64,000 nt of DNA from Deltaproteobacteria bacterium (GTDB lineage: Bacteria; Desulfobacterota; Binatia; UBA9968), in contig VGTH01000025.1 of NCBI GenBank assembly GCA_016874755.1, positions 1-64,000 on the forward strand, given 5' to 3'. A program made the translations under genes and the position numbers. Shown one piece after another: positions 1 through 64,000 of this stretch; position 1 is the stretch's first letter, and every line of letters starts with the position of its first letter. The notes below the pieces were generated by a model. That model was not told the origin of the DNA, did no database searches, and was given only the letters and a program-made list of their open reading frames with translations.

Positions 1-310
1 ACGAACAGCGGCGCTGACCAGTCGCCGGGTCACCCGCTCGATTATACCGCCCCAAACTGCCGCCCAGCATCCGCGTCTACGTATGTGCCGTTGACCGTCG
101 GTGCGGAACCTTAGAGCGGAGTTATGGTCGGTGCCAATCGGTTGACTAAGTAAACATACGTAACTTATATTGCGGTTTCTCAAAACAAACCTGACCACGA
201 CAGCAACTTGGGAGATCCTATGCAACCGCCTCGCAGATCACTCCTGTATTATTGCTCGTCTTGACGGCTTTGATTTTGCAGAAACCACTTTTGGAGCGGC
301 GACACCTACG

Positions 311-415
311 ATGCAACCGGAACCTTACATCTTGATTCTACTGGGCGGAGTGCTCATTGTAGTCGCGATCGGTTTGCGCTACTTGATCAAGCGAAAGCAC
401 CACGATTCACAGTGA
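311..415 (+). CDS. possible 34-residue single-pass membrane peptide
   Basis: A short reading frame starting at ATG 311 encodes a peptide whose residues 6-23 are strongly hydrophobic (ILILLGGVLIVVAIGL), followed by a basic tail (KRKHH), so it would sit in the membrane with a positive cytoplasmic end. A longer in-frame version from position 170 has an unconvincing N-terminus. A weak GGAG lies about 14 nt upstream. I do not recognise a family and the call rests only on hydrophobicity. The rest of positions 1-310 holds nothing I can assign. Confidence 0.25.
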   Translation: MQPEPYILILLGGVLIVVAIGLRYLIKRKHHDSQ

Positions 416-507
416 TAAGTAGTTGTACTTACTTGGTTTTGTCGATCGGTGCGAGCCGGCGCCTCAGCGTGACAGTGCGTCGACGAAGCCCTCGTCATCG
501 AGCTATT

Positions 508-807
508 TTACCCAGTGTAAATCCCAAAGAGACATGGGGTTGATGCCTTTACAGTCATATCGCCACCTTTGCTTGGCGCGCAGAAAAACGTGATCTTTTG
601 TCCCTGCTTTGCTCGTTCGTAGACTAACTCCAAGTGTTCGATCATCACATCGGACGCGCCGTTGAAGAGCGACTCCTCAAACTCCGGCTCAGGGTGAATG
701 CGGATCACGTTGACATCTAGGTCGTAATGGCGCTTGGCCATCTCGCGAATGGCGAAAATCACCGGCCGGCGGTCGACGTCGCGGTAGGCTAATTTCAGGC
801 TTTGCAT
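508..807 (-). pseudogene. N-terminal fragment of an NMT1-type substrate-binding protein
   Basis: The 99-residue product looks like the first lobe of a cytosolic-start ABC binding protein of the NMT1/THI5 type (LKLAYRDVDRRPVIFAIREM, then an FNGASDVMIEHLE stretch typical of the 'number of copies in the field, bound ligand' region). Full proteins of this type are about 300 residues, so two thirds are missing; the last 18 residues look unrelated and the frame ends in TAA at 508. It lies 5 nt downstream of the NFACT-R gene. It could be a relic of a duplicated binding-protein gene whose C-terminal relic lies at 1247-1640, though the order on the minus strand (C-terminal relic first) argues for two separate genes. 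Confidence 0.5.
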
Positions 808-812
808 GGCAT

Positions 813-1244
813 TCAGTCCGTGTGTTTTTGCGCTGCAGCGAGCTTCAACTTGGAGTCGGTAATCCGCGTGGCAAAACTGATATCGGGACGAACTTTTAGG
901 ACGTCGCCTTTAGCCACATGAACGGTTCCGGTCTTGACGCCGCGCGGCTTCTTTACAAAGCGCGCCCGCGTGCAGTGCACCGGCGCAAGCCCCGAGTTGC
1001 GCGCCTTACTGTGGTATAGCGCCACTGCCGCTGCCTGGCGCAAGGTCTCGCGGCTTGGTTCTTCGTTGTCTTTAGCTCGTAGAATGACGTGGCTGCCGGC
1101 CACGCTGTCAGCATGAAACCAGTAATCGTTGTCGTCCGCCAACTCCGTGCTTAAGAAATCGTTGTCCGCGTCGGTGGCGCCGGCCAGCACCGTCCAACCA
1201 CCCGGCAGCTCGTAGTGAAACAATCGTGGTGTGAATTCTTTCAA
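813..1244 (-). CDS. stand-alone NFACT-R (DUF814) domain protein
   Basis: The 143-residue protein corresponds to the NFACT-R_1/DUF814 domain that forms the C-terminal part of RqcH/Fbp/NEMF ribosome-quality-control proteins: an aromatic/Asp core (NDYWFHADSVAGSHVILR), the alternating Arg/Ala helix (RETLRQAAAVALYHSKARNS) and the final GTVHVAKGDVLKVRP strand are all present. The N-terminal NFACT-N and coiled-coil parts are absent and not encoded nearby, and the protein begins cleanly with Met, so this is a single-domain version rather than an obvious fragment. Its exact role is unknown; by family an RNA- or ribosome-related function is likely. It begins 3 nt after the upstream pseudogene relic ends, both on the minus strand. 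Confidence 0.75.
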   Translation of the reverse strand: MKEFTPRLFHYELPGGWTVLAGATDADNDFLSTELADDNDYWFHADSVAGSHVILRAKDNEEPSRETLRQAAAVALYHSKARNSGLAPVHCTRARFVKKPRGVKTGTVHVAKGDVLKVRPDISFATRITDSKLKLAAAQKHTD

Positions 1245-1246
1245 GC

Positions 1247-1640
1247 CTATTTGCCGTAGAGCTTTTTGAAAAACCCTTCGTCTTCCATGCTCTTCAAGAG
1301 CGAGATATCGAGAAACTCGCCGGCTTTTCTGCCTTTGAGATAAGGGTACTGGTTGCTCAAGTCTTCAATGTCGTTCTGGATCGCTTCTTCCATCGGAAAG
1401 GGCCGCGCCGGAATCGATCCGAGCAGATAGTTTTTGTGCATCGAGTCGAGCATCTTGGGGTCTTCAAATACTTGCGATATGTGTTAAACCGAGCTTGGGC
1501 AGCAGGCGTTGCAGGGCGAGTCGGTGCCGGCACCGGTACGCCTCGAGCCGATGATCTTGCCTTTTAAACCTTGCACCGAGGTAATGCTTTGATGCGCGAT
1601 CAGTTTGTAAGCGATGTGGCCCAAAATGAACCGCGCGTAT
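1247..1640 (-). pseudogene. frameshifted C-terminal relic of an NMT1-type binding protein
   Basis: Three minus-strand frames together spell the middle and end of a NitT/TauT/NMT1-type binding protein. Around 1640-1500 one frame reads ITSVQGLKGKIIG...GAGTD, the hallmark 'ligand-independent activation' stretch; a second frame continues with LALQRLLPKLGL; a third (1247-1470) gives the usual C-terminus, including FLDISLLKSMEDEGFFKKLYGK-like ending with TAG/TAA. At least two frameshifts and a missing segment of about 100 residues separate the pieces, so no functional product is expected. It starts right at the stop of the aldolase gene, suggesting a deletion junction there. Confidence 0.62.
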
Positions 1641-2431
1641 CACGTGCGTTTCAGCCATTCTGTGTAGAAGCGCCACAGCGTTTCTGCGCCGCCGCCGCCC
1701 ATGCCGGTCGATTTGCGCGTAAGAAATTGGTGTTGGTCCTCCGGCGAGATCGCCGGGACTTTGCCGAGTAGCGCGGCTTGCAGATTGAATTTCGCCAGAT
1801 CGTCGAGCTTGATCGCTTTGATCGTCGCATCCTCGACGCTGCTGCCGCAGACGACCACGCCGTGGCCGCGCAGGATGCAGATGTCGTTGTCGGCCATCAC
1901 GGCCATCATTTCGCGCACATGCTCCACCTTGTGCAGCGTCAGACTGCTCTGATAGACGGGAATCCCTTTAATCGCCATGCGCATGCCGCGCGGGTCGTAG
2001 CCGCCGTAGATCGGCCGCAGCTCGATGCCCGCCTGACTGGCCAGCACGATGGACGGCGGATGGGCGTGGACGATGCCGCCGACGTCGGGGCGCGCTTTGT
2101 AAATTTCGCCGTGAATCACCGACTCATTGGGGGTTTTTAGAACGATTTTAGGATTTAGCTTTTGGCCGTTGAAATCCGCCAAGACAACTTCGCTGGGTTT
2201 TGTGAACAGCAGCCCGCTTTCTTGTTTGCCGCGGCCGCGAATCCACATGTTCTTGCCGTCGGCGCTGCGCGCGCTCACATGGCCCGTGGTCTCTTTGAAC
2301 TGACCGAGCTTGGCGAGGATTTGGCAGGAGAGCGCAACTTTTTTGGTGAGGTCGGCGTCAACCTTGGAATTTTGGATTTTGGATTGCCGATATTGGATTG
2401 TCGCCCGGCGATAGTTGGTTTTGGTTTTCAT
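1640..2431 (-). CDS. class II aldolase/adducin family protein
   Basis: A 263-residue protein with the class II aldolase fold: the catalytic/metal set is visible as HGEIY (Glu110), HAHPP (His122 and His124) and RGHG (His190), with the substrate-phosphate-type region TGHVSAR near 50-55. Family members act as zinc-dependent fuculose/rhamnulose-phosphate aldolases, sugar-phosphate epimerases or decarboxylases; the substrate here cannot be told. Start chosen at ATG 2431; residues 8-22 are encoded by a low-complexity dispersed repeat (ATCCAAAATCCAAAATTCC type), so the native start may lie further in, near VDADLTKK. It ends where a binding-protein relic begins. Confidence 0.83.
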   Translation of the reverse strand: MKTKTNYRRATIQYRQSKIQNSKVDADLTKKVALSCQILAKLGQFKETTGHVSARSADGKNMWIRGRGKQESGLLFTKPSEVVLADFNGQKLNPKIVLKTPNESVIHGEIYKARPDVGGIVHAHPPSIVLASQAGIELRPIYGGYDPRGMRMAIKGIPVYQSSLTLHKVEHVREMMAVMADNDICILRGHGVVVCGSSVEDATIKAIKLDDLAKFNLQAALLGKVPAISPEDQHQFLTRKSTGMGGGGAETLWRFYTEWLKRT

Positions 2432-2555
2432 GTTCAGTGAACGACGTAGCACGCCGGTTTTTGCCCGTCAACGCGAAGCACGGTAGGGGCAGTCCCCCGT
2501 GTCTGTCCGCCTGGACGAGGGGCTGTGAAAAAATCAAATCCCCCTGTATCCCCCT

Positions 2556-2906
2556 TTTCCAGCTGCGAACTTCGCCAAGCGGACGATCAAGGCGTCGATC
2601 CGCAATGGCAATCGCAAGTCGAGGCGCAACGCGAGAGAAAATGGCAGCGGCTTGTCCCCTTCGAGGTCGAAGGGAAGACGCTGGGCATTGTCGGTCTGGG
2701 AACCGTGGGTGATGCGCTTTCGCGCGGCAACCGCTGCCGCAAGACTCTGAGCTGTGGAATTTGCCGAATGTGATCGTACGCGGCGCAACGCCGGTATCAC
2801 CAGCCAAAAATGGCCGGCGGTTTTGCCGGTGTTTAAAGACAATCTGCGGCGTTTTCTGGCGGACGAGCCGCTGAACAATCTGGTCAACAAAGAGTTGGGT
2901 TACTGA
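2556..2906 (+). pseudogene. internally deleted D-isomer 2-hydroxyacid dehydrogenase
   Basis: Two pieces of one dehydrogenase are visible in different frames. Positions about 2580-2720 encode the region before and including the Rossmann motif (QWQSQVEAQRERKWQRL, then GKTLGIVGLGTVG). Positions about 2780-2906 encode a characteristic C-terminus (NAGITSQKWPAVLPVF, then RRFLADEPLNNLVNKELGY and TGA at 2904-2906). Everything between, including the catalytic Arg/Glu region, is gone and the frames differ by one, so this is a dead gene. The preceding 2440-2560 holds repeat-like sequence with runs of CCCCC and no gene. Confidence 0.72.
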
Positions 2907-2976
2907 AGCGCCGCGCCTTGTCGGCGCCAACGGCCTGTAGTAAGTAGAAGGCAACAAAACGCTCAAGGGTAAAACT

Positions 2977-4020
2977 ATGGCATCGATCCTTTATGTCGCA
3001 TCTGATGAAGGCGTGGTGACACTGAAAAGCGAAGATGGGCGCAATTGGAAACAAGAGTATCATGCGCTGAAAGACTGGCAGATTCCGGAAGTCGCGGTGG
3101 CGCCCAACGCGCCGAACAAAGTCTACGCCGGCACCCGCGGCGACGGCGTGTGGATGAGCGAGGATTTTGGTGCCACCTGGAAGAAGCCTTGTTACGGCAA
3201 GCGCGGGCCGGGCAAAGTGCGCTGCCTGACTTTCGATCCGCACGATCCCAACACGATCTATGCCGGCACGGAACCGATTGACGTGTTTGTCACCCACGAT
3301 GGCGCCAAAAACTGGGAGCGGCTCGACTCGGTGTGGAATATTCCGTGGGTGTCGACGATCACGTACCCCGTCGCTGCGGTGGAGCCGCACGTGCGCGACA
3401 TTACCATCGACCCTAAAGATCCGAAGACCATGTACGTCGCGTTGCAAGTGGGCTACATGTTGAAGACCATCGACGGTGGCAAGAACTGGGAGCTGCTCAA
3501 TAAGAATCTTGACTGCGACGTGCACACGATCGTGCTCCATCCCGACGACGGCAACAAAGTTTTTATCGCCACCGGCGGCCATGACGCTCGCAAAGCTCAA
3601 GCGCCGGGCCGCGCGCTCTACAGCAGCGCCGATGGCGGCAAGAGTTGGGCGCCGATGGCGATGGAGTTCAAAGAAGAATACTCCGTGCCGCTGGCTGTGC
3701 ATCCGACCAAACACAACGTGCTTTATTCGGCGGTGGCCAATGGCCAACCGGGGCAATGGCGCAAACGCAACGGCGACGCTCAAGCTTTCTTGATCCAATC
3801 TACCGACACTGGTAAAACCTGGAAGAAACTGGACGGTGCGGTCTCGCAGGCAAGCCAAAGTTTCGTCGAGAGTATCGCCTTCGATCCAGCCAATGCCGAC
3901 CGGCTCTACGCCGCCCAACGAAGCGGCGACCTGTTCGGCAGCGACGACAGCGGCGCGAGCTGGTTCAAGCTGAACCTGGGGGTGCCGGAACTCTCCGACA
4001 TGAAGACGGCGCACGCATAA
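2977..4020 (+). CDS. Asp-box (BNR) beta-propeller protein
   Basis: The 347-residue protein has seven Asp-boxes of the form Ser/Thr-x-Asp-x-Gly-x-x-Trp: SEDGRNWK, SEDFGATW, THDGAKNW, TIDGGKNW, SADGGKSW, STDTGKTW and SDDSGASW. This predicts a sialidase/Vps10-type beta-propeller. No signal peptide is present and no sialidase catalytic Arg triad stands out, so it is probably not a glycosidase; such proteins in environmental genomes are usually of unknown function. Start ATG 2977 gives propeller sequence at once. It precedes a LigB-type dioxygenase on the same strand but is separated by a repeat-containing gap. Confidence 0.8.
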   Translation: MASILYVASDEGVVTLKSEDGRNWKQEYHALKDWQIPEVAVAPNAPNKVYAGTRGDGVWMSEDFGATWKKPCYGKRGPGKVRCLTFDPHDPNTIYAGTEPIDVFVTHDGAKNWERLDSVWNIPWVSTITYPVAAVEPHVRDITIDPKDPKTMYVALQVGYMLKTIDGGKNWELLNKNLDCDVHTIVLHPDDGNKVFIATGGHDARKAQAPGRALYSSADGGKSWAPMAMEFKEEYSVPLAVHPTKHNVLYSAVANGQPGQWRKRNGDAQAFLIQSTDTGKTWKKLDGAVSQASQSFVESIAFDPANADRLYAAQRSGDLFGSDDSGASWFKLNLGVPELSDMKTAHA

Positions 4021-4024
4021 TAAA

Positions 4025-4112
4025 ATCGTTTCGGGTTCCGGGTTTCGAGTTTTGGGTCTTCAGACTCGATCCGGAACCCGGATCAGTTAACCTGAAACCC
4101 AATGCGAGACCT
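4025..4112. repeat. GGGTTTCG/CCGAAACCC-type intergenic repeat (family D)
   Basis: The gap holds short, partly inverted tracts of CGGGTTCCGGGTTTCG, CCGGAACCCGG and CTGAAACCC. Very similar tracts recur at 22398-22466, so this is a dispersed family able to form imperfect hairpins. It abuts the real start of the dioxygenase gene. Confidence 0.6.
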
Positions 4113-4162
4113 TGCCCGATCGACTTAGTCAAGACGAAACCCGAAACGCGGAACTACTATTT

Positions 4163-5065
4163 ATGGCAAATCTCGTCGGCTGCGTGGCCATGTCCCACGC
4201 GCCTCAATTGATGCTCGATCCGAGCCACTGGCATTTATTGAACAATCGCCAGCGGGAAAATCTCCCCGACAAGCCGGAGCTCGCCGGTGAGACCGATGAT
4301 GTGAAGTGGACCAAGTGGAAGGGCTGCATGAGCGCCATCGAGCAGCTCCGGCAGAAAATCGAAGCGCTCAAGCCCGACGTGCTAATCGTCGTCGGCGACG
4401 ATCAACATGAAAATCTTGTCGACGACAATATGCCGCCGTTTACGATTTTCATGGGCGCCGACGCCGAAGCGAGCCTTAGCTTGCGTTACTTAAATCAAGC
4501 CAAGTCGGAGAACCGCACCAAGTACAACATCGACGCCAAGATGGCCGAATCGTTGGTTCACGGTTTGATGGATCAGGGCTTCGATCCGTCCTATTCGAAA
4601 AAGACGCGCTACGATGGCGGTTTGGGCCACGCGTTTGCCCGCGTGCTCAAGTTTCTCGTGCCGAAGAACGAATGCCGGGTCATCCCGGTGATGGTGAATA
4701 CTTATTATCCGCCGGCACCGTCGGCTAAACGATGCCTGCTCTTTGGTCAAACCTTGGCGAAGTTGATTCGCGAATATCCGAGCAACGATCGCGTCGTCAT
4801 CGCCGCATCGGGCGGTTTAAGCCACACGAAGATCGACGAAGGGCTCGATCAAAAATTCCTCACGGCGCTCAAATCGAACGACACCGCTTACATGGGCGCC
4901 ATGCCGTCGTCGGTGTTCCGCGAAGGCACATCCGAGATTTTAAATTGGATCGTCATCCAAGGCGCCGCCGATCGACCCGGCAAGCTGGTGGAATACTCGC
5001 CGCTCTACAGGACCAAGACTGGGGTCGGTTGCGCTATGGGATTTGCTTACTGGGAGTTGAACTAA
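4163..5065 (+). CDS. LigB-type extradiol ring-cleavage dioxygenase
   Basis: A 300-residue protein of the class III (LigB/protocatechuate 4,5-dioxygenase beta subunit) extradiol family. Likely Fe(II) and catalytic residues are seen as SHAP (His12), DDQHEN (His82, Glu83), GLGHAF (His156) and SGGLSH (His221). Members open catechol-type rings using O2; the substrate is not predictable, and no small LigA-like alpha subunit is encoded next to it. ATG 4163 is preferred over an in-frame start at 4112 because residues match the family from MANLVGCVAMSHAP on, and the upstream 17 codons come from repeat sequence. A LigJ-like amidohydrolase lies at 36004, so a protocatechuate-like meta-cleavage route is conceivable but not shown. 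Confidence 0.86.
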   Translation: MANLVGCVAMSHAPQLMLDPSHWHLLNNRQRENLPDKPELAGETDDVKWTKWKGCMSAIEQLRQKIEALKPDVLIVVGDDQHENLVDDNMPPFTIFMGADAEASLSLRYLNQAKSENRTKYNIDAKMAESLVHGLMDQGFDPSYSKKTRYDGGLGHAFARVLKFLVPKNECRVIPVMVNTYYPPAPSAKRCLLFGQTLAKLIREYPSNDRVVIAASGGLSHTKIDEGLDQKFLTALKSNDTAYMGAMPSSVFREGTSEILNWIVIQGAADRPGKLVEYSPLYRTKTGVGCAMGFAYWELN

Positions 5066-5156
5066 GTTTAAGTTTAGCTCCCCGTGAGGTTGCGACAGCC
5101 CTCCGTGCTTTCATTTCCTAATCTGGACGACAGCTTTTGCCGAAAAAACCCGAAGA

Positions 5157-5255
5157 ATGCTTCGACAAGTTCAGCATGAACGGATTTTGACGAGCAGGTT
5201 TTCTGATTCCGTTCGTCCTGAGATCGTCGAAGGACTCCGGACGGGTTTTCGGGAG
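5157..5255. repeat. TTCGACAAG...CTTGTCGAA-type inverted repeat (family A)
   Basis: The gap contains TTCGACAAGTTCAGCATGAA followed 30 nt later by GTTCGTCCTGAGATCGTCGA, an imperfect inverted pair, flanked by a second pair (CCGAAAAAACCCGAAGAA and CGGGTTTTCGGGAGAA). Copies or half-copies recur at 10049-10080, 44527-44552 and 59641-59731. It is a palindromic dispersed element. Confidence 0.7.
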
Positions 5256-5278
5256 AATCGAATACGGAAACTCCAAAA

Positions 5279-7525
5279 ATGAAAAAGAAAATCATCGGCA
5301 CTCCGACAATCCGTTCCGAAGGCCGCGAGAAAGTTTCCGGCACCGCCGTCTACGCAACCGACGTTGTGCTACCCAACATGCTGTGGGCAAAAGCGCTGCG
5401 CAGTCCGATTCCCTACGGCCGCATCAAACGCATCGACACGAGGAGTGCCGCGGTGCTGCCGGGCGTGCATGCGATCGTCACGGGCGCGGACTGTAGGGGC
5501 CAGATTATCGGGCGCAAAATCTATGACATGCCGGTGTTGCCTGACGCAGTCGTGCGTTTCGTCGGTGAGAAGGTGGCCGTGGTCGCGGCGGAGAGCGAAG
5601 AAGTCGCCGAGGCGGCTTGCGAGCTGATCGACGTCGAATATGAGGAGTTGGAACCGTTGCTTGATCCGTTCGCGGCGGCGCAGCCGGACGCGAATTTGCT
5701 CCATCCCAACCTGCAGAGCTATCGCGGCCTTTTGCACGAGATCAAAACGCCGAGCAACGTTTTCGTCGACATGACCTGGACTAAGGGTGACGTCGAAGCG
5801 GGCTTTCGCAGCGCCGACATGGTCGTCGAGAACACTTTTACGACGCAGCCAATGCACCAGGCTTACATCGAGCCGCACTCCTGTGTTGTTGCCATCGATT
5901 CGAAGGGCCGCGCCGATGTCTGGCACTGCTCAAAAGTCCCATTCGCGTTGCGCGAACAAGTGGCCAGCGCGTTCAAGAAAACCACCGAAGATTTTCTCAT
6001 GCGGCCTTGCTACATCGGTGGTTGCTTTGGCGGCAAGGGCGATTTTATGGACGTGCCGGTGTGCTACATGTTGGCACTGAAAAGCGGCCGCCCGGTGAAG
6101 ATGGTGATGGATTATTCAGAGGAGTTTATCGCCGGCAATCCGCGCCATGCGGCCATCGTCAAAGTAAAGACCGGCGTGAAAAAAGACGGCCGCCTCGTCG
6201 CGCACAAGATGGAATACCTCTACGACAGCGGCGCCTATGCGGCGTTCAAGCCGCAGGGATATCTGGTTGGGCCGAAGGAAGCCGCTGGGCCGTATAAGAT
6301 TCCCAACGTCTACGTCAACGAAAAAATCGTCTACACCAACAAAATTCCCTGCGGTCATATGCGCGCGCCGGGCGAGCCGCAGGGCTTTTTCGCCAACGAA
6401 TCCCAAATGACCCAACTGGCGGGCCACTTGGGGATGGATCCGATTGCGTTTCGCAAAATCAATTTGATGCACGATGGCGATACTTTACCGACCGGCCATG
6501 TCGTGCCGCACATTAGGAGCGATGAGACTTTAGCAGTGGCGCTAAACGCATCGGGCTACAACAAACCGAAGCGAAAAAATGTCGGTCGTGGCTTGGCGCT
6601 GGCGCAGTGGCTGCCGCTCGGCGGTGAGGGCCACGCGTTTGTCGAAGTGGACATGGAAGGACACATCACGGTTTCGACCGCGATGGTCGATCAAGGCGCG
6701 GGCACCTACACTTCGATGCGCCAGATTACGGCGAATGAGTTGCAGGTCCCCATCGAAGAAGTAGGGTGTCGGATTCTCGACACCAGCCGGGCTGCGGCTG
6801 ACACTGGCGTGGGGGCGAGCCGGGCGACGCGGATTTTTGGCAACTCGACTCATGGCGCTGCGGTGCAGGTTAAGGAGAGACTCTTGCAGGCTGCGAGCGA
6901 AATGCTTGGCGCGAGCAAGAATGATCTCACTTTGACGGGAAGCGGCGCAGTACGCGGCATTGGCGGCAAGCAGATCTCCTATCGCGAAATCGTGCAAAAA
7001 CTCGGCGCGCCGGTACGCTTCGAGGGTGCTTACAAAAACTTCGAAAACGGTCCCGAAGCCGCCCTGGTCGTGCAAGTGGCGGAAGTGGAGGTCGATGTTG
7101 AAACCGGACAGGTCGTTCTGAAAAATTTCACGACGACGCACAGCACGGGCACGGTGATCAATCCGCTGATGCATCAGGGACAGATCGATGGCGGCGTGGT
7201 GACCGCGATCGGTTATGCGCTGATGGAACAGCTGGTGATCGAACAAGGCAAGGTCGTGACGACCAACTTTGGCGAGAGCAAGATTCCGTCGATTCGTGAC
7301 ATTCCGCCGTTGAAGACCGTCATCGAAGAATTCCCGGTGGGCAATGGACCCTACGGCGGCATGAGCATCGGCGAGCCGCCGGTGCTGGTCGCTGCCGCGG
7401 CGATTGCCAATGCTGTGGAAGATGCGGTGGGCGTACGGATTAGGGATTTGCCGATCACGGCAGAGAAAGTGTTGCACGGCTTACTCACCACGAAGAGCAC
7501 GAAGGACACGACGTTGCCTTCGTGA
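5279..7525 (+). CDS. xanthine dehydrogenase-family Mo-binding large subunit (orphan)
   Basis: A 748-residue molybdenum hydroxylase large subunit with aldehyde oxidase a/b hammerhead domain (about 15-125) and Mo-cofactor domain (about 140-730). Visible landmarks are GGCFGGKGD (about 248), GHMRAPGEPQ (about 362), the Gly-rich MVDQGAGTYT stretch, and MSIGEPPVLVAAAA with the conserved catalytic Glu. It hydroxylates N-heterocycles, aldehydes or aromatic acyl-CoAs in relatives; the substrate is unknown. No FAD or 2Fe-2S subunit is adjacent, unlike the complete set at 43664-47456. The last dozen residues (TTKSTKDTTLPS) are encoded by a dispersed CACGAAG-rich repeat, so the native C-terminus was replaced or extended. 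Confidence 0.9.
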   Translation: MKKKIIGTPTIRSEGREKVSGTAVYATDVVLPNMLWAKALRSPIPYGRIKRIDTRSAAVLPGVHAIVTGADCRGQIIGRKIYDMPVLPDAVVRFVGEKVAVVAAESEEVAEAACELIDVEYEELEPLLDPFAAAQPDANLLHPNLQSYRGLLHEIKTPSNVFVDMTWTKGDVEAGFRSADMVVENTFTTQPMHQAYIEPHSCVVAIDSKGRADVWHCSKVPFALREQVASAFKKTTEDFLMRPCYIGGCFGGKGDFMDVPVCYMLALKSGRPVKMVMDYSEEFIAGNPRHAAIVKVKTGVKKDGRLVAHKMEYLYDSGAYAAFKPQGYLVGPKEAAGPYKIPNVYVNEKIVYTNKIPCGHMRAPGEPQGFFANESQMTQLAGHLGMDPIAFRKINLMHDGDTLPTGHVVPHIRSDETLAVALNASGYNKPKRKNVGRGLALAQWLPLGGEGHAFVEVDMEGHITVSTAMVDQGAGTYTSMRQITANELQVPIEEVGCRILDTSRAAADTGVGASRATRIFGNSTHGAAVQVKERLLQAASEMLGASKNDLTLTGSGAVRGIGGKQISYREIVQKLGAPVRFEGAYKNFENGPEAALVVQVAEVEVDVETGQVVLKNFTTTHSTGTVINPLMHQGQIDGGVVTAIGYALMEQLVIEQGKVVTTNFGESKIPSIRDIPPLKTVIEEFPVGNGPYGGMSIGEPPVLVAAAAIANAVEDAVGVRIRDLPITAEKVLHGLLTTKSTKDTTLPS

Positions 7526-7801
7526 TCTTCGTGCCCTCCTGCGAAAAGAGCATGGTCCGGTTACCGGCAGTGACCGATAGCCCCTTCCGCCGCCTCGGCG
7601 GAAGGTTGGGGTGGGGGGCACACGCTTCAAGACGTCCCCACTCTAACTCTCCCTCGAAAACGTGGGAGAGAACCGAATTTTTATGATCCGTTGGCGTGCG
7701 TCAGCACATGAATCACTTCGTGGTGAATCCTTCCTTTATGACTCGGCTGCACGCCCGCGCCGTTGCTACGCTGCTCCGTACCTGGTAATGCACTCCCATC
7801 T
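7526..7801. other. intergenic region with family-B-like repeat tail
   Basis: The first part continues the CTTCGTGATCTTCGTGCCCTC tract of the repeat that ends the preceding gene. Next comes a short inverted sequence, CTTCCGCCGCCTCGGCGGAAG (about 7586-7606), which may form a hairpin. I see no gene and no clear promoter. Confidence 0.45.
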
Positions 7802-8308
7802 ATGAAAGACGAACTTGCCAAACGGCTCGTCAAGAGTCTCAAAGATGCCGGCATTAACTTTGTCACTTATCTCCCGGAAACTAGGTTGAGTCAGATCATT
7901 CCTCTGATTCGCGACGATCCTGAACTGGAGCTGATCGCCGTCGCCAACGAATCCGAGGCGATCACCATAGCGGCTGGCGCGACGCTGGGCGGCAAGCAGG
8001 CCGCCGTGTACATGGAAAACACCGGTATCTACACGGCCTGCTATCCGTTGGTGACCGTCGGCAATCAGCTCGGCGTGCCGATTCTTTTGGTGATCGCCTA
8101 TCTCGGCGGCGTGCCCGATTGGCGCAACAGTTTTCTCTACGCCACCATCGGGCGTCACTCGATTCCGGTGCTGAACGGTCTTGGTCTGCAGAATCAAGTG
8201 CTCGAAGACGGCGACAAGTTGGAAATCAGAATCAAAGACGCGGTGCGCGCGGCCAACTCGCAGCGCCAGCCCTATGCGCTGCTGTTCGCCGGGGAGTTCT
8301 CCGAATGA
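7802..8308 (+). CDS. ThDP-dependent decarboxylase, alpha (PYR-domain) subunit, ComD-like
   Basis: The 168-residue product is a stand-alone pyrimidine-binding (N-terminal) domain of a thiamine diphosphate enzyme: KRLVKSLKDAGINFVTYLPE and the ANESEAITIAAGATLGGK region with the conserved Glu that activates the cofactor. Split enzymes of this kind include sulfopyruvate decarboxylase (ComD) and phosphonopyruvate decarboxylase. It overlaps the beta subunit gene by ATGA, so the two are translationally coupled. Start ATG 7802 fits the family; the upstream in-frame start adds unrelated residues. Confidence 0.84.
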   Translation: MKDELAKRLVKSLKDAGINFVTYLPETRLSQIIPLIRDDPELELIAVANESEAITIAAGATLGGKQAAVYMENTGIYTACYPLVTVGNQLGVPILLVIAYLGGVPDWRNSFLYATIGRHSIPVLNGLGLQNQVLEDGDKLEIRIKDAVRAANSQRQPYALLFAGEFSE

Positions 8309-8907
8309 TTCGCTACGAATGTTTGCAACTGCTCGCCAGCAAAATGACCAATCAACTGGTCGTGACTTCGCAAAGCGGCCAGCGCATCGAGTGGTCGCAT
8401 CTGTCGAAGCATGAAGGCAACTTGCTGGTGGGCATGATGGGCTGCGCCATTGGCGTGGCCACCGGATTGGCCCTGGCTTTACCGCATCGTAAAGTGATTG
8501 CGTTGGATTCCGATGGCAGCGTGCTGTTGTCGTTGTTCAATTTGGCGACGCTAGGAAACTTGCGGCCAAAGAACTTGGTCGTCTACGTCTTCGACAACGG
8601 CGTCTACAGCGGCAGCCGCATCAGCTATCCGACGGCGACGGCCGGGAATACCGATTTGGCGGTGATGGCTAAAGGCGCCGGTGTCGTTAACGCGCACACG
8701 ATTCGCGATTTCGCAGACTTCAAAACGCAGGGCATCGAAGCGCTGAGTAAAAACGAATTGTCGTTTTTCGTCTGCAAAGTCGAGGAGAGTTTGATGCACC
8801 GTGAGATTCCGCGGCCGGTGACGGATTTGGCGGAGAATAAATATACCTTTGTGCGCTATCTTGAACGGAGCGAGGAGAGAGTGATCCCGTTTGTCGGACG
8901 GGGATGA
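8305..8907 (+). CDS. ThDP-dependent decarboxylase, beta (PP-domain) subunit, ComE-like
   Basis: A 200-residue diphosphate-binding half: the Mg/ThDP signature is ALDSDGSVLLSLFNL followed by LVVYVFDNG, close to the canonical GDGS...N motif though with Asp-Ser-Asp-Gly. It pairs with the alpha subunit through an ATGA overlap at 8305-8308. The complex would decarboxylate a 2-oxo acid, sulfopyruvate or phosphonopyruvate being the best-known substrates of split enzymes; here the substrate is open. A TctC protein follows after 42 nt on the same strand and may deliver the precursor acid. Confidence 0.84.
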   Translation: MIRYECLQLLASKMTNQLVVTSQSGQRIEWSHLSKHEGNLLVGMMGCAIGVATGLALALPHRKVIALDSDGSVLLSLFNLATLGNLRPKNLVVYVFDNGVYSGSRISYPTATAGNTDLAVMAKGAGVVNAHTIRDFADFKTQGIEALSKNELSFFVCKVEESLMHREIPRPVTDLAENKYTFVRYLERSEERVIPFVGRG

Positions 8908-8949
8908 AGAATTGACCGCAAAAAGCGCAAAACGCGCAAAGAGCTGAAT

Positions 8950-9978
8950 ATGAAACTGCGAAATCTCTTTTCCTACGGGCTGCTGATTTTTACTGTCATT
9001 GTCTCAGCATCCGTCGTTCGCGCCCAAGACTACAAGGACAAAACCCTAACCACTATCGTTGGCTACTCCCCCGGCGGCTCGTTCGATCTTTACGCGCGCG
9101 TGCTGGCGCGCTACATCGGCCGCTATCTGCCCGGCAATCCGACGCGCATCGTCGAGAACATGACCGGTGCCGCTGGGATCATCGCGGCGAATCATCTCTA
9201 TAACCGGGTGAAGCCCGATGGGTTAACCATCGGTGCCTGGGCATCGCCGTTGATTCTGCAGCACATCATGGGGAACGAAGCGGTGCAGTTCGATGGGCGC
9301 AAGGTTGGTTATCTGGGTATACCTGCAGAATACGACACGGTCTGTACGTTCAACCAACAGAGCGGGGTCAAGACTTTCGACGATTGGGTGAATGCCAAAC
9401 GGCCGATGAAGCTTTCGACCATCGGTCCGGGGACGAGCACATCGGATGTTCCCAAGCTTTTGAAAGTGGCGCTCAATTTGCCGATGGACGTGATCGATGG
9501 CTACAAGGGCGGCGCCGACGCGCGTTTGGCCGTCGAGTCGGGTGAAGTCGATGGCTATTGCGGTTCCTGGGGAACCGTCGATTCGGTGTGGCGCAGCGCC
9601 TACGAAAGCAAAAAGATCGTGCCCATTGTGCAGGGGATGATGAAACCCAACCCCCGACACAAAGATATTCCGGTGGCGGTCAAGTTTGCCAAAAGCGACG
9701 AAGCGCGCGAGCTGCTCAAGATCGCCGACGATGTCCATATCGCGCAATTTGTTTTCACTGTGCCGCCCGGCATGGCAAAAGACCGATTAGAATTGCTGCA
9801 GCGGGCGTTCATGCGCGCCTTCAAAGACCCGGACCTGCTGGCCGAAGCAACTCGTGCGCAGCTCGAGGTCGCCCCGGTGGACGGCCCGACTGTCACGAGA
9901 ACACTGACGGGTCTTTACGACCTCAAACCGGCGACGGTGGCCAAGCTGAAAGATATTTTGTTGCCCAGAAAGAGATGA
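8950..9978 (+). CDS. TctC/Bug-family tripartite tricarboxylate transporter binding protein
   Basis: A 342-residue periplasmic protein with a clear signal peptide (residues 1-25, ending VVRAQ) and the Bug-fold start TTIVGYSPGGSFDLYARVLA, then PGNPTRIVENMTGAAG and NRVKPDGLTIG. These proteins bind small carboxylates for TctAB-type transporters; no TctA or TctB gene adjoins, which is common for this family. The 42-nt gap upstream contains GACCGCAAAAAGCGCAAA, repeated near 46920. Confidence 0.9.
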   Translation: MKLRNLFSYGLLIFTVIVSASVVRAQDYKDKTLTTIVGYSPGGSFDLYARVLARYIGRYLPGNPTRIVENMTGAAGIIAANHLYNRVKPDGLTIGAWASPLILQHIMGNEAVQFDGRKVGYLGIPAEYDTVCTFNQQSGVKTFDDWVNAKRPMKLSTIGPGTSTSDVPKLLKVALNLPMDVIDGYKGGADARLAVESGEVDGYCGSWGTVDSVWRSAYESKKIVPIVQGMMKPNPRHKDIPVAVKFAKSDEARELLKIADDVHIAQFVFTVPPGMAKDRLELLQRAFMRAFKDPDLLAEATRAQLEVAPVDGPTVTRTLTGLYDLKPATVAKLKDILLPRKR

Positions 9979-10048
9979 GCTGACCGAAGGGAGCATCCTT
10001 CAACAAGCACATGAACGAGTGGCGGTTGTGCTAAGGTCTGTTTTTGTC

Positions 10049-10080
10049 CGTTCGTCCTGAGCCTGTCGAAGAACTCCGAG
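10049..10080. repeat. half-copy of family A repeat
   Basis: CCGTTCGTCCTGAGCCTGTC followed by GAAGAACTCC matches one arm of the element at 5157-5255. Read in frame with the following gene it gives VRPEPVEE, a peptide that could be mistaken for an N-terminal extension. Confidence 0.7.
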
Positions 10081-10097
10081 TGCATTTTGGAGATCCC

Positions 10098-11543
10098 ATG
10101 GCTGACCACAAAGAAAAGAAATTCGTCTTCGACACAGTCGAGCGCAACAGCGAGTCGATCGCGCTTCTCTGCGATAACATCTTCTATTTCGCCGAGCTGG
10201 GCATGCAGGAGTTCGAGACGTCCGGACTCATGATGGAGCTTTTGCAGAAGGCTGGCTTCTCCATTGAAAGAAATCTTTCCGGCATGCCCACCGGGTTTGT
10301 CGCGACCTACGGTTCTGGCAAACCCGTGGTGGCGCTGCATACGGAGTTCGACGCGACGCCCGCGTGCTCGCAAAAAGCCGGAGTGACAGAACCGACGCCG
10401 ATCGTCGACGGCGCGCCGGGCCATACCGAAGGACACAACGTCAACGGCGCCGTAATGATCGGCGCGGCGTTCGCGATCAAAAAAGCCATGGATGAGTTCG
10501 GGCTCAAAGGCACGCTGAAAGTTTTCGGCGCGCCGGCGGAGGAACAGGTGGTCAGCCGGCCCTATTTCGTGCGCGACGGCTATTTCAAAGACGTCGACGT
10601 CGCGCTGCACGATCACATCGGCGTCGGCTTTGGCACGACCTACGGCTTGCGCCAGTACGCCATGATCTCCGCTGAATTCACCTTCAAAGGCCAGAGCGCC
10701 CACGCGGCGACGGCGCCGTGGAAAGCGAAGGATGCGCTCGACGCGGTGGTGTTGATGGATTTAGGTTGGGACAAGCTGCGCGAGCATTTAGAACCGACGC
10801 AGCGCAGCCACCGCGTCATCACCAATGGCGGCGATCAGCCCAATGTCATTCCCAACAAGGCAACCATCTGGTGGTTTTTCCGCGAAGCGACGGCGGAAAA
10901 GACCCGCGCGCTGTTCGACAAAGCCAAGCGTATCGCCCAAGGCGCGGCGATCATGACCGACACGACCTATTCCGTTAACGTGCTCAGCGCGGTGTGGCCG
11001 ACGCGAGCGAACCGGACATTGGCGGAAGTGATTCAAGCGAACGTCGAGCAGATCGGCATGCCGCAATGGAGCGAAGGCGAGCAAGGCTTGGTGGGCGAGC
11101 TGCAAAACAAGTTGAACGTCAACGCGACCGGCATGCCGACCAAGATCACGCCGTTAAAAGAATGCGTGCAGGCGGTCTCCGCCAACGATTCCGGCGAAGT
11201 GACGTGGGTCGTGCCGACCGGTTTAATTACATTTCCCTCGAATATTCCCGGTGTGTCGTATCACCACTGGTCGGCCGGTGTGTCGCTGGCAACTTCGATT
11301 GCCCACAAAGGCGCAGTGGCTGGCGCAAAAGCGATGGCGGCATCGGCAGTGGATTTGTTCATCGATCCGCAGCTGGTCGCGAAGGCCAAAGAAACCTTCA
11401 AAGAAGAAATCGGCGACACAGTTTACGAACCTTTGCTGCCACCCGATCAAAAGCCGCCGCTGGAACTAAACCGCGACATCATGGAGCGTTATCGTGCGGT
11501 GATGCGTGAACACTACCTGAAAGACAAGCCGGTGTTTAGTTGA
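10098..11543 (+). CDS. M20-family amidohydrolase, AbgB-like
   Basis: The 481-residue protein resembles the AbgB subunit of p-aminobenzoyl-glutamate hydrolase: metal-site residues occur in VALHTEFDATP (His81, Asp85), TEGHNVNG (His113) and APAEEQ (Glu148-149), with the dimerisation domain around 190-310 (SAHAATAPWKAKDALDAVVL). It probably cleaves an amide of an aromatic or amino acid. Start ATG 10098 is used because the longer frame from 10044 translates a dispersed repeat. It sits between a TctC protein and an AzlCD exporter on the same strand; no AbgA partner is present. Confidence 0.86.
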   Translation: MADHKEKKFVFDTVERNSESIALLCDNIFYFAELGMQEFETSGLMMELLQKAGFSIERNLSGMPTGFVATYGSGKPVVALHTEFDATPACSQKAGVTEPTPIVDGAPGHTEGHNVNGAVMIGAAFAIKKAMDEFGLKGTLKVFGAPAEEQVVSRPYFVRDGYFKDVDVALHDHIGVGFGTTYGLRQYAMISAEFTFKGQSAHAATAPWKAKDALDAVVLMDLGWDKLREHLEPTQRSHRVITNGGDQPNVIPNKATIWWFFREATAEKTRALFDKAKRIAQGAAIMTDTTYSVNVLSAVWPTRANRTLAEVIQANVEQIGMPQWSEGEQGLVGELQNKLNVNATGMPTKITPLKECVQAVSANDSGEVTWVVPTGLITFPSNIPGVSYHHWSAGVSLATSIAHKGAVAGAKAMAASAVDLFIDPQLVAKAKETFKEEIGDTVYEPLLPPDQKPPLELNRDIMERYRAVMREHYLKDKPVFS

Positions 11544-11598
11544 GAAGGTGAAGCGGGGCGACGCTTATACTCCGCGTTCCTTCCCCGATTTTGAGGCG

Positions 11599-12321
11599 AT
11601 GTCTTTCTCCGCGCGATTTTCCCAGGGCGCCAAGGCGGCGATTCCGATCTGGATTGCGTTCGTTCCTTCTTCTCTTGCCTGGGGCATCGCGGCTCAATCC
11701 CACGGCCTTACCCTCCAAGAAGTTTTCCTGATGTCGGCTTGGGTTTATTCTGGGCCGGCGCAGTTTGCTGTGCTGGTGCCGCTGGCCGAGGGAAAATCGG
11801 CTGCCACCGTGTTGATCGCGGGTTTGCTGATGAACTTGCGTTTCTTGCCGATGAGCACGGCGTTGGCGCCGTTTTTCCGCGGCGTGAAACGCTTGCCGCT
11901 GTTAATCGCTTCGCATGTTGTTAGCGCGAGCAGTTTCATCGTTCCGTATCTGCAATTCCAAAAAGAGCGCGAGGCGAGCGGTGGCGCGTCGGTGGCAGAT
12001 GGCTACGGCAATCTTGGTTTTTTCGTCGGCATCGGTGCGACGGCGTTCACCGTTTGGGTCGTGGGGACAACCGCTGGCTTCACCGTCGCGTTGGGTTTTC
12101 CGCCGGGGTTCGAAGAGGCGCTCAAGTTCATCCTGCCGGGATACTTTGCCGGCCTATTGGTAGCGGAGATGAAAGGCAAGACAATGCCGTTGATTTGTTT
12201 CGTCAGCATCGTCACTGCGATTCCCGGCGCGTTGCTCAACCCCGGTTGGGGTTGGTTGGCGACGGCGGCATTGGTCGCGATCATTGGTTGGGGTTTGGAA
12301 AAATGGCTTTCTCGCGCCTAG
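11599..12321 (+). CDS. azlC: AzlC-family branched-chain amino acid exporter large subunit
   Basis: A 240-residue inner-membrane protein with the AzlC features: GAKAAIPIWIAFVPSSLAWG at the N-terminus, SGPAQFAVLVPLAEGKS and LLMNLRFLPMSTALAPFF in the first half, then three or more hydrophobic segments. AzlC and AzlD together export branched-chain amino acids or analogues. It overlaps the following azlD gene by 19 nt. Start ATG 11599 matches the family; the in-frame upstream extension does not. Confidence 0.87.
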   Translation: MSFSARFSQGAKAAIPIWIAFVPSSLAWGIAAQSHGLTLQEVFLMSAWVYSGPAQFAVLVPLAEGKSAATVLIAGLLMNLRFLPMSTALAPFFRGVKRLPLLIASHVVSASSFIVPYLQFQKEREASGGASVADGYGNLGFFVGIGATAFTVWVVGTTAGFTVALGFPPGFEEALKFILPGYFAGLLVAEMKGKTMPLICFVSIVTAIPGALLNPGWGWLATAALVAIIGWGLEKWLSRA

Positions 12322-12623
12322 AGCTGATCTTTATTCTCGGCGCCTCGGCACTGCTACTCCGGGCACTGCCGCAGTTGTTTCTCGTTGGCAAGAGTTTCCC
12401 CGAAACTTGGGATCGGCTGCTGCGTTATCTTTCTTACGCGCTGCTCTGCGGTTTGATTTCGATCACGCTGTTTATGTCCGGCGCGCGCTTCGAATCGGAC
12501 AGAGCACTTTACCGCGGCGTCGCGTTGGCGGTGACAATCGCGATTGCCTACAAGACCAAAAGCGCGGTTACGGGGATGTTGGTGGGAATGGTGCTGGTAT
12601 TGCTGTTGTCGTGGCTGGGATAA
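12303..12623 (+). CDS. azlD: AzlD-family small subunit of amino acid exporter
   Basis: A 106-residue protein with three to four hydrophobic segments and the conserved RALPQLFLVGKSFP motif near the N-terminus of AzlD. It starts inside the end of azlC (ATG 12303, azlC stop at 12319-12321), as usual for this pair. It is the small partner of the AzlC permease. Confidence 0.86.
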   Translation: MAFSRLELIFILGASALLLRALPQLFLVGKSFPETWDRLLRYLSYALLCGLISITLFMSGARFESDRALYRGVALAVTIAIAYKTKSAVTGMLVGMVLVLLLSWLG

Positions 12624-12629
12624 GAAAAT

Positions 12630-12718
12630 ATCTCGCGCAGAGGCGCAAAGGACGCAAAGGTTTCAGAATTCCCTTTTTCCGAACTTCGTGCTCTTCGCGT
12701 CTTCGTGGTGAAAACCCC
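12630..12718. repeat. CGCAGAGGCGCAAAGG / CTTCGTGGTGA repeat (family B)
   Basis: The gap between the convergent azlD and MFS genes consists of TCGCGCAGAGGCGCAAAGGA followed by CCGAACTTCGTGCTCTTCGC and GTCTTCGTGGTGA. Similar tracts recur at 7490-7545, 46885-46925, 47480-47575 and 53804-54074. Confidence 0.7.
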
Positions 12719-13825
12719 CTATCGCCCCTGCTCGCGAACCGCGCCGATTAGAAAGCCATAAATCATCAGCGGCACAGTCGTCGTCAGGATCATCGCCAGA
12801 ACAATATCGCCGGTGCCGGCGATGACTTGCGCGGCTATGAGCGGGGCGACGACGCCGGCGAAATAGTGCAGCGACATGATGATGCCGCTGGCGGTGCCGG
12901 CGTTGCCGGGTGGGGCGGTTTCCTGGGCGAGGGCGACGACGAGGGCCGGCACTGAAGCTTTGATGATGCCGAAGATGGCGATGCCGATGGCAATCGCCAG
13001 CGGTGTGCGCAGCCAATAGAAAACGATGAACGCCGCGAGCGCGGCGGGGAACGCGCTCAGTGCGACGACGCGCTTGCGGCCGAATTTATCGGATAGATTT
13101 CCTAAACAAAACGAGCCGAACATGTTGGCGATGCTCAGGATGCCCATGATCCAGCCGGCTTGGTTGAGGTCGAGTCCCTTGTCGGTGCGCAAGAGCGTCG
13201 GTGTCCACGCCGCCGAGGCCCAGAATACCGAGCCGCCGACGAATTCAGCGAGCGCGAGCAGGAGAATGGAAAACGATAGGGCGCTGCGAAACGAGCCGGT
13301 TTGCGCGGCGGTTTGTTTAACATGTTTGTCGCGAATCCAAATGAGCTGCAGCAGCATGTCCGCCGCGGCGATGATGCCGACGCACACAAAAGCCGTGCGC
13401 CAGCCGTAGGCGGCGGTGATGCGGCTCGCCAGCATCGCGCCGATGGCGCCGCCGATGCCGTAGGCCACCGAGACAAGACTCGCGCCCAGGCCGCGGCGAT
13501 GCGGCAGCAAGTCCGACATGATGGCGTAGAGCGACGGCGGCGTGAAGCCGTAGCCGATGCCGGTAACGCCGAGACACAAAAAGTGGAGCAGATGATATTC
13601 GGAAAGGCCGGCGCCGGCGAAGCCGATGGCCAATAAGCTCAAGCCCGTGATCAGCACGGTTTTGCGGCCGATGCGGTCCGCCAAGCGGCCGGCGATGCTG
13701 CTGGTGAGCGCCGCAATCAGCATCATCACCGAGAACAAACTGCCAGCGGCGACTTCCGAGAGCGAAAAAGTCTGGCGAATCTCCGGCAGCGCGATGCCCA
13801 GCGTCGCCACCATCATCGACGGCAT
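12719..13825 (-). CDS. MFS transporter
   Basis: A 368-residue major facilitator protein with about 11-12 membrane segments. The inter-helix 2-3 motif is GRLADRIGRKTVL and its repeat in the second half is GNLSDKFGRKRVV. The substrate cannot be inferred. The N-terminus is odd: the first usable start (ATG 13825 or TTG 13828) falls within the first membrane helix, and in-frame sequence further upstream (VYPSPIVPCSNLMPSMM) looks like the missing helix start but has no ATG/GTG. The start codon may be lost or non-canonical. It lies downstream of the cupin gene on the same strand. Confidence 0.8.
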   Translation of the reverse strand: MPSMMVATLGIALPEIRQTFSLSEVAAGSLFSVMMLIAALTSSIAGRLADRIGRKTVLITGLSLLAIGFAGAGLSEYHLLHFLCLGVTGIGYGFTPPSLYAIMSDLLPHRRGLGASLVSVAYGIGGAIGAMLASRITAAYGWRTAFVCVGIIAAADMLLQLIWIRDKHVKQTAAQTGSFRSALSFSILLLALAEFVGGSVFWASAAWTPTLLRTDKGLDLNQAGWIMGILSIANMFGSFCLGNLSDKFGRKRVVALSAFPAALAAFIVFYWLRTPLAIAIGIAIFGIIKASVPALVVALAQETAPPGNAGTASGIIMSLHYFAGVVAPLIAAQVIAGTGDIVLAMILTTTVPLMIYGFLIGAVREQGR

Positions 13826-13909
13826 CAAGTTCGAGCAGGGGACAATGGCGACGGATAGACGATCGCGTCGCTGCGACTCTGGCGCGCTTGTGGGGTTGAT
13901 GGAAAATCC

Positions 13910-14257
13910 TTACTTCAGCGGAATGAAAACGTAGTGGCGCGGCTGGCCGCCGACGACTCTGGTGATGTGCCCATGGCCGGTGGTGTCCTCCGCAAGCATC
14001 ACATCGCCCGGACCGAAATGGCGGATCGTGCCGTCGCCGGTTTCGATCTCGACTGCGCCCGAAAGCGTGATGACGTACTGGCGGTTGGGGGCAGAGTGAT
14101 AGGTGCTGTAATGGTCCGCCGGCGCGGTGCGAAACATGATGCCATGGGCCGGTTCGAGCGCCGATGCCATCATGTGCTTGACGGATTTCAGTTCGACTTC
14201 GACATCTTCAAAATGGGATTCGTTATCAGCGCCGGTATAGAGTCTGACGATCTTCAT
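13910..14257 (-). CDS. small cupin-domain protein
   Basis: The 115-residue protein has cupin motif 1 in degenerate form (APADHYSTYHSAPNRQYVITLSG) and a second motif (FGPGDVMLAEDTTGHGHIT) with candidate metal His residues. Single-domain cupins serve as sugar isomerases, dioxygenases or binding proteins; nothing fixes the role. ATG 14257 is the likely start. It precedes the MFS gene, and the two may be co-transcribed. Confidence 0.78.
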   Translation of the reverse strand: MKIVRLYTGADNESHFEDVEVELKSVKHMMASALEPAHGIMFRTAPADHYSTYHSAPNRQYVITLSGAVEIETGDGTIRHFGPGDVMLAEDTTGHGHITRVVGGQPRHYVFIPLK

Positions 14258-14351
14258 GTGCCGGGTTGTAGGAGAAACGCTGTGGAAAAGCAAACACCGT
14301 GGACACGCGTTGCGTTACTCGGGGGAACGGGGTGATCTGAACGTTTGAGAT

Positions 14352-14460
14352 TTATTTGATCTCGCCTCGAAAAACTTTAGCACCGTACTCGCGGTTCACC
14401 GCCTGCATGATGCCATTGTCGTAAAGCCCATCTTGGGTCGGCCCTCAACAGTTTCGCCCG
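14352..14460 (-). pseudogene. C-terminal scrap resembling a substrate-binding protein
   Basis: One minus-strand frame reads DGLYDNGIMQAVNREYGAKV then FRGEIK and TAA at 14352-14354, a style of ending seen in ABC-type binding proteins. The upstream part is cut off near the start of the ATPase-gene 3' end and no start codon is present. It is a weak call based on a 30-residue stretch. Confidence 0.35.
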
Positions 14461-14469
14461 TACCAAAGA

Positions 14470-15801
14470 TCATAAACGTCCCGATGCGCCGGTTCCCTCC
14501 ATCAAGAAATCGTGGAGAGTGATTCCTCGAACATGGTCGGTTTCAAAAGGTGTGGAACAGACAACGGTCAACTGGCGTTTGGGAAATATGCCTGGGAACC
14601 AGGTGAAATCCATTGGCCCAGCCGTTCCCAATTTCACTTCAATCATCTCCTCGGTATCTGGGATGATGAAATCGATCTCATGCTCAGCCGATTGCCAGAA
14701 GCCGATGGTTTCCTCCCATCGCGGCTGACGAAGCGCGGCGCGGCGAAACAATTCTTGAGCTACCATCCACTCCATCAGCTTTGCTTGCTCGGACGAAGGC
14801 AGCGTTTCAAAGTCATGGACCTGCCGGAGTCTGAATGGAGAAAACGCAATCGCTGCAGCGAGATTAACAAAGGCAAACTTGGCGGGCTTGCGAAACAGCG
14901 CAATGTTGCGGTGCATATCGCGCGGTAGCAGCGAAACCACGCACATCAGATCAGACAACTGTTCAATGTAGCCACTGGCAACCGTGTTGTTCGCAAGTCC
15001 GGCTTCGCGGGCCAGCTTCGCAACCCCCACCGGCGTTCCGGCAAAACGAAACAGTGTGGTAAGAATCTGTCCAAGCGCTAGACGGCTGCGCCCGGTGGAG
15101 ACTAATTCGCCGATCACCCAGTCCCGGATCAGTTCGATAAAGTACTCTGGAAGTTGTTCGAACTGGCAGATGTCGTTGCACGCCAGTGGCACGCCGCCGG
15201 ACAGGAGATAGGCCATCCACGTCTTGTCGCCGAATACCTCGGCGCAGTTCTCGTAAAACTGTCGATACGAAATCGGCAAGAAGACAAATTCCGTTTGTGG
15301 AAGCTTGCCTTTTCGCCCGGGCAGTCGTTCTTTTCCTTTCCGAAGATCGTGTGCTTTGGAGCCCGTCGTTACGACGAGGATGTTGCGCAGTGGGCCTTCG
15401 TCCCACGCGCGCTTGAGGGCACGTTCCCAGTCCGGGATGGCGGTGACCTCATCGATAAAGATGGGCCGAACTTTGGCGTTCTTTGCAAATGAACTCGCTA
15501 GCTGGACAAGTGCTTAATAGAAGTCGTCGGTTCGGTAAATCGCGTCGCCATTGAGGTAAGCCGCGGTACCTTTGCCAAAATCTAGAATCGTGTTTCGAAG
15601 TTCGAGGTCGAGCCAAGTGCTCTTTCCATACTGGCGCGGGCCGCGGATCATCAGTATGGCTGGCTCTATTGGCAGTTCGCGAAGGCCAAACTCGAAGCGA
15701 AACGGATGCGCCTTTGACTCGTAGGCGACGATGCGTGGCCACATGTCCTCTCGATCGACTTCACCCTCCGTGAGCAGGGCATTGAATTGCCTAACGTCCA
15801 C
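14470..15801 (-). pseudogene. DUF4143-type AAA ATPase with one in-frame TAA stop
   Basis: A single minus-strand frame of 444 codons encodes an archaeal-type AAA ATPase with Walker A GPRQYGKST (54-62), a single internal TAA at codon 96 (15514-15516), Walker B IFIDEV (114-119), sensor-like LVVTTGSKA, and a C-terminal DUF4143 region with EIDFII...IEVKLG reminiscent of a PD-(D/E)xK nuclease core. There is no frameshift: residues before (IYRTDDFY) and after (ALVQLASSFAKNAK) the stop join as in the family. It is best read as a recent nonsense mutation, giving a 95-residue peptide; readthrough or sequencing error are alternatives. Start GTG 15801 lies in a palindromic site. Relatives are often mobile or toxin-antitoxin-associated. 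Confidence 0.8.
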
Positions 15802-15840
15802 AACGTTAATACACCTAACGTTTAGAACGTTAGCAATTCA
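15783..15840. promoter_or_regulatory. nested AACGTT palindromes overlapping the ATPase start
   Basis: The 58-bp site contains a perfect CTAACGTT-TAG-AACGTTAG palindrome (15815-15833), a second TAACGT/ACGTTA pair (15792-15808), and an outer inverted pair TGAATTGCCTAACGT (15783-15797) and ACGTTAGCAATTCA (15827-15840) differing by one base. It covers the GTG start and the first five codons of the ATPase gene, as expected for an operator of an autoregulated gene or a recombination/insertion site. Function is inferred from symmetry only. Confidence 0.55.
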
Positions 15841-15921
15841 AATTTGCGGGCAGCAGGCTGCCGACCCCATCACGCCCACCCAGTGATCGCAGGTCCGCCG
15901 GATCTCTTTTTAGGTAACTGC

Positions 15922-16884
15922 TTACTTAATGCCTAACTCCTGATTCACTTCGCGCTGCAAACTGAAATCATAAATCTTTGCCGGCGACACCGGCTGCGGC
16001 AGCTTCAGCAGCTCGGCCTCGGAGCGCAGGAACTCTTCAACTTCCTTGTCAGTCGGGATGCTGTTGGTGGTGAAGGCGGGTTTGGCCAAATGATAGGATT
16101 CGAGCGCCACCGACATGTCGACGCCCAAATACTTGGCCAAAACCTCGGCCGCGCCGCGCTCGTTCTCAAACAAGTAGCGCGCGCCTCGCGCTCTGGCGCG
16201 CAGCATGCGCTTGACCAGATCGCGCCTTTCGCGCAGCAGTTTCTCCGAAACCGCCAGGCCGTTTTGCAGGTTGGCCGCGTCGTCCAACGTATTGGCGTGT
16301 AATTTTAGCTTGAACTTATCGCGCGCCAGAATAACCGTCGGCGGTGAGAGCGCAGCTAAATGAATCACGCCGCTCAATAAACTTTGCAGCTGCGCCGGCA
16401 CGTCGCCGCCGATGATGACGGTTACGTCTTTATCAGGATCGAGGCCGGCTTTTAGCAAATGGCGGTTGGCAGAGGAGTGTTGTGAGCCGCCGAACGTCGT
16501 GATGCCGAAGATTTTGCCCTTCATTTCGCTGAGCGACTTGATGTCCGGTTTGGTCACCAGCCAGAACATATTTTTCTTGAGGCTCTGGGCGACCACTTTG
16601 GTCGGCAGATCGCTGCGCTGCATGGCGCGGGTCAACGTGCCGACGTTGTTGATCGCGTGGGTTTCGCCGCTTAGCAGAGCCGTGACTGCGATATTGCCGC
16701 GCACTTGGACGACATCGGCCGCGAGGTTTTCCTGGCGAAAAAAGCCGCGCTCCTGGGCGATGTACAGATCGATGGAGGCGATGCTCCGGCTCGGATAGGC
16801 GATGACAATCTTGTCCTGCGCGACCGAAGCGCTGCTGAGAAACGTTGCCAAGGCGATAAGCAATAAGCGAAAAGCAGTGAGCAT
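15922..16884 (-). CDS. NMT1/THI5-like ABC transporter substrate-binding protein
   Basis: A 320-residue exported protein: signal peptide at 1-22 (ending SVAQ), then IVIAYPSRSIASIDLYIAQE and GFFRQENLAADVVQVRGN, typical of the NitT/TauT/SsuA (NMT1) family. LSEMKGKIFGITTFGGSQHS and the end FSLQREVNQELGIK also fit. It would bind a small organic molecule in the periplasm. No permease or ATPase genes adjoin, so it is an orphan binding protein as often seen in such genomes. Confidence 0.86.
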   Translation of the reverse strand: MLTAFRLLLIALATFLSSASVAQDKIVIAYPSRSIASIDLYIAQERGFFRQENLAADVVQVRGNIAVTALLSGETHAINNVGTLTRAMQRSDLPTKVVAQSLKKNMFWLVTKPDIKSLSEMKGKIFGITTFGGSQHSSANRHLLKAGLDPDKDVTVIIGGDVPAQLQSLLSGVIHLAALSPPTVILARDKFKLKLHANTLDDAANLQNGLAVSEKLLRERRDLVKRMLRARARGARYLFENERGAAEVLAKYLGVDMSVALESYHLAKPAFTTNSIPTDKEVEEFLRSEAELLKLPQPVSPAKIYDFSLQREVNQELGIK

Positions 16885-17048
16885 GCGAATGGTTTAGATG
16901 ATCGGTCCAGCCGCGTCAAGCCGATTGTTCAAGGTTCAAAGTTGAAAATCCGGTTGGTTGGAGGGGGAGGACCTTCAGGGTCTCACGTAGAGCGTTCGGG
17001 AGTCTGACGTTCCACAAACATCTCCAGCTTGCGGAGCGCCTACGCGAG

Positions 17049-18182
17049 TCACTTATCACTCGTACCGAATACTTTCCCCTGCGGAGGAACAGCGTGCGTC
17101 TTGGCTGAGGCGGTCTCCTGATTTCGCATGGTGAACATTTGCCGGTAACTGTGGCCCTCGATCCTAAAAATTCCCAGATGGGGGCGGACCCCGTCCCCGC
17201 CAACCACCAGTTGAACGTACTCGCCTGACGGCAACATAATCTCCTTCTCTCCAGCAATCGGGATGTCGAACTTATGCTTGGGCTGCTGTCCGACGATCTG
17301 CACGGCTATGTTTTTGCCCGAATCGTTAGAGATCTTTAACGACGTACGTTCCGCCTTTTGCAAGGACTCGACAGCGACGATGGGTGGCGCTGCCGCGGTA
17401 TCTTTTAGCTCGACGTTGGCGGGAACGTCGAAGACTTTCGCCATGTAACCAGCCTCGATTTTTTCCATTGCCTTCGATTGGAAGCGAGCTACGTCTTTTT
17501 TTGCGGCGGCAAGCCAGCGAAACAGCGAAGGGTAGTCTTTTCTCGCGAAATATTCCTCAGCCGGAGCTTTGACCGTGCTGTCGATGAGCGTCTCGGCTCT
17601 TTGCCGGTATTCGATCGGGATTTCGGTATCCAGTTCACGCAGTGAAACCAGAACGGCGGTCACTGGTCCCTTCTTCAAGGTTTCTTCGGCTTTGAGAATG
17701 CGCGCGCGGGCATCGAGCGCCTTGACACGCAACAATACCTCCTGTTCTTTGACGTACATCTTGCGCATGCTCTTAAGCTCCGTGATCGCCGTGTCGAGTT
17801 TGCCGTTGTCGACCAGATCCGTGACCCAATTGATGTGGACTTCAGGGAGGCGCACGCTTAGCGTTGCCGCCTCTGCCTTGGCGCGACCGTCGGCGTCCTT
17901 GGACAAAGAGTTTAGATAATTAATGGCGAGATTGAAGTCTTTATCCGCGATCGCTTGCCGCGCTGCCGCCACGATCGCGCGATCTCGGCAAGCCGTGATC
18001 GTCTTGGGGTTGGTGAAGAGAACATCATCGGCGCTGCTGCGATCGGCCAAGATCTTCGCATAACCGCCTTCACCGTCACGGGTGAGCTTGCCACAGTTGA
18101 AAGAATCCCAGGTTTCGCTTCCGTAGTTGAACGCGGCGGCCGCACCTAAACCCATCAACGTCAACGCAACCAGTTTTTGCAT
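17049..18182 (-). CDS. exported helical-repeat protein of unknown function
   Basis: A 377-residue protein with a signal peptide (MQKLVALTLMGLGAAAA). A long helical region follows (about 50-250; many A/L/E/K-rich helices such as VHINWVTDLVDNGKLDTAITELKS), probably solenoid-like, and then a beta-rich C-terminal domain (about 260-355, LKISNDSGKNIAVQIVGQQ). Start ATG 18182 has AGAGGGGGA upstream. I do not recognise a family. It lies with the next three minus-strand genes (VWA-like, polytopic membrane, small membrane protein), so it may be the last gene of an envelope-associated operon. Confidence 0.7.
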   Translation of the reverse strand: MQKLVALTLMGLGAAAAFNYGSETWDSFNCGKLTRDGEGGYAKILADRSSADDVLFTNPKTITACRDRAIVAAARQAIADKDFNLAINYLNSLSKDADGRAKAEAATLSVRLPEVHINWVTDLVDNGKLDTAITELKSMRKMYVKEQEVLLRVKALDARARILKAEETLKKGPVTAVLVSLRELDTEIPIEYRQRAETLIDSTVKAPAEEYFARKDYPSLFRWLAAAKKDVARFQSKAMEKIEAGYMAKVFDVPANVELKDTAAAPPIVAVESLQKAERTSLKISNDSGKNIAVQIVGQQPKHKFDIPIAGEKEIMLPSGEYVQLVVGGDGVRPHLGIFRIEGHSYRQMFTMRNQETASAKTHAVPPQGKVFGTSDK

Positions 18183-18241
18183 AAAGTCCCCCTCTGTTTT
18201 CAATGAACCTAGCAGCTCGGTTTTGTTAACCTTACATCTTT

Positions 18242-18946
18242 TTAGTTTGGCCCAACCTGGCCCAGTGCCTTGACCGCGGACGGGTTGCGCGAGCGGCCCA
18301 AGAAAGCCGCGACATCGACTTGGCCCGCGTGCTCGAAGGGCACGAGCAAGATTTTCTTTTGATCGGTAAATCCCGCTTCCGCCGCCATTTTGGTCAGAGC
18401 ATCCTCCACACCTTTGTGAATGCCGACAAACAGAATGCGATAGTCGGCGGCGATAGTACCGCGTTGGGTTTTTGATTCGGTCGGTTTGCTCTTTTTGTCT
18501 TGAACACCGTCGGCGATGCAGACCAGGACGTACTTTGCGCCCTTGGAGCCATTGGCCTTTTCGTTCAGCTCGATCTGCTGGCGCGCGTGATCGAAGATGG
18601 CAACAAAATCAGACACCGTATCGTTGCGTTTGTTCTGGGGGATTTCTTTAATGTCTTTGAAGATCTTCGTGACCTGCGGCTCGAAACGAGACAGCCGGCT
18701 TTCTAATTGGACTGAAATCACATCGAGGTCATCGACCCTTAAGATCGCCAGCCGGTCGCCTGGGGCGATAAATTCGAGGACCGAGGAGCGGGCGAGGGCG
18801 GGGTAATCCTTAAATTGTTTGCGAGCCACCGATGTGGTGGTGTCGTAGCACATGTTCCAATCGACCCTGCTGGCCTGCGCCACACCAGCAAACAAAGTCG
18901 ATGCCGTTAGGGTGATACCTATCAGAATGTTTTTTGAGCGTGTCAT
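18242..18946 (-). CDS. exported VWA-like protein
   Basis: The 234-residue product has a signal peptide (residues 1-25, ending AGVAQA) and a fold like a von Willebrand factor A domain. A MIDAS-like DTTTS (Asp35, Thr37, Ser39) follows the first strand, and a strand ending IADGVQD (like the TDG motif) and a later ILFVGIHKG strand are present. VWA domains bind metal and protein partners. Start ATG 18946 has an AGGAGG 9 nt upstream. The gene lies 20 nt after the polytopic membrane protein gene, suggesting a joint function at the envelope. The family is unrecognised; the VWA call rests on motif reading. Confidence 0.6.
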   Translation of the reverse strand: MTRSKNILIGITLTASTLFAGVAQASRVDWNMCYDTTTSVARKQFKDYPALARSSVLEFIAPGDRLAILRVDDLDVISVQLESRLSRFEPQVTKIFKDIKEIPQNKRNDTVSDFVAIFDHARQQIELNEKANGSKGAKYVLVCIADGVQDKKSKPTESKTQRGTIAADYRILFVGIHKGVEDALTKMAAEAGFTDQKKILLVPFEHAGQVDVAAFLGRSRNPSAVKALGQVGPN

Positions 18947-18965
18947 TGTAAGTGCCTCCTTTTGT

Positions 18966-19718
18966 TTATTGTTTACGCCCGAACCATCTGCCCAAGCTCT
19001 GCTCAATTGAGCGGAACGGATCGAACACGGCGATATCAGTGTAGGCACCGATGTAGGTAAGAATGCCGGGCGCATCGTGGTCTTTTTTCTTTGGTGGTTT
19101 TGCACTGGTTCTTCGGGCCGTCAGTCGAGTTGCCAAGCGCTGTGCCGCACGGATGGGCGCAACCAGCGCCCAGAAGATCGCTTTGATCAGAGGCACGGCC
19201 AACAGATGAATGCCGCGGTAGCCCGAAATGAGCTCGACGCTGCAACAGACGTGAGCCAGTAAGCCGTTGATGCCGGCCAGTACCAGACCGCCTAAAACGT
19301 AACCGCGCCAAGCGGAGACAAAATCTTCGAGTAAAACCAGTGGCACCGCTGCGCCGAAGAGAATGAGCCAGCGCATGGGGCTCTTTTCCTTGAAACGCTC
19401 CGCTAGTTCTGCGCCGAGCAGAAACTGGGCGATGCCGAGAGCCGCGCCGTAGAGCAGTAGATCGGTAATGTCGATCGATTGACCGAGCACCTGAAGGGTC
19501 AGCAAAACGTATCCGGCGCGATCGAGAACGACTTCCATAGCTTCGCCGATCAGCTTACTGTTCAAACCCCAGAAAACGATCGCCGCAGGCGCCATCAACA
19601 TGCCCAAGGCACCGCCTTCGTTGATTAGCTGCTTCAAGTGATAGGCTGCTGTTTGTGTCTCAGGGATTTCGGGTAAAGGATGCGTAGGTTCCAAGACCGG
19701 CGGCGGCGCGTCAGTCAC
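18966..19718 (-). CDS. polytopic membrane protein, unknown
   Basis: A 250-residue protein starting at GTG 19718. After a Pro-rich, acidic cytoplasmic start (TDAPPPVLEPTHPLPEIPE) there are about five or six hydrophobic segments (around residues 37-55, 65-100, 112-130, 138-158 and 172-192) and a basic Lys/Arg C-terminal part (ARRTSAKPPKKKDHD). No family is recognised. The start was chosen because GTG overlaps the TGA of the preceding small gene as GTGA; the longer in-frame version would begin with an implausible Arg-rich sequence. It leads into the VWA-like gene. Confidence 0.65.
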   Translation of the reverse strand: MTDAPPPVLEPTHPLPEIPETQTAAYHLKQLINEGGALGMLMAPAAIVFWGLNSKLIGEAMEVVLDRAGYVLLTLQVLGQSIDITDLLLYGAALGIAQFLLGAELAERFKEKSPMRWLILFGAAVPLVLLEDFVSAWRGYVLGGLVLAGINGLLAHVCCSVELISGYRGIHLLAVPLIKAIFWALVAPIRAAQRLATRLTARRTSAKPPKKKDHDAPGILTYIGAYTDIAVFDPFRSIEQSLGRWFGRKQ

Positions 19719-19867
19719 GGAGCCGAGATCAAAAGCTTTGCCCGACTCGTCGCAGCGATTACTTGGATGGCTCGCCAGGACCCGTATCGTGATCTGTCGC
19801 CCTGGATGACCCCGATCACGCCGGTCAAAACACCGACGACGATCAAAACGATTGCCAAACACCACAA
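19715..19867 (-). CDS. possible 50-residue membrane peptide coupled to the next gene
   Basis: The minus frame upstream of the polytopic protein encodes LWCLAIVLIVVGVLTGVIGV followed by IQGDRSRYGSWRAIQVIAAT, one strong membrane helix and a soluble tail. It stops with TGA overlapping the GTG of the next gene (GTGA), typical of translational coupling. The weakness is at its 5' end: only TTG starts are in frame (19867) after a TAA, and no good ribosome site is visible. It could also be a chance open frame. Confidence 0.35.
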   Translation of the reverse strand: MWCLAIVLIVVGVLTGVIGVIQGDRSRYGSWRAIQVIAATSRAKLLISAP

Positions 19868-19871
19868 GATT

Positions 19872-20051
19872 GTGCGTCGCGACGAGCGTTACATTCGCGA
19901 GCTGCGCCTCGAAGTGAGCGGTGGAGTGACTATGGCGCCAAAACTCGAACTGGAGCCAGGAGGTGAGGTTTTAAGTCAACTGCAAAACGCGGTGATTGCG
20001 GCGCGCTCCGCGGCCCTTGAAGCAATCTGGAACTTCAAATTCAACGGTTGA
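19872..20051 (+). CDS. possible small hypothetical protein before the TPR gene
   Basis: From GTG 19872 an open frame encodes 59 residues with a protein-like composition (RYIRELRLEVSGG, PKLELEPGGEVLSQLQNAV, RSAALEAIWNFKFNG) and G/C-rich third positions. It ends 19 nt before the TPR protein gene on the same strand. It also overlaps no firm gene. No family is recognised, and the evidence is weak. Confidence 0.3.
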   Translation: MRRDERYIRELRLEVSGGVTMAPKLELEPGGEVLSQLQNAVIAARSAALEAIWNFKFNG

Positions 20052-20070
20052 TCCACACGGGAGGGTTGTC

Positions 20071-21834
20071 ATGAAAGCAAAAATCTTAGCAATCATCTGC
20101 GGATTCGTAATTGTGCTCTTTTCTAATCATGGCTTAGCGCAGCCATTTGATGCCGAGCGCATGCGCAGAGCCATTATCTCGGGGAACTGGACCGAGGTCG
20201 ATGCCGCGGTGGAAGAGTGGCTCCGAAACCCAACCGGACGGGCTGTGGCTTCGATTATTCGTGGTTACGCAGCTTTGGCAAAGGGCGACGAGACAGCCGC
20301 TGTAGCTTATTTTCTTCGGGCGAACATGGGCAAGACCGATCCGCGAACCGCCAAGTGGTTTGATGAGTTGGCGACCAAAAACCCGAACAGTGCCATGGCG
20401 CAATTCTTTGCCGGTGACTTTGCGGCACGGCAAAACGACCGCGCAGGCGCAATTGCGCGGCTTGATAAAGCAGTGAAGCTTAATCCCGAGTTGCACGTAG
20501 CGATGCTCGCGCGCGCAATGCTGCGAGTGTCAGGAAGCGAGGGTCATCTGGCTCTAGCGGACTTGGAAGCGCTTGAAAAGACGGCCCTCGCAGCCGATGC
20601 GTTGGTGATTCGTAGCTCCCTCGACTTGGACAACGGTTACCTCGCGCGCGCGCAGGATCATCTCAACCGCGCGCTACAGCTTGCGCCCGGGCATGCAGTG
20701 GCCCTCAATACGCTCGGCCTCTTGCGGGTTCATCAGAACAACCTTAGAGAAGCCAAGGATGCATTCGCCGCCGCTTTTGGTAGGGCGCCAGAATTGACCG
20801 AAGCCCGAACGAACTATCAGATCACGGAAGCTGCCATGAAACACGGGTCGGTCATTGCAACGAAGAAGATAACGATCGTCGTGGCCAATGACGAGCAAAT
20901 GAAAGAGGCAACCGGGTTCGCGGGGGACGTCCTGAGAGCGAGATCTGGTCGCGATCCGATCGTCACGAGGGATGTCAACCAAGCCGCTGCCCTCGCAGGC
21001 AAATACGACGTTATTCTGCAGGTGCCCGACGGTGGCGCAAAGTCCGTTCTCGGCGGCAGAGTGCTGGATACCCTGAACAAAGTTAATGAGCTAACCAAAG
21101 GGAATAGTTCGGTGAATATTATCAGTCAGTCCCACGAGGCGTCTCAAAACGCGGTCTCGGGAGTATCGCGGTTCACAAGCGGACCATCGAACGGCAATCG
21201 GACCCGGGTCGAAGGTATCCAGATGATGGACCCGAGTGAATTGTCCGGCCTGGTTGGCAAGACTCCAATGGGAGTTACTGATAACCAGGGGTTAGCGAGG
21301 GATTCCGCTCGCCTCATCAAGGAAAGAAATATCCCTGTAACACCGTACATCACCGAGAAAATAGGCATACAACATCTCAATAACGGGAAGGCTTTCAAGG
21401 ATTACGGTGTGCCATATTACTCGACGCCTTCGGAGGTGAAATTGGAGCTTACCCCGCGATTGAGTCTGACCAAAAAGGAACCGACCTTTGGCGTCGGATT
21501 GAAGGACGCAGGAGATCGAGGCGGAGAACGTATTGGTATGTCGGAACGGGACTGGACACTGCATGGCTCCGTCGACCGACTCTCTCGCGGATCGATGAGT
21601 GACCTTTTGACGAAGAACTTTGGCCGTGGCGTAAACATCGCATCTTTACCTGATCTGTCAAGTCGCCAGTCCACCTGCGCCTGCGATTCCGGTGGAATTG
21701 AATTGGCGTTGATGGACTTTACACGCGGGAAAGGAGGGACGATTCGTTATAACAAAGGCAGCGGCAAGTTAACGGTCGTTTACACGTTGTTTAATTACGA
21801 ATCTCTCACACAGATTGCCGTGGCGAAAAGATAG
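20071..21834 (+). CDS. exported TPR protein with a novel C-terminal half
   Basis: A 587-residue protein with signal peptide (1-24, ending GLAQ). Residues about 60-250 form tetratricopeptide-like helical pairs (MAQFFAGDFAARQNDRAGAI, ALNTLGLLRVHQNNLREAKD). From about 275 a different domain begins (ITIVVANDEQMKEATGFAGD, YDVILQVPDGG), followed by roughly 300 residues with no family I know. These include a Cys pair (STCACDSGG) near 535 and a C-terminal beta-rich end. Start ATG 20071 has GGGAGGG upstream. It is divergent from the 17-20 kb minus-strand genes and, by its export and novelty, may belong with them. Confidence 0.7.
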   Translation: MKAKILAIICGFVIVLFSNHGLAQPFDAERMRRAIISGNWTEVDAAVEEWLRNPTGRAVASIIRGYAALAKGDETAAVAYFLRANMGKTDPRTAKWFDELATKNPNSAMAQFFAGDFAARQNDRAGAIARLDKAVKLNPELHVAMLARAMLRVSGSEGHLALADLEALEKTALAADALVIRSSLDLDNGYLARAQDHLNRALQLAPGHAVALNTLGLLRVHQNNLREAKDAFAAAFGRAPELTEARTNYQITEAAMKHGSVIATKKITIVVANDEQMKEATGFAGDVLRARSGRDPIVTRDVNQAAALAGKYDVILQVPDGGAKSVLGGRVLDTLNKVNELTKGNSSVNIISQSHEASQNAVSGVSRFTSGPSNGNRTRVEGIQMMDPSELSGLVGKTPMGVTDNQGLARDSARLIKERNIPVTPYITEKIGIQHLNNGKAFKDYGVPYYSTPSEVKLELTPRLSLTKKEPTFGVGLKDAGDRGGERIGMSERDWTLHGSVDRLSRGSMSDLLTKNFGRGVNIASLPDLSSRQSTCACDSGGIELALMDFTRGKGGTIRYNKGSGKLTVVYTLFNYESLTQIAVAKR

Positions 21835-21958
21835 GTTCGTTGGCTGAAGAAGAATCACTCGTCGTTCATCTGCAAGGTAACGCCGTTCGAAGCGGCGCAG
21901 CGGCTCTTGAAAAGGCGTCTCCGGCTCAGTATACAAAGGAAAAATCAGGAGGGCGGCT

Positions 21959-22378
21959 ATGAAAATCAAACAGATTTATCACATTGGGTTGCCGTGCAAC
22001 GATCTGGAACGTGGCGTCAAGTTCTACACCGAAGTCTTGGGCATGAAGTGCACCAAGGTCGGCTACGACACCGAGAGCGGCGGGCCATATAAGGACGTCT
22101 ACGGCATGTTTCCGGCGATTGCCCGGTTGTTCTTAGAAGACGGCATGTGCCTGGTGCTGTTCCAGCGGCCGCAGGAAGTGAACCGCGGCGATTTCGATGA
22201 AGGCACCAATCATTTGGCGTTGGAAGTTAGCCCGGAAGATTTCGACAAAGCCAACGACGAGCTCAAGAAGGCTGGCGTGAAGGTTTTGATCGACAAGCCG
22301 GTGGTGCGGCCGACCGGCAAGGCGATTTATTTCTTTGACACCGAGCAGAACTACATCCAGCTCTGGTCGAAGCCGTAG
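21959..22378 (+). CDS. VOC-family (glyoxalase/dioxygenase-like) protein
   Basis: A 139-residue vicinal-oxygen-chelate protein: IYHIGLPCNDLERGVKFYTE and LGMKC form the first beta-alpha-beta-beta-beta unit with His8; TNHLALEVSPEDFDKANDEL gives the second unit with another candidate metal His, and the end FFDTEQNYIQLW supplies the usual Glu/Gln ligand region. It may be a lyase, epimerase or ring-cleavage dioxygenase. An AGGAGGG lies 8 nt before ATG 21959. Confidence 0.85.
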   Translation: MKIKQIYHIGLPCNDLERGVKFYTEVLGMKCTKVGYDTESGGPYKDVYGMFPAIARLFLEDGMCLVLFQRPQEVNRGDFDEGTNHLALEVSPEDFDKANDELKKAGVKVLIDKPVVRPTGKAIYFFDTEQNYIQLWSKP

Positions 22379-22397
22379 GGCGCATCGCTTGGCGATG

Positions 22398-22466
22398 CTG
22401 TTCCGGGTTTCGTTGTTCCGCGTTTCGGGTTGAAAGACATCTGACGTTAACTCGAAACCCGAAACC
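22398..22466. repeat. second copy of family D intergenic repeat
   Basis: TTCCGGGTTTCGTTGTTCCG and CGTTTCGGGTTGAAAGACAT are followed by AACTCGAAACCCGAAACC, the same GGGTTTCG/CCGAAACCC inverted tracts as at 4025-4112, including the shared GTTAACTCGAAACCC / GTTAACCTGAAACCC stretch. Confidence 0.6.
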
Positions 22467-22468
22467 TT

Positions 22469-22509
22469 CGACATACCCCGTGCGCCCTCAGGGCGCACGG
22501 GGTATGTCG
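22469..22509. terminator. perfect 20-bp hairpin between convergent genes
   Basis: The 41-nt sequence has two perfectly complementary 20-nt arms around a single C (22489); the centre is GCGCCCT-C-AGGGCGC. On the plus strand TTTT follows directly, so it could end transcription of the VOC gene; on the minus strand the hairpin spans the stop codon (22488-22490) and last six codons of trmI. It may be a bidirectional terminator or a mobile palindrome of the kind seen at 60329-60356. Confidence 0.6.
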
Positions 22510-23309
22510 TTTTGGCCGTCGGCCAATCTTCTGGCGGTCGTGAGAAAACCGGTGTGCGCCACCATGCGATGCTGCGGGCGGGCGCTCAGGCCTTTGAAAT
22601 GCCAGCCGCGCATCAATGTCTCGGTGGTTTCGACGCAGGCGAAACGCCGGTCCTCTTTCAAAGCGTCCACCAAGCTTTTGATCTGCAACACCGTCGGCAA
22701 ATAGCACAATAAAATGCCGCCCGGCCGCAGCACGCGCCAGGCGCGCTCGATCACTTGCCAGGGCTCTGGCAAGTCGAGAATCACCCGGTCGATGTCGGTT
22801 TCTTCTAGCTCCGCCGCCACGTCGCCATGTTTGATAGTCCAGTGCGGCGCCGGGCCGAAATATTTGGCGACATTTTTTTTCGCCAGGTCGGCGAAGTCTT
22901 CGCGAATCTCGTAGGAAATCAGTTGGCCGCTTTCACCGATGGCACGAAGCAGCGCCATGCTCAGTGCGCCGGCACCGACGCCGGCTTCGACGACGCGTGC
23001 GCCGGGGAAGAGATCGGCCCAGATCAAGATCGGCCCGATGTCCTTGGGATAGATGACCTGGGCCGTGCGCGGCAGATTAGGAATTAGCTGCGGCAGGCTC
23101 GGACGAAAGACCAAGAACGGTTCGTTGAAAGATGAACGCACCGCGATGCCTTCCTCCTTGCCGATGATTTCTTCCGGGTTGATCTTGCCGCCGCGAATCG
23201 CAATGGCGCGGCGCGCGTCGAGGCGGGTCAGATATTCGCGGTCTTTGCGGTCGAGCAAGATAACCGGTTCGCTTTCTTGCAGCGGCCCGCGGCGGTAGGC
23301 AGAGTCCAT
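22488..23309 (-). CDS. trmI: tRNA (adenine-N1)-methyltransferase, TrmI family
   Basis: A 273-residue class I SAM methyltransferase with the TrmI layout: a small N-terminal beta domain (VILLDRKDREYLTRLD), the AQVIYPKDIGPILIWADLFP lead-in, motif I VVEAGVGAGALSMALLRA, motif IV DRVILDLPEPW, and the C-terminal ETLMRGWHFKGLSARPQHRM signature. It methylates A58 (and in some species A57) of the tRNA T-loop. It follows the nucleotidyltransferase gene by 16 nt on the minus strand. The last residues (NDIPRAP) fall in a palindromic repeat and may be non-native. Confidence 0.9.
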   Translation of the reverse strand: MDSAYRRGPLQESEPVILLDRKDREYLTRLDARRAIAIRGGKINPEEIIGKEEGIAVRSSFNEPFLVFRPSLPQLIPNLPRTAQVIYPKDIGPILIWADLFPGARVVEAGVGAGALSMALLRAIGESGQLISYEIREDFADLAKKNVAKYFGPAPHWTIKHGDVAAELEETDIDRVILDLPEPWQVIERAWRVLRPGGILLCYLPTVLQIKSLVDALKEDRRFACVETTETLMRGWHFKGLSARPQHRMVAHTGFLTTARRLADGQNDIPRAP

Positions 23310-23325
23310 GGGCGATTTCGAGGCG

Positions 23326-24435
23326 TCACTTTATGGTGAACGAGCCGAAACCTTTCTTGTGCAGTTCGTCGACGACTTCGCGAACTTCTTGGGCACGATT
23401 GATATCGCCGACCAGCAACGCGTCCGGCGTGTCGACGACGACGGCGTCTTTGATTCCCAGCAACACGACGAGGCGGTCGGGTGCGTGCACCAGGCAATTG
23501 CTGGCGCCGTAGCCGAGCCACTGGCCGTGGCCGGCGTTGCCGTTGCCGTCGCGGTGCAGCATGCGATGGACGGCGGCCCAACTGCCGACGTCGCTCCAGC
23601 CGAAGTCGGCGTCGACGGTCAAAACTTTCTGCTCACCGCTGGCCGGCTCCATCACGCCGACGTCGATGGCGATGCTGGGCATTTTCTTGTACCCCGCGGC
23701 GATGAGCTTTCTTAGCCGCGGGTCGGCGCTGGCGAGCGATTTGCCGCGCGCGCCCTGCGCGATGTTCTGCAAGCCCTGGTAAAGCTCGGGCATGTAGCGC
23801 GCCATCAGTTGCAGCAGGGTCGCCGCTTTCCAAATAAAAATACCGCTGTTCCACAAAGAGCCCTGGCGCATGAGCCGCTGCGCCATTGCGAGCTTGGGCT
23901 TTTCGGTAAATCTCTTGACGCGGTAACCGGCCGCGCCACCACCGAGTTTGTTTCCTTTCATGATGTAGCCGTAGCCGGTCTCGGGGTAGGCCGGGCGAAT
24001 GCCAATCGTCACCAGTTGGTCATGCGATTTCGCCAGCGCGACCGCTTTGTCGATGGTTTTGCGAAAGGCTTTGGCGTCGGGCACCCAATGGTCGGCGGGC
24101 AAGACGATCATCACCGCCTCGGGGTCGCGGCGCACGACTTCGAGCGCGGCTAAGCCGATGCAGGGCGCGGTGTTGCGCCCCTGGGGCTCGGCGAGAAAGT
24201 TGTGCTTGGGCAAATTACCCAGCTCTTTGCGAGTGGCCTCCAACTGATCGGCGATGGTGACGACGAGCGTTTGTTTGGCGCCGCTGAGCGGTGCGACGCG
24301 CTCGGCGGTTTCGGCGATGAGACTTTTTGAGCCGAAAATTTTCAGTAGCTGTTTGGGTTTTTGCAGCCGGCTGAGCGGCCAAAAGCGGGTGCCTTTGCCG
24401 CCGGCGATGATGATACTGTAGCAATGTGCTTTCAT
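23326..24435 (-). CDS. manC: mannose-1-phosphate guanylyltransferase
   Basis: A 369-residue nucleotidyltransferase with the GDP-mannose pyrophosphorylase signature AGGKGTRFWPLSR (11-23), then QKPKQLLKIFGS, LPADHW (about 107), GYGYIMKG and FTEKP (catalytic Lys). It makes GDP-mannose for surface polysaccharides. The length is that of the ManC catalytic domain without the isomerase domain. ATG 24435 starts the first beta strand. It is head-to-head with the pseudouridine synthase gene and upstream of trmI on the minus strand. Confidence 0.88.
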   Translation of the reverse strand: MKAHCYSIIIAGGKGTRFWPLSRLQKPKQLLKIFGSKSLIAETAERVAPLSGAKQTLVVTIADQLEATRKELGNLPKHNFLAEPQGRNTAPCIGLAALEVVRRDPEAVMIVLPADHWVPDAKAFRKTIDKAVALAKSHDQLVTIGIRPAYPETGYGYIMKGNKLGGGAAGYRVKRFTEKPKLAMAQRLMRQGSLWNSGIFIWKAATLLQLMARYMPELYQGLQNIAQGARGKSLASADPRLRKLIAAGYKKMPSIAIDVGVMEPASGEQKVLTVDADFGWSDVGSWAAVHRMLHRDGNGNAGHGQWLGYGASNCLVHAPDRLVVLLGIKDAVVVDTPDALLVGDINRAQEVREVVDELHKKGFGSFTIK

Positions 24436-24483
24436 CCGATATATTTCCGTCCGCAGAGTGACAGCTATAGTACGGTAGGAGCT

Positions 24484-25452
24484 ATGACGGATCAAGGCGC
24501 GGTTGAGAAAGCACACCGTTGGTCAGTGCCGCCGGACCTGCAAGGCATTCGGCTCGACGCCTTTCTGCGCCGGTGCCTGCCGCAACTATCCCGCCGCGTA
24601 CTCGAAGTGGCCATCGCCGAGAGATTATTTCGGATCAATGCGAAAGTGGGGCGCAAGGGCGAGGCGCTGCGTGAAGCCGATGTCGTGACTTATCACGGCG
24701 ACGCCGCCTGGCTGGCGGTGCGCCCGTTGCCGGATGCCGATCTTCCTGTGCCGATTGTCTACGAGGATGATTTCCTATTGGTGCTCGACAAACCTGCCGG
24801 CATGGCGACCCACGGATTTTCCGCGCGCGACCGCGGCACCTTAGCCAATTTCCTGAGCGCGCGCTACCCAGAGCTTGCATCGGTCCACGCCAAGCCCTGG
24901 GAGTTTGGTGTGGCCCATCGCCTCGATCGCGAGACTTCCGGTTTGGTGCTGGTAGCAAAATCGGCTGAAGTCTTCGCCCAACTGCGCCGGCAATTTCAGC
25001 AGCGGCAAATTAGCAAATGGTATTGGGCGCTGGTCTGGGGCGAGACGCCCAAAGAAGGGTCGATCAACTTGCCAATCGCCCATGACAGCGCCGACAAGCG
25101 CAAGATGCGCGCGCTCGCAAAGCGAGGAGGACACCGTAAGAACCTGAAGTCCTGGCAGGCAGCGACGCATTATTATCGCTTGGGCGAAAGGCAGGGCACA
25201 AGTTTGCTTGAATTGGAGATGTTTACCGGCGTGACCCATCAGCTGCGGGTGCATTTGGCTGCCATCGGTCACCCGATCGTCGGCGACTCACTCTACGGCG
25301 CGGACTATTCAGAGCGCTTTGGCCTGCAGCGCCATTTTCTCCATGCCCAACGCCTGCAGCTCCACCATCCGCAGACCGCCAGGGTGGTGGAATTCGTAGC
25401 CCCGTTGCCGGCGGAGCTTTCCAGCTTGTTAGAAAACTTGCAAGTTTCCTGA
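24484..25452 (+). CDS. RluA-family pseudouridine synthase
   Basis: A 322-residue protein with an N-terminal S4-like RNA-binding part (GIRLDAFLRRCLPQLSRRVL) and the RluA catalytic domain. The catalytic motif is AHRLDRETSGLVLVAKS, with the family's VYEDDFLLVLDKPAGM and THQLRVHLAAIGHPIVGD motifs. It isomerises uridines in rRNA or tRNA; RluC/RluD type by domain order. ATG 24484 follows GGTAGGAGCT. It heads a probable operon with cutA and a Nudix gene. Confidence 0.9.
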   Translation: MTDQGAVEKAHRWSVPPDLQGIRLDAFLRRCLPQLSRRVLEVAIAERLFRINAKVGRKGEALREADVVTYHGDAAWLAVRPLPDADLPVPIVYEDDFLLVLDKPAGMATHGFSARDRGTLANFLSARYPELASVHAKPWEFGVAHRLDRETSGLVLVAKSAEVFAQLRRQFQQRQISKWYWALVWGETPKEGSINLPIAHDSADKRKMRALAKRGGHRKNLKSWQAATHYYRLGERQGTSLLELEMFTGVTHQLRVHLAAIGHPIVGDSLYGADYSERFGLQRHFLHAQRLQLHHPQTARVVEFVAPLPAELSSLLENLQVS

Positions 25453-25527
25453 GCACCGGGGCCTTATTCTTGCCTGTTTTTGCCGCTTTCTTGATTGACC
25501 TCTCTAAAACCCGTTAAGATCGATGCC

Positions 25528-25857
25528 ATGACGGAGTTTGTCATGGTCTATGTGACCGTCAGCTCGGCCGCCGAAGGGGAGCGCATCGCTCGCGCGCTGG
25601 TCGAGGAGCGGCTGGCGGCCTGTGTGAACCGGGTTGCCGGCGTGCACTCGACCTATCGTTGGCAGGGGCAAGTGGAAGAGAGCGCGGAAGAGCTGCTGCT
25701 CATCAAAACCCGTCAAGAGCTGTTCGCGGTGCTGGCGCGCCGGGTCGAGGAACTGCACAGCTATGAGGTGCCCGAAGTCATTGCGGTGCCGGTGGCGGCC
25801 GGCAATGACAGCTATCTGCGCTGGCTCCATGATCGGGTAGCGCCGAAAGACAGCTAG
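25528..25857 (+). CDS. cutA: CutA divalent-cation tolerance protein
   Basis: A 109-residue protein with the CutA1 ferredoxin-like fold signatures: VYVTVSSAAEGERIARALVE, RLAACVNRV, TYRWQGQVEE and the YEVPEVIAVPV strand near the end. CutA forms a very stable trimer linked to copper/divalent cation tolerance, mechanism unsettled. ATG 25528 is the start; the Nudix gene follows 6 nt after the stop, so the two are probably co-transcribed. Confidence 0.92.
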   Translation: MTEFVMVYVTVSSAAEGERIARALVEERLAACVNRVAGVHSTYRWQGQVEESAEELLLIKTRQELFAVLARRVEELHSYEVPEVIAVPVAAGNDSYLRWLHDRVAPKDS

Positions 25858-25863
25858 AACCCC

Positions 25864-26340
25864 ATGCGCGAAAAACGCGAAGTCTCTGCCGGCGGCATCG
25901 TCTACCGGCGCAACCACGATAGCGTCGAAGTGGCGTTGATCCGCTCGCGCCGGCGCTGGGGTTTGCCCAAGGGACATCTGGAGCCAGGCGAGACCGTGCA
26001 GCAGGCGGCTTGCCGCGAAGTTTTCGAAGAGACCGGACTGCGCGGCGAAGTGGTCGACAAGCTCGGCGAAATCACCTATCGCTTCATGAACAAATGGACC
26101 GAAGGCAAACCGGTGCGGGTTTTCAAGCGCGTGCACTTCTATCTGATTCGTTGGACCGAGGGCGACGTCGATGGCCACGACTATGAAGTCGACGAGGCGC
26201 GTTGGTTTGCCATCGAGACGGCGTTGGAGACCTTGTCCTACGCGACGGAAAAGAAAATGATGCGCCGCGCGCAAGCTTACATCGAAGCCGAGCTAAACAA
26301 AGCCTCCGAGCGCCGGACCGCTCTAAACCTGCCTGGGTAA
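25864..26340 (+). CDS. Nudix hydrolase
   Basis: A 158-residue protein with a complete Nudix box (G-x5-E-x7-REUxEExGU) beginning at GHLEPGETV (residue about 38) and ending REVFEETGL, preceded by the RWGLPKGHL lead. AGGIVYRR at the N-terminus resembles bis(5'-nucleosyl)-tetraphosphatase-like and NTP-cleaning enzymes. It likely hydrolyses a nucleoside diphosphate derivative; substrate not determined. It is the third gene after the RluA-type gene and cutA. Confidence 0.88.
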   Translation: MREKREVSAGGIVYRRNHDSVEVALIRSRRRWGLPKGHLEPGETVQQAACREVFEETGLRGEVVDKLGEITYRFMNKWTEGKPVRVFKRVHFYLIRWTEGDVDGHDYEVDEARWFAIETALETLSYATEKKMMRRAQAYIEAELNKASERRTALNLPG

Positions 26341-26451
26341 TCGTTCCTCGCGAATTCGGAAAGAGCCTTGCCGAATTCGGTTATCGTGATATATCGAAAA
26401 ACAAATCGGCCTCGGCTTGAAAGTTTGTTGAACCGTGGGAGGAGCTAAACC

Positions 26452-27195
26452 GTGAGTCAAGTTGCACTTATCACCGGAGGAGGCGGCGGCATTGGCGGCG
26501 CGGTCGCCCAGCGCATGGCGGCGGCGGACATCACCGTGGTCATTGCCGACTATGACGGCGGCGCCGCGGAAAAAGTAAAGGGCGAAGTGGTTGCTAGCGG
26601 CGGCAAAGCCGACGCGCTCGCCATCGACGTCACGGTCGCGCGCGAAGTCAAAGCGGTGGTCACCGACGTTGCCAAGCGCTATGGCCGCATCGACATTCTC
26701 GCCAACATCGCAGGCGGCAGCCGCTTCACCAAGCGCATCGAAGAGTTTACCTGGGCCGAGTGGAAAGAAGTCATCGACGCCAATCTCAAGGGAACGTTTC
26801 TGATGTGCCGCGAAGTGGCGCCGATCATGCAGAAGCAAAAAAGCGGGCGGATCATGAACACGGCGTCGAACTATGGCGTCACCGGCTCGGCGCTGCGCAC
26901 GCCCTATGCGGCGTCCAAAGCCGGCATTATTACGTTTACGAAATCCTTGGCACTGGAGCTGGCGCCGGACAATATCCTCGCCAACACCGTGGCGCCGGGG
27001 CCGACCGATACGCCGCGTGTGATGGCGCACGAGTCGCCCGAGGCGCGCAAGCAGCGCTGGTGGCCGAATATCCCGATGGGCCGCACGGCGCTGCCGGAAG
27101 ATTTGGCCGAGATGTATTACTTTCTAACGACGCCGGAGAGTGCCGCGATCACCGGACAGGTGTTTCACGTCAACGGCGGGGTGGTGATGCCATGA
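26452..27195 (+). CDS. SDR-family oxidoreductase (first of a pair)
   Basis: A 247-residue classical short-chain dehydrogenase: cofactor motif TGGGGGIG (9-16), LANIAGG, catalytic Ser/Tyr/Lys within NTASNYG and YAASKAGIITFTK, and the C-terminal ITGQVFHVNGGVVMP. The acidic residue after strand 2 (IADYDGG) favours NAD(H). GTG 26452 start with GGGAGGAG upstream. It overlaps the next SDR gene by ATGA and heads a catabolic operon with HyuAB and TctC. Confidence 0.88.
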   Translation: MSQVALITGGGGGIGGAVAQRMAAADITVVIADYDGGAAEKVKGEVVASGGKADALAIDVTVAREVKAVVTDVAKRYGRIDILANIAGGSRFTKRIEEFTWAEWKEVIDANLKGTFLMCREVAPIMQKQKSGRIMNTASNYGVTGSALRTPYAASKAGIITFTKSLALELAPDNILANTVAPGPTDTPRVMAHESPEARKQRWWPNIPMGRTALPEDLAEMYYFLTTPESAAITGQVFHVNGGVVMP

Positions 27196-27944
27196 GACTC
27201 AAGGACAAAGTTGCGGTGATTACCGGCGGTGCCCAGGGTATTGGCCGGGCAACGGCACTGATGATGGGGCGCGAAGGGGCGAAGATCGTCGTCGCCGATT
27301 TGCAAGGCGAAAAAGCGCAGGCGGTGAGCAATGAGCTGAAGGCGCTCGGCGCGGAGTCGCTCAGCGTCGCCGTCGATGTCGCCAGCGAGTCGTCGGTCAA
27401 ACAAATGGCCAAGGCGACATTTGACCGCTTCGGCCGCGTCGATATTCTCGCCAACATCGCCGGCATCTACTTCCCGAAAAAATCCGTGGTCGATCTAACC
27501 GAAGAAGACTGGGACCGCACGATGAACATCAACCTGGGCAGCAATTTTCTCTGCTGCCGCGAGTTTGTGCCCGCCATGCGCCAACAAAAAAGCGGGCGCA
27601 TCATTAGTGTGGCCTCCGGCATCGGCCACTATGGCATGCGCCAGTTTTCCCACTACGCGGCGTCCAAAGCGGCGATCATGGGCTTCGTCAAATCGTTGGC
27701 CCGTGAAATCGGGCCGGACGGCATCACCGTCAACGCCATCTGCCCGGGCTCGGCCAACACCGCCATGCCACGGCAGCATCGTTCGGAAGAAGAGGTGCTT
27801 GAGCGGCTCAAGGCGACGCCGCTGCCGCACATCCTCGAACCCGAAGACATCGCCGGCTCGATCACGTTTCTCGCCAGCGACGCCGCCAAGTTCATCACCG
27901 GGCAGTCCTACAATATCAACAGCGGCAACTACATGTTCGGATGA
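27192..27944 (+). CDS. SDR-family oxidoreductase (second of a pair)
   Basis: A 250-residue classical SDR with TGGAQGIGRA (11-20), VVADLQGE (acidic, NAD-type), LANIAGI, SVASGIG and YAASKAAIMGFVK carrying the catalytic Tyr and Lys, and ITGQSYNINSGNYMFG at the end. It begins inside the stop of the previous SDR gene (ATGA), so the two are coupled and may form a heteromeric or sequential pair acting on the same pathway. Confidence 0.88.
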   Translation: MRLKDKVAVITGGAQGIGRATALMMGREGAKIVVADLQGEKAQAVSNELKALGAESLSVAVDVASESSVKQMAKATFDRFGRVDILANIAGIYFPKKSVVDLTEEDWDRTMNINLGSNFLCCREFVPAMRQQKSGRIISVASGIGHYGMRQFSHYAASKAAIMGFVKSLAREIGPDGITVNAICPGSANTAMPRQHRSEEEVLERLKATPLPHILEPEDIAGSITFLASDAAKFITGQSYNINSGNYMFG

Positions 27945-28016
27945 TGCCAGCGCGCTAGGCCAAAGCGAAATTCGAACAGGGGCGCGAATCAATAGCGCCT
28001 AGGCCGCGAACGATTC

Positions 28017-30119
28017 ATGAACTACATCGTCGGCGTCGATATCGGCGGCACATTCACAGATTGTGTTGCGTTGGATGACCAGGGCACGGTGACACTCGGC
28101 AAGGCGCTCTCGACGCCGGAGGACTTCGCCGTCGGCGCATTGAACGCCGTCGCCGATGCGGCGCGCCATCTTGGGCTGGCCAGCGACGCGGAGCTGTTGG
28201 CGGCGACCAAACTGTTCTTTCACGCCTGCACGGTCGCCGACAATACATTGATCACCCGCAGCGGGCCGAAAACCGGACTACTCACCACCGAGGGCTTTGG
28301 CGATACGCTTCTGATCATGCGCGGGCGGACCACCGAGGGGCTTACCGAGAGCGAAGCGTTTCGCGCCTCGACGCAGTCGAAGCCCGAGCCGATTGTGCCC
28401 CGGGCGCTGATCGAAGAAGTCGCCGAGCGCATCGACTACAAAGGCGCGGTGCTGGTGCGTCTGACCGAGCAGGAGATCGGCCGCGCCGTCAAAGCGCTGA
28501 TCGAGCGCGGCGTGGAGTCGATCGCCATCGCGCTCCTCTGGTCGCTCGTCGATGACCGGCACGAGCGCGCGCTGGCCGACTTCATCCGTAAAAACTATCC
28601 GTCAATCTATCTCAGCCTCTCCAGCGAAGTGGCGCCGTTTCTCGGTGAATACGAGCGCACGGCGACGACGGCGTTCAACGCCTATGTCGGACCGAAGATA
28701 GCCGCGTATCTAAAGCGGTTGGGCGAGCTGCTCGCAGCCAAGGGGCTCAAGCGCGAGGCGCTGATCATGCAAGCCTACGGCGGTCTGCTCGGCATCGACG
28801 ATACTTGCAAGAGCGCGGTGGGTACCATCGAGTCCGGACCGGCGGCCGGGGTCATGGGCAGCCGTTTCGTCGGCGCGGAGCTTGGCATGGGCAACCTGCT
28901 TGCCACCGACATGGGCGGGACCACTTTCAAAGTCGGTGTGATTCGTGACGGCGCGGTGGAGACCGATCACCGGCCGATCTTCATGCGCTATCAACTGTTT
29001 CTCTCGAAAATCTGGGTGGAGTCCATCGGCGCCGGCGGCGGCAGCATCGTCTGGATCGACGGCGAAAGCGGTTTGTTGAAAGTCGGGCCGCAGGGCGCCG
29101 GGTCGAGCCCCGGACCGATTTGCTATGGCCTTGGCGGCACCGCGGTAACGGTCTCCGACGCGGACTTGATACTCGGCTACTTGAACGAAGACTGCTTCTT
29201 GGGCGGGCGCATGAAGTTGGACCGAGAACGGGCCACGAAAGTTCTCGAGGAGAAAATCGCCCGGCCCATGGGCATGACGGTGGCGGAGGCCGCCAGCGGC
29301 ATCTACCGCATCACTAACGGTCATATGAGCGACTCGATCCGGCGCGCCACTGTCGAGCGCGGCTACGATCCGCGCTCATTCACGCTGTTTGCTTTCGGCG
29401 GCGCGGCGCCGGTGCACGCCGGCCGCTACGCCGCCGAGCTTGGCATCAAAGAAATCGTCGTGCCGCTCACCGCCTCGGTGCACAGCGCCGCCGGATTGGT
29501 GAGCTCGGATGTGACTTATCATTTCGGCCGCTCCGAAAGGCTGGCGGTGCCGGCCGATGTGAAACGGGTGGGCGCGACTTTCGCGGCGCTCGTCGCAAGG
29601 GCGCGCGCCAGCCTCGGTGCCGCCGGTTTTGCGGATGGCGCGATGAAAATTATTCGCAGCTTCGACATGCGTTACCGCCAGCAGGTGCACGAATTGAACA
29701 TCGCGTTTCCTGCGGGCGCGACTGAGCTGACCGAAGCCGATCTCGCCGCGATCTATCGGCGCTTCGATGAAGTTTACGAGTTGATCTACGGCCCGGGCGC
29801 GGGCTACCGCGAAGCGGGCCAGGAGATCATGGCCTTTCGCGTGGTCGCCATCGGCGAGTTGGGCAAGCCGCGGCTGCGCCAATATGCGCTGCAGAAAAAT
29901 CAGGCTGCGGCTGCCATCAAGACCGAGCGCCGGGCCTATTTCGAAGAAGCGCGGGATTTCATCCCGGCGAAAATCTATGACTATGACCGGCTGGCACCGG
30001 GCAGCGAGTTGGCCGGGCCGGCGATCATCGAGACGCCGATCACGACGATCGTCATCAATCCCAACGACCAGGCGCTGATGGATGGCTATCGCAACATCCG
30101 CGTGCGCCTCGGAGACTGA
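28017..30119 (+). CDS. hyuA: hydantoinase/oxoprolinase-type subunit A
   Basis: A 700-residue protein of the N-methylhydantoinase A / 5-oxoprolinase / acetone carboxylase beta family. ASKHA-fold phosphate motifs are visible: VGVDIGGTFTD (4-14), LATDMGGTTFKVGVI (about 300) and the C-terminal FAFGGAAPVHAGRYA. It hydrolyses cyclic amides with ATP, or carboxylates substrates, together with subunit B encoded 1 nt downstream. The substrate is open; a carbamoylase gene lies at 60353. It is in an operon with two SDRs and a TctC protein. Confidence 0.9.
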   Translation: MNYIVGVDIGGTFTDCVALDDQGTVTLGKALSTPEDFAVGALNAVADAARHLGLASDAELLAATKLFFHACTVADNTLITRSGPKTGLLTTEGFGDTLLIMRGRTTEGLTESEAFRASTQSKPEPIVPRALIEEVAERIDYKGAVLVRLTEQEIGRAVKALIERGVESIAIALLWSLVDDRHERALADFIRKNYPSIYLSLSSEVAPFLGEYERTATTAFNAYVGPKIAAYLKRLGELLAAKGLKREALIMQAYGGLLGIDDTCKSAVGTIESGPAAGVMGSRFVGAELGMGNLLATDMGGTTFKVGVIRDGAVETDHRPIFMRYQLFLSKIWVESIGAGGGSIVWIDGESGLLKVGPQGAGSSPGPICYGLGGTAVTVSDADLILGYLNEDCFLGGRMKLDRERATKVLEEKIARPMGMTVAEAASGIYRITNGHMSDSIRRATVERGYDPRSFTLFAFGGAAPVHAGRYAAELGIKEIVVPLTASVHSAAGLVSSDVTYHFGRSERLAVPADVKRVGATFAALVARARASLGAAGFADGAMKIIRSFDMRYRQQVHELNIAFPAGATELTEADLAAIYRRFDEVYELIYGPGAGYREAGQEIMAFRVVAIGELGKPRLRQYALQKNQAAAAIKTERRAYFEEARDFIPAKIYDYDRLAPGSELAGPAIIETPITTIVINPNDQALMDGYRNIRVRLGD

Positions 30120-30120
30120 C

Positions 30121-31941
30121 ATGTTCGACGGCAACATCGACCCGATTACTTTCGAAGTGCTGTCGCACCGGCTGCACCAAATCACCCGTGAAATGGGGAT
30201 TACGCTGGAGCGCACCGGCGGCACGGTGACGACAACCCAACAGCACGACTACAACGCCTCGCTCTACACTCCCGACGGCGAGATCATGGCGGCGGGCGAG
30301 ACCTATGGCCATCATGTGGTATGCGCCGGTTTTGCGGTCAAGCGTATCATCGATAGCTTCGGCAAAGACGAGATTTACCCCGACGATATTTTCCTGCTCA
30401 ACGACCCCTATCTGGCGGCGATCCACAATCCCGACGTTTACATCATCGCGCCGATTCATTTTCATAGTGTTCTGGTCGGCTGGAGCGCGACGTTTGTGCA
30501 CGTGAGCGACGTCGGCGCGATCACACCGGGCGGCGATTCGCCGGACGCCACGGAAATCTTCCAAGAAGGGTTTCGCATCCCGGGCGTGAAGCTAGTCGAG
30601 CGCGGCCAGATTCGTAAAGACGTTTTCAACGCGATCACCCACATGACGCGCCAGCCCGATGCCGTGGCATTGGATTTAAAGTGCGAGATCGCCGCCAACA
30701 ACGTCGCCAAGGCGCGGCTGCAGGAGCTGTATCGCCAGTATGGGCCGGAGTTGATGAACAGCGTGTCGGCGGAGATGATTCGCTACACGGAAACCGTGCT
30801 GCGCAAACGGCTCAGCGAGATCGCCGACGGTGAGTGGCGCGAGACGCTGACCATCGAAGCCGACGGCCCCTGCCGCTTGGTGTTGGCGCTGCGCAAAGCG
30901 GGCGATCGATTAATCTTCGATTTCACCGGTACCGATCCGCAGGTGCGCAAAGGAATCAATCTGCCGTTTCACGGGACATTCGGCTTCTGCTTCGGCGCCC
31001 TTCTTTATTCCATCGCCTACGATTTGCCGAAGAACCAGGGGGTGATCAAGCCGATGGAAGTGATCGCGCCCAAGGGCACGCTCGTGCATGTGCAGTTTCC
31101 CGGGCCGATTTCGATGAGCACAACGTCATCCGGCTTTGGCGTGGGATTTCTCGCCAGCTCCGTGCTGATGCAGATGATCGCCACCAGCGAGCGCTGGCGC
31201 CAGGAGATCGTCGCGCCAAGCGCGAGCCACCGCAATTGCCGCCACTCCGGGGTTAATCAATACGGCCGCTACACGCCGTTTATCAACATGGCGCACGGCG
31301 CCATGGACGGCAACGGCGCGCGCATCGACCGCGACGGCGTCGACTCGGGCGGCAGCTACATGAGCTGCCCCAATGTCGAATGGATGGAGATGCAATATCC
31401 GCTGCTGTATCTGTTTCGCCGCCACGCGCCGGACAGCGCCGGCGCCGGCGAGTTTCGCGGCGGCGTGGCGGTTGAATCGGCGCACACGCTGCACGATGCG
31501 CCGCAGGGAAAAATCGCCGGCGTCGCCTATGGCGTCGCCGGCAAAGAAAACTCCGGCCATGGCATGGCCGGCGGTCAGAACGGCGCTTTAAGCGTGATGC
31601 AAAAATTGGCCGGTACCGAAGTCGATCGGCTGCTCGCCGATAATCGGCCGGCAACTAAACTCAATGAGCTGGGCGGGCGCGCCGAAGAGCTGCCCTACTG
31701 CAACTTCGAGCTCGCCGCCGGCGACGTGCTCTACATGCGGGTGGCGAGCGGCGGCGGCTACGGCGATCCGCTGGAGCGCGAGCCCGAGTTGGTGCGCAGC
31801 GACGCCGCCAATCGGATCGTCTCACCCGAAGCGGCGCGCGCCGTTTACGGCGTCGTGCTGACACCAGAATTGCAAGTAGACTTGGCGGCAACCCAGCGGC
31901 TCAGAAATGACCTGCAAGCGCGGCGCGGAGAAAATAGATGA
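30121..31941 (+). CDS. hyuB: hydantoinase/oxoprolinase-type subunit B
   Basis: The 606-residue partner of HyuA: DPITFEVLSHRLHQITREMG at the start, TTTQQHDYNASLY, HFHSVLVGWSATFVHVSDVG with metal-binding His residues, GEFRGGVAVESAHTL and the end VASGGGYGDPLEREPE. In the acetone carboxylase/hydantoinase family this subunit carries the second catalytic site. The ATG sits right after the TGA of subunit A, and its stop overlaps the TctC start by ATGA. Confidence 0.9.
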   Translation: MFDGNIDPITFEVLSHRLHQITREMGITLERTGGTVTTTQQHDYNASLYTPDGEIMAAGETYGHHVVCAGFAVKRIIDSFGKDEIYPDDIFLLNDPYLAAIHNPDVYIIAPIHFHSVLVGWSATFVHVSDVGAITPGGDSPDATEIFQEGFRIPGVKLVERGQIRKDVFNAITHMTRQPDAVALDLKCEIAANNVAKARLQELYRQYGPELMNSVSAEMIRYTETVLRKRLSEIADGEWRETLTIEADGPCRLVLALRKAGDRLIFDFTGTDPQVRKGINLPFHGTFGFCFGALLYSIAYDLPKNQGVIKPMEVIAPKGTLVHVQFPGPISMSTTSSGFGVGFLASSVLMQMIATSERWRQEIVAPSASHRNCRHSGVNQYGRYTPFINMAHGAMDGNGARIDRDGVDSGGSYMSCPNVEWMEMQYPLLYLFRRHAPDSAGAGEFRGGVAVESAHTLHDAPQGKIAGVAYGVAGKENSGHGMAGGQNGALSVMQKLAGTEVDRLLADNRPATKLNELGGRAEELPYCNFELAAGDVLYMRVASGGGYGDPLEREPELVRSDAANRIVSPEAARAVYGVVLTPELQVDLAATQRLRNDLQARRGENR

Positions 31942-32960
31942 AGCGCGATGCTCTAAAGTATTGTGGTGTGTTGGTGATAGTGGCCTTGTTCGCGGTGACA
32001 GGATTCGCCGCCGAAACTGACTACTATCGCGGCAAGACCGTGCGCATCGTCGTCGGCCTGTCGGCGGGCGGCGGCTTCGACGTCTACGCGCGCACGTTAT
32101 CGCGCCACATGGGCAAGCATATTCCCGGCAACCCGACTTTTGTCGTCGATAACATGCCCGGAGCCGGCAGCATGATCGCCGCCAACCATGTCTACAAAGC
32201 GGCCAAGCCCGACGGCCTCACGCTCGGCCACTTCGTCGGCGGTCTGTTCATGCAGCAGCTACTCGGCCGGCCGGGCGCCGAGTTTCACGCGACCAAATAC
32301 GAGTTTGTCGGCGCACCGATACCGGAGAAAACCGCCTGCGCGCTGACCAAGGCGAGCGGCATCGCGAGCATGGAGCGCTGGATGGCCGCCAAGACACCGG
32401 TGAAGCTCGGCGCCACCGGCTCGGGGCCGATCGTCGACGTGCCGAAAATTCTCAAGCACGCCATTGGCCTACCCATACAACTGGTCTTAGGTTTCAAAGG
32501 CACCGCCGACATTCGTCTCGCCGCCGAGAGCGGCGAGCTAGCCGGCGCCTGTTGGAGCTGGGATGGCATCAAATCGACCTGGACGCGCGGCCTTGAGTCC
32601 GGCGAAGTTAACGTCGTTCTACAGGCCCTCGCCAAACCGCTGCCCGATCTTTCGAAGGTGCCGTTGGCGGTCAGTTACGCTAAGACCGCAGAGGCGCGCC
32701 AGTTGATCCAAGTGGGCGTTCACGACGCCGCCGATATCGCCCGCCCGTTCGTCATGCCGCCGAACACCCCTAAGGATCGTGTGCAAATCATGCGGCAAGC
32801 TTTTCTTACGACACTAAAGGATCCGGCATTTCTCGCCGAAGCGGAGAAATCCAAGCTCGACGTCGACCCGGTGACCGGCGAGTCTTTGGAAAAAATCGTC
32901 GCGGCGATCTACCGGACCAACCCGGCGATGCTGGCGAAGCTTAAAGAGGTGTTGGAGTAG
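31938..32960 (+). CDS. TctC/Bug-family binding protein of the hyuAB operon
   Basis: A 340-residue periplasmic binding protein with a signal peptide (to about residue 25, VTGFAAE) and the Bug signatures VRIVVGLSAGGGFDVYARTL, PGNPTFVVDNMPGAGS and KAAKPDGLTLG. The ATGA overlap with hyuB shows it is in the same operon, so it probably captures the substrate or precursor used by HyuAB/SDR. No TctAB genes are adjacent; the TctA gene near 63 kb could serve it. Confidence 0.9.
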   Translation: MKRDALKYCGVLVIVALFAVTGFAAETDYYRGKTVRIVVGLSAGGGFDVYARTLSRHMGKHIPGNPTFVVDNMPGAGSMIAANHVYKAAKPDGLTLGHFVGGLFMQQLLGRPGAEFHATKYEFVGAPIPEKTACALTKASGIASMERWMAAKTPVKLGATGSGPIVDVPKILKHAIGLPIQLVLGFKGTADIRLAAESGELAGACWSWDGIKSTWTRGLESGEVNVVLQALAKPLPDLSKVPLAVSYAKTAEARQLIQVGVHDAADIARPFVMPPNTPKDRVQIMRQAFLTTLKDPAFLAEAEKSKLDVDPVTGESLEKIVAAIYRTNPAMLAKLKEVLE

Positions 32961-32972
32961 GTTTGGGTTTGT

Positions 32973-33692
32973 TTAGCGTTCGCTCAACTCCGCGACTAAC
33001 GAAACCGTCGAACGCACATCGACGGTGCCCGGTTCCACCGGCGTCGGTGCCGCGGCGGCGGCCATTTCGGCGCGGGCCATGGGCGCTTGGCGCAAGACGG
33101 GCTGGAAGCCGCGCTCGCTTTCACTGACCGAAAGAATTTTCACCAACACGAGACCGAGGGATTTGGCGATCGCTTCGGCTTTGGCTTTCGCCTTGGCCGA
33201 TGCCTGCTTGAGCGCTTCGAGGCGCGCGCCTTCTTCGTCCTTCAACGTGAAAGCCAGGCGATTGATGTTGTTGGCGCCGGCGCCCATGGCGGCGTCGATG
33301 ACTTTGCCGACGTCGTCGAGCTTGTGCATTTTGATGCGCACGGTGTTGCTGGCGTTGTAGCCGACGATTTCCGGTTTGCCGCCCTGCGGGTAGCGGTATT
33401 GCGGATTCAACGAGTAGCCGCTGGTTTTGACCTCGTCGCCTTTGCCGAGAATCTTTTTCACCTCGGTCAAAACGCGATTGAGCCGCTCGGCATTTTCGCG
33501 CGACGCGTCGGGCGCGGTGCGCGCCTGGGTGACGACGCCGATGTCGATCTGCGCCTGGTCGGGCTCTGCCTGGATCGTCGCTTCGCCGCTGACGCTCACC
33601 GATGGCACCCGCGGGCGGTCTGAGACGTTCTGCGCGAGCACGGATCCGGCAAATAACAATGCAAGGGGCAAAGAAAGTAGCAATTGAGTCAT
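32973..33692 (-). CDS. SIMPL (DUF541) domain periplasmic protein
   Basis: A 239-residue exported protein (signal peptide to residue 21, SVLAQ) with the SIMPL/DUF541 pattern: SVSGEATIQAEPDQAQIDIG, a repeated-helix part, GYSLNPQYRYPQGGKPEIVG and ASAKAKAKAEAIAKSLGLVL. Relatives (YggE, BP26) are periplasmic, form ring-like oligomers and are linked to oxidative-stress protection. ATG 33692. It converges on the HyuAB-TctC operon and is divergent from the M48 gene. Confidence 0.87.
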   Translation of the reverse strand: MTQLLLSLPLALLFAGSVLAQNVSDRPRVPSVSVSGEATIQAEPDQAQIDIGVVTQARTAPDASRENAERLNRVLTEVKKILGKGDEVKTSGYSLNPQYRYPQGGKPEIVGYNASNTVRIKMHKLDDVGKVIDAAMGAGANNINRLAFTLKDEEGARLEALKQASAKAKAKAEAIAKSLGLVLVKILSVSESERGFQPVLRQAPMARAEMAAAAAPTPVEPGTVDVRSTVSLVAELSER

Positions 33693-33788
33693 AGATTTCC
33701 TTTCGTGGGACACTATCAAGGCTAACGCAAATCGCGCAGCGCTGCCAGGCTTGACCTTTGGCGCCGATAATCTACAACTTTAGACGCG

Positions 33789-34544
33789 ATGTCGATGAAA
33801 ACGTTCATAGCCTTGGTGTTGCTCGTCGCACTGTCAGGCTGTGCCACCGCGAGACGCGAGCGAATGGTGTGGCGCGTGAAAGACGTCGTGCTCGCCGAGA
33901 GCCCGGTGGTTAACTTCGGCGGCGCCGGCGACACCGTCATGGCTTCGATTCCGACCCGGCTGCTCCAGGAGCTCATGCTGGCGCACCTGCGGATTAGCCG
34001 CTCGGCGGGCATTACGGCGGAGTTGCTGCTAACCGACGGTGACGACCCCAACGCGTTTGCCGGCATGTTAAGCGATCGGCCGGTCATCGGTATCAATCTC
34101 GGCATGGTCAAGTTGATCGGCGAGAATATCAACGAATACGCCGCCCTGCTCGGCCATGAGGCCGCCCACTGGGCCAAGGGCCACATCGATGCCACGCGCT
34201 TGAGGCGGAGCACGCTGGAAGTCATCGGCACGGTGGTCAGCGCCGGTCTGGGTGCCGGCGGTGTGCTGGGAGCTGGAACACTTGCCGGTCTTGGCCTTAG
34301 CATGATCGATGCTTCGTACAGCCGCGATCAAGAGCGCGAGGCCGACGCCGCGGGCATCGACTACGTTGTCGCTAACAACTACGACCCTACCGGTGCCGTC
34401 ACGCTCTTCGAAAAAATGATCCAGCAAGCGAAAGGGCCGCGGGTGCCGTTCTTGGCTAGCCACCCAAGCGATCAGGAACGCTTGGAAAATATCAAGGCGC
34501 TGATCGACGCGAAAAAATCGCTGGCGGGCGCGCCGGCTCCGTAG
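33789..34544 (+). CDS. M48-family metalloprotease lipoprotein
   Basis: A 251-residue protein with a lipobox (LSGC, Cys18), so likely an outer- or inner-membrane lipoprotein, and the zinc protease motif HEAAH (123-127). The third ligand is in SRDQEREADAAG near 183, as in BepA/LoiP-type M48 enzymes, and a glycine-rich hydrophobic segment (144-172) lies between. Such proteins clean up misfolded outer-membrane proteins. Start could be ATG 33789 or 33795. Confidence 0.87.
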   Translation: MSMKTFIALVLLVALSGCATARRERMVWRVKDVVLAESPVVNFGGAGDTVMASIPTRLLQELMLAHLRISRSAGITAELLLTDGDDPNAFAGMLSDRPVIGINLGMVKLIGENINEYAALLGHEAAHWAKGHIDATRLRRSTLEVIGTVVSAGLGAGGVLGAGTLAGLGLSMIDASYSRDQEREADAAGIDYVVANNYDPTGAVTLFEKMIQQAKGPRVPFLASHPSDQERLENIKALIDAKKSLAGAPAP

Positions 34545-34609
34545 CGTGCAAGTCTTCCAGCGCCGTTGCAGCGTTGCACCTGCGGCGCGATTCCTGCTAA
34601 AGCCTGGAT

Positions 34610-35920
34610 GTGCAATCCACCAGTGAAGCGGCGCAGAGTCCCGTCAAAACGAAAATCTTCTACGGTTGGTACATCGTCGCCGTCGGCTTTCTCGCCAACG
34701 TTGCCTCGTCCTTCGCGCTGGCGAGCACGATGAGCATATTCTTGAAGCCGCTGACCGCCGACCTTGGCGTGTCGCGCGGCGTGTTCTCGCTGCTGCGCTC
34801 GGGCGAGGGCATCATCGCGGCGTCCATCGCGCCGCTGATCGGCACCATCGTCGATCGCCATGGCGGCCGTTGGTTAATGGTCGTCGGCACGGCGATTGTC
34901 GGCGTTGGTTATTTCATTCTGGCCCACGTCGACAGCTTCGCCCAGTTTGCCGCCGTGCGGTTAACGCTGGTCACTTTGGGCGACGCGATGATGGGCTACA
35001 TGGTGGTGAACGTCGTCATCGCCCAGTGGTTTGTGCGCCAGCGCAGCCGAGCCCTGGCTTTTTCCAGCATGGGCGTCGGCTTCGCCAAAGTCTGCATGCC
35101 GGTATTGGCGGCGTGGCTGATCTTGTCGTTGGGTTGGCGTCACACTTGGTTTATCTTCGGCATCTTGACGTTGGCGTTGCTGGTGATTCCCGCCCTGTTG
35201 ATTATTCGGCGCTCGCCGGAGGCCATGGGGCTGTTGCCGGACGGCCTAACGGAGCCAACCGGTGTCGAGGGCGAGCTCAAAAAGCAGGTCTCCGAGCGTG
35301 AAGTCGGCGCCCAAGAAGCGGTCTGGACGCGCGCCGAAGCGATGCGCACCTCGGCGTTTTGGCTGCTGGTGATCACCTTCGGTATCTCCAGTATGGGCGT
35401 CACCGGACTCAACCTGCACGTCTATTCCTACGTGACCGATATCGGCTACACGCCGGTGGTTGCGGCAACGGTCATGAGCATCATCGCCTCGATGCAATTG
35501 GCGTCGCCCCTGGCGTGGGGAGTGCTCGCCGACCGTATTGGCGCCAAGCTTGCGGCCATGCTGCGCTTTGTAATCCAGGGTCTCGGATTGGGTCTCGCGA
35601 TCCTTACAGGGAACTGGTTTTGCCTCTATGCCGGGTTTTTTATCTATGGCATCGGCCTCGGCGGCAACATGGTGATCCCTGATACATTGTGGGCCAACTA
35701 CTTTGGCCGGCGCTCGCTCGGCAAAATTCGCGGCATAGGACTCTTGATATCGCATTTTGTCTCGGCCATCGGTCCGCCATTTTTCGGTTTTCTTTTCGAC
35801 ATCACCGGCGGCTACGGCTTGTCGTTCGCGATCTTCGGTGCGGTGCTGGCGATCTCGGCGGTGTTGAGCTTGCTACTGGCGCCGCCGCGCCACCCGGCGC
35901 GCTCTGGAGTGTTGGAGTGA
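34610..35920 (+). CDS. MFS transporter, OFA/monocarboxylate-like
   Basis: A 436-residue, 12-helix transporter. It starts from GTG 34610, then FYGWYIVAVGFLANVASSFA, a start common in the oxalate/formate-antiporter (OFA) and monocarboxylate-type MFS branch. The loop 2-3 region reads IGTIVDRHGGRWLMVVG and the second-half copy is GVLADRIGAKLAAML. It probably moves an organic acid. It precedes a LigJ-like amidohydrolase gene on the same strand, separated by a repeat. Confidence 0.83.
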   Translation: MQSTSEAAQSPVKTKIFYGWYIVAVGFLANVASSFALASTMSIFLKPLTADLGVSRGVFSLLRSGEGIIAASIAPLIGTIVDRHGGRWLMVVGTAIVGVGYFILAHVDSFAQFAAVRLTLVTLGDAMMGYMVVNVVIAQWFVRQRSRALAFSSMGVGFAKVCMPVLAAWLILSLGWRHTWFIFGILTLALLVIPALLIIRRSPEAMGLLPDGLTEPTGVEGELKKQVSEREVGAQEAVWTRAEAMRTSAFWLLVITFGISSMGVTGLNLHVYSYVTDIGYTPVVAATVMSIIASMQLASPLAWGVLADRIGAKLAAMLRFVIQGLGLGLAILTGNWFCLYAGFFIYGIGLGGNMVIPDTLWANYFGRRSLGKIRGIGLLISHFVSAIGPPFFGFLFDITGGYGLSFAIFGAVLAISAVLSLLLAPPRHPARSGVLE

Positions 35921-35945
35921 TGGAGTATTGGGTCGCCGCTCCATT
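35905..35945. repeat. TGGAGTGATGGAGT repeat (family C), first copy
   Basis: TCTGGAGTGTTGGAGTGATG followed by GAGTATTGGGTCGCC. The same tract appears at 37000-37072 together with its inverted form. The stop of the MFS gene (35918-35920) lies in it. Confidence 0.6.
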
Positions 35946-36003
35946 TCCCCTGAGTCTGGTTCTCTGCTAGGTAAAGGAACGATTCACTCATAAGGAGTCG
36001 TTC

Positions 36004-36999
36004 ATGATTATCGATATTCACAACCACGTTGTCGCCGGCGAGCAGCTTTTGAGTTTTCAAGCTGGTTTGATCAATAGCGCCGGGTTCCACAAACCGCGTG
36101 GTGTGGTCGTTACCGAAAAACATATCGAGGCTGCCCGTTGGAATGGCAACAAACATTCCGATGTATTGAACCAGGTCGGCACTGACTATGCGTTCATCTC
36201 GCCGCGGCCGTACACGATGATGCATTCGGCGAAACCGGAAAAGATCGTGCATTGGTACTGTGCCGCGGTGAACGACGCGTTGGCGTTGCAAGTCAAAATG
36301 GATCCGAACAAGTTTCGCGCCATCGGCGGCCTGCCGCAAAACGCCGGCGTGTCGCCGAAAAATACCTTCGATGAAATCGACCGATGCATCAACGATCTCG
36401 GTTTCGTCGGCATCATGATCAACCCCGACCCCGGTGAAGGCGACGGCCAGACACCGCCGATGGGACATGAGCACTGGTATCCGCTCTACGAGAAAATGGT
36501 AAAAATGGATATTCCCGGGCTAGTGCACGCGGCTAGCTGTAAGAACCCGCGTGAGTCTTTTCACGGCCACTTTATCACCGAGGAGAGCATCGCGATCTTG
36601 TCGCTGATCGACTCCAATGTCTTCAAAGACTTTCCGAAGCTAAAACTGATCATTTCCCACGGCGGCGGTTCGGTGCCGTATCAAGTGGGTCGTTGGCGCT
36701 CTCAGCTGCGCGGACCGAACGATACCGAGACTTTCGATCAGCGCTTGAAGCAACTTTATTTCGACACGGCGCTGTACAACGTCGAGTCTCTGAAGCTGTT
36801 GTTTCGCATCTGCGGCCCCGAGCGCTGCTTGTTCGGCACTGAGCGTCCCGGCGCCGGTTCGAAAAAAGATCCGCGCACCGGCAATTGGTACGACGACGTG
36901 CGGCCGAATATCGAGAGCATTGCGTGGCTGAATGCCGAAAGCAAAGCGCAGATTTTTGAGAAGAATGCGTTGTCGGTGTTTACACGATTCAAACAGTAA
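36004..36999 (+). CDS. amidohydrolase-2 family protein, LigJ-like
   Basis: A 331-residue TIM-barrel metal-dependent hydrolase: first metal motif IDIHNH (3-8), a barrel strand with LVHAAS, ISHGGGSVPYQVGRW (about 217-231) and FGTERPGAGS near the end. The HGGG...YQxGR style matches 4-oxalomesaconate hydratase (LigJ) of the protocatechuate 4,5-cleavage pathway more than decarboxylase members, but this is from memory of the family. ATG 36004 follows AAGGAG. If LigJ-like, it would hydrate a dicarboxylic dienol downstream of a LigB-type ring opening (4163-5065). Confidence 0.8.
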   Translation: MIIDIHNHVVAGEQLLSFQAGLINSAGFHKPRGVVVTEKHIEAARWNGNKHSDVLNQVGTDYAFISPRPYTMMHSAKPEKIVHWYCAAVNDALALQVKMDPNKFRAIGGLPQNAGVSPKNTFDEIDRCINDLGFVGIMINPDPGEGDGQTPPMGHEHWYPLYEKMVKMDIPGLVHAASCKNPRESFHGHFITEESIAILSLIDSNVFKDFPKLKLIISHGGGSVPYQVGRWRSQLRGPNDTETFDQRLKQLYFDTALYNVESLKLLFRICGPERCLFGTERPGAGSKKDPRTGNWYDDVRPNIESIAWLNAESKAQIFEKNALSVFTRFKQ

Positions 37000-37072
37000 G
37001 ACTGGAGTGATGGAGTAACGGAGTGTTGGGTCCGAACCCTATTACGCCAATACTCCATCACTCCAATTTCCC
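37000..37072. repeat. family C repeat, inverted pair
   Basis: GGAGTGATGGAGTAACGGAG and, 35 nt on, CCAATACTCCATCACTCCAA form an imperfect inverted pair. In-frame translation of this element gives a false N-terminal extension (GPNPITPILHHSNFPG) to the next gene. Confidence 0.65.
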
Positions 37073-37076
37073 CGGC

Positions 37077-38321
37077 ATGGCCATCTCGCTCGATCTTTCA
37101 TCGTTCTCGGCCGACCAGCAGGTCGATGAGCTCAAGCAGCAGTATCTGCGGCTGCGCGGCCAAGGCGCCGAGGTGCGCGCCCGTATGGGCGCGCTGCCGG
37201 TGCGGCAATATGTGTCGCTGTTGGAGCGCGGCTATCGTGTGGCGCTGGAGCGTGACGGAGATCGCCACACGCTGGTGTTGCGGCCGGATGGTTCGACGCC
37301 GCGTCTGGGCTTGCGTGGCGCCCACTCGGTCGCTTGCCATTCGGATGGCCGAATTTACGTCAACACGACTGAAAATCGTGTGGCGGTAATCGATGGCGCG
37401 AGCCGCAACGTGCTTCGGCACATCGCAGTGGGCGACGAACCTTCGCATCTCGAATTAGCGCACGATGGGTCGCGGCTCTATGTTGCCAATGCCGATTCGA
37501 ATGATGTGACGATTATCGATACCGAAGACGACCATGTGATTGCGACCGCAGCGACGGGAACGCGCCCGTTGCTGCCGTGCGTCGCGCCGGACGGCCAATC
37601 GGTTTATTTGCCGAGCGGTCCCGACAGAGCCGTAACGATTCTGAGCGCAGCCGGTGAATTTAAAGCAACCGTTCCGGTCGGTCTTGCGCCCCACGATGTC
37701 GCGGTTGCGCCCAACGGTCGGTGGGCCTATCAACCGAACTCGGCGTCCCACACGGTGACCGTGATCGATGGCGGCGATTATTCCACTCGGGCGGAAGTCA
37801 AAGTCGGGTTGGCGCCAGGACATATCGCTTTTGACCCGGAGAGCCGCTACGCCTACGTGGCGAATACCGTCTCGAATGATGTCACCGTCATTGACACGGC
37901 GAATCACGAAGTGGTCGCAACGATTCCGGCCGGTGTGGGAGCCCATCTGCCGGCACTGAGCCCGGACGGTCGTCATGGCTACGTGGCCAATTTTGCTTCT
38001 GACGATCTGACGGTTTGGGATTGTAAAAATCATCAGGTCGTCGCGACTATTCCCGTCGGCATTTACCCGCATTTCTTTGCGCCGAGTCCGGATGGCAAGT
38101 GGATTGTCGTGTCGAACACTGGCGAGGCCAGCGTCGACCTCATTGACGCGGCTAAATGCGAAACGCGGGCGCGCTTGCCGGTCGGTGCCGCGCCGGCGCA
38201 CATCGCGTTCAGCGCTGACGGCGAACTGGCCTTTGTCGGCTGCGAGAGCGCCGACCAGGTGGCGGTGATCGATTTACGTCGCCAGGCCGCTGTCGAACTC
38301 GTCCGTGCGGGAGTTTGTTGA
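37077..38321 (+). CDS. YVTN-type beta-propeller protein
   Basis: A 414-residue protein. After an N-terminal 80-residue domain ([40 protein letters not shown]) seven YVTN/lactonase-like blades follow, each near the form Y-V-x-N-x-x-S-N-x-V-x-V-I-D: [56 protein letters not shown] and three weaker copies. No signal peptide is present, which is unusual for this type. ATG 37077 is used as the longer frame is repeat-derived. The next gene (zinc protein) starts 52 nt downstream. Confidence 0.8.
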
Positions 38322-38373
38322 TGTCCGTCGGGAAGGTTTTTCGCACACCAGCTTACTGCGGAGAGGAGCAACT

Positions 38374-38907
38374 ATGGCTCGGTCCCACTCTGGCTTCGAT
38401 GCCTGCGCCGACTTGATCTGCGGCCAAAAGTACGGCGCTGCGCTGCGGACGTTTCAGCAGGCAGTGACGAATTTTCTCGAATCGAAAAGCCCGCCGCGCC
38501 GCAATGAGATCGCGCGCCAGCTTTTTCAAATCGGCACGGCACTCGATGAAACCTTGAAGAAAGCCTACGGCGACAAATGGGAAGCCGTGGTGCCGCGGGT
38601 CAAAGACGATACGCAAATGGCGGTGTGTTCGTTTTGCAGCAAGACACAGAACGAAGTGCGCAAGTTGATCGCCGGTCCGTCGGTGCACATTTGCGATGAG
38701 TGCGTCGATCTTTGCGACCAGATATTGGTCAAAGAAAACCTCAAGGAAAACGACCCACCGGCCGCGTCCACTGAGGAGCGCTTGTGCGGTATCTGCATGG
38801 AAGAGCGCGAGAGCGATGAGCTGGTATTTTTGCCGCACGCCGCGTACATGTGCGTGGGCTGTTTGGAGGCGGTCCAGGCCGTGCGCGATCGCAACGGCGA
38901 ATCATAA
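38374..38907 (+). CDS. ClpX zinc-finger-like protein with a second zinc site
   Basis: A 177-residue soluble protein. Residues 82-120 ([20 protein letters not shown], then [10 protein letters not shown]) are nearly the N-terminal zinc-binding domain of ClpX (Cys85, 88, 107, 110), but there is no AAA module. A second CxxC...CxxC set (Cys138, 141, 160, 163; [20 protein letters not shown]) follows, as in a ring- or ribbon-type zinc knuckle. The N-terminal 75 residues are helical. It may be a ClpP/ClpX adaptor-like or anti-adaptor factor, or simply a protein-binding zinc module. ATG 38374 follows GGAGAGGAG. Confidence 0.72.
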
Positions 38908-38921
38908 GCGCCGCGAGCCGG

Positions 38922-39281
38922 CTAGAAGCTCGGGCGCGAGCGCGCGTAGCGCTTGCCCCAGACCAACCAGCGAAACCGGTAATGGCAAGAGCGGCAGACG
39001 AAGGGGTAAACGTAAGCGGCGCTGAGCATTTTTTCCGTTACGCCGATGCGCGGCGAGCGCGTAACCCGGTTCTTCGCACAACGCGGACAGCTGATGAGCG
39101 ACTGATGCCAGATGTGAGTCTGCAGCAGATTGTCCGGCAGATTGTCGGTGCCCGCGCTCGGTCCACCCAATCTGTTATATTGCGGTTCGATTTCCGACGT
39201 CCTGTTGGTGTCAAGCGATGAAGTGTGACTGAATCGTTCGGTGAAGACCGCGACGACATGCGCCAGTCGGGGAATGTACAT
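38922..39281 (-). CDS. small zinc-ribbon protein
   Basis: The C-terminal 60 residues form a zinc ribbon: CPRCAKNRVTRSPRIG, then EKMLSAAYVYPFVCRSCHYR and FRWLVWGKRYARSRPSF, with two CxxC pairs about 30 residues apart, a pattern common in small bacterial proteins of unknown role. The N-terminal half (up to about residue 62) is poorly conserved-looking, so the true start may lie downstream of ATG 39281. Convergent with the ClpX-ZBD-like gene. Confidence 0.55.
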   Translation of the reverse strand: MYIPRLAHVVAVFTERFSHTSSLDTNRTSEIEPQYNRLGGPSAGTDNLPDNLLQTHIWHQSLISCPRCAKNRVTRSPRIGVTEKMLSAAYVYPFVCRSCHYRFRWLVWGKRYARSRPSF

Positions 39282-39515
39282 GGGGAACCTTCGTGATTTC
39301 TTTGTGCTTTAAAGATGGCAAACGCTGTGCCAGCGCGGCCGTGTGCTGGATGTTCCGACAATTCTGATAGTTGAGACGTATGGGTAAGCAAACCCGTACA
39401 CGCGGTGCAGTCATTTCCCTGCATCTCGTCTCGTGTATAACAACAATTTGGCTACACTTTGTGATTTAGATAAGCTCGCATGTCGCAGTTTGTCGCGACT
39501 TGTGCTGCGCTTCAT
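39282..39515. other. AT-richer intergenic region
   Basis: This stretch is visibly richer in A/T than its surroundings and contains the promoter space for the zinc-ribbon gene. I see no open frame with coding character, no tRNA, and only a generic A/T-rich tract (CAACAATTTGGCTACACTTT near 39440) that could hold a promoter. Confidence 0.4.
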
Positions 39516-40682
39516 TTAGACGTTGTAGAGCCTCGCGGCATTGTCGCGGTTGAGTTTGCGTTTGATGTTAGGCGCGATCCCCTCACAGTTCTCGTCGACG
39601 GTTTCCTTGGAATACGGCCAAGTCGTTACCCCATGCGGATAGTCGCTCGCCCACAGAAAGTTATCTCCGCCGTAGACTGAAGTCGTTAGCACGCCGGCGC
39701 GATCGTCTTGGTAGGTGAAATAAATATTGGTCTTGAAATATTCGCTGGGCGGCAGTTTGTTAATGTTTTTTTCCGCGTCGAAGGTGCTCTCGCGGCCGAA
39801 CCAGTAGTCGACTTGCTGGACGAGATTGGCGACCCAGCCGACGTCGAACTCGGCGCAGACGAGTTTGAGCTTGGGATGGCGGTCGAGATTGCCGGACAAG
39901 ATCATGTTGCCGATAAATTGCTGCGCCGGGGTCTGTTTGCGGGCAAAGCCGATGGGCTCTTTGATCGGATCCTCTTCGCGCGGTCCTTCGTAATGGGTGC
40001 GCGCGACCCCCTGCATCACGCTGGTATGAACGTTGACGACCATGCCGGTTTCTTCCAGCGCCTGCCACATGGGCTCGTACTTGGGTTCGTAGTAGCCGCT
40101 GTCTTTGATGCGCGTGGGGATTTGCACACCGCGAAAACCGAGCTTGGCGTAGTGATGGATATCCGCGACGGTGTGCTTCATGTCAAGAATCGGAATGAGC
40201 GCCAGGCCGATCAGCCGCTTAGGACTGTAGCTGCAGAACTCGTGCAGCCAGGCATTGTATGATTGAAAAATCGCTCGCTGAAATGGCTCGTCGACGATGC
40301 TGTAAAGCTGGCGCACGGCGCTGGAAAAAAGCACTTCCGCCTCGACCCCGTCCGTGTCTTGGTCCTTTAGCCGCGCGCTCGGTTCCCAGCCGCCGGGGTA
40401 ATCTTCGTAGCGAAATTTCTCGTTGAAGCTGATCGTCGCGAAATGTTTTTCTTGCTCGACGGCCGAGATGCCGCGGTTCTTGCCCACGGCGAGGCCTTTG
40501 GAATAGTGCGACAGCCCCACCGGCGGCAGGTCGCCGGTGACGAGCCAAATTCCCTTTGGCTTGCCCGGCGGGTCCTTGACGACTTTGGGGGCGCGCTCGC
40601 CGTACTCTTTCTGCACGCGCTCCCAGGCAGCGGGCGGCTCGTTGACGTGGCTGTCGGCGGAGATCAATTTGAAATCGGGCAT
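39516..40682 (-). CDS. amidohydrolase-2 family metal-dependent hydrolase
   Basis: A 388-residue TIM-barrel protein: SADSHVNEP at the N-terminus (the DxH metal site), EVLFSSAVRQLYS, VNVHTS (about 210), KLVCAEFDVGW (about 282) and WASDYPHGVTTWP (about 345) with the conserved metal/catalytic Asp. It belongs to the amidohydrolase_2 family, which includes ACMS decarboxylase and resorcylate decarboxylase; substrate unknown. Well-defined start ATG 40682. Confidence 0.87.
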   Translation of the reverse strand: MPDFKLISADSHVNEPPAAWERVQKEYGERAPKVVKDPPGKPKGIWLVTGDLPPVGLSHYSKGLAVGKNRGISAVEQEKHFATISFNEKFRYEDYPGGWEPSARLKDQDTDGVEAEVLFSSAVRQLYSIVDEPFQRAIFQSYNAWLHEFCSYSPKRLIGLALIPILDMKHTVADIHHYAKLGFRGVQIPTRIKDSGYYEPKYEPMWQALEETGMVVNVHTSVMQGVARTHYEGPREEDPIKEPIGFARKQTPAQQFIGNMILSGNLDRHPKLKLVCAEFDVGWVANLVQQVDYWFGRESTFDAEKNINKLPPSEYFKTNIYFTYQDDRAGVLTTSVYGGDNFLWASDYPHGVTTWPYSKETVDENCEGIAPNIKRKLNRDNAARLYNV

Positions 40683-40859
40683 GGCGTTTCCTCAACGTGC
40701 TTGATGGCAGCGACGATAAGAGAGGTCGCGCGGTTTTGTCAAGGCGAAGGGTGGCAAAGCGGAAACGCGGAAAGCGGAAAACGGAAAGTCCGACTCAAAG
40801 CTCCAGCTAGTCGTTGACAACGGGCCATCGACGGCTATGCTCGGGCATTGGAGAAAGCC

Positions 40860-41882
40860 ATGACACGAAAGATGCTTTCGTTGAGTTTCCTTTACTTGTT
40901 GATCTGTGTCGCGCTGGGTCAAGCAGCGACCCCGGATCGCGACAAGGTGATCGAAGGTGCGAAGCGCGAAGGCCGCTTGGTTTTATACACCGGCATGGAG
41001 ACCGATGAGGCCACGGTCTTCACCAAAGAGTTCACCCGGAAATATCCATTCGTCAAGACCGAGATCTTTCGCTCCAGCGGCGAAAGAGTTCAACAGCGCT
41101 TTCTCGTCGAATATCGCGCCAACCAACATGCGGCCGATGTCTTTCAAACCAGCATCGTGCAGGTGTACCAACTCAAGAACGCCGGCACCTTGGCACGCTA
41201 TGTATCAGAAGAAGCGGCAGTGCTTGGCGAAGGCTTCAAAGATCCGCAGGGCCATTGGAGCGCTTTTTACCAGATTCCCTATGTCATCGGTTACAACACC
41301 AAGATGGTGGCGGCCAAAGATGTGCCGGCGAGTTACGAAGATTTGCTGCATCCGCGGTGGAAAGGTTTGATCAGCCTGGAGACCGAAGAGTACCAATGGT
41401 TCTATCACACGCTGCAACTCATGGGGCGCGACAAGGGGCTCGATTCCATGCGCAAGTTTGCCGCGCAGAATCTGCAAATGCGCAAAGGGCACACGCTGCT
41501 AGCGCAGCTGGTGGCGGCTGGAGAGTCGGCGATTGCTACGGTGGTCTATTCGAACCGAGTCGAGCGCATGAAAGCCACCGGCGCGCCCATCGAGTGGGTG
41601 CGCTTCAAAGGGCCGACGATCACGGCCATCAATGCTATTTCCATTCCTGATAAAGCACCGCATCCGAACACTGCGCGGCTCTTTGTCGACTTCACGCTCT
41701 CGAAGGAAGGCCAGAATATTTTGCGCAGCCACCGGCGCGTGCCGGCGCGGCCGGATGTGCTGCCCGATCCGCCGAGTTTGACCAGGGGGTTGAACCTCTA
41801 TCCGGCGCGGCCCGAAGGCATGATCGAGAATTACAACGACACGGTGGCGCGCTTTGATGAGATCTTTAACAAAGGTAAGTGA
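40860..41882 (+). CDS. extracellular solute-binding protein, iron(III)/AfuA-like
   Basis: A 340-residue exported protein (signal peptide 1-22, GQAAT) of the family 1/6 binding-protein type used by Fe3+, thiamine or putrescine ABC importers: VIEGAKREGRLVLYTGMETD, FQTSIVQVYQLKNAG, IPYVIGYNTKMV and the Tyr-rich ligand region. No permease genes adjoin. ATG 40860 is preferred to TTG 40848. The stop is 3 nt before the DsbA-like gene, so they are likely co-transcribed. Confidence 0.85.
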   Translation: MTRKMLSLSFLYLLICVALGQAATPDRDKVIEGAKREGRLVLYTGMETDEATVFTKEFTRKYPFVKTEIFRSSGERVQQRFLVEYRANQHAADVFQTSIVQVYQLKNAGTLARYVSEEAAVLGEGFKDPQGHWSAFYQIPYVIGYNTKMVAAKDVPASYEDLLHPRWKGLISLETEEYQWFYHTLQLMGRDKGLDSMRKFAAQNLQMRKGHTLLAQLVAAGESAIATVVYSNRVERMKATGAPIEWVRFKGPTITAINAISIPDKAPHPNTARLFVDFTLSKEGQNILRSHRRVPARPDVLPDPPSLTRGLNLYPARPEGMIENYNDTVARFDEIFNKGK

Positions 41883-41885
41883 CCG

Positions 41886-42566
41886 ATGGGACGGCGCGAT
41901 CGAATGAGCGCAAACGTGGGGCCGTTTGTTTGGGCGATAGCTGTCGTTCTGTTTGCGGCTTGCTGGAGTAGTGCGACGGCGTTGGCACAGGGTTATCTGG
42001 CCAAAGATCTTTTGGCCGGTCTTGGCAAAGATCCCTCGATCGGCGCCGCCGATGCGCCGGTGACGATCACCGAATTCTCCGATTTTCAGTGCGGCTACTG
42101 CAAAAAGTTCTGGGCCGAGACGCTGCCAAAGCTAAAAGAATCTTACATCGAAACCGGCAAAGCGCGCTTCGTTTACCGCCATTTCGCGATTTTTGGCAAG
42201 CCTTCTCAAGCGGCTGCCGAAGCTAGTGTTTGCGCGGGTGAACAGAATAAGTTTTGGCCCTATCACGACAAGCTCTTCAGCAATCTCGGCAAGGGCTTTG
42301 TCGCGGAGAAAAATCTCAAGAAAATAGCCGATGAAATCAAGCTAGAGCCGGCGGAGTTCGCCAGATGTTTGCAGTCGACCAAAATCAAAGAAAAGGTCGA
42401 GCGCGAGACCATGACGGCATCCTATCTTGGCGGGCGCGGCACGCCGATGTTTTTTGTCAATGAAAAGCTTTTGATCGGCGCCCAGCCGTTCGAAGTCTTT
42501 CAGCAGGTTATTGAAGCGGAGTTGAAAGCGGTTGCGCAGCCGAAAAAGAAATCGCCGGCAAAGTAG
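41886..42566 (+). CDS. DsbA-like thioredoxin-fold protein
   Basis: A 226-residue exported oxidoreductase: signal segment (about 12-35, ending ALAQG), then APVTITEFSDFQCGYCKKFW with CGYC (Cys69, Cys72), and the GTPMFFVNEKLLIGAQPFE cis-Pro region. This is the DsbA/DsbG-like thioredoxin_4 type that forms or reshuffles periplasmic disulfides. It follows the solute-binding gene by 3 nt. Confidence 0.89.
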   Translation: MGRRDRMSANVGPFVWAIAVVLFAACWSSATALAQGYLAKDLLAGLGKDPSIGAADAPVTITEFSDFQCGYCKKFWAETLPKLKESYIETGKARFVYRHFAIFGKPSQAAAEASVCAGEQNKFWPYHDKLFSNLGKGFVAEKNLKKIADEIKLEPAEFARCLQSTKIKEKVERETMTASYLGGRGTPMFFVNEKLLIGAQPFEVFQQVIEAELKAVAQPKKKSPAK

Positions 42567-42573
42567 CACAGCG

Positions 42574-43530
42574 CTACGCCGGCAACCCCGTGTTCTCGGC
42601 CACCCTCAGCATCAAATTCAAGTTCTGAATCGCCACGCCGGCGGCGCCTTTGCCGAGATTGTCCAGACGCGCCGTCAGGATCACGTGGCCAGAGGAGTGC
42701 GGCAGCACGCGCAGGGAAATACGATTGGTGTCGTTGAGCTCCTGCGGGTCGAAGCTGAATTCGTCAGACTCCGTCGCATCGGTCAGCGGCTCGACGTCAA
42801 TGAACGTCTCCTTGTCGTAGCGCCCGGCTAAAGTTTCCCACATCGCCTTGCCTGAGTCTGATTTCGGCAGTGCCGTGGCCGGAATCATGATTTGCACGCG
42901 CATACCGCAGCGAAAAGGGCCGACGTTGGGGAGAAACTGCGGCTCAGTGGCGAGGGTCGTGTAGCGCATGATCTCGGGAATATGTTTGTGGAGCTTGCCG
43001 ATGCTATAGGGCGCTTCGTGCGGCAGGTGAATGAGCCGGCCTTTGCTGTCTTCCCATTTCTCGATCATCGACCGGCCGCCGCCGGAATAGCCTGACAGTG
43101 CGTGAATCGATAGCGCTGTGTCCGGCGTGAGAAGCCCGGCATCGACCAGCGGCCGCGTGAGGAGAATCACCGCGGACGCATAGCAGCCCGGGTTGGCCAC
43201 CCGCTTGGCTTTGGCAATCTGCTCGCGCTGACCTCTGATCAATTCCGGCAAACCATAAACCCAACCCTCGGTGACGCGATGGGCGGTGCTAGCGTCGAGA
43301 ATCCGCACCGGCGTATCGGCGAGCCACTGCGCCGCCTCCTTGGCTGCGTCGTCCGGCAAGCAAAGCAAAACGATCGCCGCATCTTGCAGCGCCTTCTGGC
43401 GCGCCGCCGCATCTTTGCGCAGCGCTTCGGGCAGCGTGATGACCTCAAGATCGCTGCGCCCAGCGAGCCATTCGCGAATCCGCAGCGCCGTCGTGCCGGC
43501 CTGGCCGTCGATGTAGATTTTCGGTGGCAT
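42574..43530 (-). CDS. argC: N-acetyl-gamma-glutamyl-phosphate reductase (type 2)
   Basis: A 318-residue reductase of the arginine pathway, catalysing NADPH reduction of N-acetylglutamyl phosphate. The active-site Cys is in NPGCYAS (Cys116); IDGQAGTTALRIREWL at the N-terminus and LSGYSGGGRSMIEKW mark the shorter, type-2 ArgC. ATG 43530 is the start. No other arg gene lies near, so it is a stand-alone biosynthetic gene between catabolic genes; it converges on the DsbA-like gene with only 7 nt between stops. Confidence 0.9.
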   Translation of the reverse strand: MPPKIYIDGQAGTTALRIREWLAGRSDLEVITLPEALRKDAAARQKALQDAAIVLLCLPDDAAKEAAQWLADTPVRILDASTAHRVTEGWVYGLPELIRGQREQIAKAKRVANPGCYASAVILLTRPLVDAGLLTPDTALSIHALSGYSGGGRSMIEKWEDSKGRLIHLPHEAPYSIGKLHKHIPEIMRYTTLATEPQFLPNVGPFRCGMRVQIMIPATALPKSDSGKAMWETLAGRYDKETFIDVEPLTDATESDEFSFDPQELNDTNRISLRVLPHSSGHVILTARLDNLGKGAAGVAIQNLNLMLRVAENTGLPA

Positions 43531-43663
43531 GAGCCAAATTCTACGCTGAAATTTCTTCCTACGCAAAAACCAGCTTGAAATGCTGAGAGCAACTATGCGG
43601 ACCGGAATGTCCGCGCTTCTTTTCCTTGATTCTCACCCCGCCGAGGGATAGAACCACAAAGTC

Positions 43664-44518
43664 ATGACGATCCGGTCTTTTGAGCTTTTGCAGCCGCGCT
43701 CGCTGGTTGAGGCGAGTGAGCTTTTGCGCAAGCATGGCGATGACGCGCGGGTGCTTGGCGGCGGCACGACGCTGGTTATTCTGATGAAGCAGCGCGCGCT
43801 GCATTATCCCTATCTGGTCGATTTGCAGACGATCCCCGCGCTCAATCAGATTACTCGTGAAGCCGATGGCGTGCGCATTGGCGCCATGGCGACGCATCGG
43901 ATGGTCGAATTGTCGCCGGTGATTCGCGAGTTGTTTCCCATGGTCGCCGAGGCGTTCAGCAAGATCGGCAATGTGCGCGTGCGCCAGACAGCGTCGGTCG
44001 GGGGGAATTTGGCCCACGCCGATTATCGGCTCGATCCGCCGCCGCCGCTGCTCGTGCTTGGCGCTGAAGCGACCGCACATGGCGCGCGCGGCGCGCGCAA
44101 GATTGCGCTTAAAGACTTTTTTCGCGGCATGTACGAGACCGCATTGGAGTCTGGCGAGATTCTCGCGGATGTCAAAATTCCCAATGCACCGGCGAACAGT
44201 AAGACCGCTTATCTGCGCTTTAGCTCGTTGTCGGCGAACGATTGGCCTTGTCTGAGTGTGGCGGGATTGCTGACGAAGCAAAATGGCCGCGCGGCGGAAT
44301 TGCGCTTGGCAGTGGGCGGTCTGGCGGCGACGCCGCTGCTGATTTGCGGGCTGGAATTCGTCCGCGATCAAAATCTTAGCGCAGACGTGGCGGAAAAGAT
44401 CGCGGATGTTGTCGACAGCCAAATCTCGCCGTCTTCGGATATTCGCGGCTCGGAATGGTACAAGCGAAAAGTTGCGCGAGTGTTTGTCAAGCGCACCCTC
44501 GCGGAGTTGAACAGCTAA
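43664..44518 (+). CDS. FAD-binding medium subunit of a molybdenum hydroxylase
   Basis: A 284-residue CoxM/CutM-type flavoprotein: RVLGGGTTLVILMKQRAL, VRVRQTASVGGNLAHADYRL (FAD pyrophosphate-binding signatures), and the CO-dehydrogenase flavoprotein C-terminal domain (about 175-284, AYLRFSSLSANDWPCLSVAG). It passes electrons from the 2Fe-2S subunit to the final acceptor. First of a medium-large-small set. Confidence 0.89.
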   Translation: MTIRSFELLQPRSLVEASELLRKHGDDARVLGGGTTLVILMKQRALHYPYLVDLQTIPALNQITREADGVRIGAMATHRMVELSPVIRELFPMVAEAFSKIGNVRVRQTASVGGNLAHADYRLDPPPPLLVLGAEATAHGARGARKIALKDFFRGMYETALESGEILADVKIPNAPANSKTAYLRFSSLSANDWPCLSVAGLLTKQNGRAAELRLAVGGLAATPLLICGLEFVRDQNLSADVAEKIADVVDSQISPSSDIRGSEWYKRKVARVFVKRTLAELNS

Positions 44519-44526
44519 GAGTGGAA

Positions 44527-44552
44527 CATGCTTCGACAAGCTCAGCATGATC
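44527..44552. repeat. half-copy of family A repeat
   Basis: CATGCTTCGACAAGCTCAGC followed by ATGATC matches the left arm of the element at 5157-5255 and the right arm at 59641-59731. It sits between the flavoprotein and large-subunit genes. Confidence 0.65.
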
Positions 44553-44568
44553 ACATGAGAGAAGCGGC

Positions 44569-46884
44569 ATGGCAAATCTGAACGTTGTCGGACAGTCCGT
44601 CTATCGCAAAGACGGCAATCCCAAAGTGCGCGGCCGCGCTTTGCACGTTGGCAACATCGAGATGCCGGGCATGCTGCACGTCGCCGTACTGCGCAGTCCC
44701 TATGCGCATGCGCGCATCACGCGCATCGATAAAGCCAAAGGGGAAGCGCTGCCTGGCGTCGCAGTGGTGCTGACCGGTGCTGAGATCGCCAAGATGCCGG
44801 GCATCGATCCGCATTTTGGGCCGGCGTTTCGCGATCAGCCGATTCTCTGTGTCGAGAAGGCCTGCTATGCCGGTGACCCGGTGGTTGCCGTGGCCGCCGT
44901 CGATCAGCGCACGGCGGAAGACGCATTGCAGTTGGTCGAAGTCGACTATGAAGCATTACCGGCAGCGCACGATGTCCTCGACGCGGTGAAACCCGGTTCA
45001 CCGCTGGTGCATGAACAGCACCGGCCGGCCAAGGCCTTTGCCGATCTCGCCCATGTAAAGGCGGGGCAGGCGTCGAACATCTGCTATCAATTCAAACTCC
45101 GACTCGGCGATGTCGACAAAGCCTTCGCTGAAGCCGATCGGGTTTTTGAAGACACGTTTAGCTCGCCACCGGCGCAGCATGTGCCGATGGAACCGCATGT
45201 CACGCTGGCTTACTTCGATGAGCATGAACGGCTGAATATTTGGACCGCGAGCCAATCGCCGTCCTACGTGCGCACGGAGATTTCGGCGACCTTTGGCATT
45301 CCAATGAACCGCATTCGCGTGCGCGTGCCCTATCTCGGCGGCGGCTACGGCGCCAAGCTATATGCCAAGCTCGAGCCGCTCTGCACGATCTTGGCGTTGA
45401 TCACCAAAAAGCCGGTGCGCTATGCGCTGACGCGCGAAGAAGAGTTCTTGACGATCACCAAGCATAAGGTGGTCAGCAAAATCAAAACCGCGATCAAGAA
45501 CGGCGCCATCACCGCGCGCAAATGCGAAGTCTTCTGGGATACCGGCGCCTACGCCGAGATCGGCCCGCGCATCGGCCACAAGTCCGGCTACACGTCGGCG
45601 GGGCCGTACAAAATTCCCAACGTCTGGATCGATTCTTACTGTGTTTATACCAACAAGGTTCCCGCCGGCGCGTTTCGCGGCTTTGGTGTGCCGCAGGTGA
45701 TCTGGGCCTACGATTCGCAAACCGATTTGATTGCGCGCGAGCTTGGCGTCGACCCGGTGGAGTTCCGCTTGAAGCCGGCGCTCGACGAAGGCGAATCCTT
45801 CGCCACCGGCACGGCGGTGCGTTCGTTCGGCATCAAACAAGCGATTCGTGAGGCGGCCAAGGCGATCGATTGGGGTAAGCCGCAATCGCCGCAGAGCGGT
45901 ACCAAACGGCGCGGTAAGGGCATTGCCGCGGGCGTGAAGGCGGTGCTAACGCCGTCGATTTCCGGCGCCATCGTGATTCTCAACGCCGATGGCAGCGCCA
46001 GCGTTTTGAGCAGCACGGTGGAAATGGGCCAGGGCTCCGAGGCGACCATGAGCCAAATCGTCGCCGAAGAGTTGGGCATCTCGTTCGAGCAGGTGCACAT
46101 CGTACAGCCCGACACCGACGTCACGCCCTACGACACCATCACCGCCGGCAGCCGGTCAACTTATCACATGGGGAACGCCGTGCGCATGGCAGCGGCAAAA
46201 GTCAAAGCGCAATTGTGTGAAGTCGTGGCGTCGAAGCTGGAGGTCGCGCCCGACGATTTGGTCGCCGGCAAGGGACGCGTCTACGTGCGTGGTTTGGAAG
46301 AGCGCGGCATGAGCGTCGGCGAAATTTTTCTCGCCAAGTTCGGCAGCATGGGCACGACGCTCGCCGCCGAAGCGGTGTGCCAGCCAACCGCGGCGCACAT
46401 GGACCCAGAGACCGGCCAGTCGGAGAAATGCACGGAATATTGGTTCCCCTCCGCCACTGCGGCGGAAGTCGAAGTCGACACCGAAACCGGCCAGGTGAAA
46501 GTTCTCCAGCTCTGGAGCGTCGGCGACACCGGCACCGCGATCAACCCGCGCCACTGCGAACAGCAGCTGCAAAGCGCGGCGATCATGCACATGGGCCTGT
46601 CGATGTTCGAAGAGATGATTTTCGATCAGGGCCAGTTGATCAACGGCTCGCTGCTCGATTATCAATTTGCCTCGTTCAAAGACATGCCGGAATTCATCAA
46701 ACCAATCGTCGTGCAGGTGCCGCACGAAGAAGGACCGTTCGGCGCTAAAGGCGCCGGAGAAACCGGCGCCCTGACGGTTGCGCCGGCGCTGGCGAACGCG
46801 ATTCACGACGCCGTCGGCGTGCGCGTGCGCGATTTGCCGCTGACGCCGGAGCGCGTGCTGCGGGCGCTGGCGGAGAAGAAATGA
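44569..46884 (+). CDS. molybdenum-binding large subunit of a hydroxylase (not CO dehydrogenase)
   Basis: A 771-residue xanthine-dehydrogenase-family large subunit: hammerhead domain to about 130, then YLGGGYGAKLYAKLEP (about 252), PAGAFRGFGVPQ (about 366), STVEMGQGSEATMSQ and GAKGAGETGALT with the catalytic Glu. The AFRGFG loop differs from the AYRCSFR of aerobic CO dehydrogenase, so oxidation of an aldehyde, N-heterocycle or aromatic acyl-CoA is more likely. It is the centre of a medium-large-small gene order with the flavoprotein and 2Fe-2S subunits. Confidence 0.91.
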   Translation: MANLNVVGQSVYRKDGNPKVRGRALHVGNIEMPGMLHVAVLRSPYAHARITRIDKAKGEALPGVAVVLTGAEIAKMPGIDPHFGPAFRDQPILCVEKACYAGDPVVAVAAVDQRTAEDALQLVEVDYEALPAAHDVLDAVKPGSPLVHEQHRPAKAFADLAHVKAGQASNICYQFKLRLGDVDKAFAEADRVFEDTFSSPPAQHVPMEPHVTLAYFDEHERLNIWTASQSPSYVRTEISATFGIPMNRIRVRVPYLGGGYGAKLYAKLEPLCTILALITKKPVRYALTREEEFLTITKHKVVSKIKTAIKNGAITARKCEVFWDTGAYAEIGPRIGHKSGYTSAGPYKIPNVWIDSYCVYTNKVPAGAFRGFGVPQVIWAYDSQTDLIARELGVDPVEFRLKPALDEGESFATGTAVRSFGIKQAIREAAKAIDWGKPQSPQSGTKRRGKGIAAGVKAVLTPSISGAIVILNADGSASVLSSTVEMGQGSEATMSQIVAEELGISFEQVHIVQPDTDVTPYDTITAGSRSTYHMGNAVRMAAAKVKAQLCEVVASKLEVAPDDLVAGKGRVYVRGLEERGMSVGEIFLAKFGSMGTTLAAEAVCQPTAAHMDPETGQSEKCTEYWFPSATAAEVEVDTETGQVKVLQLWSVGDTGTAINPRHCEQQLQSAAIMHMGLSMFEEMIFDQGQLINGSLLDYQFASFKDMPEFIKPIVVQVPHEEGPFGAKGAGETGALTVAPALANAIHDAVGVRVRDLPLTPERVLRALAEKK

Positions 46885-46925
46885 TCTCGCGCTGAGGCGC
46901 AGAGGCCGCAGGGATTTTTGACCGC
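46885..46925. repeat. family B repeat fragment
   Basis: TCTCGCGCTGAGGCGCAGAG followed by GCCGCAGGGATTTTTGACCG repeats the CGCAGAGGCGCAAAGG type; the following GACCGCAAAAAGCGCAAA also occurs upstream of the TctC gene at 8950. Confidence 0.6.
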
Positions 46926-46982
46926 AAAAAGCGCAAACAAGAGTCCGGAATTGTAGGTGCGCGCACGATTTAGCGAATTTGT

Positions 46983-47456
46983 ATGAAACGCGAGATCACT
47001 CTTAGGGTAAACAAGATCGAGTGGAAACTGACCGTCGACGATGCGGACACTCTGCTCGAAGTGCTGCGCGACCGGTTAAAGCTCTACAGCGTGCGCGAGA
47101 GCTGCGGCGTGGGCGCGTGCGGCTCCTGCACGGTGTTGATGGACGGCGCGCCAGTGAGCTCGTGTTTTTTGCTTGCCGTGCGCGCGGTCGGCAAAGAAAT
47201 TACCACGCTTGAAGGCCTGGAGCAGGGCGAGAAACTGCACTACATTCAAGAAGCGTTCGTGCAGGAACGAGCGCTGCAGTGCGCCTATTGCACGCCGGGG
47301 TTTGTGCTTGCGGTGAAATCGCTCTTGGAGGAAAACCCCAATCCGAGCGATGATGAGATCAAAGAATATCTTTCAGGAAATCTATGTCGCTGCGCGGGCT
47401 ACGAAGAAATTTTACGAGCGGTGCGTGTGGCGATAGAAAAGAGAGCCGCGTTGTAA
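46983..47456 (+). CDS. 2Fe-2S small subunit of a molybdenum hydroxylase
   Basis: A 157-residue protein with the two iron-sulfur clusters of the family. The plant-ferredoxin type site uses Cys41, 46, 49 and 61 (ESCGVGACGSCTVLMDG). The helical domain site uses Cys100, 103, 135 and 137 (CAYCTPGF, NLCRCAGYEEI). It conveys electrons from the Mo centre in the large subunit to FAD. It closes the three-gene set that starts at 43664. Confidence 0.92.
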   Translation: MKREITLRVNKIEWKLTVDDADTLLEVLRDRLKLYSVRESCGVGACGSCTVLMDGAPVSSCFLLAVRAVGKEITTLEGLEQGEKLHYIQEAFVQERALQCAYCTPGFVLAVKSLLEENPNPSDDEIKEYLSGNLCRCAGYEEILRAVRVAIEKRAAL

Positions 47457-47479
47457 TGTTGTAATCGCAAAGGGAGATT

Positions 47480-47575
47480 CGGAAAGCACCACGAAACACA
47501 CGAAAATCACGAAAAAGAAATTCTTGCGAATCCCATTTCGTGAGTTTCGTGCTTTTCGTGGTTTATCCCTCTTCG
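47480..47575. repeat. CACGAAA/TTTCGTG inverted repeat
   Basis: GAAAGCACCACGAAACACAC and CGAAAATCACGAAAAAGAAA are mirrored about 40 nt later by TTTCGTGAGTTTCGTGCTTT and TCGTGGTTTAT, giving a long imperfect hairpin. Related to the CTTCGTG-rich arms of family B. Confidence 0.65.
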
Positions 47576-47599
47576 GATTGGACGATTCATGAATCGCCG

Positions 47600-48133
47600 C
47601 TATTGCTGGATACTCACTTCGACGCGGCGTGCTTCCGCGTCGTTGCCCGTTCCCGTTGTTTCCTGGGGTTTTTGCATGACCACTCGGTCCTCGCCGATGC
47701 CGGCTTTTTGAAGGGCTTCACGCACGGTCTTGGCACGGTTCTTTGCCAGCTCTTCATTTTGCGCTTTGTTGCCAGTCGGGTCGTGGTAGCCGGAAATCAC
47801 CGCTTTGCTTGCAGTGTTGGTTTTCAGATACGCGACGATGTCTTTCAACGTGTCCGGTGTTCCTTTAGGCACCGCGGCGGCGCCTAAAGCGAAGTAAACT
47901 TTGGCGGCAGCCGGAATCGCCGGTGCCGGCACTGCTGCAACCGGCTCGGGCGCCGGGGCAGGGGTGGGCGCGGGAGCAGGCGCCGGAGCCGGTGCCGGCG
48001 CGCTGGCTTGCTGCGGCGGGTGGCCGTCTCTACCGCACATCGCTGCGAGCCATATCAGCACCGCAACGCCGACTAACCAGGGAATCCAGCGCATCGGGCC
48101 GGTTGCTTCGTTACCTTCGTGTTCATCCGCCAT
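47600..48133 (-). CDS. OmpA-like protein with Ala-Pro linker
   Basis: A 177-residue protein: short N-terminal part, a membrane helix (about 15-33, WIPWLVGVAVLIWLAAMCG), a 30-residue Ala-Pro repeat linker, and an OmpA-like domain (about 75-177) with ISGYHDPTGNKAQNEELAKN and RVEVSIQQ, which normally binds peptidoglycan. The domain is anchored by a helix rather than a barrel, as in MotB-like or flagellar-unrelated envelope proteins. The next two genes upstream, LysM and an unknown protein, make a minus-strand envelope cluster. Confidence 0.82.
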   Translation of the reverse strand: MADEHEGNEATGPMRWIPWLVGVAVLIWLAAMCGRDGHPPQQASAPAPAPAPAPAPTPAPAPEPVAAVPAPAIPAAAKVYFALGAAAVPKGTPDTLKDIVAYLKTNTASKAVISGYHDPTGNKAQNEELAKNRAKTVREALQKAGIGEDRVVMQKPQETTGTGNDAEARRVEVSIQQ

Positions 48134-48164
48134 TAGCACACTCCTCCACCGTAAATGATTTGCT

Positions 48165-48653
48165 TTACGCCTGCGCAGGGATGCGCAGCATCTGCCCCGG
48201 ATAGATCTTGTCCGGATGGGTCAACATCGGCCGGTTGGCCTCGAAAATAGTATTGTACTTGTTCGGGTCGCCGTAGTAGTCCCGGGAAATTTTCGAGAGC
48301 ATGTCGCCGCTGACCACGGTGTAGTATTGTGCTTCGGGTTCGCTGCTTTCGACGGTCATGTTGTCATCGACTCCGGCTACACCCGCGACGTTGCCGCAGC
48401 AGAGCAAAATCTTTTCTTTGGTTGCTTGATCGGGCGCGACGCCGGCGACATTGACGTAGCCGCTGGCGCCGTCGAAGCTCACGCTAAGATCGGTCGCCGT
48501 AAGATTCTGCGATTGGATATATTTTAGAATCGCCTCGCCCGCGGCGGCGTTCAACTGGTCTAAGTTTGGGCTCGAATCGGCAGCCGCCTTTTCAACTTCT
48601 TTATGGCCGAAGAGCCGTTGGCCGGCGTCTTTGATAAAAGATAACAGTCCCTT
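48165..48653 (-). CDS. BON-LysM protein, YgaU/Kbp-like, start codon unclear
   Basis: A protein of about 160 residues with N-terminal GLLSFIKDAGQRLFGHKE, a BON domain (about 45-110) and a LysM domain at the C-terminus (YYTVVSGDMLSKISRDYYGD, YPGQMLRIPAQA), the layout of potassium-binding YgaU/Kbp. The odd point is the start. A good AAGGAGG is present, yet the codon where the family has ATG is AAG (48651-48653), with no ATG/GTG/TTG nearby in frame; CTG at 48647 is the nearest near-cognate codon. Either a non-standard start is used or the start was lost by a one-base change. Confidence 0.7.
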   Translation of the reverse strand, partial: KGLLSFIKDAGQRLFGHKEVEKAAADSSPNLDQLNAAAGEAILKYIQSQNLTATDLSVSFDGASGYVNVAGVAPDQATKEKILLCCGNVAGVAGVDDNMTVESSEPEAQYYTVVSGDMLSKISRDYYGDPNKYNTIFEANRPMLTHPDKIYPGQMLRIPAQA

Positions 48654-48702
48654 GGGTCCTCCTTGGTTTTGTCGCCACTGGATGGCGGTTAGTGTGAACT
48701 CG

Positions 48703-49188
48703 CTAGGTTCGCGGCATGCCGAGATTGAAGGCGATCTGATTGATCGTTTGCTTCTCGGCTTCGGATACCTTCTGGCCGCCGATGCCGAAAAAGCCGCCTT
48801 CATTGGAGGCCTCGGCGACACGCTGAGCGACGGTGACGAGCCAGCCCTTAAATTCACCGGCATCTCCCGGCGCCTTTTTATCAAGCAATGCAGCTACGCT
48901 TTTTAACTGCGCTAGCGCGGCTTGTTTGCCCTGCTCCGGATCTTTGATGTCGGGTGGGGGCTCGGGTTTGGTCGCACGCTCTTTGATGTCCGCGATGAGC
49001 GCCGACAGCAGCGGATTGGCGCTGCCTTTCTGCACGAGCTCGGCCAAAGCCATGCCCATCGAAAACATTTCTTTCATGACGCCCAATGGCCCATTGGGGC
49101 TCGCACAGGTGACTGCCAGCCCCGCCATCGGTGCCGCAGCGACCAGTGTTTTCCATTCATCGGGAGAAAAGTCGGACTTCGTCGCCAT
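48703..49188 (-). CDS. conserved hypothetical soluble protein
   Basis: A 161-residue protein without signal peptide, mainly helical: FSPDEWKTLVAAAPMAGLAV, VMKEMFSMGMALAELVQKGS, AQLKSVAALLDKKAPGDAGE and EGGFFGIGGQKVSEAEKQTI. It looks like a small conserved family found in environmental genomes, distantly reminiscent of TerB-like helical proteins, but I cannot name a function. It lies directly upstream of the BON-LysM gene, suggesting a shared role. AGGAGG precedes ATG 49188. Confidence 0.65.
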   Translation of the reverse strand: MATKSDFSPDEWKTLVAAAPMAGLAVTCASPNGPLGVMKEMFSMGMALAELVQKGSANPLLSALIADIKERATKPEPPPDIKDPEQGKQAALAQLKSVAALLDKKAPGDAGEFKGWLVTVAQRVAEASNEGGFFGIGGQKVSEAEKQTINQIAFNLGMPRT

Positions 49189-49368
49189 AGTTTACCTCCT
49201 TGGAAAATATTTGCTTGGACGATGTGGCAGAGACGTTTCTTCACTTATCATGTCAGCAACGCCTCGTCCACGCGACTTGAAAAAATTCACTAGCGGCGCC
49301 GCGGGCAGGCCTTTACCGGTGTGCCGCGATCATGTTAGGAATCGGAAACAATCGAGGAGCGTGCGCAC

Positions 49369-50112
49369 ATGCGGATCATCGAGAAATCGTTTACCACGGC
49401 AAAGGACGGCGTCGCCGGCTATCTATCCATGCCCGAGCGCAGCGAGCCCGGACCGGCGCTGTACATGATTCATCCTAAGGGTGGATTGGGTGAGTATATC
49501 AAAACCGAAACCCGCAAGTTCGCCAGGCTGGGTTATACGACCTTCGCAGTCAATGTGTTTGAACAACTGGGCTTCCCATCGGAAACCCACATTGTTACCG
49601 GCTCACAAATTCAAGCGAAAACCGCCGACCCGGAGTTTACCCGCGTGCTGACGGAGGGCTGGCGATTTCTCTTGAAACAGCCCAGCGTCAACAGGAATCG
49701 CGTCGCGGTGTGCGGCTACTGCATGGGTGGGCGGATTGCGATCCACTTCGTTGCCTCGGTTCCTGAAGAGGTGCGCTGTTTCGTGGGCTACTATCCGACC
49801 GTGCGCATGGAGCCTGATAGTCCGATGCGGCCGGTGCATCCGAGCGTGGCGGTGAAAAAATTTAGATGTCCATCGATCAACCTCTACGGGGCCGAAGACG
49901 TGACAACTAACATGGAAGCCCAGGAATGCATGTGGCAGGCGTTCAAGAACAACGGGCAGTCGAGCGAATGGCATTTCTTCCCATTCGGCGGTCACGGCTA
50001 TGTCGACCCTGGCGCACCCGGCTACAACGCGCACACTGCCGAGTTGTCGTGGCCGTTGGTAAGCGATTTTCTCGAACGGCATTTGCAGTGGAGCTCGCCC
50101 GAGGCGACTTGA
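49369..50112 (+). CDS. dienelactone hydrolase family protein
   Basis: A 247-residue alpha/beta-hydrolase with the DLH-type Cys nucleophile elbow GYCMGG (Cys118), the catalytic Asp in GAEDVTTN and the His in PFGGHGYVDPG. Dienelactone hydrolases open the lactone formed in chloroaromatic ring cleavage, but many relatives have other ester substrates. ATG 49369 is the start. It precedes an amidohydrolase gene by 57 nt on the same strand. Confidence 0.86.
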   Translation: MRIIEKSFTTAKDGVAGYLSMPERSEPGPALYMIHPKGGLGEYIKTETRKFARLGYTTFAVNVFEQLGFPSETHIVTGSQIQAKTADPEFTRVLTEGWRFLLKQPSVNRNRVAVCGYCMGGRIAIHFVASVPEEVRCFVGYYPTVRMEPDSPMRPVHPSVAVKKFRCPSINLYGAEDVTTNMEAQECMWQAFKNNGQSSEWHFFPFGGHGYVDPGAPGYNAHTAELSWPLVSDFLERHLQWSSPEAT

Positions 50113-50169
50113 GTTAGTGCAAATGGCTGCTTTGGATCGGACCGATCAGAACTAATGGGAGGTAACAAC

Positions 50170-51252
50170 ATGGCAGACAATATCGCCGTCTTCGATTGTG
50201 ACGGACACATCATCGAGTCGATTCCGGAAATGGTCCCGTTCATGGACCCAATCGACCGCGAAGTGGCGCTCCATCCGACGCGCAATCGCCAGGGTGTGTT
50301 CGCGAGCTTGGACAATATTCACTATCCGCGCAATGTGAAAAAGTCCGGCGAGGTGGAAGCACCGCGCCGCCCGCGCGTCGACGCGAGTAGTCACCGCAAG
50401 GGCTCGGGCGAGGATTGGGTCGCGTTCTTGGAAAAAGCCTCAGTGGAGCAGGCGGTCTTGTTTCCCTCGGAAGGGTTGGCGGCCGGGTTCTTTCAGCAAG
50501 CGGACTACGCAACCCGCATCTGCCGTGCTTTTAACGACTATGTGTCCGAGCGCTACAGGAAGGTCGACAAGCGGCTCCATCCGATGGGTTTGATCGCGAT
50601 GCAGGACGTCAAAGAAGCGAAAAAAGAATTGCGCCGGCTGGTGGTCGATTTGAAACTGCCGGGCGCCATGCTGCCGTCGCGCGGCTTGCCGCTGCATCTT
50701 GGCCACGATTACTACTTGCCAATTTATGAAGAGGCGGCGAACCTCGGCTGTGTGTTGGGCATTCACGGTGGCTCGGGCATCGGCCTGGGGCAGGACACAT
50801 TCACCGATCCTTGGGCGTCGCGTGTGTTGCGCCATCCGATGCCGCTGGCGTTGGAGTTTGTCGCGCTCGTCTATCACGGCGTGATGGACCGCTATAAAGA
50901 CCTGCGCATCGGCTTTTTCGAAGGCGGCTGCGCTTGGGTGTTGCTGCTCAAGGACCGCATGGATCGCGACGACAATGTCTACACGACCAGCACAGGACAT
51001 GCGCGCAGTTTGAACGACTATCTTTCGAGCGGCCAAGTTTTGGTCGGCTGCGAAGGCAACGAGTGGATACTGCCCTACGTGTTGCAGCAATGCGGTAACG
51101 ACGCATTCTCGTACGCTTCGGACTATCCGCATGAGGTCGACTTGGTCGCCGCCAAGGAAATGATCCACGGCACCGTCGAGCGGCCGGATTTAACAATGGC
51201 GCAGAAAGCGGCGGTGTTAGGCGGCAACGCGAAGAGATTTTTCCGGTTGTAG
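50170..51252 (+). CDS. amidohydrolase-2 family protein
   Basis: A 360-residue metal-dependent hydrolase: FDCDGHIIES near the N-terminus, VLGIHGGSGIG (about 197), RIGFFEGGCAWVLLLKDR (about 247) and YASDYPHEVDLV (about 318), the features of amidohydrolase_2. It resembles the gene at 61688 more than the other two in this window (same DxDGHI and FxEGG motifs). AGGAGGT-like sequence precedes ATG 50170. A terminator follows. Confidence 0.86.
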   Translation: MADNIAVFDCDGHIIESIPEMVPFMDPIDREVALHPTRNRQGVFASLDNIHYPRNVKKSGEVEAPRRPRVDASSHRKGSGEDWVAFLEKASVEQAVLFPSEGLAAGFFQQADYATRICRAFNDYVSERYRKVDKRLHPMGLIAMQDVKEAKKELRRLVVDLKLPGAMLPSRGLPLHLGHDYYLPIYEEAANLGCVLGIHGGSGIGLGQDTFTDPWASRVLRHPMPLALEFVALVYHGVMDRYKDLRIGFFEGGCAWVLLLKDRMDRDDNVYTTSTGHARSLNDYLSSGQVLVGCEGNEWILPYVLQQCGNDAFSYASDYPHEVDLVAAKEMIHGTVERPDLTMAQKAAVLGGNAKRFFRL

Positions 51253-51321
51253 TCAGGATGAAATCCCTTCCCCCGAATAGCGCAACGCGTCTATCGAGGG
51301 GTAGCGCCAAGACAAAGAAGG

Positions 51322-51349
51322 CCGGCAGAGCACAGTCTCTGTCGGTTTT
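51322..51349 (+). terminator. rho-independent terminator after the amidohydrolase
   Basis: A 9-bp stem CCGGCAGAG / CTCTGTCGG (one G-U pair) with a six-nt loop is followed at once by TTTT. It lies 70 nt after the amidohydrolase stop and 124 nt before the next gene, so it likely ends that transcript. Confidence 0.65.
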
Positions 51350-51472
51350 CCTGCGTGTTGATTCCCACAATCCGCTGCAAATTTCTCGAACTGTCTTGCT
51401 GCTCCATGGATTTCTTTGGCAGCTTAATTTTCGCCCGTTTTGACCGATCTTCATCATTGAGGAGCTTTCTCA

Positions 51473-52483
51473 ATGATGAATCAGTCTGCCCGTCAAGCCT
51501 TTGAATCCGAGACCGTTAGCCAACGTCCCAACGAAACCCCGCCCGACCGCTGCAGCGAAATAAGACGCCTGCTGCTCGATATCATGGCGCAGGGGCCGTG
51601 GCAGCTCGAACAGCGCATCGACGCACTAGGGATTCTCCGCGAACTGAGCGATGACGAGCGCGACGTTGTCCATCAGATCTACCAGACGTGCTACGATGCC
51701 GCCGAGCGAGAGGCGGACGAAAAGAAAATGTGGCGCTATCAGCGTTTGCTGCGCGGCATGGTATTGCAAAAAAACGCCGCGCCCGCGGTGGACCACCGGC
51801 GTCCCGACCCGTTGTTCTGCCTCGAACCACGGATGGAGTTTGCCGTTGAAAGTGAAGATGCGGTCATTCCATCGAGCGATCATTCGCCAACACGGCCCGC
51901 GGTAGAAGCGGTGCAACGCAGCGCGCCACTCTACGATGCGGTATTCCCCGCGTGTCTGTTCGCCGCTGCCGTCTTCGTGTCCGTGCTAACGTTTACCTCC
52001 GGTGCTGTTGATCCATCCACAATGCCGGCGACGCTGGCGAGTGGGCCGGGTTCTGAAAAGCAAACCGCGGTGTCAACTCGCCCTGAACCGACTACTTTTA
52101 TGCCCACGGAGTTGCAGGTCGCAGACGCTGTCGCCGCCAGCGAAGCGGAGAAGGTAACCACGGTAGTGGAGCCGGCCGCGACTGCCACGAATAATGGCGC
52201 GTCAAAAGAGCCGCCAAAACCCGTATCGGTACCGCCGCGGCAGGAGCCAGCGCCGGCCGCGGCCATTTTGCCGAGGCCGACACCCATTGCGATAGCCAAT
52301 CCGCCAATGCCTAAACCAGTGGAGCCGACGAAGCCGACATCTGAATCGACGCAGACCGATCGGGAAGTAGAGCGAACCGCCGCGCCGGCACGACGGTCCC
52401 TTGGACCAAGTCTAGCGACGCCAGAATTGGAGGCGCAACTCGAAGCATTGAAAAACCAAAGGGTGGGCGAATCACGAGAGTAG
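51473..52483 (+). CDS. single-pass membrane protein with Pro-rich periplasmic tail
   Basis: A 336-residue protein of three parts. A charged, helical cytoplasmic N-terminus (about 1-155, including CSEIRRLLLDIMAQGPWQLE and ERDVVHQIYQTCYDAAEREA) is followed by one membrane helix (about 157-175, AVFPACLFAAAVFVSVLTF) and a long Pro/Ala/Thr-rich tail (180-336). The layout is like a sensor or envelope-linking protein, but no family is recognised. Start at ATG 51473 or 51476, both after GAGGAGC. It converges with the grdB-like gene. Confidence 0.7.
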   Translation: MMNQSARQAFESETVSQRPNETPPDRCSEIRRLLLDIMAQGPWQLEQRIDALGILRELSDDERDVVHQIYQTCYDAAEREADEKKMWRYQRLLRGMVLQKNAAPAVDHRRPDPLFCLEPRMEFAVESEDAVIPSSDHSPTRPAVEAVQRSAPLYDAVFPACLFAAAVFVSVLTFTSGAVDPSTMPATLASGPGSEKQTAVSTRPEPTTFMPTELQVADAVAASEAEKVTTVVEPAATATNNGASKEPPKPVSVPPRQEPAPAAAILPRPTPIAIANPPMPKPVEPTKPTSESTQTDREVERTAAPARRSLGPSLATPELEAQLEALKNQRVGESRE

Positions 52484-52500
52484 TTTGCCGCGGCGCGAGG

Positions 52501-53790
52501 CTAGTTAACCTTGGTCTCCAACGCCGCCAGGGCTTTTTCCAGCAGCGCCACACGCCAGCGTTTTTCTTCCTCGGGCGGCAATTCCGGTTGTCCCACCGGG
52601 TAGTGAAACTTGTTTCCTGATAGCACGCGGCCGACGCCTACCTGGGCGGCGACGTTGGTTAAGCACGTGACAAGCACCACCGGGATGCCTTGCTTCTCAA
52701 TCTCCTTTGCGATCGTAGCGCCGCTACGAGTGCCGGTCCCTCACGTGGCTGTTAAGATAACAGCATTCACTCCGGAGCTGACTAGCTCACCTGCAATGCC
52801 GGCGCCGAGCTCGGCCATTTTGCTCGGCATGGCGCCGGTGCCGGTGGTGACGTAATATTGGTCGTGCAGTGTTTTGAAGCGCTGCGATTTCTCCAGCGCG
52901 CGCATGGCATCGAGCGGCACGATGCGGTCCGGGTCTTGGTCGACCGTGGAGGTGTCATAGCCGGTGTGCATGGCTTGATACTGCCCGGCTTTGAGATCGT
53001 CTATCCCGGCGACCGAATATTTGAAGTAGCGCGAGCCGCGCGAGCTCTCCAACCGATCCGGATTACCTCTAGGAACTAACCCGCCTTCGGTGACGAGTGC
53101 GATTGTCGCGTCCTTGAGACTGCCGGTGAGATTGGGAACCTTATGCGCTTCGGATTTGAACTGCGGAATCTCACCCTCATAGGGCTGACCGGCGAGTTTG
53201 GCCATCATGACGTCGACGGCGCGCGCGTAATCGGCTTTGTGGGTGCGCACGGTGAAACGGCGCGGAATCGACAGGCAATGCTCGGCACGGAAATCCTCTG
53301 TGGCTTTGTTATCTTTCTTGATTACCAGCTCCAGCAGCGACGAAATCCGCTTGAGAGTCTCCGCCATGGCCGCTGTCGATGCGCCGGTTTGCAGAACGAA
53401 AACCTGCCGGCCGATCTCCTGCGTGCCGGGGTTGCTCTCGTGCATGCCGGTGATGGTTGGAATCTGCCAATAATCGCGCACCCAGCTACAAACTTTGGCG
53501 CAGGCGATGCCGTAGCGGCCGGCGTTGAACGCCGGCCCGGCGATGAAAAAGTCCGGTTTGAATTTGTCGATGGCCGCGCCCATGGCATCTAGGGCAGCGT
53601 TTTCCTGCTCGTGAAAATAGTTGTCGCCGCAGATAAGCGTCGCGTAGTCGACGCCGTGCGCTGGCAGGCTCCTTTCGATCTCCGCACCGATGCCGACGGC
53701 GTGGGGGCGAAACACGACATCCTGGCCGGCCTTGTCTTCGCCGCCGATGCCACCGAAAAACTGATTTAGATAGTGGAGGATTTTTGTCAT
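52501..53790 (-). CDS. GrdB-like reductase selenoprotein (Sec at codon 350)
   Basis: A 429-residue protein of the glycine/sarcosine/betaine reductase component B selenoprotein family: ILHYLNQFFGGIGGEDKAG at the start, DNYFHEQ, FIAGPAFNAGRYG, GMHESNPG and GGLVPRGNPDRLESSRG. Codon 350 is TGA (52741-52743) after AVILTAT. The same frame stays open for 79 codons to TAG at 52501, continuing GTGTRSGATIAKEIEKQGIP as in the family, so TGA most likely encodes selenocysteine. A hairpin follows the TGA. The Cys residues expected soon after Sec (UxxC type) appear to be Gly and Ser here. Start ATG 53790 with AAGGAG. Partner: GrdE-like gene at 54075. Confidence 0.88.
52713..52729 (-). promoter_or_regulatory. 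SECIS-like hairpin downstream of the in-frame TGA
   Basis: Starting 12 nt after the TGA on the minus strand, TCGTAGC-GGC-GCTACGA forms a 7-bp perfect stem with a three-nt loop. Bacterial SECIS elements lie at about this distance inside the coding region and recruit SelB. The loop is shorter than in well-known examples, so the assignment rests on position and symmetry. Confidence 0.55.
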
Positions 53791-53803
53791 CGGCAATTCT
53801 CCT

Positions 53804-54074
53804 TCGGATAGTCGCGCGCAGAGGCGCAGAGTTTCGGAGCAGAAATATTCTCGCGCAAAGGCGCAAGGGACGCCAAGTGCCAGAGACTAAAACTAGTTAA
53901 TCCTCTTTACTCTGCGGTCTCTGCGCCTGTGCGCGAGAATATTCTTGCTCCGAACTTGGTGTCCTTCGTGCCTTCGTGGTGAGTCATTCTTCTCCAAAAC
54001 TCTGCGCCCTCTGCGCTCCTGCGAGAGATTATGCTTATCCGAACTCTGTATTCTCCGCGCCTCTGTGGTGAGTC
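53804..54074. repeat. nested family B repeat cluster between the Grd-like genes
   Basis: The spacer holds at least three tracts of CGCAGAGGCGCAGAG / CTCTGCGCCCTCTGCGCTC type. An inverted pair about 95 nt apart (GGAGCAGAAATATTCTCGCG and CGCGAGAATATTCTTGCTCC) is present, and two direct units (about 53905-53985 and 54000-54074) each end in TGTGGTGAGTC or CGTGGTGAGTC. No gene is seen in it. Confidence 0.75.
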
Positions 54075-55361
54075 CTAGCTCTCATACGCCGCGCGAAAGC
54101 CACTCATGCCCATTTTGCTATAGGAGCCGAAGAAGATCGTCGGGTCGAAGAGAAACGGTTCACGGGCGTCGTGGGTGGCTTTCAAATGCAAATCGATCAG
54201 CGGTCCGCCGATGACCGTTCTTAACGGCGGAATGTAAATTTTCTCCGACACGTTGCCGCGGCTGATCATGCCGTCGGCTTCCTGCGGATGATCGACCAGC
54301 GGCCGCTCGTAGCCTTTCGGCCCGTTGGACTCGTGCAGCACGGCAGCGGTCTTGATGCCCTGATCTTCGCAGGCTTTGACGGTCTGCATGAAGTCGACGG
54401 TGCCGTTGCCGGTGCCTTCCATGAATGCGACGGCGCCTTCCGCGCCAAGATTCTTCGCCAGGCGTGCCACCCACAATCCCATCTTCTTTTTCTGCTCGAG
54501 GCTGTCGTTGTAGCCGCGCGACAGAATCACGCCGCGAAAGTCGAGGGCCTTGCCGTGGCGATTTAGCAGCTCCCAAATGAACAGATTGTCGCAATGCAAT
54601 GAAGTCGGCAGCTTGCGCTCGGTCTTGAAATTGCCGCTGACGATGGCGCCGTCGAAGAATTCGGCCGGATGGACGAAGGTCGGCAGGGTGCGCGAAACTT
54701 CCTCGCCATAGTAAAAAGTGCGCGCGCCCATCACTTGGCTTTGCACTTGATAGATCAAGACGACCTTGGGCAACTTGCCATCTACCGAATTCAACGAAAC
54801 GACGCGGCGCTCTGGCTGGCTGTCGATTTTTCGTGAGGTGGCGATGAACCGCGCGCAGCGGAGTGCCATGAGCCGCAGCGCGTTGTCGAAACCGGCATTA
54901 GAAACAGAAGCGTCGGGTGCTAGCGACAAGACCAGATGAAAGCAATCGGAGCCGTAGGAATAAGGCGCGCCAATGCCGCTCATGTCGAGAATGCCTTCGC
55001 GCTGTTTTTCGATGGGACTGAGGTCTTCAAAGTGAGGGAAACGTCCCGCGACGGTAACAAGCAAGTTCGGAATGCGAACGGTCTGGCCGGTGCCGACCAG
55101 TTCCGCCGCGCCTTCGAAGCCAGGAAAAGTTTCTCCTGTGCCGGAAAGTTTGGCGATCGGCATCACTGTGTCGAGCACGTGGACAATGCGCGTGGCTTCG
55201 CCCGGTCGCACCAATTGAACGTCGATGGGAATGCCGTGGGTGAGGTTTTGAATCTGCTGCTGCAGATCGGCGCGCGACAAGGTCAGCGTATTGCCGTCGA
55301 GCCGTGTGTGCTCGCCCCACTGCAGGGTCTGAATCTTGTAGTCGAGCAGCTCCAGTTCCAT
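54075..55361 (-). CDS. GrdE-like component B proprotein lacking the pyruvoyl Cys
   Basis: A 428-residue protein matching the GrdE/GrdG/GrdI proprotein family over its length: ELLDYKIQTLQWGEHTRLDG, FPGFEGAAELVGTGQT, DMSGIGAPYSYGS, HPAEFFDGAIVSGN, LNRHGKALDFRGVILSRGYN and RTVIGGPLIDLHLKAT. In characterised members the proprotein is cleaved before a Cys that becomes a pyruvoyl group within an SGN-Cys stretch. Here the matching position reads SGN-Phe (Phe245), so self-cleavage and pyruvoyl formation are unlikely, unless another Cys (Cys257) serves. Start ATG 55361 after AAAGGA. It is upstream of the Sec-containing partner on the same strand. Confidence 0.82.
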   Translation of the reverse strand: MELELLDYKIQTLQWGEHTRLDGNTLTLSRADLQQQIQNLTHGIPIDVQLVRPGEATRIVHVLDTVMPIAKLSGTGETFPGFEGAAELVGTGQTVRIPNLLVTVAGRFPHFEDLSPIEKQREGILDMSGIGAPYSYGSDCFHLVLSLAPDASVSNAGFDNALRLMALRCARFIATSRKIDSQPERRVVSLNSVDGKLPKVVLIYQVQSQVMGARTFYYGEEVSRTLPTFVHPAEFFDGAIVSGNFKTERKLPTSLHCDNLFIWELLNRHGKALDFRGVILSRGYNDSLEQKKKMGLWVARLAKNLGAEGAVAFMEGTGNGTVDFMQTVKACEDQGIKTAAVLHESNGPKGYERPLVDHPQEADGMISRGNVSEKIYIPPLRTVIGGPLIDLHLKATHDAREPFLFDPTIFFGSYSKMGMSGFRAAYES

Positions 55362-55578
55362 TGCGCAATCCTTTCGACGAGCGAAACGGCTGATGTTTAC
55401 CGCGATGGCGCTCGTGCTGTCAACGGAAGTTCTTGAGCAGTGCTGCCAACATGCCTCGCCTATGTTAGTTTCTGGAGGAGGCATTTCGGAGATCAGCGAA
55501 TCTTCATGATTGGCATAGCCACGCGCCCGGCACCTTTGCTTGTGCAGTGCGCGATGGGAAGATTTGCGCCCACATGTT

Positions 55579-56289
55579 ACCGTGAATCTCAAAGCCTATA
55601 GGGAACAACGAGAACGATTTTGCCGAGCTGCCCTGCCTCTGCGGCACCGCTGCACGACCTGTCTCCAGCCCGAGTTTGCTTGCTATTGCGCGTGGATCGA
55701 GAAGGTCGATCTCAACATCGATTTCGTCATTTTGATTCATCCCAAAGAAGTCAAAAAACGGCGGATTACCACCGGACGTATGGCGCATTTGTGTTTGGAG
55801 AACTCGCGTCTGTGGATGGGGCATCGGTTCAATGACGATCATCGGGTGAACGCCCTCTTGGGCGACGCAAATCGCCATTGTGTGCTGCTTTATCCGAGCG
55901 CGCGTGCGGCCAATCTCTCGATCATGTCGGCGGACGGTCTGCGGAGTTTCGTTCCCAGCGGCAAACGACTCACGGTTTTTGTCGTCGACGGGACTTGGAG
56001 CACGGCTAAGAAGACGGTGAATCAAAGCCCCAACCTCAAAGGCCTGCCGCATTTTACCTTCGAGATGGCCGCTCCCTCGGCGTTCCGAGTGCGGCTGCAG
56101 CCGCGTCTGGAGTGTCTTTCAACAATCGAAGCGATCTACCAAGCTGCGCTGGCGCTGTCACCCGCCGTCGGTCTCGATCCGGCGGCTCAGTTGCCGAATC
56201 GACTGCTGTCGCTTTTCTCCAAAGTGGTGGAGCGGGAACTCCGATTCGCTGGGGCACGCGTGGCGCAGCGGCCTGAAATATTTGGCTAG
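55579..56289 (+). CDS. DTW-domain tRNA-uridine aminocarboxypropyltransferase
   Basis: A protein of about 236 residues with the TapT/DTWD (YfiP) features: an N-terminal Cys cluster (RCTTCLQPEFACYC), the SAM-binding IDFVILIHPKE and RITTGRMAHLCLEN, and the DTW-like motif VVDGTWSTAKKTV (Asp-Gly-Thr-Trp rather than Asp-Gly-Ser/Asp-Thr-Trp). It makes acp3U in tRNA in characterised members. The start is uncertain: GTG 55579 is used; a TTG at 55540 would add 13 residues. It is divergent from the GrdE-like gene. Confidence 0.82.
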   Translation, partial: TVNLKAYREQRERFCRAALPLRHRCTTCLQPEFACYCAWIEKVDLNIDFVILIHPKEVKKRRITTGRMAHLCLENSRLWMGHRFNDDHRVNALLGDANRHCVLLYPSARAANLSIMSADGLRSFVPSGKRLTVFVVDGTWSTAKKTVNQSPNLKGLPHFTFEMAAPSAFRVRLQPRLECLSTIEAIYQAALALSPAVGLDPAAQLPNRLLSLFSKVVERELRFAGARVAQRPEIFG

Positions 56290-56337
56290 CAATTCCATTG
56301 GCTCGGGAATATGGTCGGGTCGGTTGGAAAGGAAGCT

Positions 56338-57249
56338 ATGAAAGCTTTGCTCAGTCTCATTTTTGGTTGTTTGTTGCTTTCCGGTTGTGCGACCACCGCC
56401 AATGTGCCGGTCACCTCTACTACCGGTGCTGCCGAGCAAATTCCCACGCAAACGTTGAAGCCGGATGGAGCAGGCCCGTTCCCTGCGGTGGTGATCATGT
56501 ACGATTGCAGTGGCTTGGGGCCGCGCTCGAGCGGTTCGCCAATGCGCTGGGCGCGGGAGTTGGTGGATCGAGGATACGTCGTCGCGCTGCCGGACAGCTT
56601 CTCGACGCGCGGTCATCCTGGGGGCGTTTGCACTAACCCATCGCCGAGCAGAAACGATGTCGCGCCTGCACGCAGAGTAGCAGATGCCTATGCGATATTG
56701 GCTTTTGTCAGAACGTTGCCCTACGTCGATGGCGCGCGCGTCGGCATCATGGGCGGCTCGCATGGTGGCACGACGACGTTGTTCTCGATGGTCGCCGCGG
56801 AGCGGGAGAGCGAGCCCCTCGCACGAGAAAAGCGCGATGGCTTTACAGCGGCGATAGCGTTCTACCCCGGCTGCACAGGTCAGATCGGCCAGTGGCGCGC
56901 CGTGCGCCAGCCCAAGGCCGCCACAATCAACTACTTTGGTGTGTATAAGTCGATAGCGCCGCTCTTGATTCTAACCGGCGAGTTGGACGACTGGACGCCT
57001 GCCGAACCTTGCCGCAGGCTGAGTGAGAGCGCGCGCCAAGCGGGCAACTCGGTATCGATCAAGATCTATCCCGGCGCGCATCATGCCTTCGACAGCAACA
57101 CGCCGGTGCGATTTAATCCGGAACGCGTTAACGCCAATGCCCCCACGGGGCGCGGCGCCACCACTGGCGGCGACCGTGACGCGTGGGACGATAGCGCCCG
57201 CGAAGTGATGGCGTTCTTTGGGCAGCATCTCAAGAAATCGCCGAAGTGA
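56338..57249 (+). CDS. dienelactone hydrolase-like lipoprotein
   Basis: A 303-residue protein with a lipobox (LLSGC, Cys17) followed by an alpha/beta-hydrolase: VVIMYDCSGLG oxyanion strand, nucleophile elbow GGSHGG with Ser (not Cys), GELDDWTPAE (Asp) and YPGAHHAFD (His). It is thus a membrane-anchored esterase-like enzyme of the DLH family. ATG 56338 follows GGAAAGGAAGC. A TctC gene follows on the same strand 91 nt later. Confidence 0.84.
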   Translation: MKALLSLIFGCLLLSGCATTANVPVTSTTGAAEQIPTQTLKPDGAGPFPAVVIMYDCSGLGPRSSGSPMRWARELVDRGYVVALPDSFSTRGHPGGVCTNPSPSRNDVAPARRVADAYAILAFVRTLPYVDGARVGIMGGSHGGTTTLFSMVAAERESEPLAREKRDGFTAAIAFYPGCTGQIGQWRAVRQPKAATINYFGVYKSIAPLLILTGELDDWTPAEPCRRLSESARQAGNSVSIKIYPGAHHAFDSNTPVRFNPERVNANAPTGRGATTGGDRDAWDDSAREVMAFFGQHLKKSPK

Positions 57250-57340
57250 GGTCGATTCGCGGACGCCATTTTCCAAACTTGCAGAGCGAGGAACAAGTTA
57301 TGTAGAACGTCCTGAGCGACCGAGCGAAAGGAGCAAAGTC

Positions 57341-58432
57341 ATGCGCTGTCGCCTTTCATGGATTTGTCGATTCGTCATGGGTTGTTGTTTCGTCGTCGTG
57401 GGTGCAGGGCAGAGTCCGACGGCCGAAAAACCTTTCTATCAAGGCAAGACGCTTACGGTCTTGATCAACTACGCGGCCGGCGGTCCGACCGACGTCGAAG
57501 GACGGTTGATGGCGCGCCATCTCGCCCGGAATTTGGCGGGCAATCCGAACGTCGTGGTGCAGAATATTTCCGGAGCGGGCGGCGTCATCGGCACTAACTA
57601 TCTCGGCCAGATCGCCAAACCGGATGGCCTGACGCTGGGCTATTTCACCGCGGCACTGTTTCATCAGCAGGTGCGCAATCCGGCGCTGCGCGTCGACCTA
57701 TCGAAGTATGGCTTCATCGCCGGGATCCAGGGTATCACAGTGGGCTATCTGCGTTCGGACGTCGCGCCGGGGATCAAGGCGCCCACCGATCTGAGTAAGG
57801 CGCAGCGCTTCAAGGCGGGCGGCTTGAGTTATGACAGTTTCAAGGACGTCGCTTTCCGGCTCTCGTTCGATCTTTTGGGAGTGAAGTACGACTACGTCAC
57901 CGGATACAATTCTAGCGCCGACGCGCGGTTGGCCGTGCAGCGCAACGAAGTGCAGTATCACGACGAGTCGCTGCCCGGCTACCGCTCGCAGGTGGAACCC
58001 AACATGGTAAAGACGGGAATGGTGACGCCGCTTTACTACGCCGACGTCATCGACGCCGATGGCGGTGTCACCGACAGCCCGGACGTGCCCGAGCTGCTTT
58101 CGTTCACGAAGTTCTTCACTCAGGTCATGGGCAAGCCGCCATCGGGCATCAAATACGAGGCACTGAAGGCCGCCAATATCGCCGGCACCAATATGACCCG
58201 GGCGATCCTCACGCCGCCCGGCACGCCGAAGGAAGCGCTGGACGCGCTAAAACAGGCCATCGCTGCCGTGGCAAAGGATGATGAATATATGGCCGACGCG
58301 GTCAAAGTCATGCGCTTTCGGCCGCGCTTCGAGTTGGGCGAGCGCGGCGACCGGCTGTATCAACGGGCGACGCAGATAACGCCGGAATTAGGAAAGTTCA
58401 TTCGGCAGTTCATCGAGCAGGAGCGGAAATAA
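57341..58432 (+). CDS. TctC/Bug-family binding protein (third)
   Basis: A 363-residue periplasmic binding protein with signal sequence (about 1-29) and TLTVLINYAAGGPTDVEGRL, GNPNVVVQNISGAGGVIG, KPDGLTLGYF and RAILTPPGTPKEALDALKQA. It diverges from the other two TctC proteins (VEGR instead of YARV/T after the PGG motif). The ATG at 57341 follows AAAGGAGC. It closes a plus-strand run that starts with the DTW gene. Confidence 0.88.
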   Translation: MRCRLSWICRFVMGCCFVVVGAGQSPTAEKPFYQGKTLTVLINYAAGGPTDVEGRLMARHLARNLAGNPNVVVQNISGAGGVIGTNYLGQIAKPDGLTLGYFTAALFHQQVRNPALRVDLSKYGFIAGIQGITVGYLRSDVAPGIKAPTDLSKAQRFKAGGLSYDSFKDVAFRLSFDLLGVKYDYVTGYNSSADARLAVQRNEVQYHDESLPGYRSQVEPNMVKTGMVTPLYYADVIDADGGVTDSPDVPELLSFTKFFTQVMGKPPSGIKYEALKAANIAGTNMTRAILTPPGTPKEALDALKQAIAAVAKDDEYMADAVKVMRFRPRFELGERGDRLYQRATQITPELGKFIRQFIEQERK

Positions 58433-58434
58433 AA

Positions 58435-59331
58435 CTATCGTTTTCCTTCTTCCATCTCCTCCAACGTGCGCGGCCAATCGTCCTTGAGCAGGCGCGATAG
58501 ACTTCTGTCGGCGAGCAGCCTGCCGCCGGTTTGGCAGGTTGGGCAGTAGTTGGTCTCGTTTTCGGCGTAGACAATCCGCTGCACTGGCGAGCCGCACACC
58601 GGACAGGGCTTGCGATATTTGCCGTGCACCGCCATGTCGTCGCGGAAGGCGGTGACCCGCTCGGGAAATTCGCTGCCCGTGTCTTGGCGCAGCCGCTCGA
58701 TCCATTCCGCCATGCAATCGCGTGTGGCGTGAAATAGCCGCTCGATTTCATCTTCGCTCAGATGCTTGGTTTGTTTGATTGGCGGTAGCTTCGCTCGGTG
58801 CAGGATTTCGTCGGAGTAGGCATTGCCGATGCCGCTGAAAACATGGGAGTCGGTCAGAGTTCGTTTCAATGTGTGATTCTCGCGCGTGAGCGCGGCGCGA
58901 AAGATATTCAAATCAATCTCGAAAATCTCCAATCCGCCGGGATTATGGGCCCTGAGATTCTCGCGGCCTTTGACCACGTGCAGCGAGGCGCGTTTCTTGG
59001 TGCCCATCTCGGTTAGGAGCAGCGTCGCCATCGGAAAATCGAGCGCCGCATGGCCGTACTTGCGGGGGATCGCCACGCCGCGCTTTTTCCAATGAAATCG
59101 CCCGGTGATCATCAAGTGGAAGACCAGGAAGAGTTCGCCTTCGAGCTCGAAGACGATCCGCTTGCCGATGCGGTGAAATCCAATGATCTGCTTTCCTTCG
59201 GCGGCGCGGATCGGCGGGTCGAAGGAGCGCAGGAAGAACGGATTGCCCAAGCGGATTTTTTCGATGGGCTGATGGAGCAGGCGCGCTTCTAGCGCTTCGA
59301 TGTAGATGGAGATGTCGGGGAGCTCGGGCAT
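58435..59331 (-). CDS. Fpg/Nei-family DNA glycosylase
   Basis: A 298-residue base-excision-repair enzyme. Mature N-terminus PELPD supplies the catalytic Pro (after Met removal) and Glu; an H2TH-type region (DSHVFSGIGNAYSDEILHRA) and a C-terminal zinc finger with CPVCGS and CPTC follow. MPELP-D rather than PELPE and the sequence IYIEALEARL suggest a Nei-like or distinct Fpg branch. It would excise oxidised purines or pyrimidines. ATG 59331 is decisive because the N-terminal Pro is catalytic. It converges with the TctC gene, stops 2 nt apart. Confidence 0.9.
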   Translation of the reverse strand: MPELPDISIYIEALEARLLHQPIEKIRLGNPFFLRSFDPPIRAAEGKQIIGFHRIGKRIVFELEGELFLVFHLMITGRFHWKKRGVAIPRKYGHAALDFPMATLLLTEMGTKKRASLHVVKGRENLRAHNPGGLEIFEIDLNIFRAALTRENHTLKRTLTDSHVFSGIGNAYSDEILHRAKLPPIKQTKHLSEDEIERLFHATRDCMAEWIERLRQDTGSEFPERVTAFRDDMAVHGKYRKPCPVCGSPVQRIVYAENETNYCPTCQTGGRLLADRSLSRLLKDDWPRTLEEMEEGKR

Positions 59332-59749
59332 CTGTCCTCGCTTGCGCTCGGAATTCGCGCGTCTCAAAACGCACTAGCCCGAATTATTCATGCGACGGGG
59401 AAAACCCATGACACTGTGTCGATCGAAGTGGAACTCTGGAGGAGCGCGGGCATCAGCGCAAATCGTTCGGTTTGATTCGCCGAGGCTTGGCCCCTCTTCG
59501 AGCTTTCCACTGCGATTCGCAGAGCAGGGCGACCGCCGGTCGCCCCCACCGGGCGGCGTCGAAGCAGATATCTGTTGCCTTCGCTCCGGAAGAGTTTCAC
59601 TTCGATCGCGCCGCAGCGATGAACAATCCGCGCTAGTAGTCCTTGGAGTCCATCGACAAGCTCAGGACGAACGGGCAGTGGGACAAAATTGCGTAGAAAG
59701 ATCCGTTCATGCTGAGCTTGTCGAAGCGTTCTTCTGGTTTGGCTCCGCT
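59332..59749. other. gene-free region with two palindromic elements
   Basis: About 420 bp without a convincing gene. It holds a perfect GGGCGACCG-C-CGGTCGCCC hairpin (59527-59545) and a family A repeat (see next entry). A short open frame spanning it reads through both repeats and lacks coding character. It separates the Fpg/Nei and PyrR genes, both on the minus strand. Confidence 0.6.
59641..59731. repeat. family A repeat, complete inverted pair
   Basis: ATCGACAAGCTCAGGACGAA and, about 45 nt on, TTCATGCTGAGCTTGTCGAA form the two arms of the same element as at 5157-5255 but with the arms in the opposite order. This indicates that both orientations occur in the genome. Confidence 0.72.
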
Positions 59750-60298
59750 TTATCCCACTAAAACTTCGTCCACCTTGTCGACTTCTTTCAACCGCACTTC
59801 GACATGGCCGCCGGACTTGAGGTTGATCTTTTTGCCGACGTAGTTGGCGGCGATGGGCAGCTCGCGGCCGCCGCGGTCGACCATCACGGCGAGGTGAATC
59901 ATTCTCGGGCGCCCAAGGTCGATCAAGTGATCGACGGCGGCGCGCACGGTGCGGCCGGTGTTCAGAACATCGTCGAAGAGCACGACAATTTTATTGGCGA
60001 TGTCGAAGGGAATTTTGGTGTGGTCGATGGTGCCGCCGGGCAAGAGCGCGTTCAAATCGTCGCGATAGAGCGTGATGTCCATCTCACCGATGGGGATCTC
60101 TTTGCCGTGGCGCTTCTTGATCCTTTCAGCCAAGCGTTTGGCAACGTAGGGTCCGCGGGTGCGCACACCGATGAAGACGACCTGATCGAGGTTGCCGTAG
60201 TGGCGCATCATCTCGCGGCTGAAGCGCTCGAAGATGGCGCGCACCTGAGCCGCATTCAAAAGACGCTTCTTCTTATTGTTCCGATTATTTTTCGCCAT
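59750..60298 (-). CDS. pyrR: PyrR-type phosphoribosyltransferase/regulator
   Basis: A 182-residue type I phosphoribosyltransferase with the PRPP motif VVLFDDVLNTGRTVRAAVDH (about residues 105-124) and the VFIGVRTRGPYVAKRLAERI and DITLYRDDL signatures of PyrR. PyrR binds pyr mRNA to attenuate transcription in Gram-positives and has weak uracil phosphoribosyltransferase activity; elsewhere the role is less clear. Basic N-terminus (KNNRNNKKKR) is unusual. No pyrB/pyrC follows it here: a carbamoylase gene lies upstream instead. Confidence 0.88.
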   Translation of the reverse strand: MAKNNRNNKKKRLLNAAQVRAIFERFSREMMRHYGNLDQVVFIGVRTRGPYVAKRLAERIKKRHGKEIPIGEMDITLYRDDLNALLPGGTIDHTKIPFDIANKIVVLFDDVLNTGRTVRAAVDHLIDLGRPRMIHLAVMVDRGGRELPIAANYVGKKINLKSGGHVEVRLKEVDKVDEVLVG

Positions 60299-60328
60299 TA
60301 CAGCCCCATTGTCCTTGCGCTACCTGCT

Positions 60329-60356
60329 GTAGGGACAGGTCGCGACCTGTCCCTAC
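60329..60356. repeat. perfect 28-nt palindrome at the end of the carbamoylase gene
   Basis: GTAGGGACAGGTCG joined directly to CGACCTGTCCCTAC, 14-nt arms without loop. It contains the stop codon (60353-60355) of the carbamoylase gene, much as the hairpin at 22469-22509 contains the trmI stop. It may act as a terminator or be a mobile palindromic repeat. Confidence 0.7.
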
Positions 60357-61645
60357 TCATTGGCGACTTTGATCATCGTTTCCATCAATAGTTGGGTGCC
60401 GAGCGCGATATCTTCGGGCGCGCTCCATTCAAGCGGGTTGTGGCTGATGCCGCGCTGGCTTGGAATGAAGATCATGCCGGCCGGCGTGATCTTGGCCATC
60501 TGCATGGCGTCGTGGCCGGCGCCCGACGGCATGATCTCATAGACCAGCTCTTTGGCATCGCAGATCGCGCGCGTCAGGCGCAGCAAGCGTTTGTCGAGGG
60601 GCACCGGATCTTCCTCGCGGATGGTCAACGTTTCAACGCCGAGGTTTCGTTTGCGCCCGATCGCTTCGGCGCATTGCTTAACCAAGCGTGTCACGCGGGC
60701 CTTCGATTGCGCCGAAGTGCTGCGAATATCCACCTGTAACTCCGCGCGCCCTGGCACGGCGTTGATCACCCCGGGTTCCAACTTCATCGCGCCGACGGTG
60801 CCGACGACCCGGCCCTTGGCCATGGACGAATACTTGCGGCAGATTTTTTCCACCTGCTCGATGAACAAGGCGGCAGCCACCAGCGCGTCTTTGCGCATGT
60901 GCATCGGCGTCGTGCCGGAATGGTCGGCCTGGCCAGTGAAGATCACCCGGAAGCGGCTCGGTGCAGCTATAGCCGTAACCAAGCCGATGCGTTTGCCGAT
61001 GGCTTCGAGAATCGGTCCCTGTTCGATGTGCAGCTCGAGATAGGCTTTGAGACTCTTTGGATCGCGTTTTATCCCGTGGAGATTTTTTGCGCTGATGCCG
61101 AGACTCGATAACACGTCGGCAAGTTTTGTTCCCTGGGCGTCGACGGCATGCGCCAGGTCTTTCGGATGCACTTCGCCGGCGACCAAGCTGCTGCCGAGGG
61201 TCGAAAAGCCAAAGCGGCTCGACTCTTCGCCGACGAAGCAGACGACTTCGAGCGGCGAGCGGACCGGAATGTTGTTTTCGCTGATCGTGCGGATCGCTTC
61301 CAAGGCGCCGATGACGCCGACTGGGCCGTCGTACTTGCCGCCATGAATGACGGTATCTAAGTGTGAGCCGGCAACGACCGCGGGCGCTCTGGCGTCGTCC
61401 CCGTCGTAGCGGCCGAAGATATTACCAATGCCGTCGATGTGGATTTTTAAGCCCGCCTGGCGCATGAGATGAATCAGCACTTGGCGGCTGCGCAGCTCTT
61501 TGATCGAGAAAACCAAACGGGTGACGCCGCCGCGATTGCCGATGCCGATGCGGCCGATGGCATTCAAATCGCGCATCAAGCGGCGCTGGTTGATGGCGGG
61601 ATAAGATGGCGGCGAAGCTGTTTGTTTTTCTGCAACGCGTCGCAT
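60353..61645 (-). CDS. M20-family carbamoylase/allantoate amidohydrolase
   Basis: A protein of about 430 residues of the hydantoinase/carbamoylase family: metal sites in VAGSHLDTVIHGGKYDGPVG, VCFVGEESSRFGFSTLGSS (Glu-Glu) and a C-terminal SGAGHDAMQMAKI with His; the dimerisation domain is GQADHSGTTPMHMRKDALVA. Relatives cleave N-carbamoyl amino acids, beta-ureidopropionate or allantoate. With HyuAB at 28-32 kb it could complete a hydantoin-to-amino-acid route, though unlinked. The exact start is uncertain (ATG 61645 used). It is divergent from an amidohydrolase gene. Confidence 0.86.
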   Translation of the reverse strand: MRRVAEKQTASPPSYPAINQRRLMRDLNAIGRIGIGNRGGVTRLVFSIKELRSRQVLIHLMRQAGLKIHIDGIGNIFGRYDGDDARAPAVVAGSHLDTVIHGGKYDGPVGVIGALEAIRTISENNIPVRSPLEVVCFVGEESSRFGFSTLGSSLVAGEVHPKDLAHAVDAQGTKLADVLSSLGISAKNLHGIKRDPKSLKAYLELHIEQGPILEAIGKRIGLVTAIAAPSRFRVIFTGQADHSGTTPMHMRKDALVAAALFIEQVEKICRKYSSMAKGRVVGTVGAMKLEPGVINAVPGRAELQVDIRSTSAQSKARVTRLVKQCAEAIGRKRNLGVETLTIREEDPVPLDKRLLRLTRAICDAKELVYEIMPSGAGHDAMQMAKITPAGMIFIPSQRGISHNPLEWSAPEDIALGTQLLMETMIKVANE

Positions 61646-61687
61646 AAACAAAAGGTGAGTCTAGCAGTTTTAGAATGGAGAGAACAA

Positions 61688-62761
61688 ATGGCACTGCAAA
61701 TTATCGATGCCGACGGCCATATTAACGACCAGTCCTGCGGTCCGGAGATCGCCCAATACATGCCCAAGGGCAATCAGATGGCCGCTCTGTTCCCGGAATT
61801 CGACCATCACCATTTTCGCTACTTGAAACAGAACCGCCGCGCTACGGGTAATCCATCGCCCGAAGCTTGGACAGAATTTCTCGAAGAGACCGGCATCAGC
61901 TGGACGGTGCTTTACCCGACGGCGGGCCTCGCGGTGGGCCGCATCATGGCCCCCGACTGGGCGGTGGTCGCCTGTCGGGCGTACAATACCTGGCTCTATG
62001 AAAAATATTTGAGCAAGAACCCGCGCCTCAAAGGGGTCGCTTTGATACCGTTTCAGGACGTCGATGCAGCAGTGTTGGAACTGCGCCGCGCGGTGAAAGA
62101 GCTCGGCATGCTGGGCGGCATGCTGCCGTCGAATGGCGATGCGATCCAAGGCCACTTCGGCAACAAGGTTTATTGGCCGCTCTACGAAGAGGCCGAGAAG
62201 CTTGGCTGCGGTTTAGCCGTGCACGTCGGCGCGCTGCACCACATGGGCATGGATGCGTTTACGACTTACTATCCGGTGCACGCCCTCGGCCATCCGTTCA
62301 GCTTGATGATTCAATGCGGCGCCATGATCAGCCATGGCGTCTTTCAACGCTTCCCCAATTTACGCGTGGCGTTTCTCGAAGGCGGCGCTACCTGGGTGCC
62401 GTTCATGATGGACCGCTTGGATCGTTCGTACCACCCGGGCCATGTGCAGATGGACGTTAACGGTAACTTGATCGGCGGGCCGCAGCCGGGGCAAAAGGCC
62501 AGCGAGTATCTCAAGGAACTGATGCGCGCGGGGCGTATTTTTGTCGGCTTCGACTGCGACGACGACGGCTTGAACACCGCGGTGGCAAAAGGCGGGCGGC
62601 AGTCGTTTATGTTCGGCAGCGACTTCCCGCACGAAGTCTTCGATGCGGCGAAATGCCGCCATGAAATCGACGAGCTGCTCGGGCGTGATGATCTCTCCCA
62701 ACAAGACAAAGAAGCGGTGTTGGGTGACAACGCGCTGCGGTTCTATCGGCTGGGATTGTAG
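61688..62761 (+). CDS. amidohydrolase-2 family protein
   Basis: A 357-residue metal-dependent hydrolase: IIDADGHINDQS, LGCGLAVHVGALHHMGMDAF (about 175), RVAFLEGGATWVPFMMDRLD (about 228) and MFGSDFPHEVFDA (about 313). It is most like the gene at 50170 (DxDGHI and FxEGG). AGAGAGAA precedes ATG 61688. It converges with the TctA gene and diverges from the carbamoylase gene, so it may share a promoter region with the latter. Confidence 0.87.
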   Translation: MALQIIDADGHINDQSCGPEIAQYMPKGNQMAALFPEFDHHHFRYLKQNRRATGNPSPEAWTEFLEETGISWTVLYPTAGLAVGRIMAPDWAVVACRAYNTWLYEKYLSKNPRLKGVALIPFQDVDAAVLELRRAVKELGMLGGMLPSNGDAIQGHFGNKVYWPLYEEAEKLGCGLAVHVGALHHMGMDAFTTYYPVHALGHPFSLMIQCGAMISHGVFQRFPNLRVAFLEGGATWVPFMMDRLDRSYHPGHVQMDVNGNLIGGPQPGQKASEYLKELMRAGRIFVGFDCDDDGLNTAVAKGGRQSFMFGSDFPHEVFDAAKCRHEIDELLGRDDLSQQDKEAVLGDNALRFYRLGL

Positions 62762-62779
62762 ACCGCGTCGATTGGGCTG

Positions 62780-64000
62780 CTAATCCTTCAGCCCTTCCCG
62801 CGTTTTGCCAAACGCGGGGATCAGAACCGTACACATCGCCAACACCGAAAGCACGAGCAGCGTCGCGCTGATCGGCCGTTGGACAAACACCCACGGGTTG
62901 CCGCGCGACAGCAGCATGGCGCGGCGCAGGTATTCCTCCATCAGTGGACCGAGGATAAACGCCAGCAGCATCGGCGCCGGCTCGCAGCCGAGCTTCGAAA
63001 GCAGGTAGCCCAACACGCCGAAAAGCGCCATCAGATAAATATCGAAGGTGCTGTTGTTGAGGCTGAAAACGCCGATGCCGCAGAAGACCAAAATCGCCGG
63101 AAAGAGCAGCTGATAGGGAATGGTGATCATCTTCACCCACATGCCGATCAACGGCAGATTCAAAATCACCAAGAACAGATTGCCGACCCACATGGAGGCG
63201 ATGATGCCCCAGAAAAGCTTGGGCTGCTCGGTGAGCACCGACGGGCCCGGCTGGATGCCTTGAATAATCATCGCCCCAACCATCAGCGCCATGACGGGGT
63301 TGGATGGAATGCCCAACGTCAGCATCGGAATGAACGAAGTCTGCGCGCCGGCGTTGTTCGCCGACTCCGGCGCGGCAACGCCTTCGATGGCGCCCTTGCC
63401 AAACTGGGCGCTGTTCTTGGAAATTTTCTTTTCAATTGAGTAGGCGGCGAAGGAGCCCAAGATCGAGCCGCTGCCGGGCAAAATGCCCATGGCTGAGCCG
63501 ATCACCGTGCCGCGCAGGATCGGCGCGACGATGCGCTTCCAATCTTCTTTAGTCGGCATGAGGCTGGTGATCTTGGCGATCACCACCGACCGTTCCGATT
63601 CATTTTCCAAATTGCGGATGATCTCGCCCAGGCCGAACATGCCCATGGCGACGGTGACAAAGCCGATGCCGTCGGCCAGCTCGGGGATGCCGAAAGTGTA
63701 ACGCTGGGCGCCGGAAGTGACGTCGGTGCCGATCAAGCCGAGCAGCAAGCCCAAGACGACCATGCCGATGGCGTGCAGCAGCGAGCCCTGCGCCAGCACG
63801 ACCGAGGCAACGAGGCCGAGGACCATCAAAGAAAAATAATCTGCCGGGCCAAATTTGAGCGCGACTTCGGCAAGCGGCGGCGCGAAGAGCGCGAGCAGAA
63901 AAGTCGCCACCGTGCCGGCGAAGAAAGAACCAATGGCCGAGGTGGTGAGCGCCGGACCGGCGCGCCCCTGTTTGGCCATTTGATAACCATCGAGCGTGGT
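62780..64000 (-). CDS. tctA: TctA tripartite tricarboxylate transporter permease (partial)
   Basis: The last 406 residues of a TctA-type large permease; the family is about 500 residues, so roughly the first 100 lie beyond the right edge. Visible signatures are GTVIGSAMGILPGSGSILGS, AIEGVAAPESANNAGAQTSF and MLTLGIPSNPVMALMVGAMI, plus eight or more membrane helices. It is the membrane channel for TctC-captured carboxylates. It is the only TctA gene in the window against three TctC genes; TctB should lie to the right if the cluster is standard. Confidence 0.92.
   Translation of the reverse strand, partial: TTLDGYQMAKQGRAGPALTTSAIGSFFAGTVATFLLALFAPPLAEVALKFGPADYFSLMVLGLVASVVLAQGSLLHAIGMVVLGLLLGLIGTDVTSGAQRYTFGIPELADGIGFVTVAMGMFGLGEIIRNLENESERSVVIAKITSLMPTKEDWKRIVAPILRGTVIGSAMGILPGSGSILGSFAAYSIEKKISKNSAQFGKGAIEGVAAPESANNAGAQTSFIPMLTLGIPSNPVMALMVGAMIIQGIQPGPSVLTEQPKLFWGIIASMWVGNLFLVILNLPLIGMWVKMITIPYQLLFPAILVFCGIGVFSLNNSTFDIYLMALFGVLGYLLSKLGCEPAPMLLAFILGPLMEEYLRRAMLLSRGNPWVFVQRPISATLLVLSVLAMCTVLIPAFGKTREGLKD

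Follow-up and report, generated by a model that had tools for sequence, protein, structure and literature searches.

The window, by which we mean the whole stretch of 64,000 nt analysed here, carries on its minus strand a GrdB-like gene, encoding the beta subunit of a component B (52501..53790). The gene begins with an ATG at 53790 and comprises 429 codons: 349 codons from the ATG, an in-frame TGA as codon 350 (52741..52743, minus strand), and 79 further codons before a TAG at 52503..52501. The numbers of the earlier note all hold; the strand it left unstated. The plus-strand frame over the same interval is closed by several stops. An AAGGAG 8 nt 5′ of the ATG (53799..53804, minus strand), read from the sequence, is the likely ribosome-binding site. 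Directly upstream of the beta gene, and on the same strand, we find a gene for a GrdE/GrdG-like alpha subunit (54075..55361; PF09338, 1.6e-93, and alignments), which lacks the pyruvoyl cysteine pair. A hairpin, CGUAGC-GGC-GCUACG (52714..52728, minus strand), starts 12 nt 3′ of the TGA and is supported by covariation.

With the TGA translated as U, the product is a beta subunit of 429 residues with U350, and its 79-codon tail contains GATIAKEIEKQGIP and LPPEEEKRWR. Pfam GRDB (PF07355) matches residues 2-349 with 361.6 bits (cut-off 22; 6e-108), an alignment that extends to the end of the model, directly before the Sec; NCBIfam TIGR01918 matches residues 3-428 with 372 bits (cut-off 65.45; 4e-111). 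The latter match crosses the TGA and bears out the earlier claim of a GrdB-family frame running on past this codon, and the full-length match places the protein in the GrdB family. The TGA occupies the active-site position of the family: codon 350 aligns with Sec 350 of Clostridium sticklandii GrdB (the Sec of GrdH is at 352; PMC3091704). The likeness to GrdB, GrdF, and GrdH thus comprises full-length homology, the position of the Sec, the upstream alpha gene, and the place of the SECIS. The earlier reading as a GrdB-family protein needs refining in one respect, at the level of the curated types: The window protein scores 327.7 bits against NCBIfam GrdB, 370.5 against GrdF, and 367.8 against GrdH, where 602.2, 800, and 775 are asked; the score on the GrdG model is likewise far under its cut-off; and the two cysteines expected after U are not there. 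Sec in the window beta is by itself ordinary for the GrdB family. Since it is expected in such a protein, reading the TGA in this way amounts to correct annotation rather than to a discovery.

To the eye of a gene caller using table 11, TGA is a stop codon, and the gene would then encode a truncated protein of 349 residues or be a decaying pseudogene. We examined the codon in 110 loci of relatives (the best 80 of 422 matches, from named genomes, 29 from the window's class, and L123, a GrdB-free stretch from the genome that holds the window). The Sec column holds TGA in all 119 GrdB-like frames of these loci. In the first 80 loci it does so in 90 of 90 frames, with no second in-frame TGA within the matched part, and the window gene has no other in-frame TGA either. 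A degraded tail, which the earlier note had proposed looking for in relatives, was not seen: Among the best 80 of the 422 matches, all 80 end at query residue 424-429. Orthologs in four other genomes (75, 74, 72, and 60% identity; three of the loci, L043, L044, and L045, are recorded as Deltaproteobacteria) all have the TGA. Against these four, dN/dS is 0.125-0.135 before the TGA and 0.077-0.108 after it, ratios that are rough given a dS above 1; by this measure the part behind the TGA is under purifying selection.

The AlphaFold2 model of the beta subunit (Cys for Sec) has a mean pLDDT of 90.6 but a pTM of 0.57. Residue 350 comes after a strand (343-347) and just before a helix (351-365), and the part behind the TGA is modelled as two strands and three helices with block-mean pLDDT of 90-98; a product ending at 349 would miss all of them. 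A sequence search of the PDB with alpha and beta gave no match at E 0.01. With the beta model, Foldseek returned 20 matches at E below 0.001, all with TM-scores of about 0.15-0.3; most are sugar-binding proteins of two lobes, a few are glycosyltransferases, and we draw no function from them.

The hairpin behind the TGA consists of a 6-bp stem and a 3-nt loop that is mostly GGN among 126 sequences (the 119 frames, the window, five paralogs, and L153). All six pairs form in 122 of the 126, and five pairs in the other four. Over the 117 distinct sequences, 99.4% of 702 cells are paired. Changes on both sides of a pair occur in 86 cells, compared with a mean of 31 in shuffles (none of 500 as high), a count inflated by the relatedness of the sequences. 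Such changes involve two of the stem pairs, a number equalled or exceeded by 457 of 500 shuffles. Sliding the partners by 1-3 columns lowers the pairing to 9.5 to 68.9%, RNAalifold returns the same helix plus one more pair, and double changes also occur when the six copies in this genome are compared with one another. The five orthologs share 218 columns with an invariant amino acid, of which 36 also show an identical codon throughout, and the sole run of at least three such codons is formed by the five stem codons. The folding energy of the window hairpin is not below that of shuffles (z -0.67); as it is not significant by itself, we used covariation instead. Rfam SECIS_1 has no match in this genome, nor in 14 control genomes, so its absence here is not informative. 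Judged by its place and covariation, the hairpin is a bacterial SECIS, the element required of a bacterial selenoprotein gene.

The source genome (5.56 Mb, 101 contigs, 99.55% complete) also contains the Sec genes that a bacterial selenoprotein requires. The earlier note had set their absence beforehand as refuting its reading, and tRNA-Sec, SelA, SelB, and SelD are all present. One tRNA-Sec exceeds the Rfam cut-off (75.9 bits; cut-off 47) and is called SeC with anticodon TCA by ARAGORN; the profile scores are 411 bits for SelB, 600 for SelA, and 362.5 for SelD. SelD is itself encoded by a selenoprotein gene, with an in-frame TGA within a GUAAK stretch. The genes selA, selB, and selD lie consecutively on one contig (C16; L033, about 5214-9709, minus strand). 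Six GrdB-like genes are found in the genome, and all six have TGA at the same codon.

We conclude that the in-frame TGA is almost certainly read as selenocysteine, as the earlier note held, with the Sec genes, the TGA in 119 of 119 frames, the SECIS, and dN/dS in its support. The table 11 reading as a true stop has a negligible probability against these same observations, to which are added the codon-invariant run in the stem and the well-modelled part behind the TGA. Decoding as another amino acid, such as Trp or Cys under an altered code, we consider just as extremely improbable, having found nothing in its favour: A SECIS-type hairpin with covariation stands behind the codon, the genome has the Sec genes, and neither the window gene nor any of the 90 frames, over their matched part, contains a second in-frame TGA.

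In a FastTree of 123 GrdB sequences, the window groups with three named orthologs (support 98-100), and its deeper placement has support of 2 and 12. GRDB matches occur in 101 of 148 genomes of the window's class and exceed 300 bits in 33. The matches in the other 68 are weaker, 60 bits or less where listed, and mostly cover GRDB positions of about 200-345 in frames of about 150-320 amino acids; they may represent a distinct family of short proteins. A SelA above the cut-off is present in 31 of the 33 genomes with a long GrdB match, in 92 of the 115 others, and in 123 of the 148 overall. SelA is thus common in the class, and its presence alone is weak evidence. The two of the 33 without SelA over the cut-off are G139 and G127, the second being among the genomes with an ortholog of the window gene; both assemblies are in hundreds of contigs, so an assembly gap is possible.

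The genome has seven alpha subunits. In each of the four orthologous loci, the beta ortholog has an alpha ortholog as its neighbour. One of the genome's betas lies at the end of contig C1 (L020, L038), with no space for an upstream alpha, and one of its alphas at the end of contig C9 (L030, L039), with no space for a downstream beta; the two may be one locus split by assembly. At the site of the cysteine pair for the pyruvoyl group, the clostridial alpha subunits read SGNCVSACDKNTT, whereas the window's reads SGNFKTERKLPTSLHC. The pair, which a glycine reductase alpha requires, is absent from seven of seven alphas of this genome and present in the clostridial partners. A cysteine in the motif PTSLHC lies a few residues downstream and is kept in L043, L044, L045, and L110; in principle this cysteine could be processed instead. 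The structure model of alpha has a mean pLDDT of 82.9 and a pTM of 0.88, and Foldseek found no match to it under E 0.001.

The beta subunit shows a corresponding lack. GrdB is described as having a UxxCxxC motif (PMC13188914), whereas the window beta and its four orthologs have UGTGTRSG, without either cysteine. The five paralogs have UGSCSRGG, UGTSTRSG (twice), UGSSTRCG, and UGTCTRSG, and the two cysteines occur together in none of the six betas of this genome. We could compare alpha and beta for 93 of the 119 beta frames (26 have no scorable alpha), using a strict alpha pattern. The alpha has its cysteine pair in 36 of 42 cases where the beta has both cysteines, in four of 24 where it has the second only, in none of one where it has the first only, and in none of 26 where it has neither; these counts are not independent, since many of the frames with neither cysteine are close relatives from the window's class. 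The differences from GrdB, GrdF, and GrdH are the missing cysteines of beta, the missing pair of its partner alpha, and the low scores on the curated models.

Similar losses are described for fluoroacetate reductase of Synergistota, in which FarB has no CxxC after the Sec and FarE lacks the two pyruvoyl cysteines; GrdI of betaine reductase likewise is described as not being a pro-protein (PMC10838667). The window pair could accordingly be a reductive dehalogenase akin to FarBE that acts on fluoroacetate or other small halo-acids, and the FarE model does match the window alpha at 5.6e-33. However, the score of 114.3 bits is far under the curated cut-off of 675, and four other scanned alphas of this genome score higher, at 123 to 230. 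The likeness to FarB is drawn from its published description. Moreover, an antiporter and a radical-SAM gene are described as belonging to the far operon (PMC10838667), whereas the five window neighbours that we annotated are other things. We consider a FarBE-like enzyme quite unlikely.

The genome resembles known glycine reductase systems in components A and C, with a Sec-bearing GrdA and a GrdC side by side on a contig other than the window's. The GrdA selenoprotein that a glycine reductase complex requires is represented by a single gene, with TGA in CFVUTAAGAM (NF040748, 193.9 bits; cut-off 130). One GrdC is found (570 bits; cut-off 450). Component C requires GrdC and GrdD, and the last step to acetyl phosphate is carried out by GrdD. 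No GrdD was found in this genome, the best score being 20.3 of 350 bits. Of 35 further genomes, which we chose from the loci at hand and many of which are drafts, 11 have a GrdD above the cut-off, namely nine Bacillota, one member of the Synergistales, and the delta proteobacterium L048. The other 24 stay under it, 15 with weak scores (about 20-32 bits, as in control genomes) and nine with none. These 24 include ten genomes known to be of the window's class, as well as Rokubacteria, Tectomicrobia, and Acidobacteria.

A quick tree of GrdC from 52 loci and this genome divides into the two sides of a branch with SH-aLRT 100. GrdD is in the locus for 28 of 28 GrdC on one side versus none of 25 on this genome's side, the 25 comprising the window's genome (searched genome-wide), 17 loci with room for GrdD, and seven stretches that end too early to show it; the genomes of two of these seven were searched whole (L163 in G119 and L165 in G123). 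Since the GrdC types form one split of the tree, the link with GrdD counts as one event and not as repeated evidence. Cys252 of GrdC aligns with the FabH cysteine and is kept in 53 of 53 sequences. Residue 367 is Gln in 28 of 28 on the side with GrdD; on this genome's side it is His in 20 of 25, Gln in three, and Glu in two. This residue might be a reason why GrdD is dispensable, an idea that remains a lead, because His421 is common to eight GrdC aligned from both sides.

A locus of Tectomicrobia (L110) has GrdC, GrdA, alpha, and beta in a row; its beta motif is UGTGTRSG, and its GrdC is the nearest to that of this genome (54%). Five other loci, L083, L095, and L102 (Syntrophus and a delta MAG) and L113 and L121 (Nealsonbacteria), have a GrdC that falls on the GrdD-less side of the tree and has Gln or Glu as residue 367, together with alphas that keep the pyruvoyl cysteine pair; they are possible intermediates. 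Among the papers listed from a mostly open-access literature, we found no description of a form lacking GrdD in titles or abstract openings; since most subscription journals are outside this search, the absence of reports argues only weakly for novelty. One published study presents a broad tree of glycine reductases based on GrdB and GrdE, and its main text does not use the words GrdC or GrdD (PMC9751293).

An ordinary glycine, sarcosine, or betaine component B that has drifted would account for some of these features. It would work in the clostridial manner, with acetyl phosphate as the product and a GrdD that has diverged or falls in a gap. The family and the Sec are the same, alpha, GrdA, and GrdC are present, and betaine reductase is named as an enzyme without a pyruvoyl pro-protein (PMC10838667). 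This explanation is nevertheless unlikely in view of scores far under the NCBIfam GrdB, GrdF, GrdH, and GrdG cut-offs and of the distribution of GrdD over the two sides of the GrdC tree, short stretches included.

On balance we think it probable that the window gene encodes the Sec-bearing beta subunit of a component B without pyruvoyl group, a substrate module of a glycine reductase branch that lacks GrdD. In the known enzyme, substrate binding and amine release both take place on component B, and the remaining steps to acetyl phosphate, by way of a carboxymethyl selenoether and an acetyl thioester, fall to components A and C (PMC10298544, PMC13188914). The component B to which the window beta belongs would likewise be specific for its substrate and of the same kind as those of glycine, sarcosine, and betaine reductase. 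Its UGA350 would be decoded by SelB and Sec-tRNA, aided by the downstream hairpin. The adjacent alpha and beta may bind a small carboxylate, the selenolate of Sec350 then attacking the carbon beside the carboxylate and expelling a leaving group. From there the bound group would move to the Sec of the single, common GrdA and finally, in the form of an acyl thioester, to GrdC. The genome has six B components, whereas GrdA and GrdC are each encoded once, on a contig other than the window's; that the window pair feeds into these two we infer.

Because alpha lacks the pyruvoyl cysteines and beta has neither of the two cysteines after U, the substrate is probably not a primary or secondary amine bound through a Schiff base; one with a good leaving group, such as a quaternary amine or a halide, would fit better. 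As GrdD is missing, acyl phosphate is probably not the form in which the acyl group leaves, and acyl-CoA would be the simplest outlet, given that GrdC is related to ketoacyl synthase III. From features read directly in the sequence (the Sec codon, SECIS, Sec genes, alpha, GrdA, GrdC, the lack of a GrdD match, and the missing cysteines) we thus infer the substrate class, the group transfer, and the end product.

A broader suggestion, which we offer tentatively and regard as rather doubtful in its entirety, is that there is a second glycine reductase machine in many uncultured soil and groundwater lineages. It would combine several pyruvoyl-less Sec-containing B modules with one GrdA and a GrdC without GrdD, pass acyl groups to CoA and not to phosphate, and cleave C-N, C-halogen, or similar bonds with the help of selenium, for the assimilation of carbon and not for fermentation. 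Some of the lineages carrying it are perhaps oxygen-using; the present genome encodes a Rieske ring-hydroxylating oxygenase, a hint only that the organism may use oxygen. The variant matters because the textbook glycine reductase is tied to fermentation, a pyruvoyl cofactor, and acetyl phosphate. If our reading is true, selenium-based bond cleavage would extend to more chemistry and more habitats than the clostridial model covers, and a GrdC working alone would need an outlet for its acyl group.

We also considered conserved neighbours as a hint to the substrate. On comparing positions 36001-64000 of the window with the orthologous loci, only alpha and beta (and the shadow frames on their opposite strand) recur side by side, and we set this approach aside. 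Three further frames each match in one orthologous locus, none of them beside the alpha/beta pair. Between the alpha and beta genes (window 53800-53960), words resembling GCGCAAAGGCGCAAG are repeated, and similar words lie behind the stop of the copy on contig C58 (L018).
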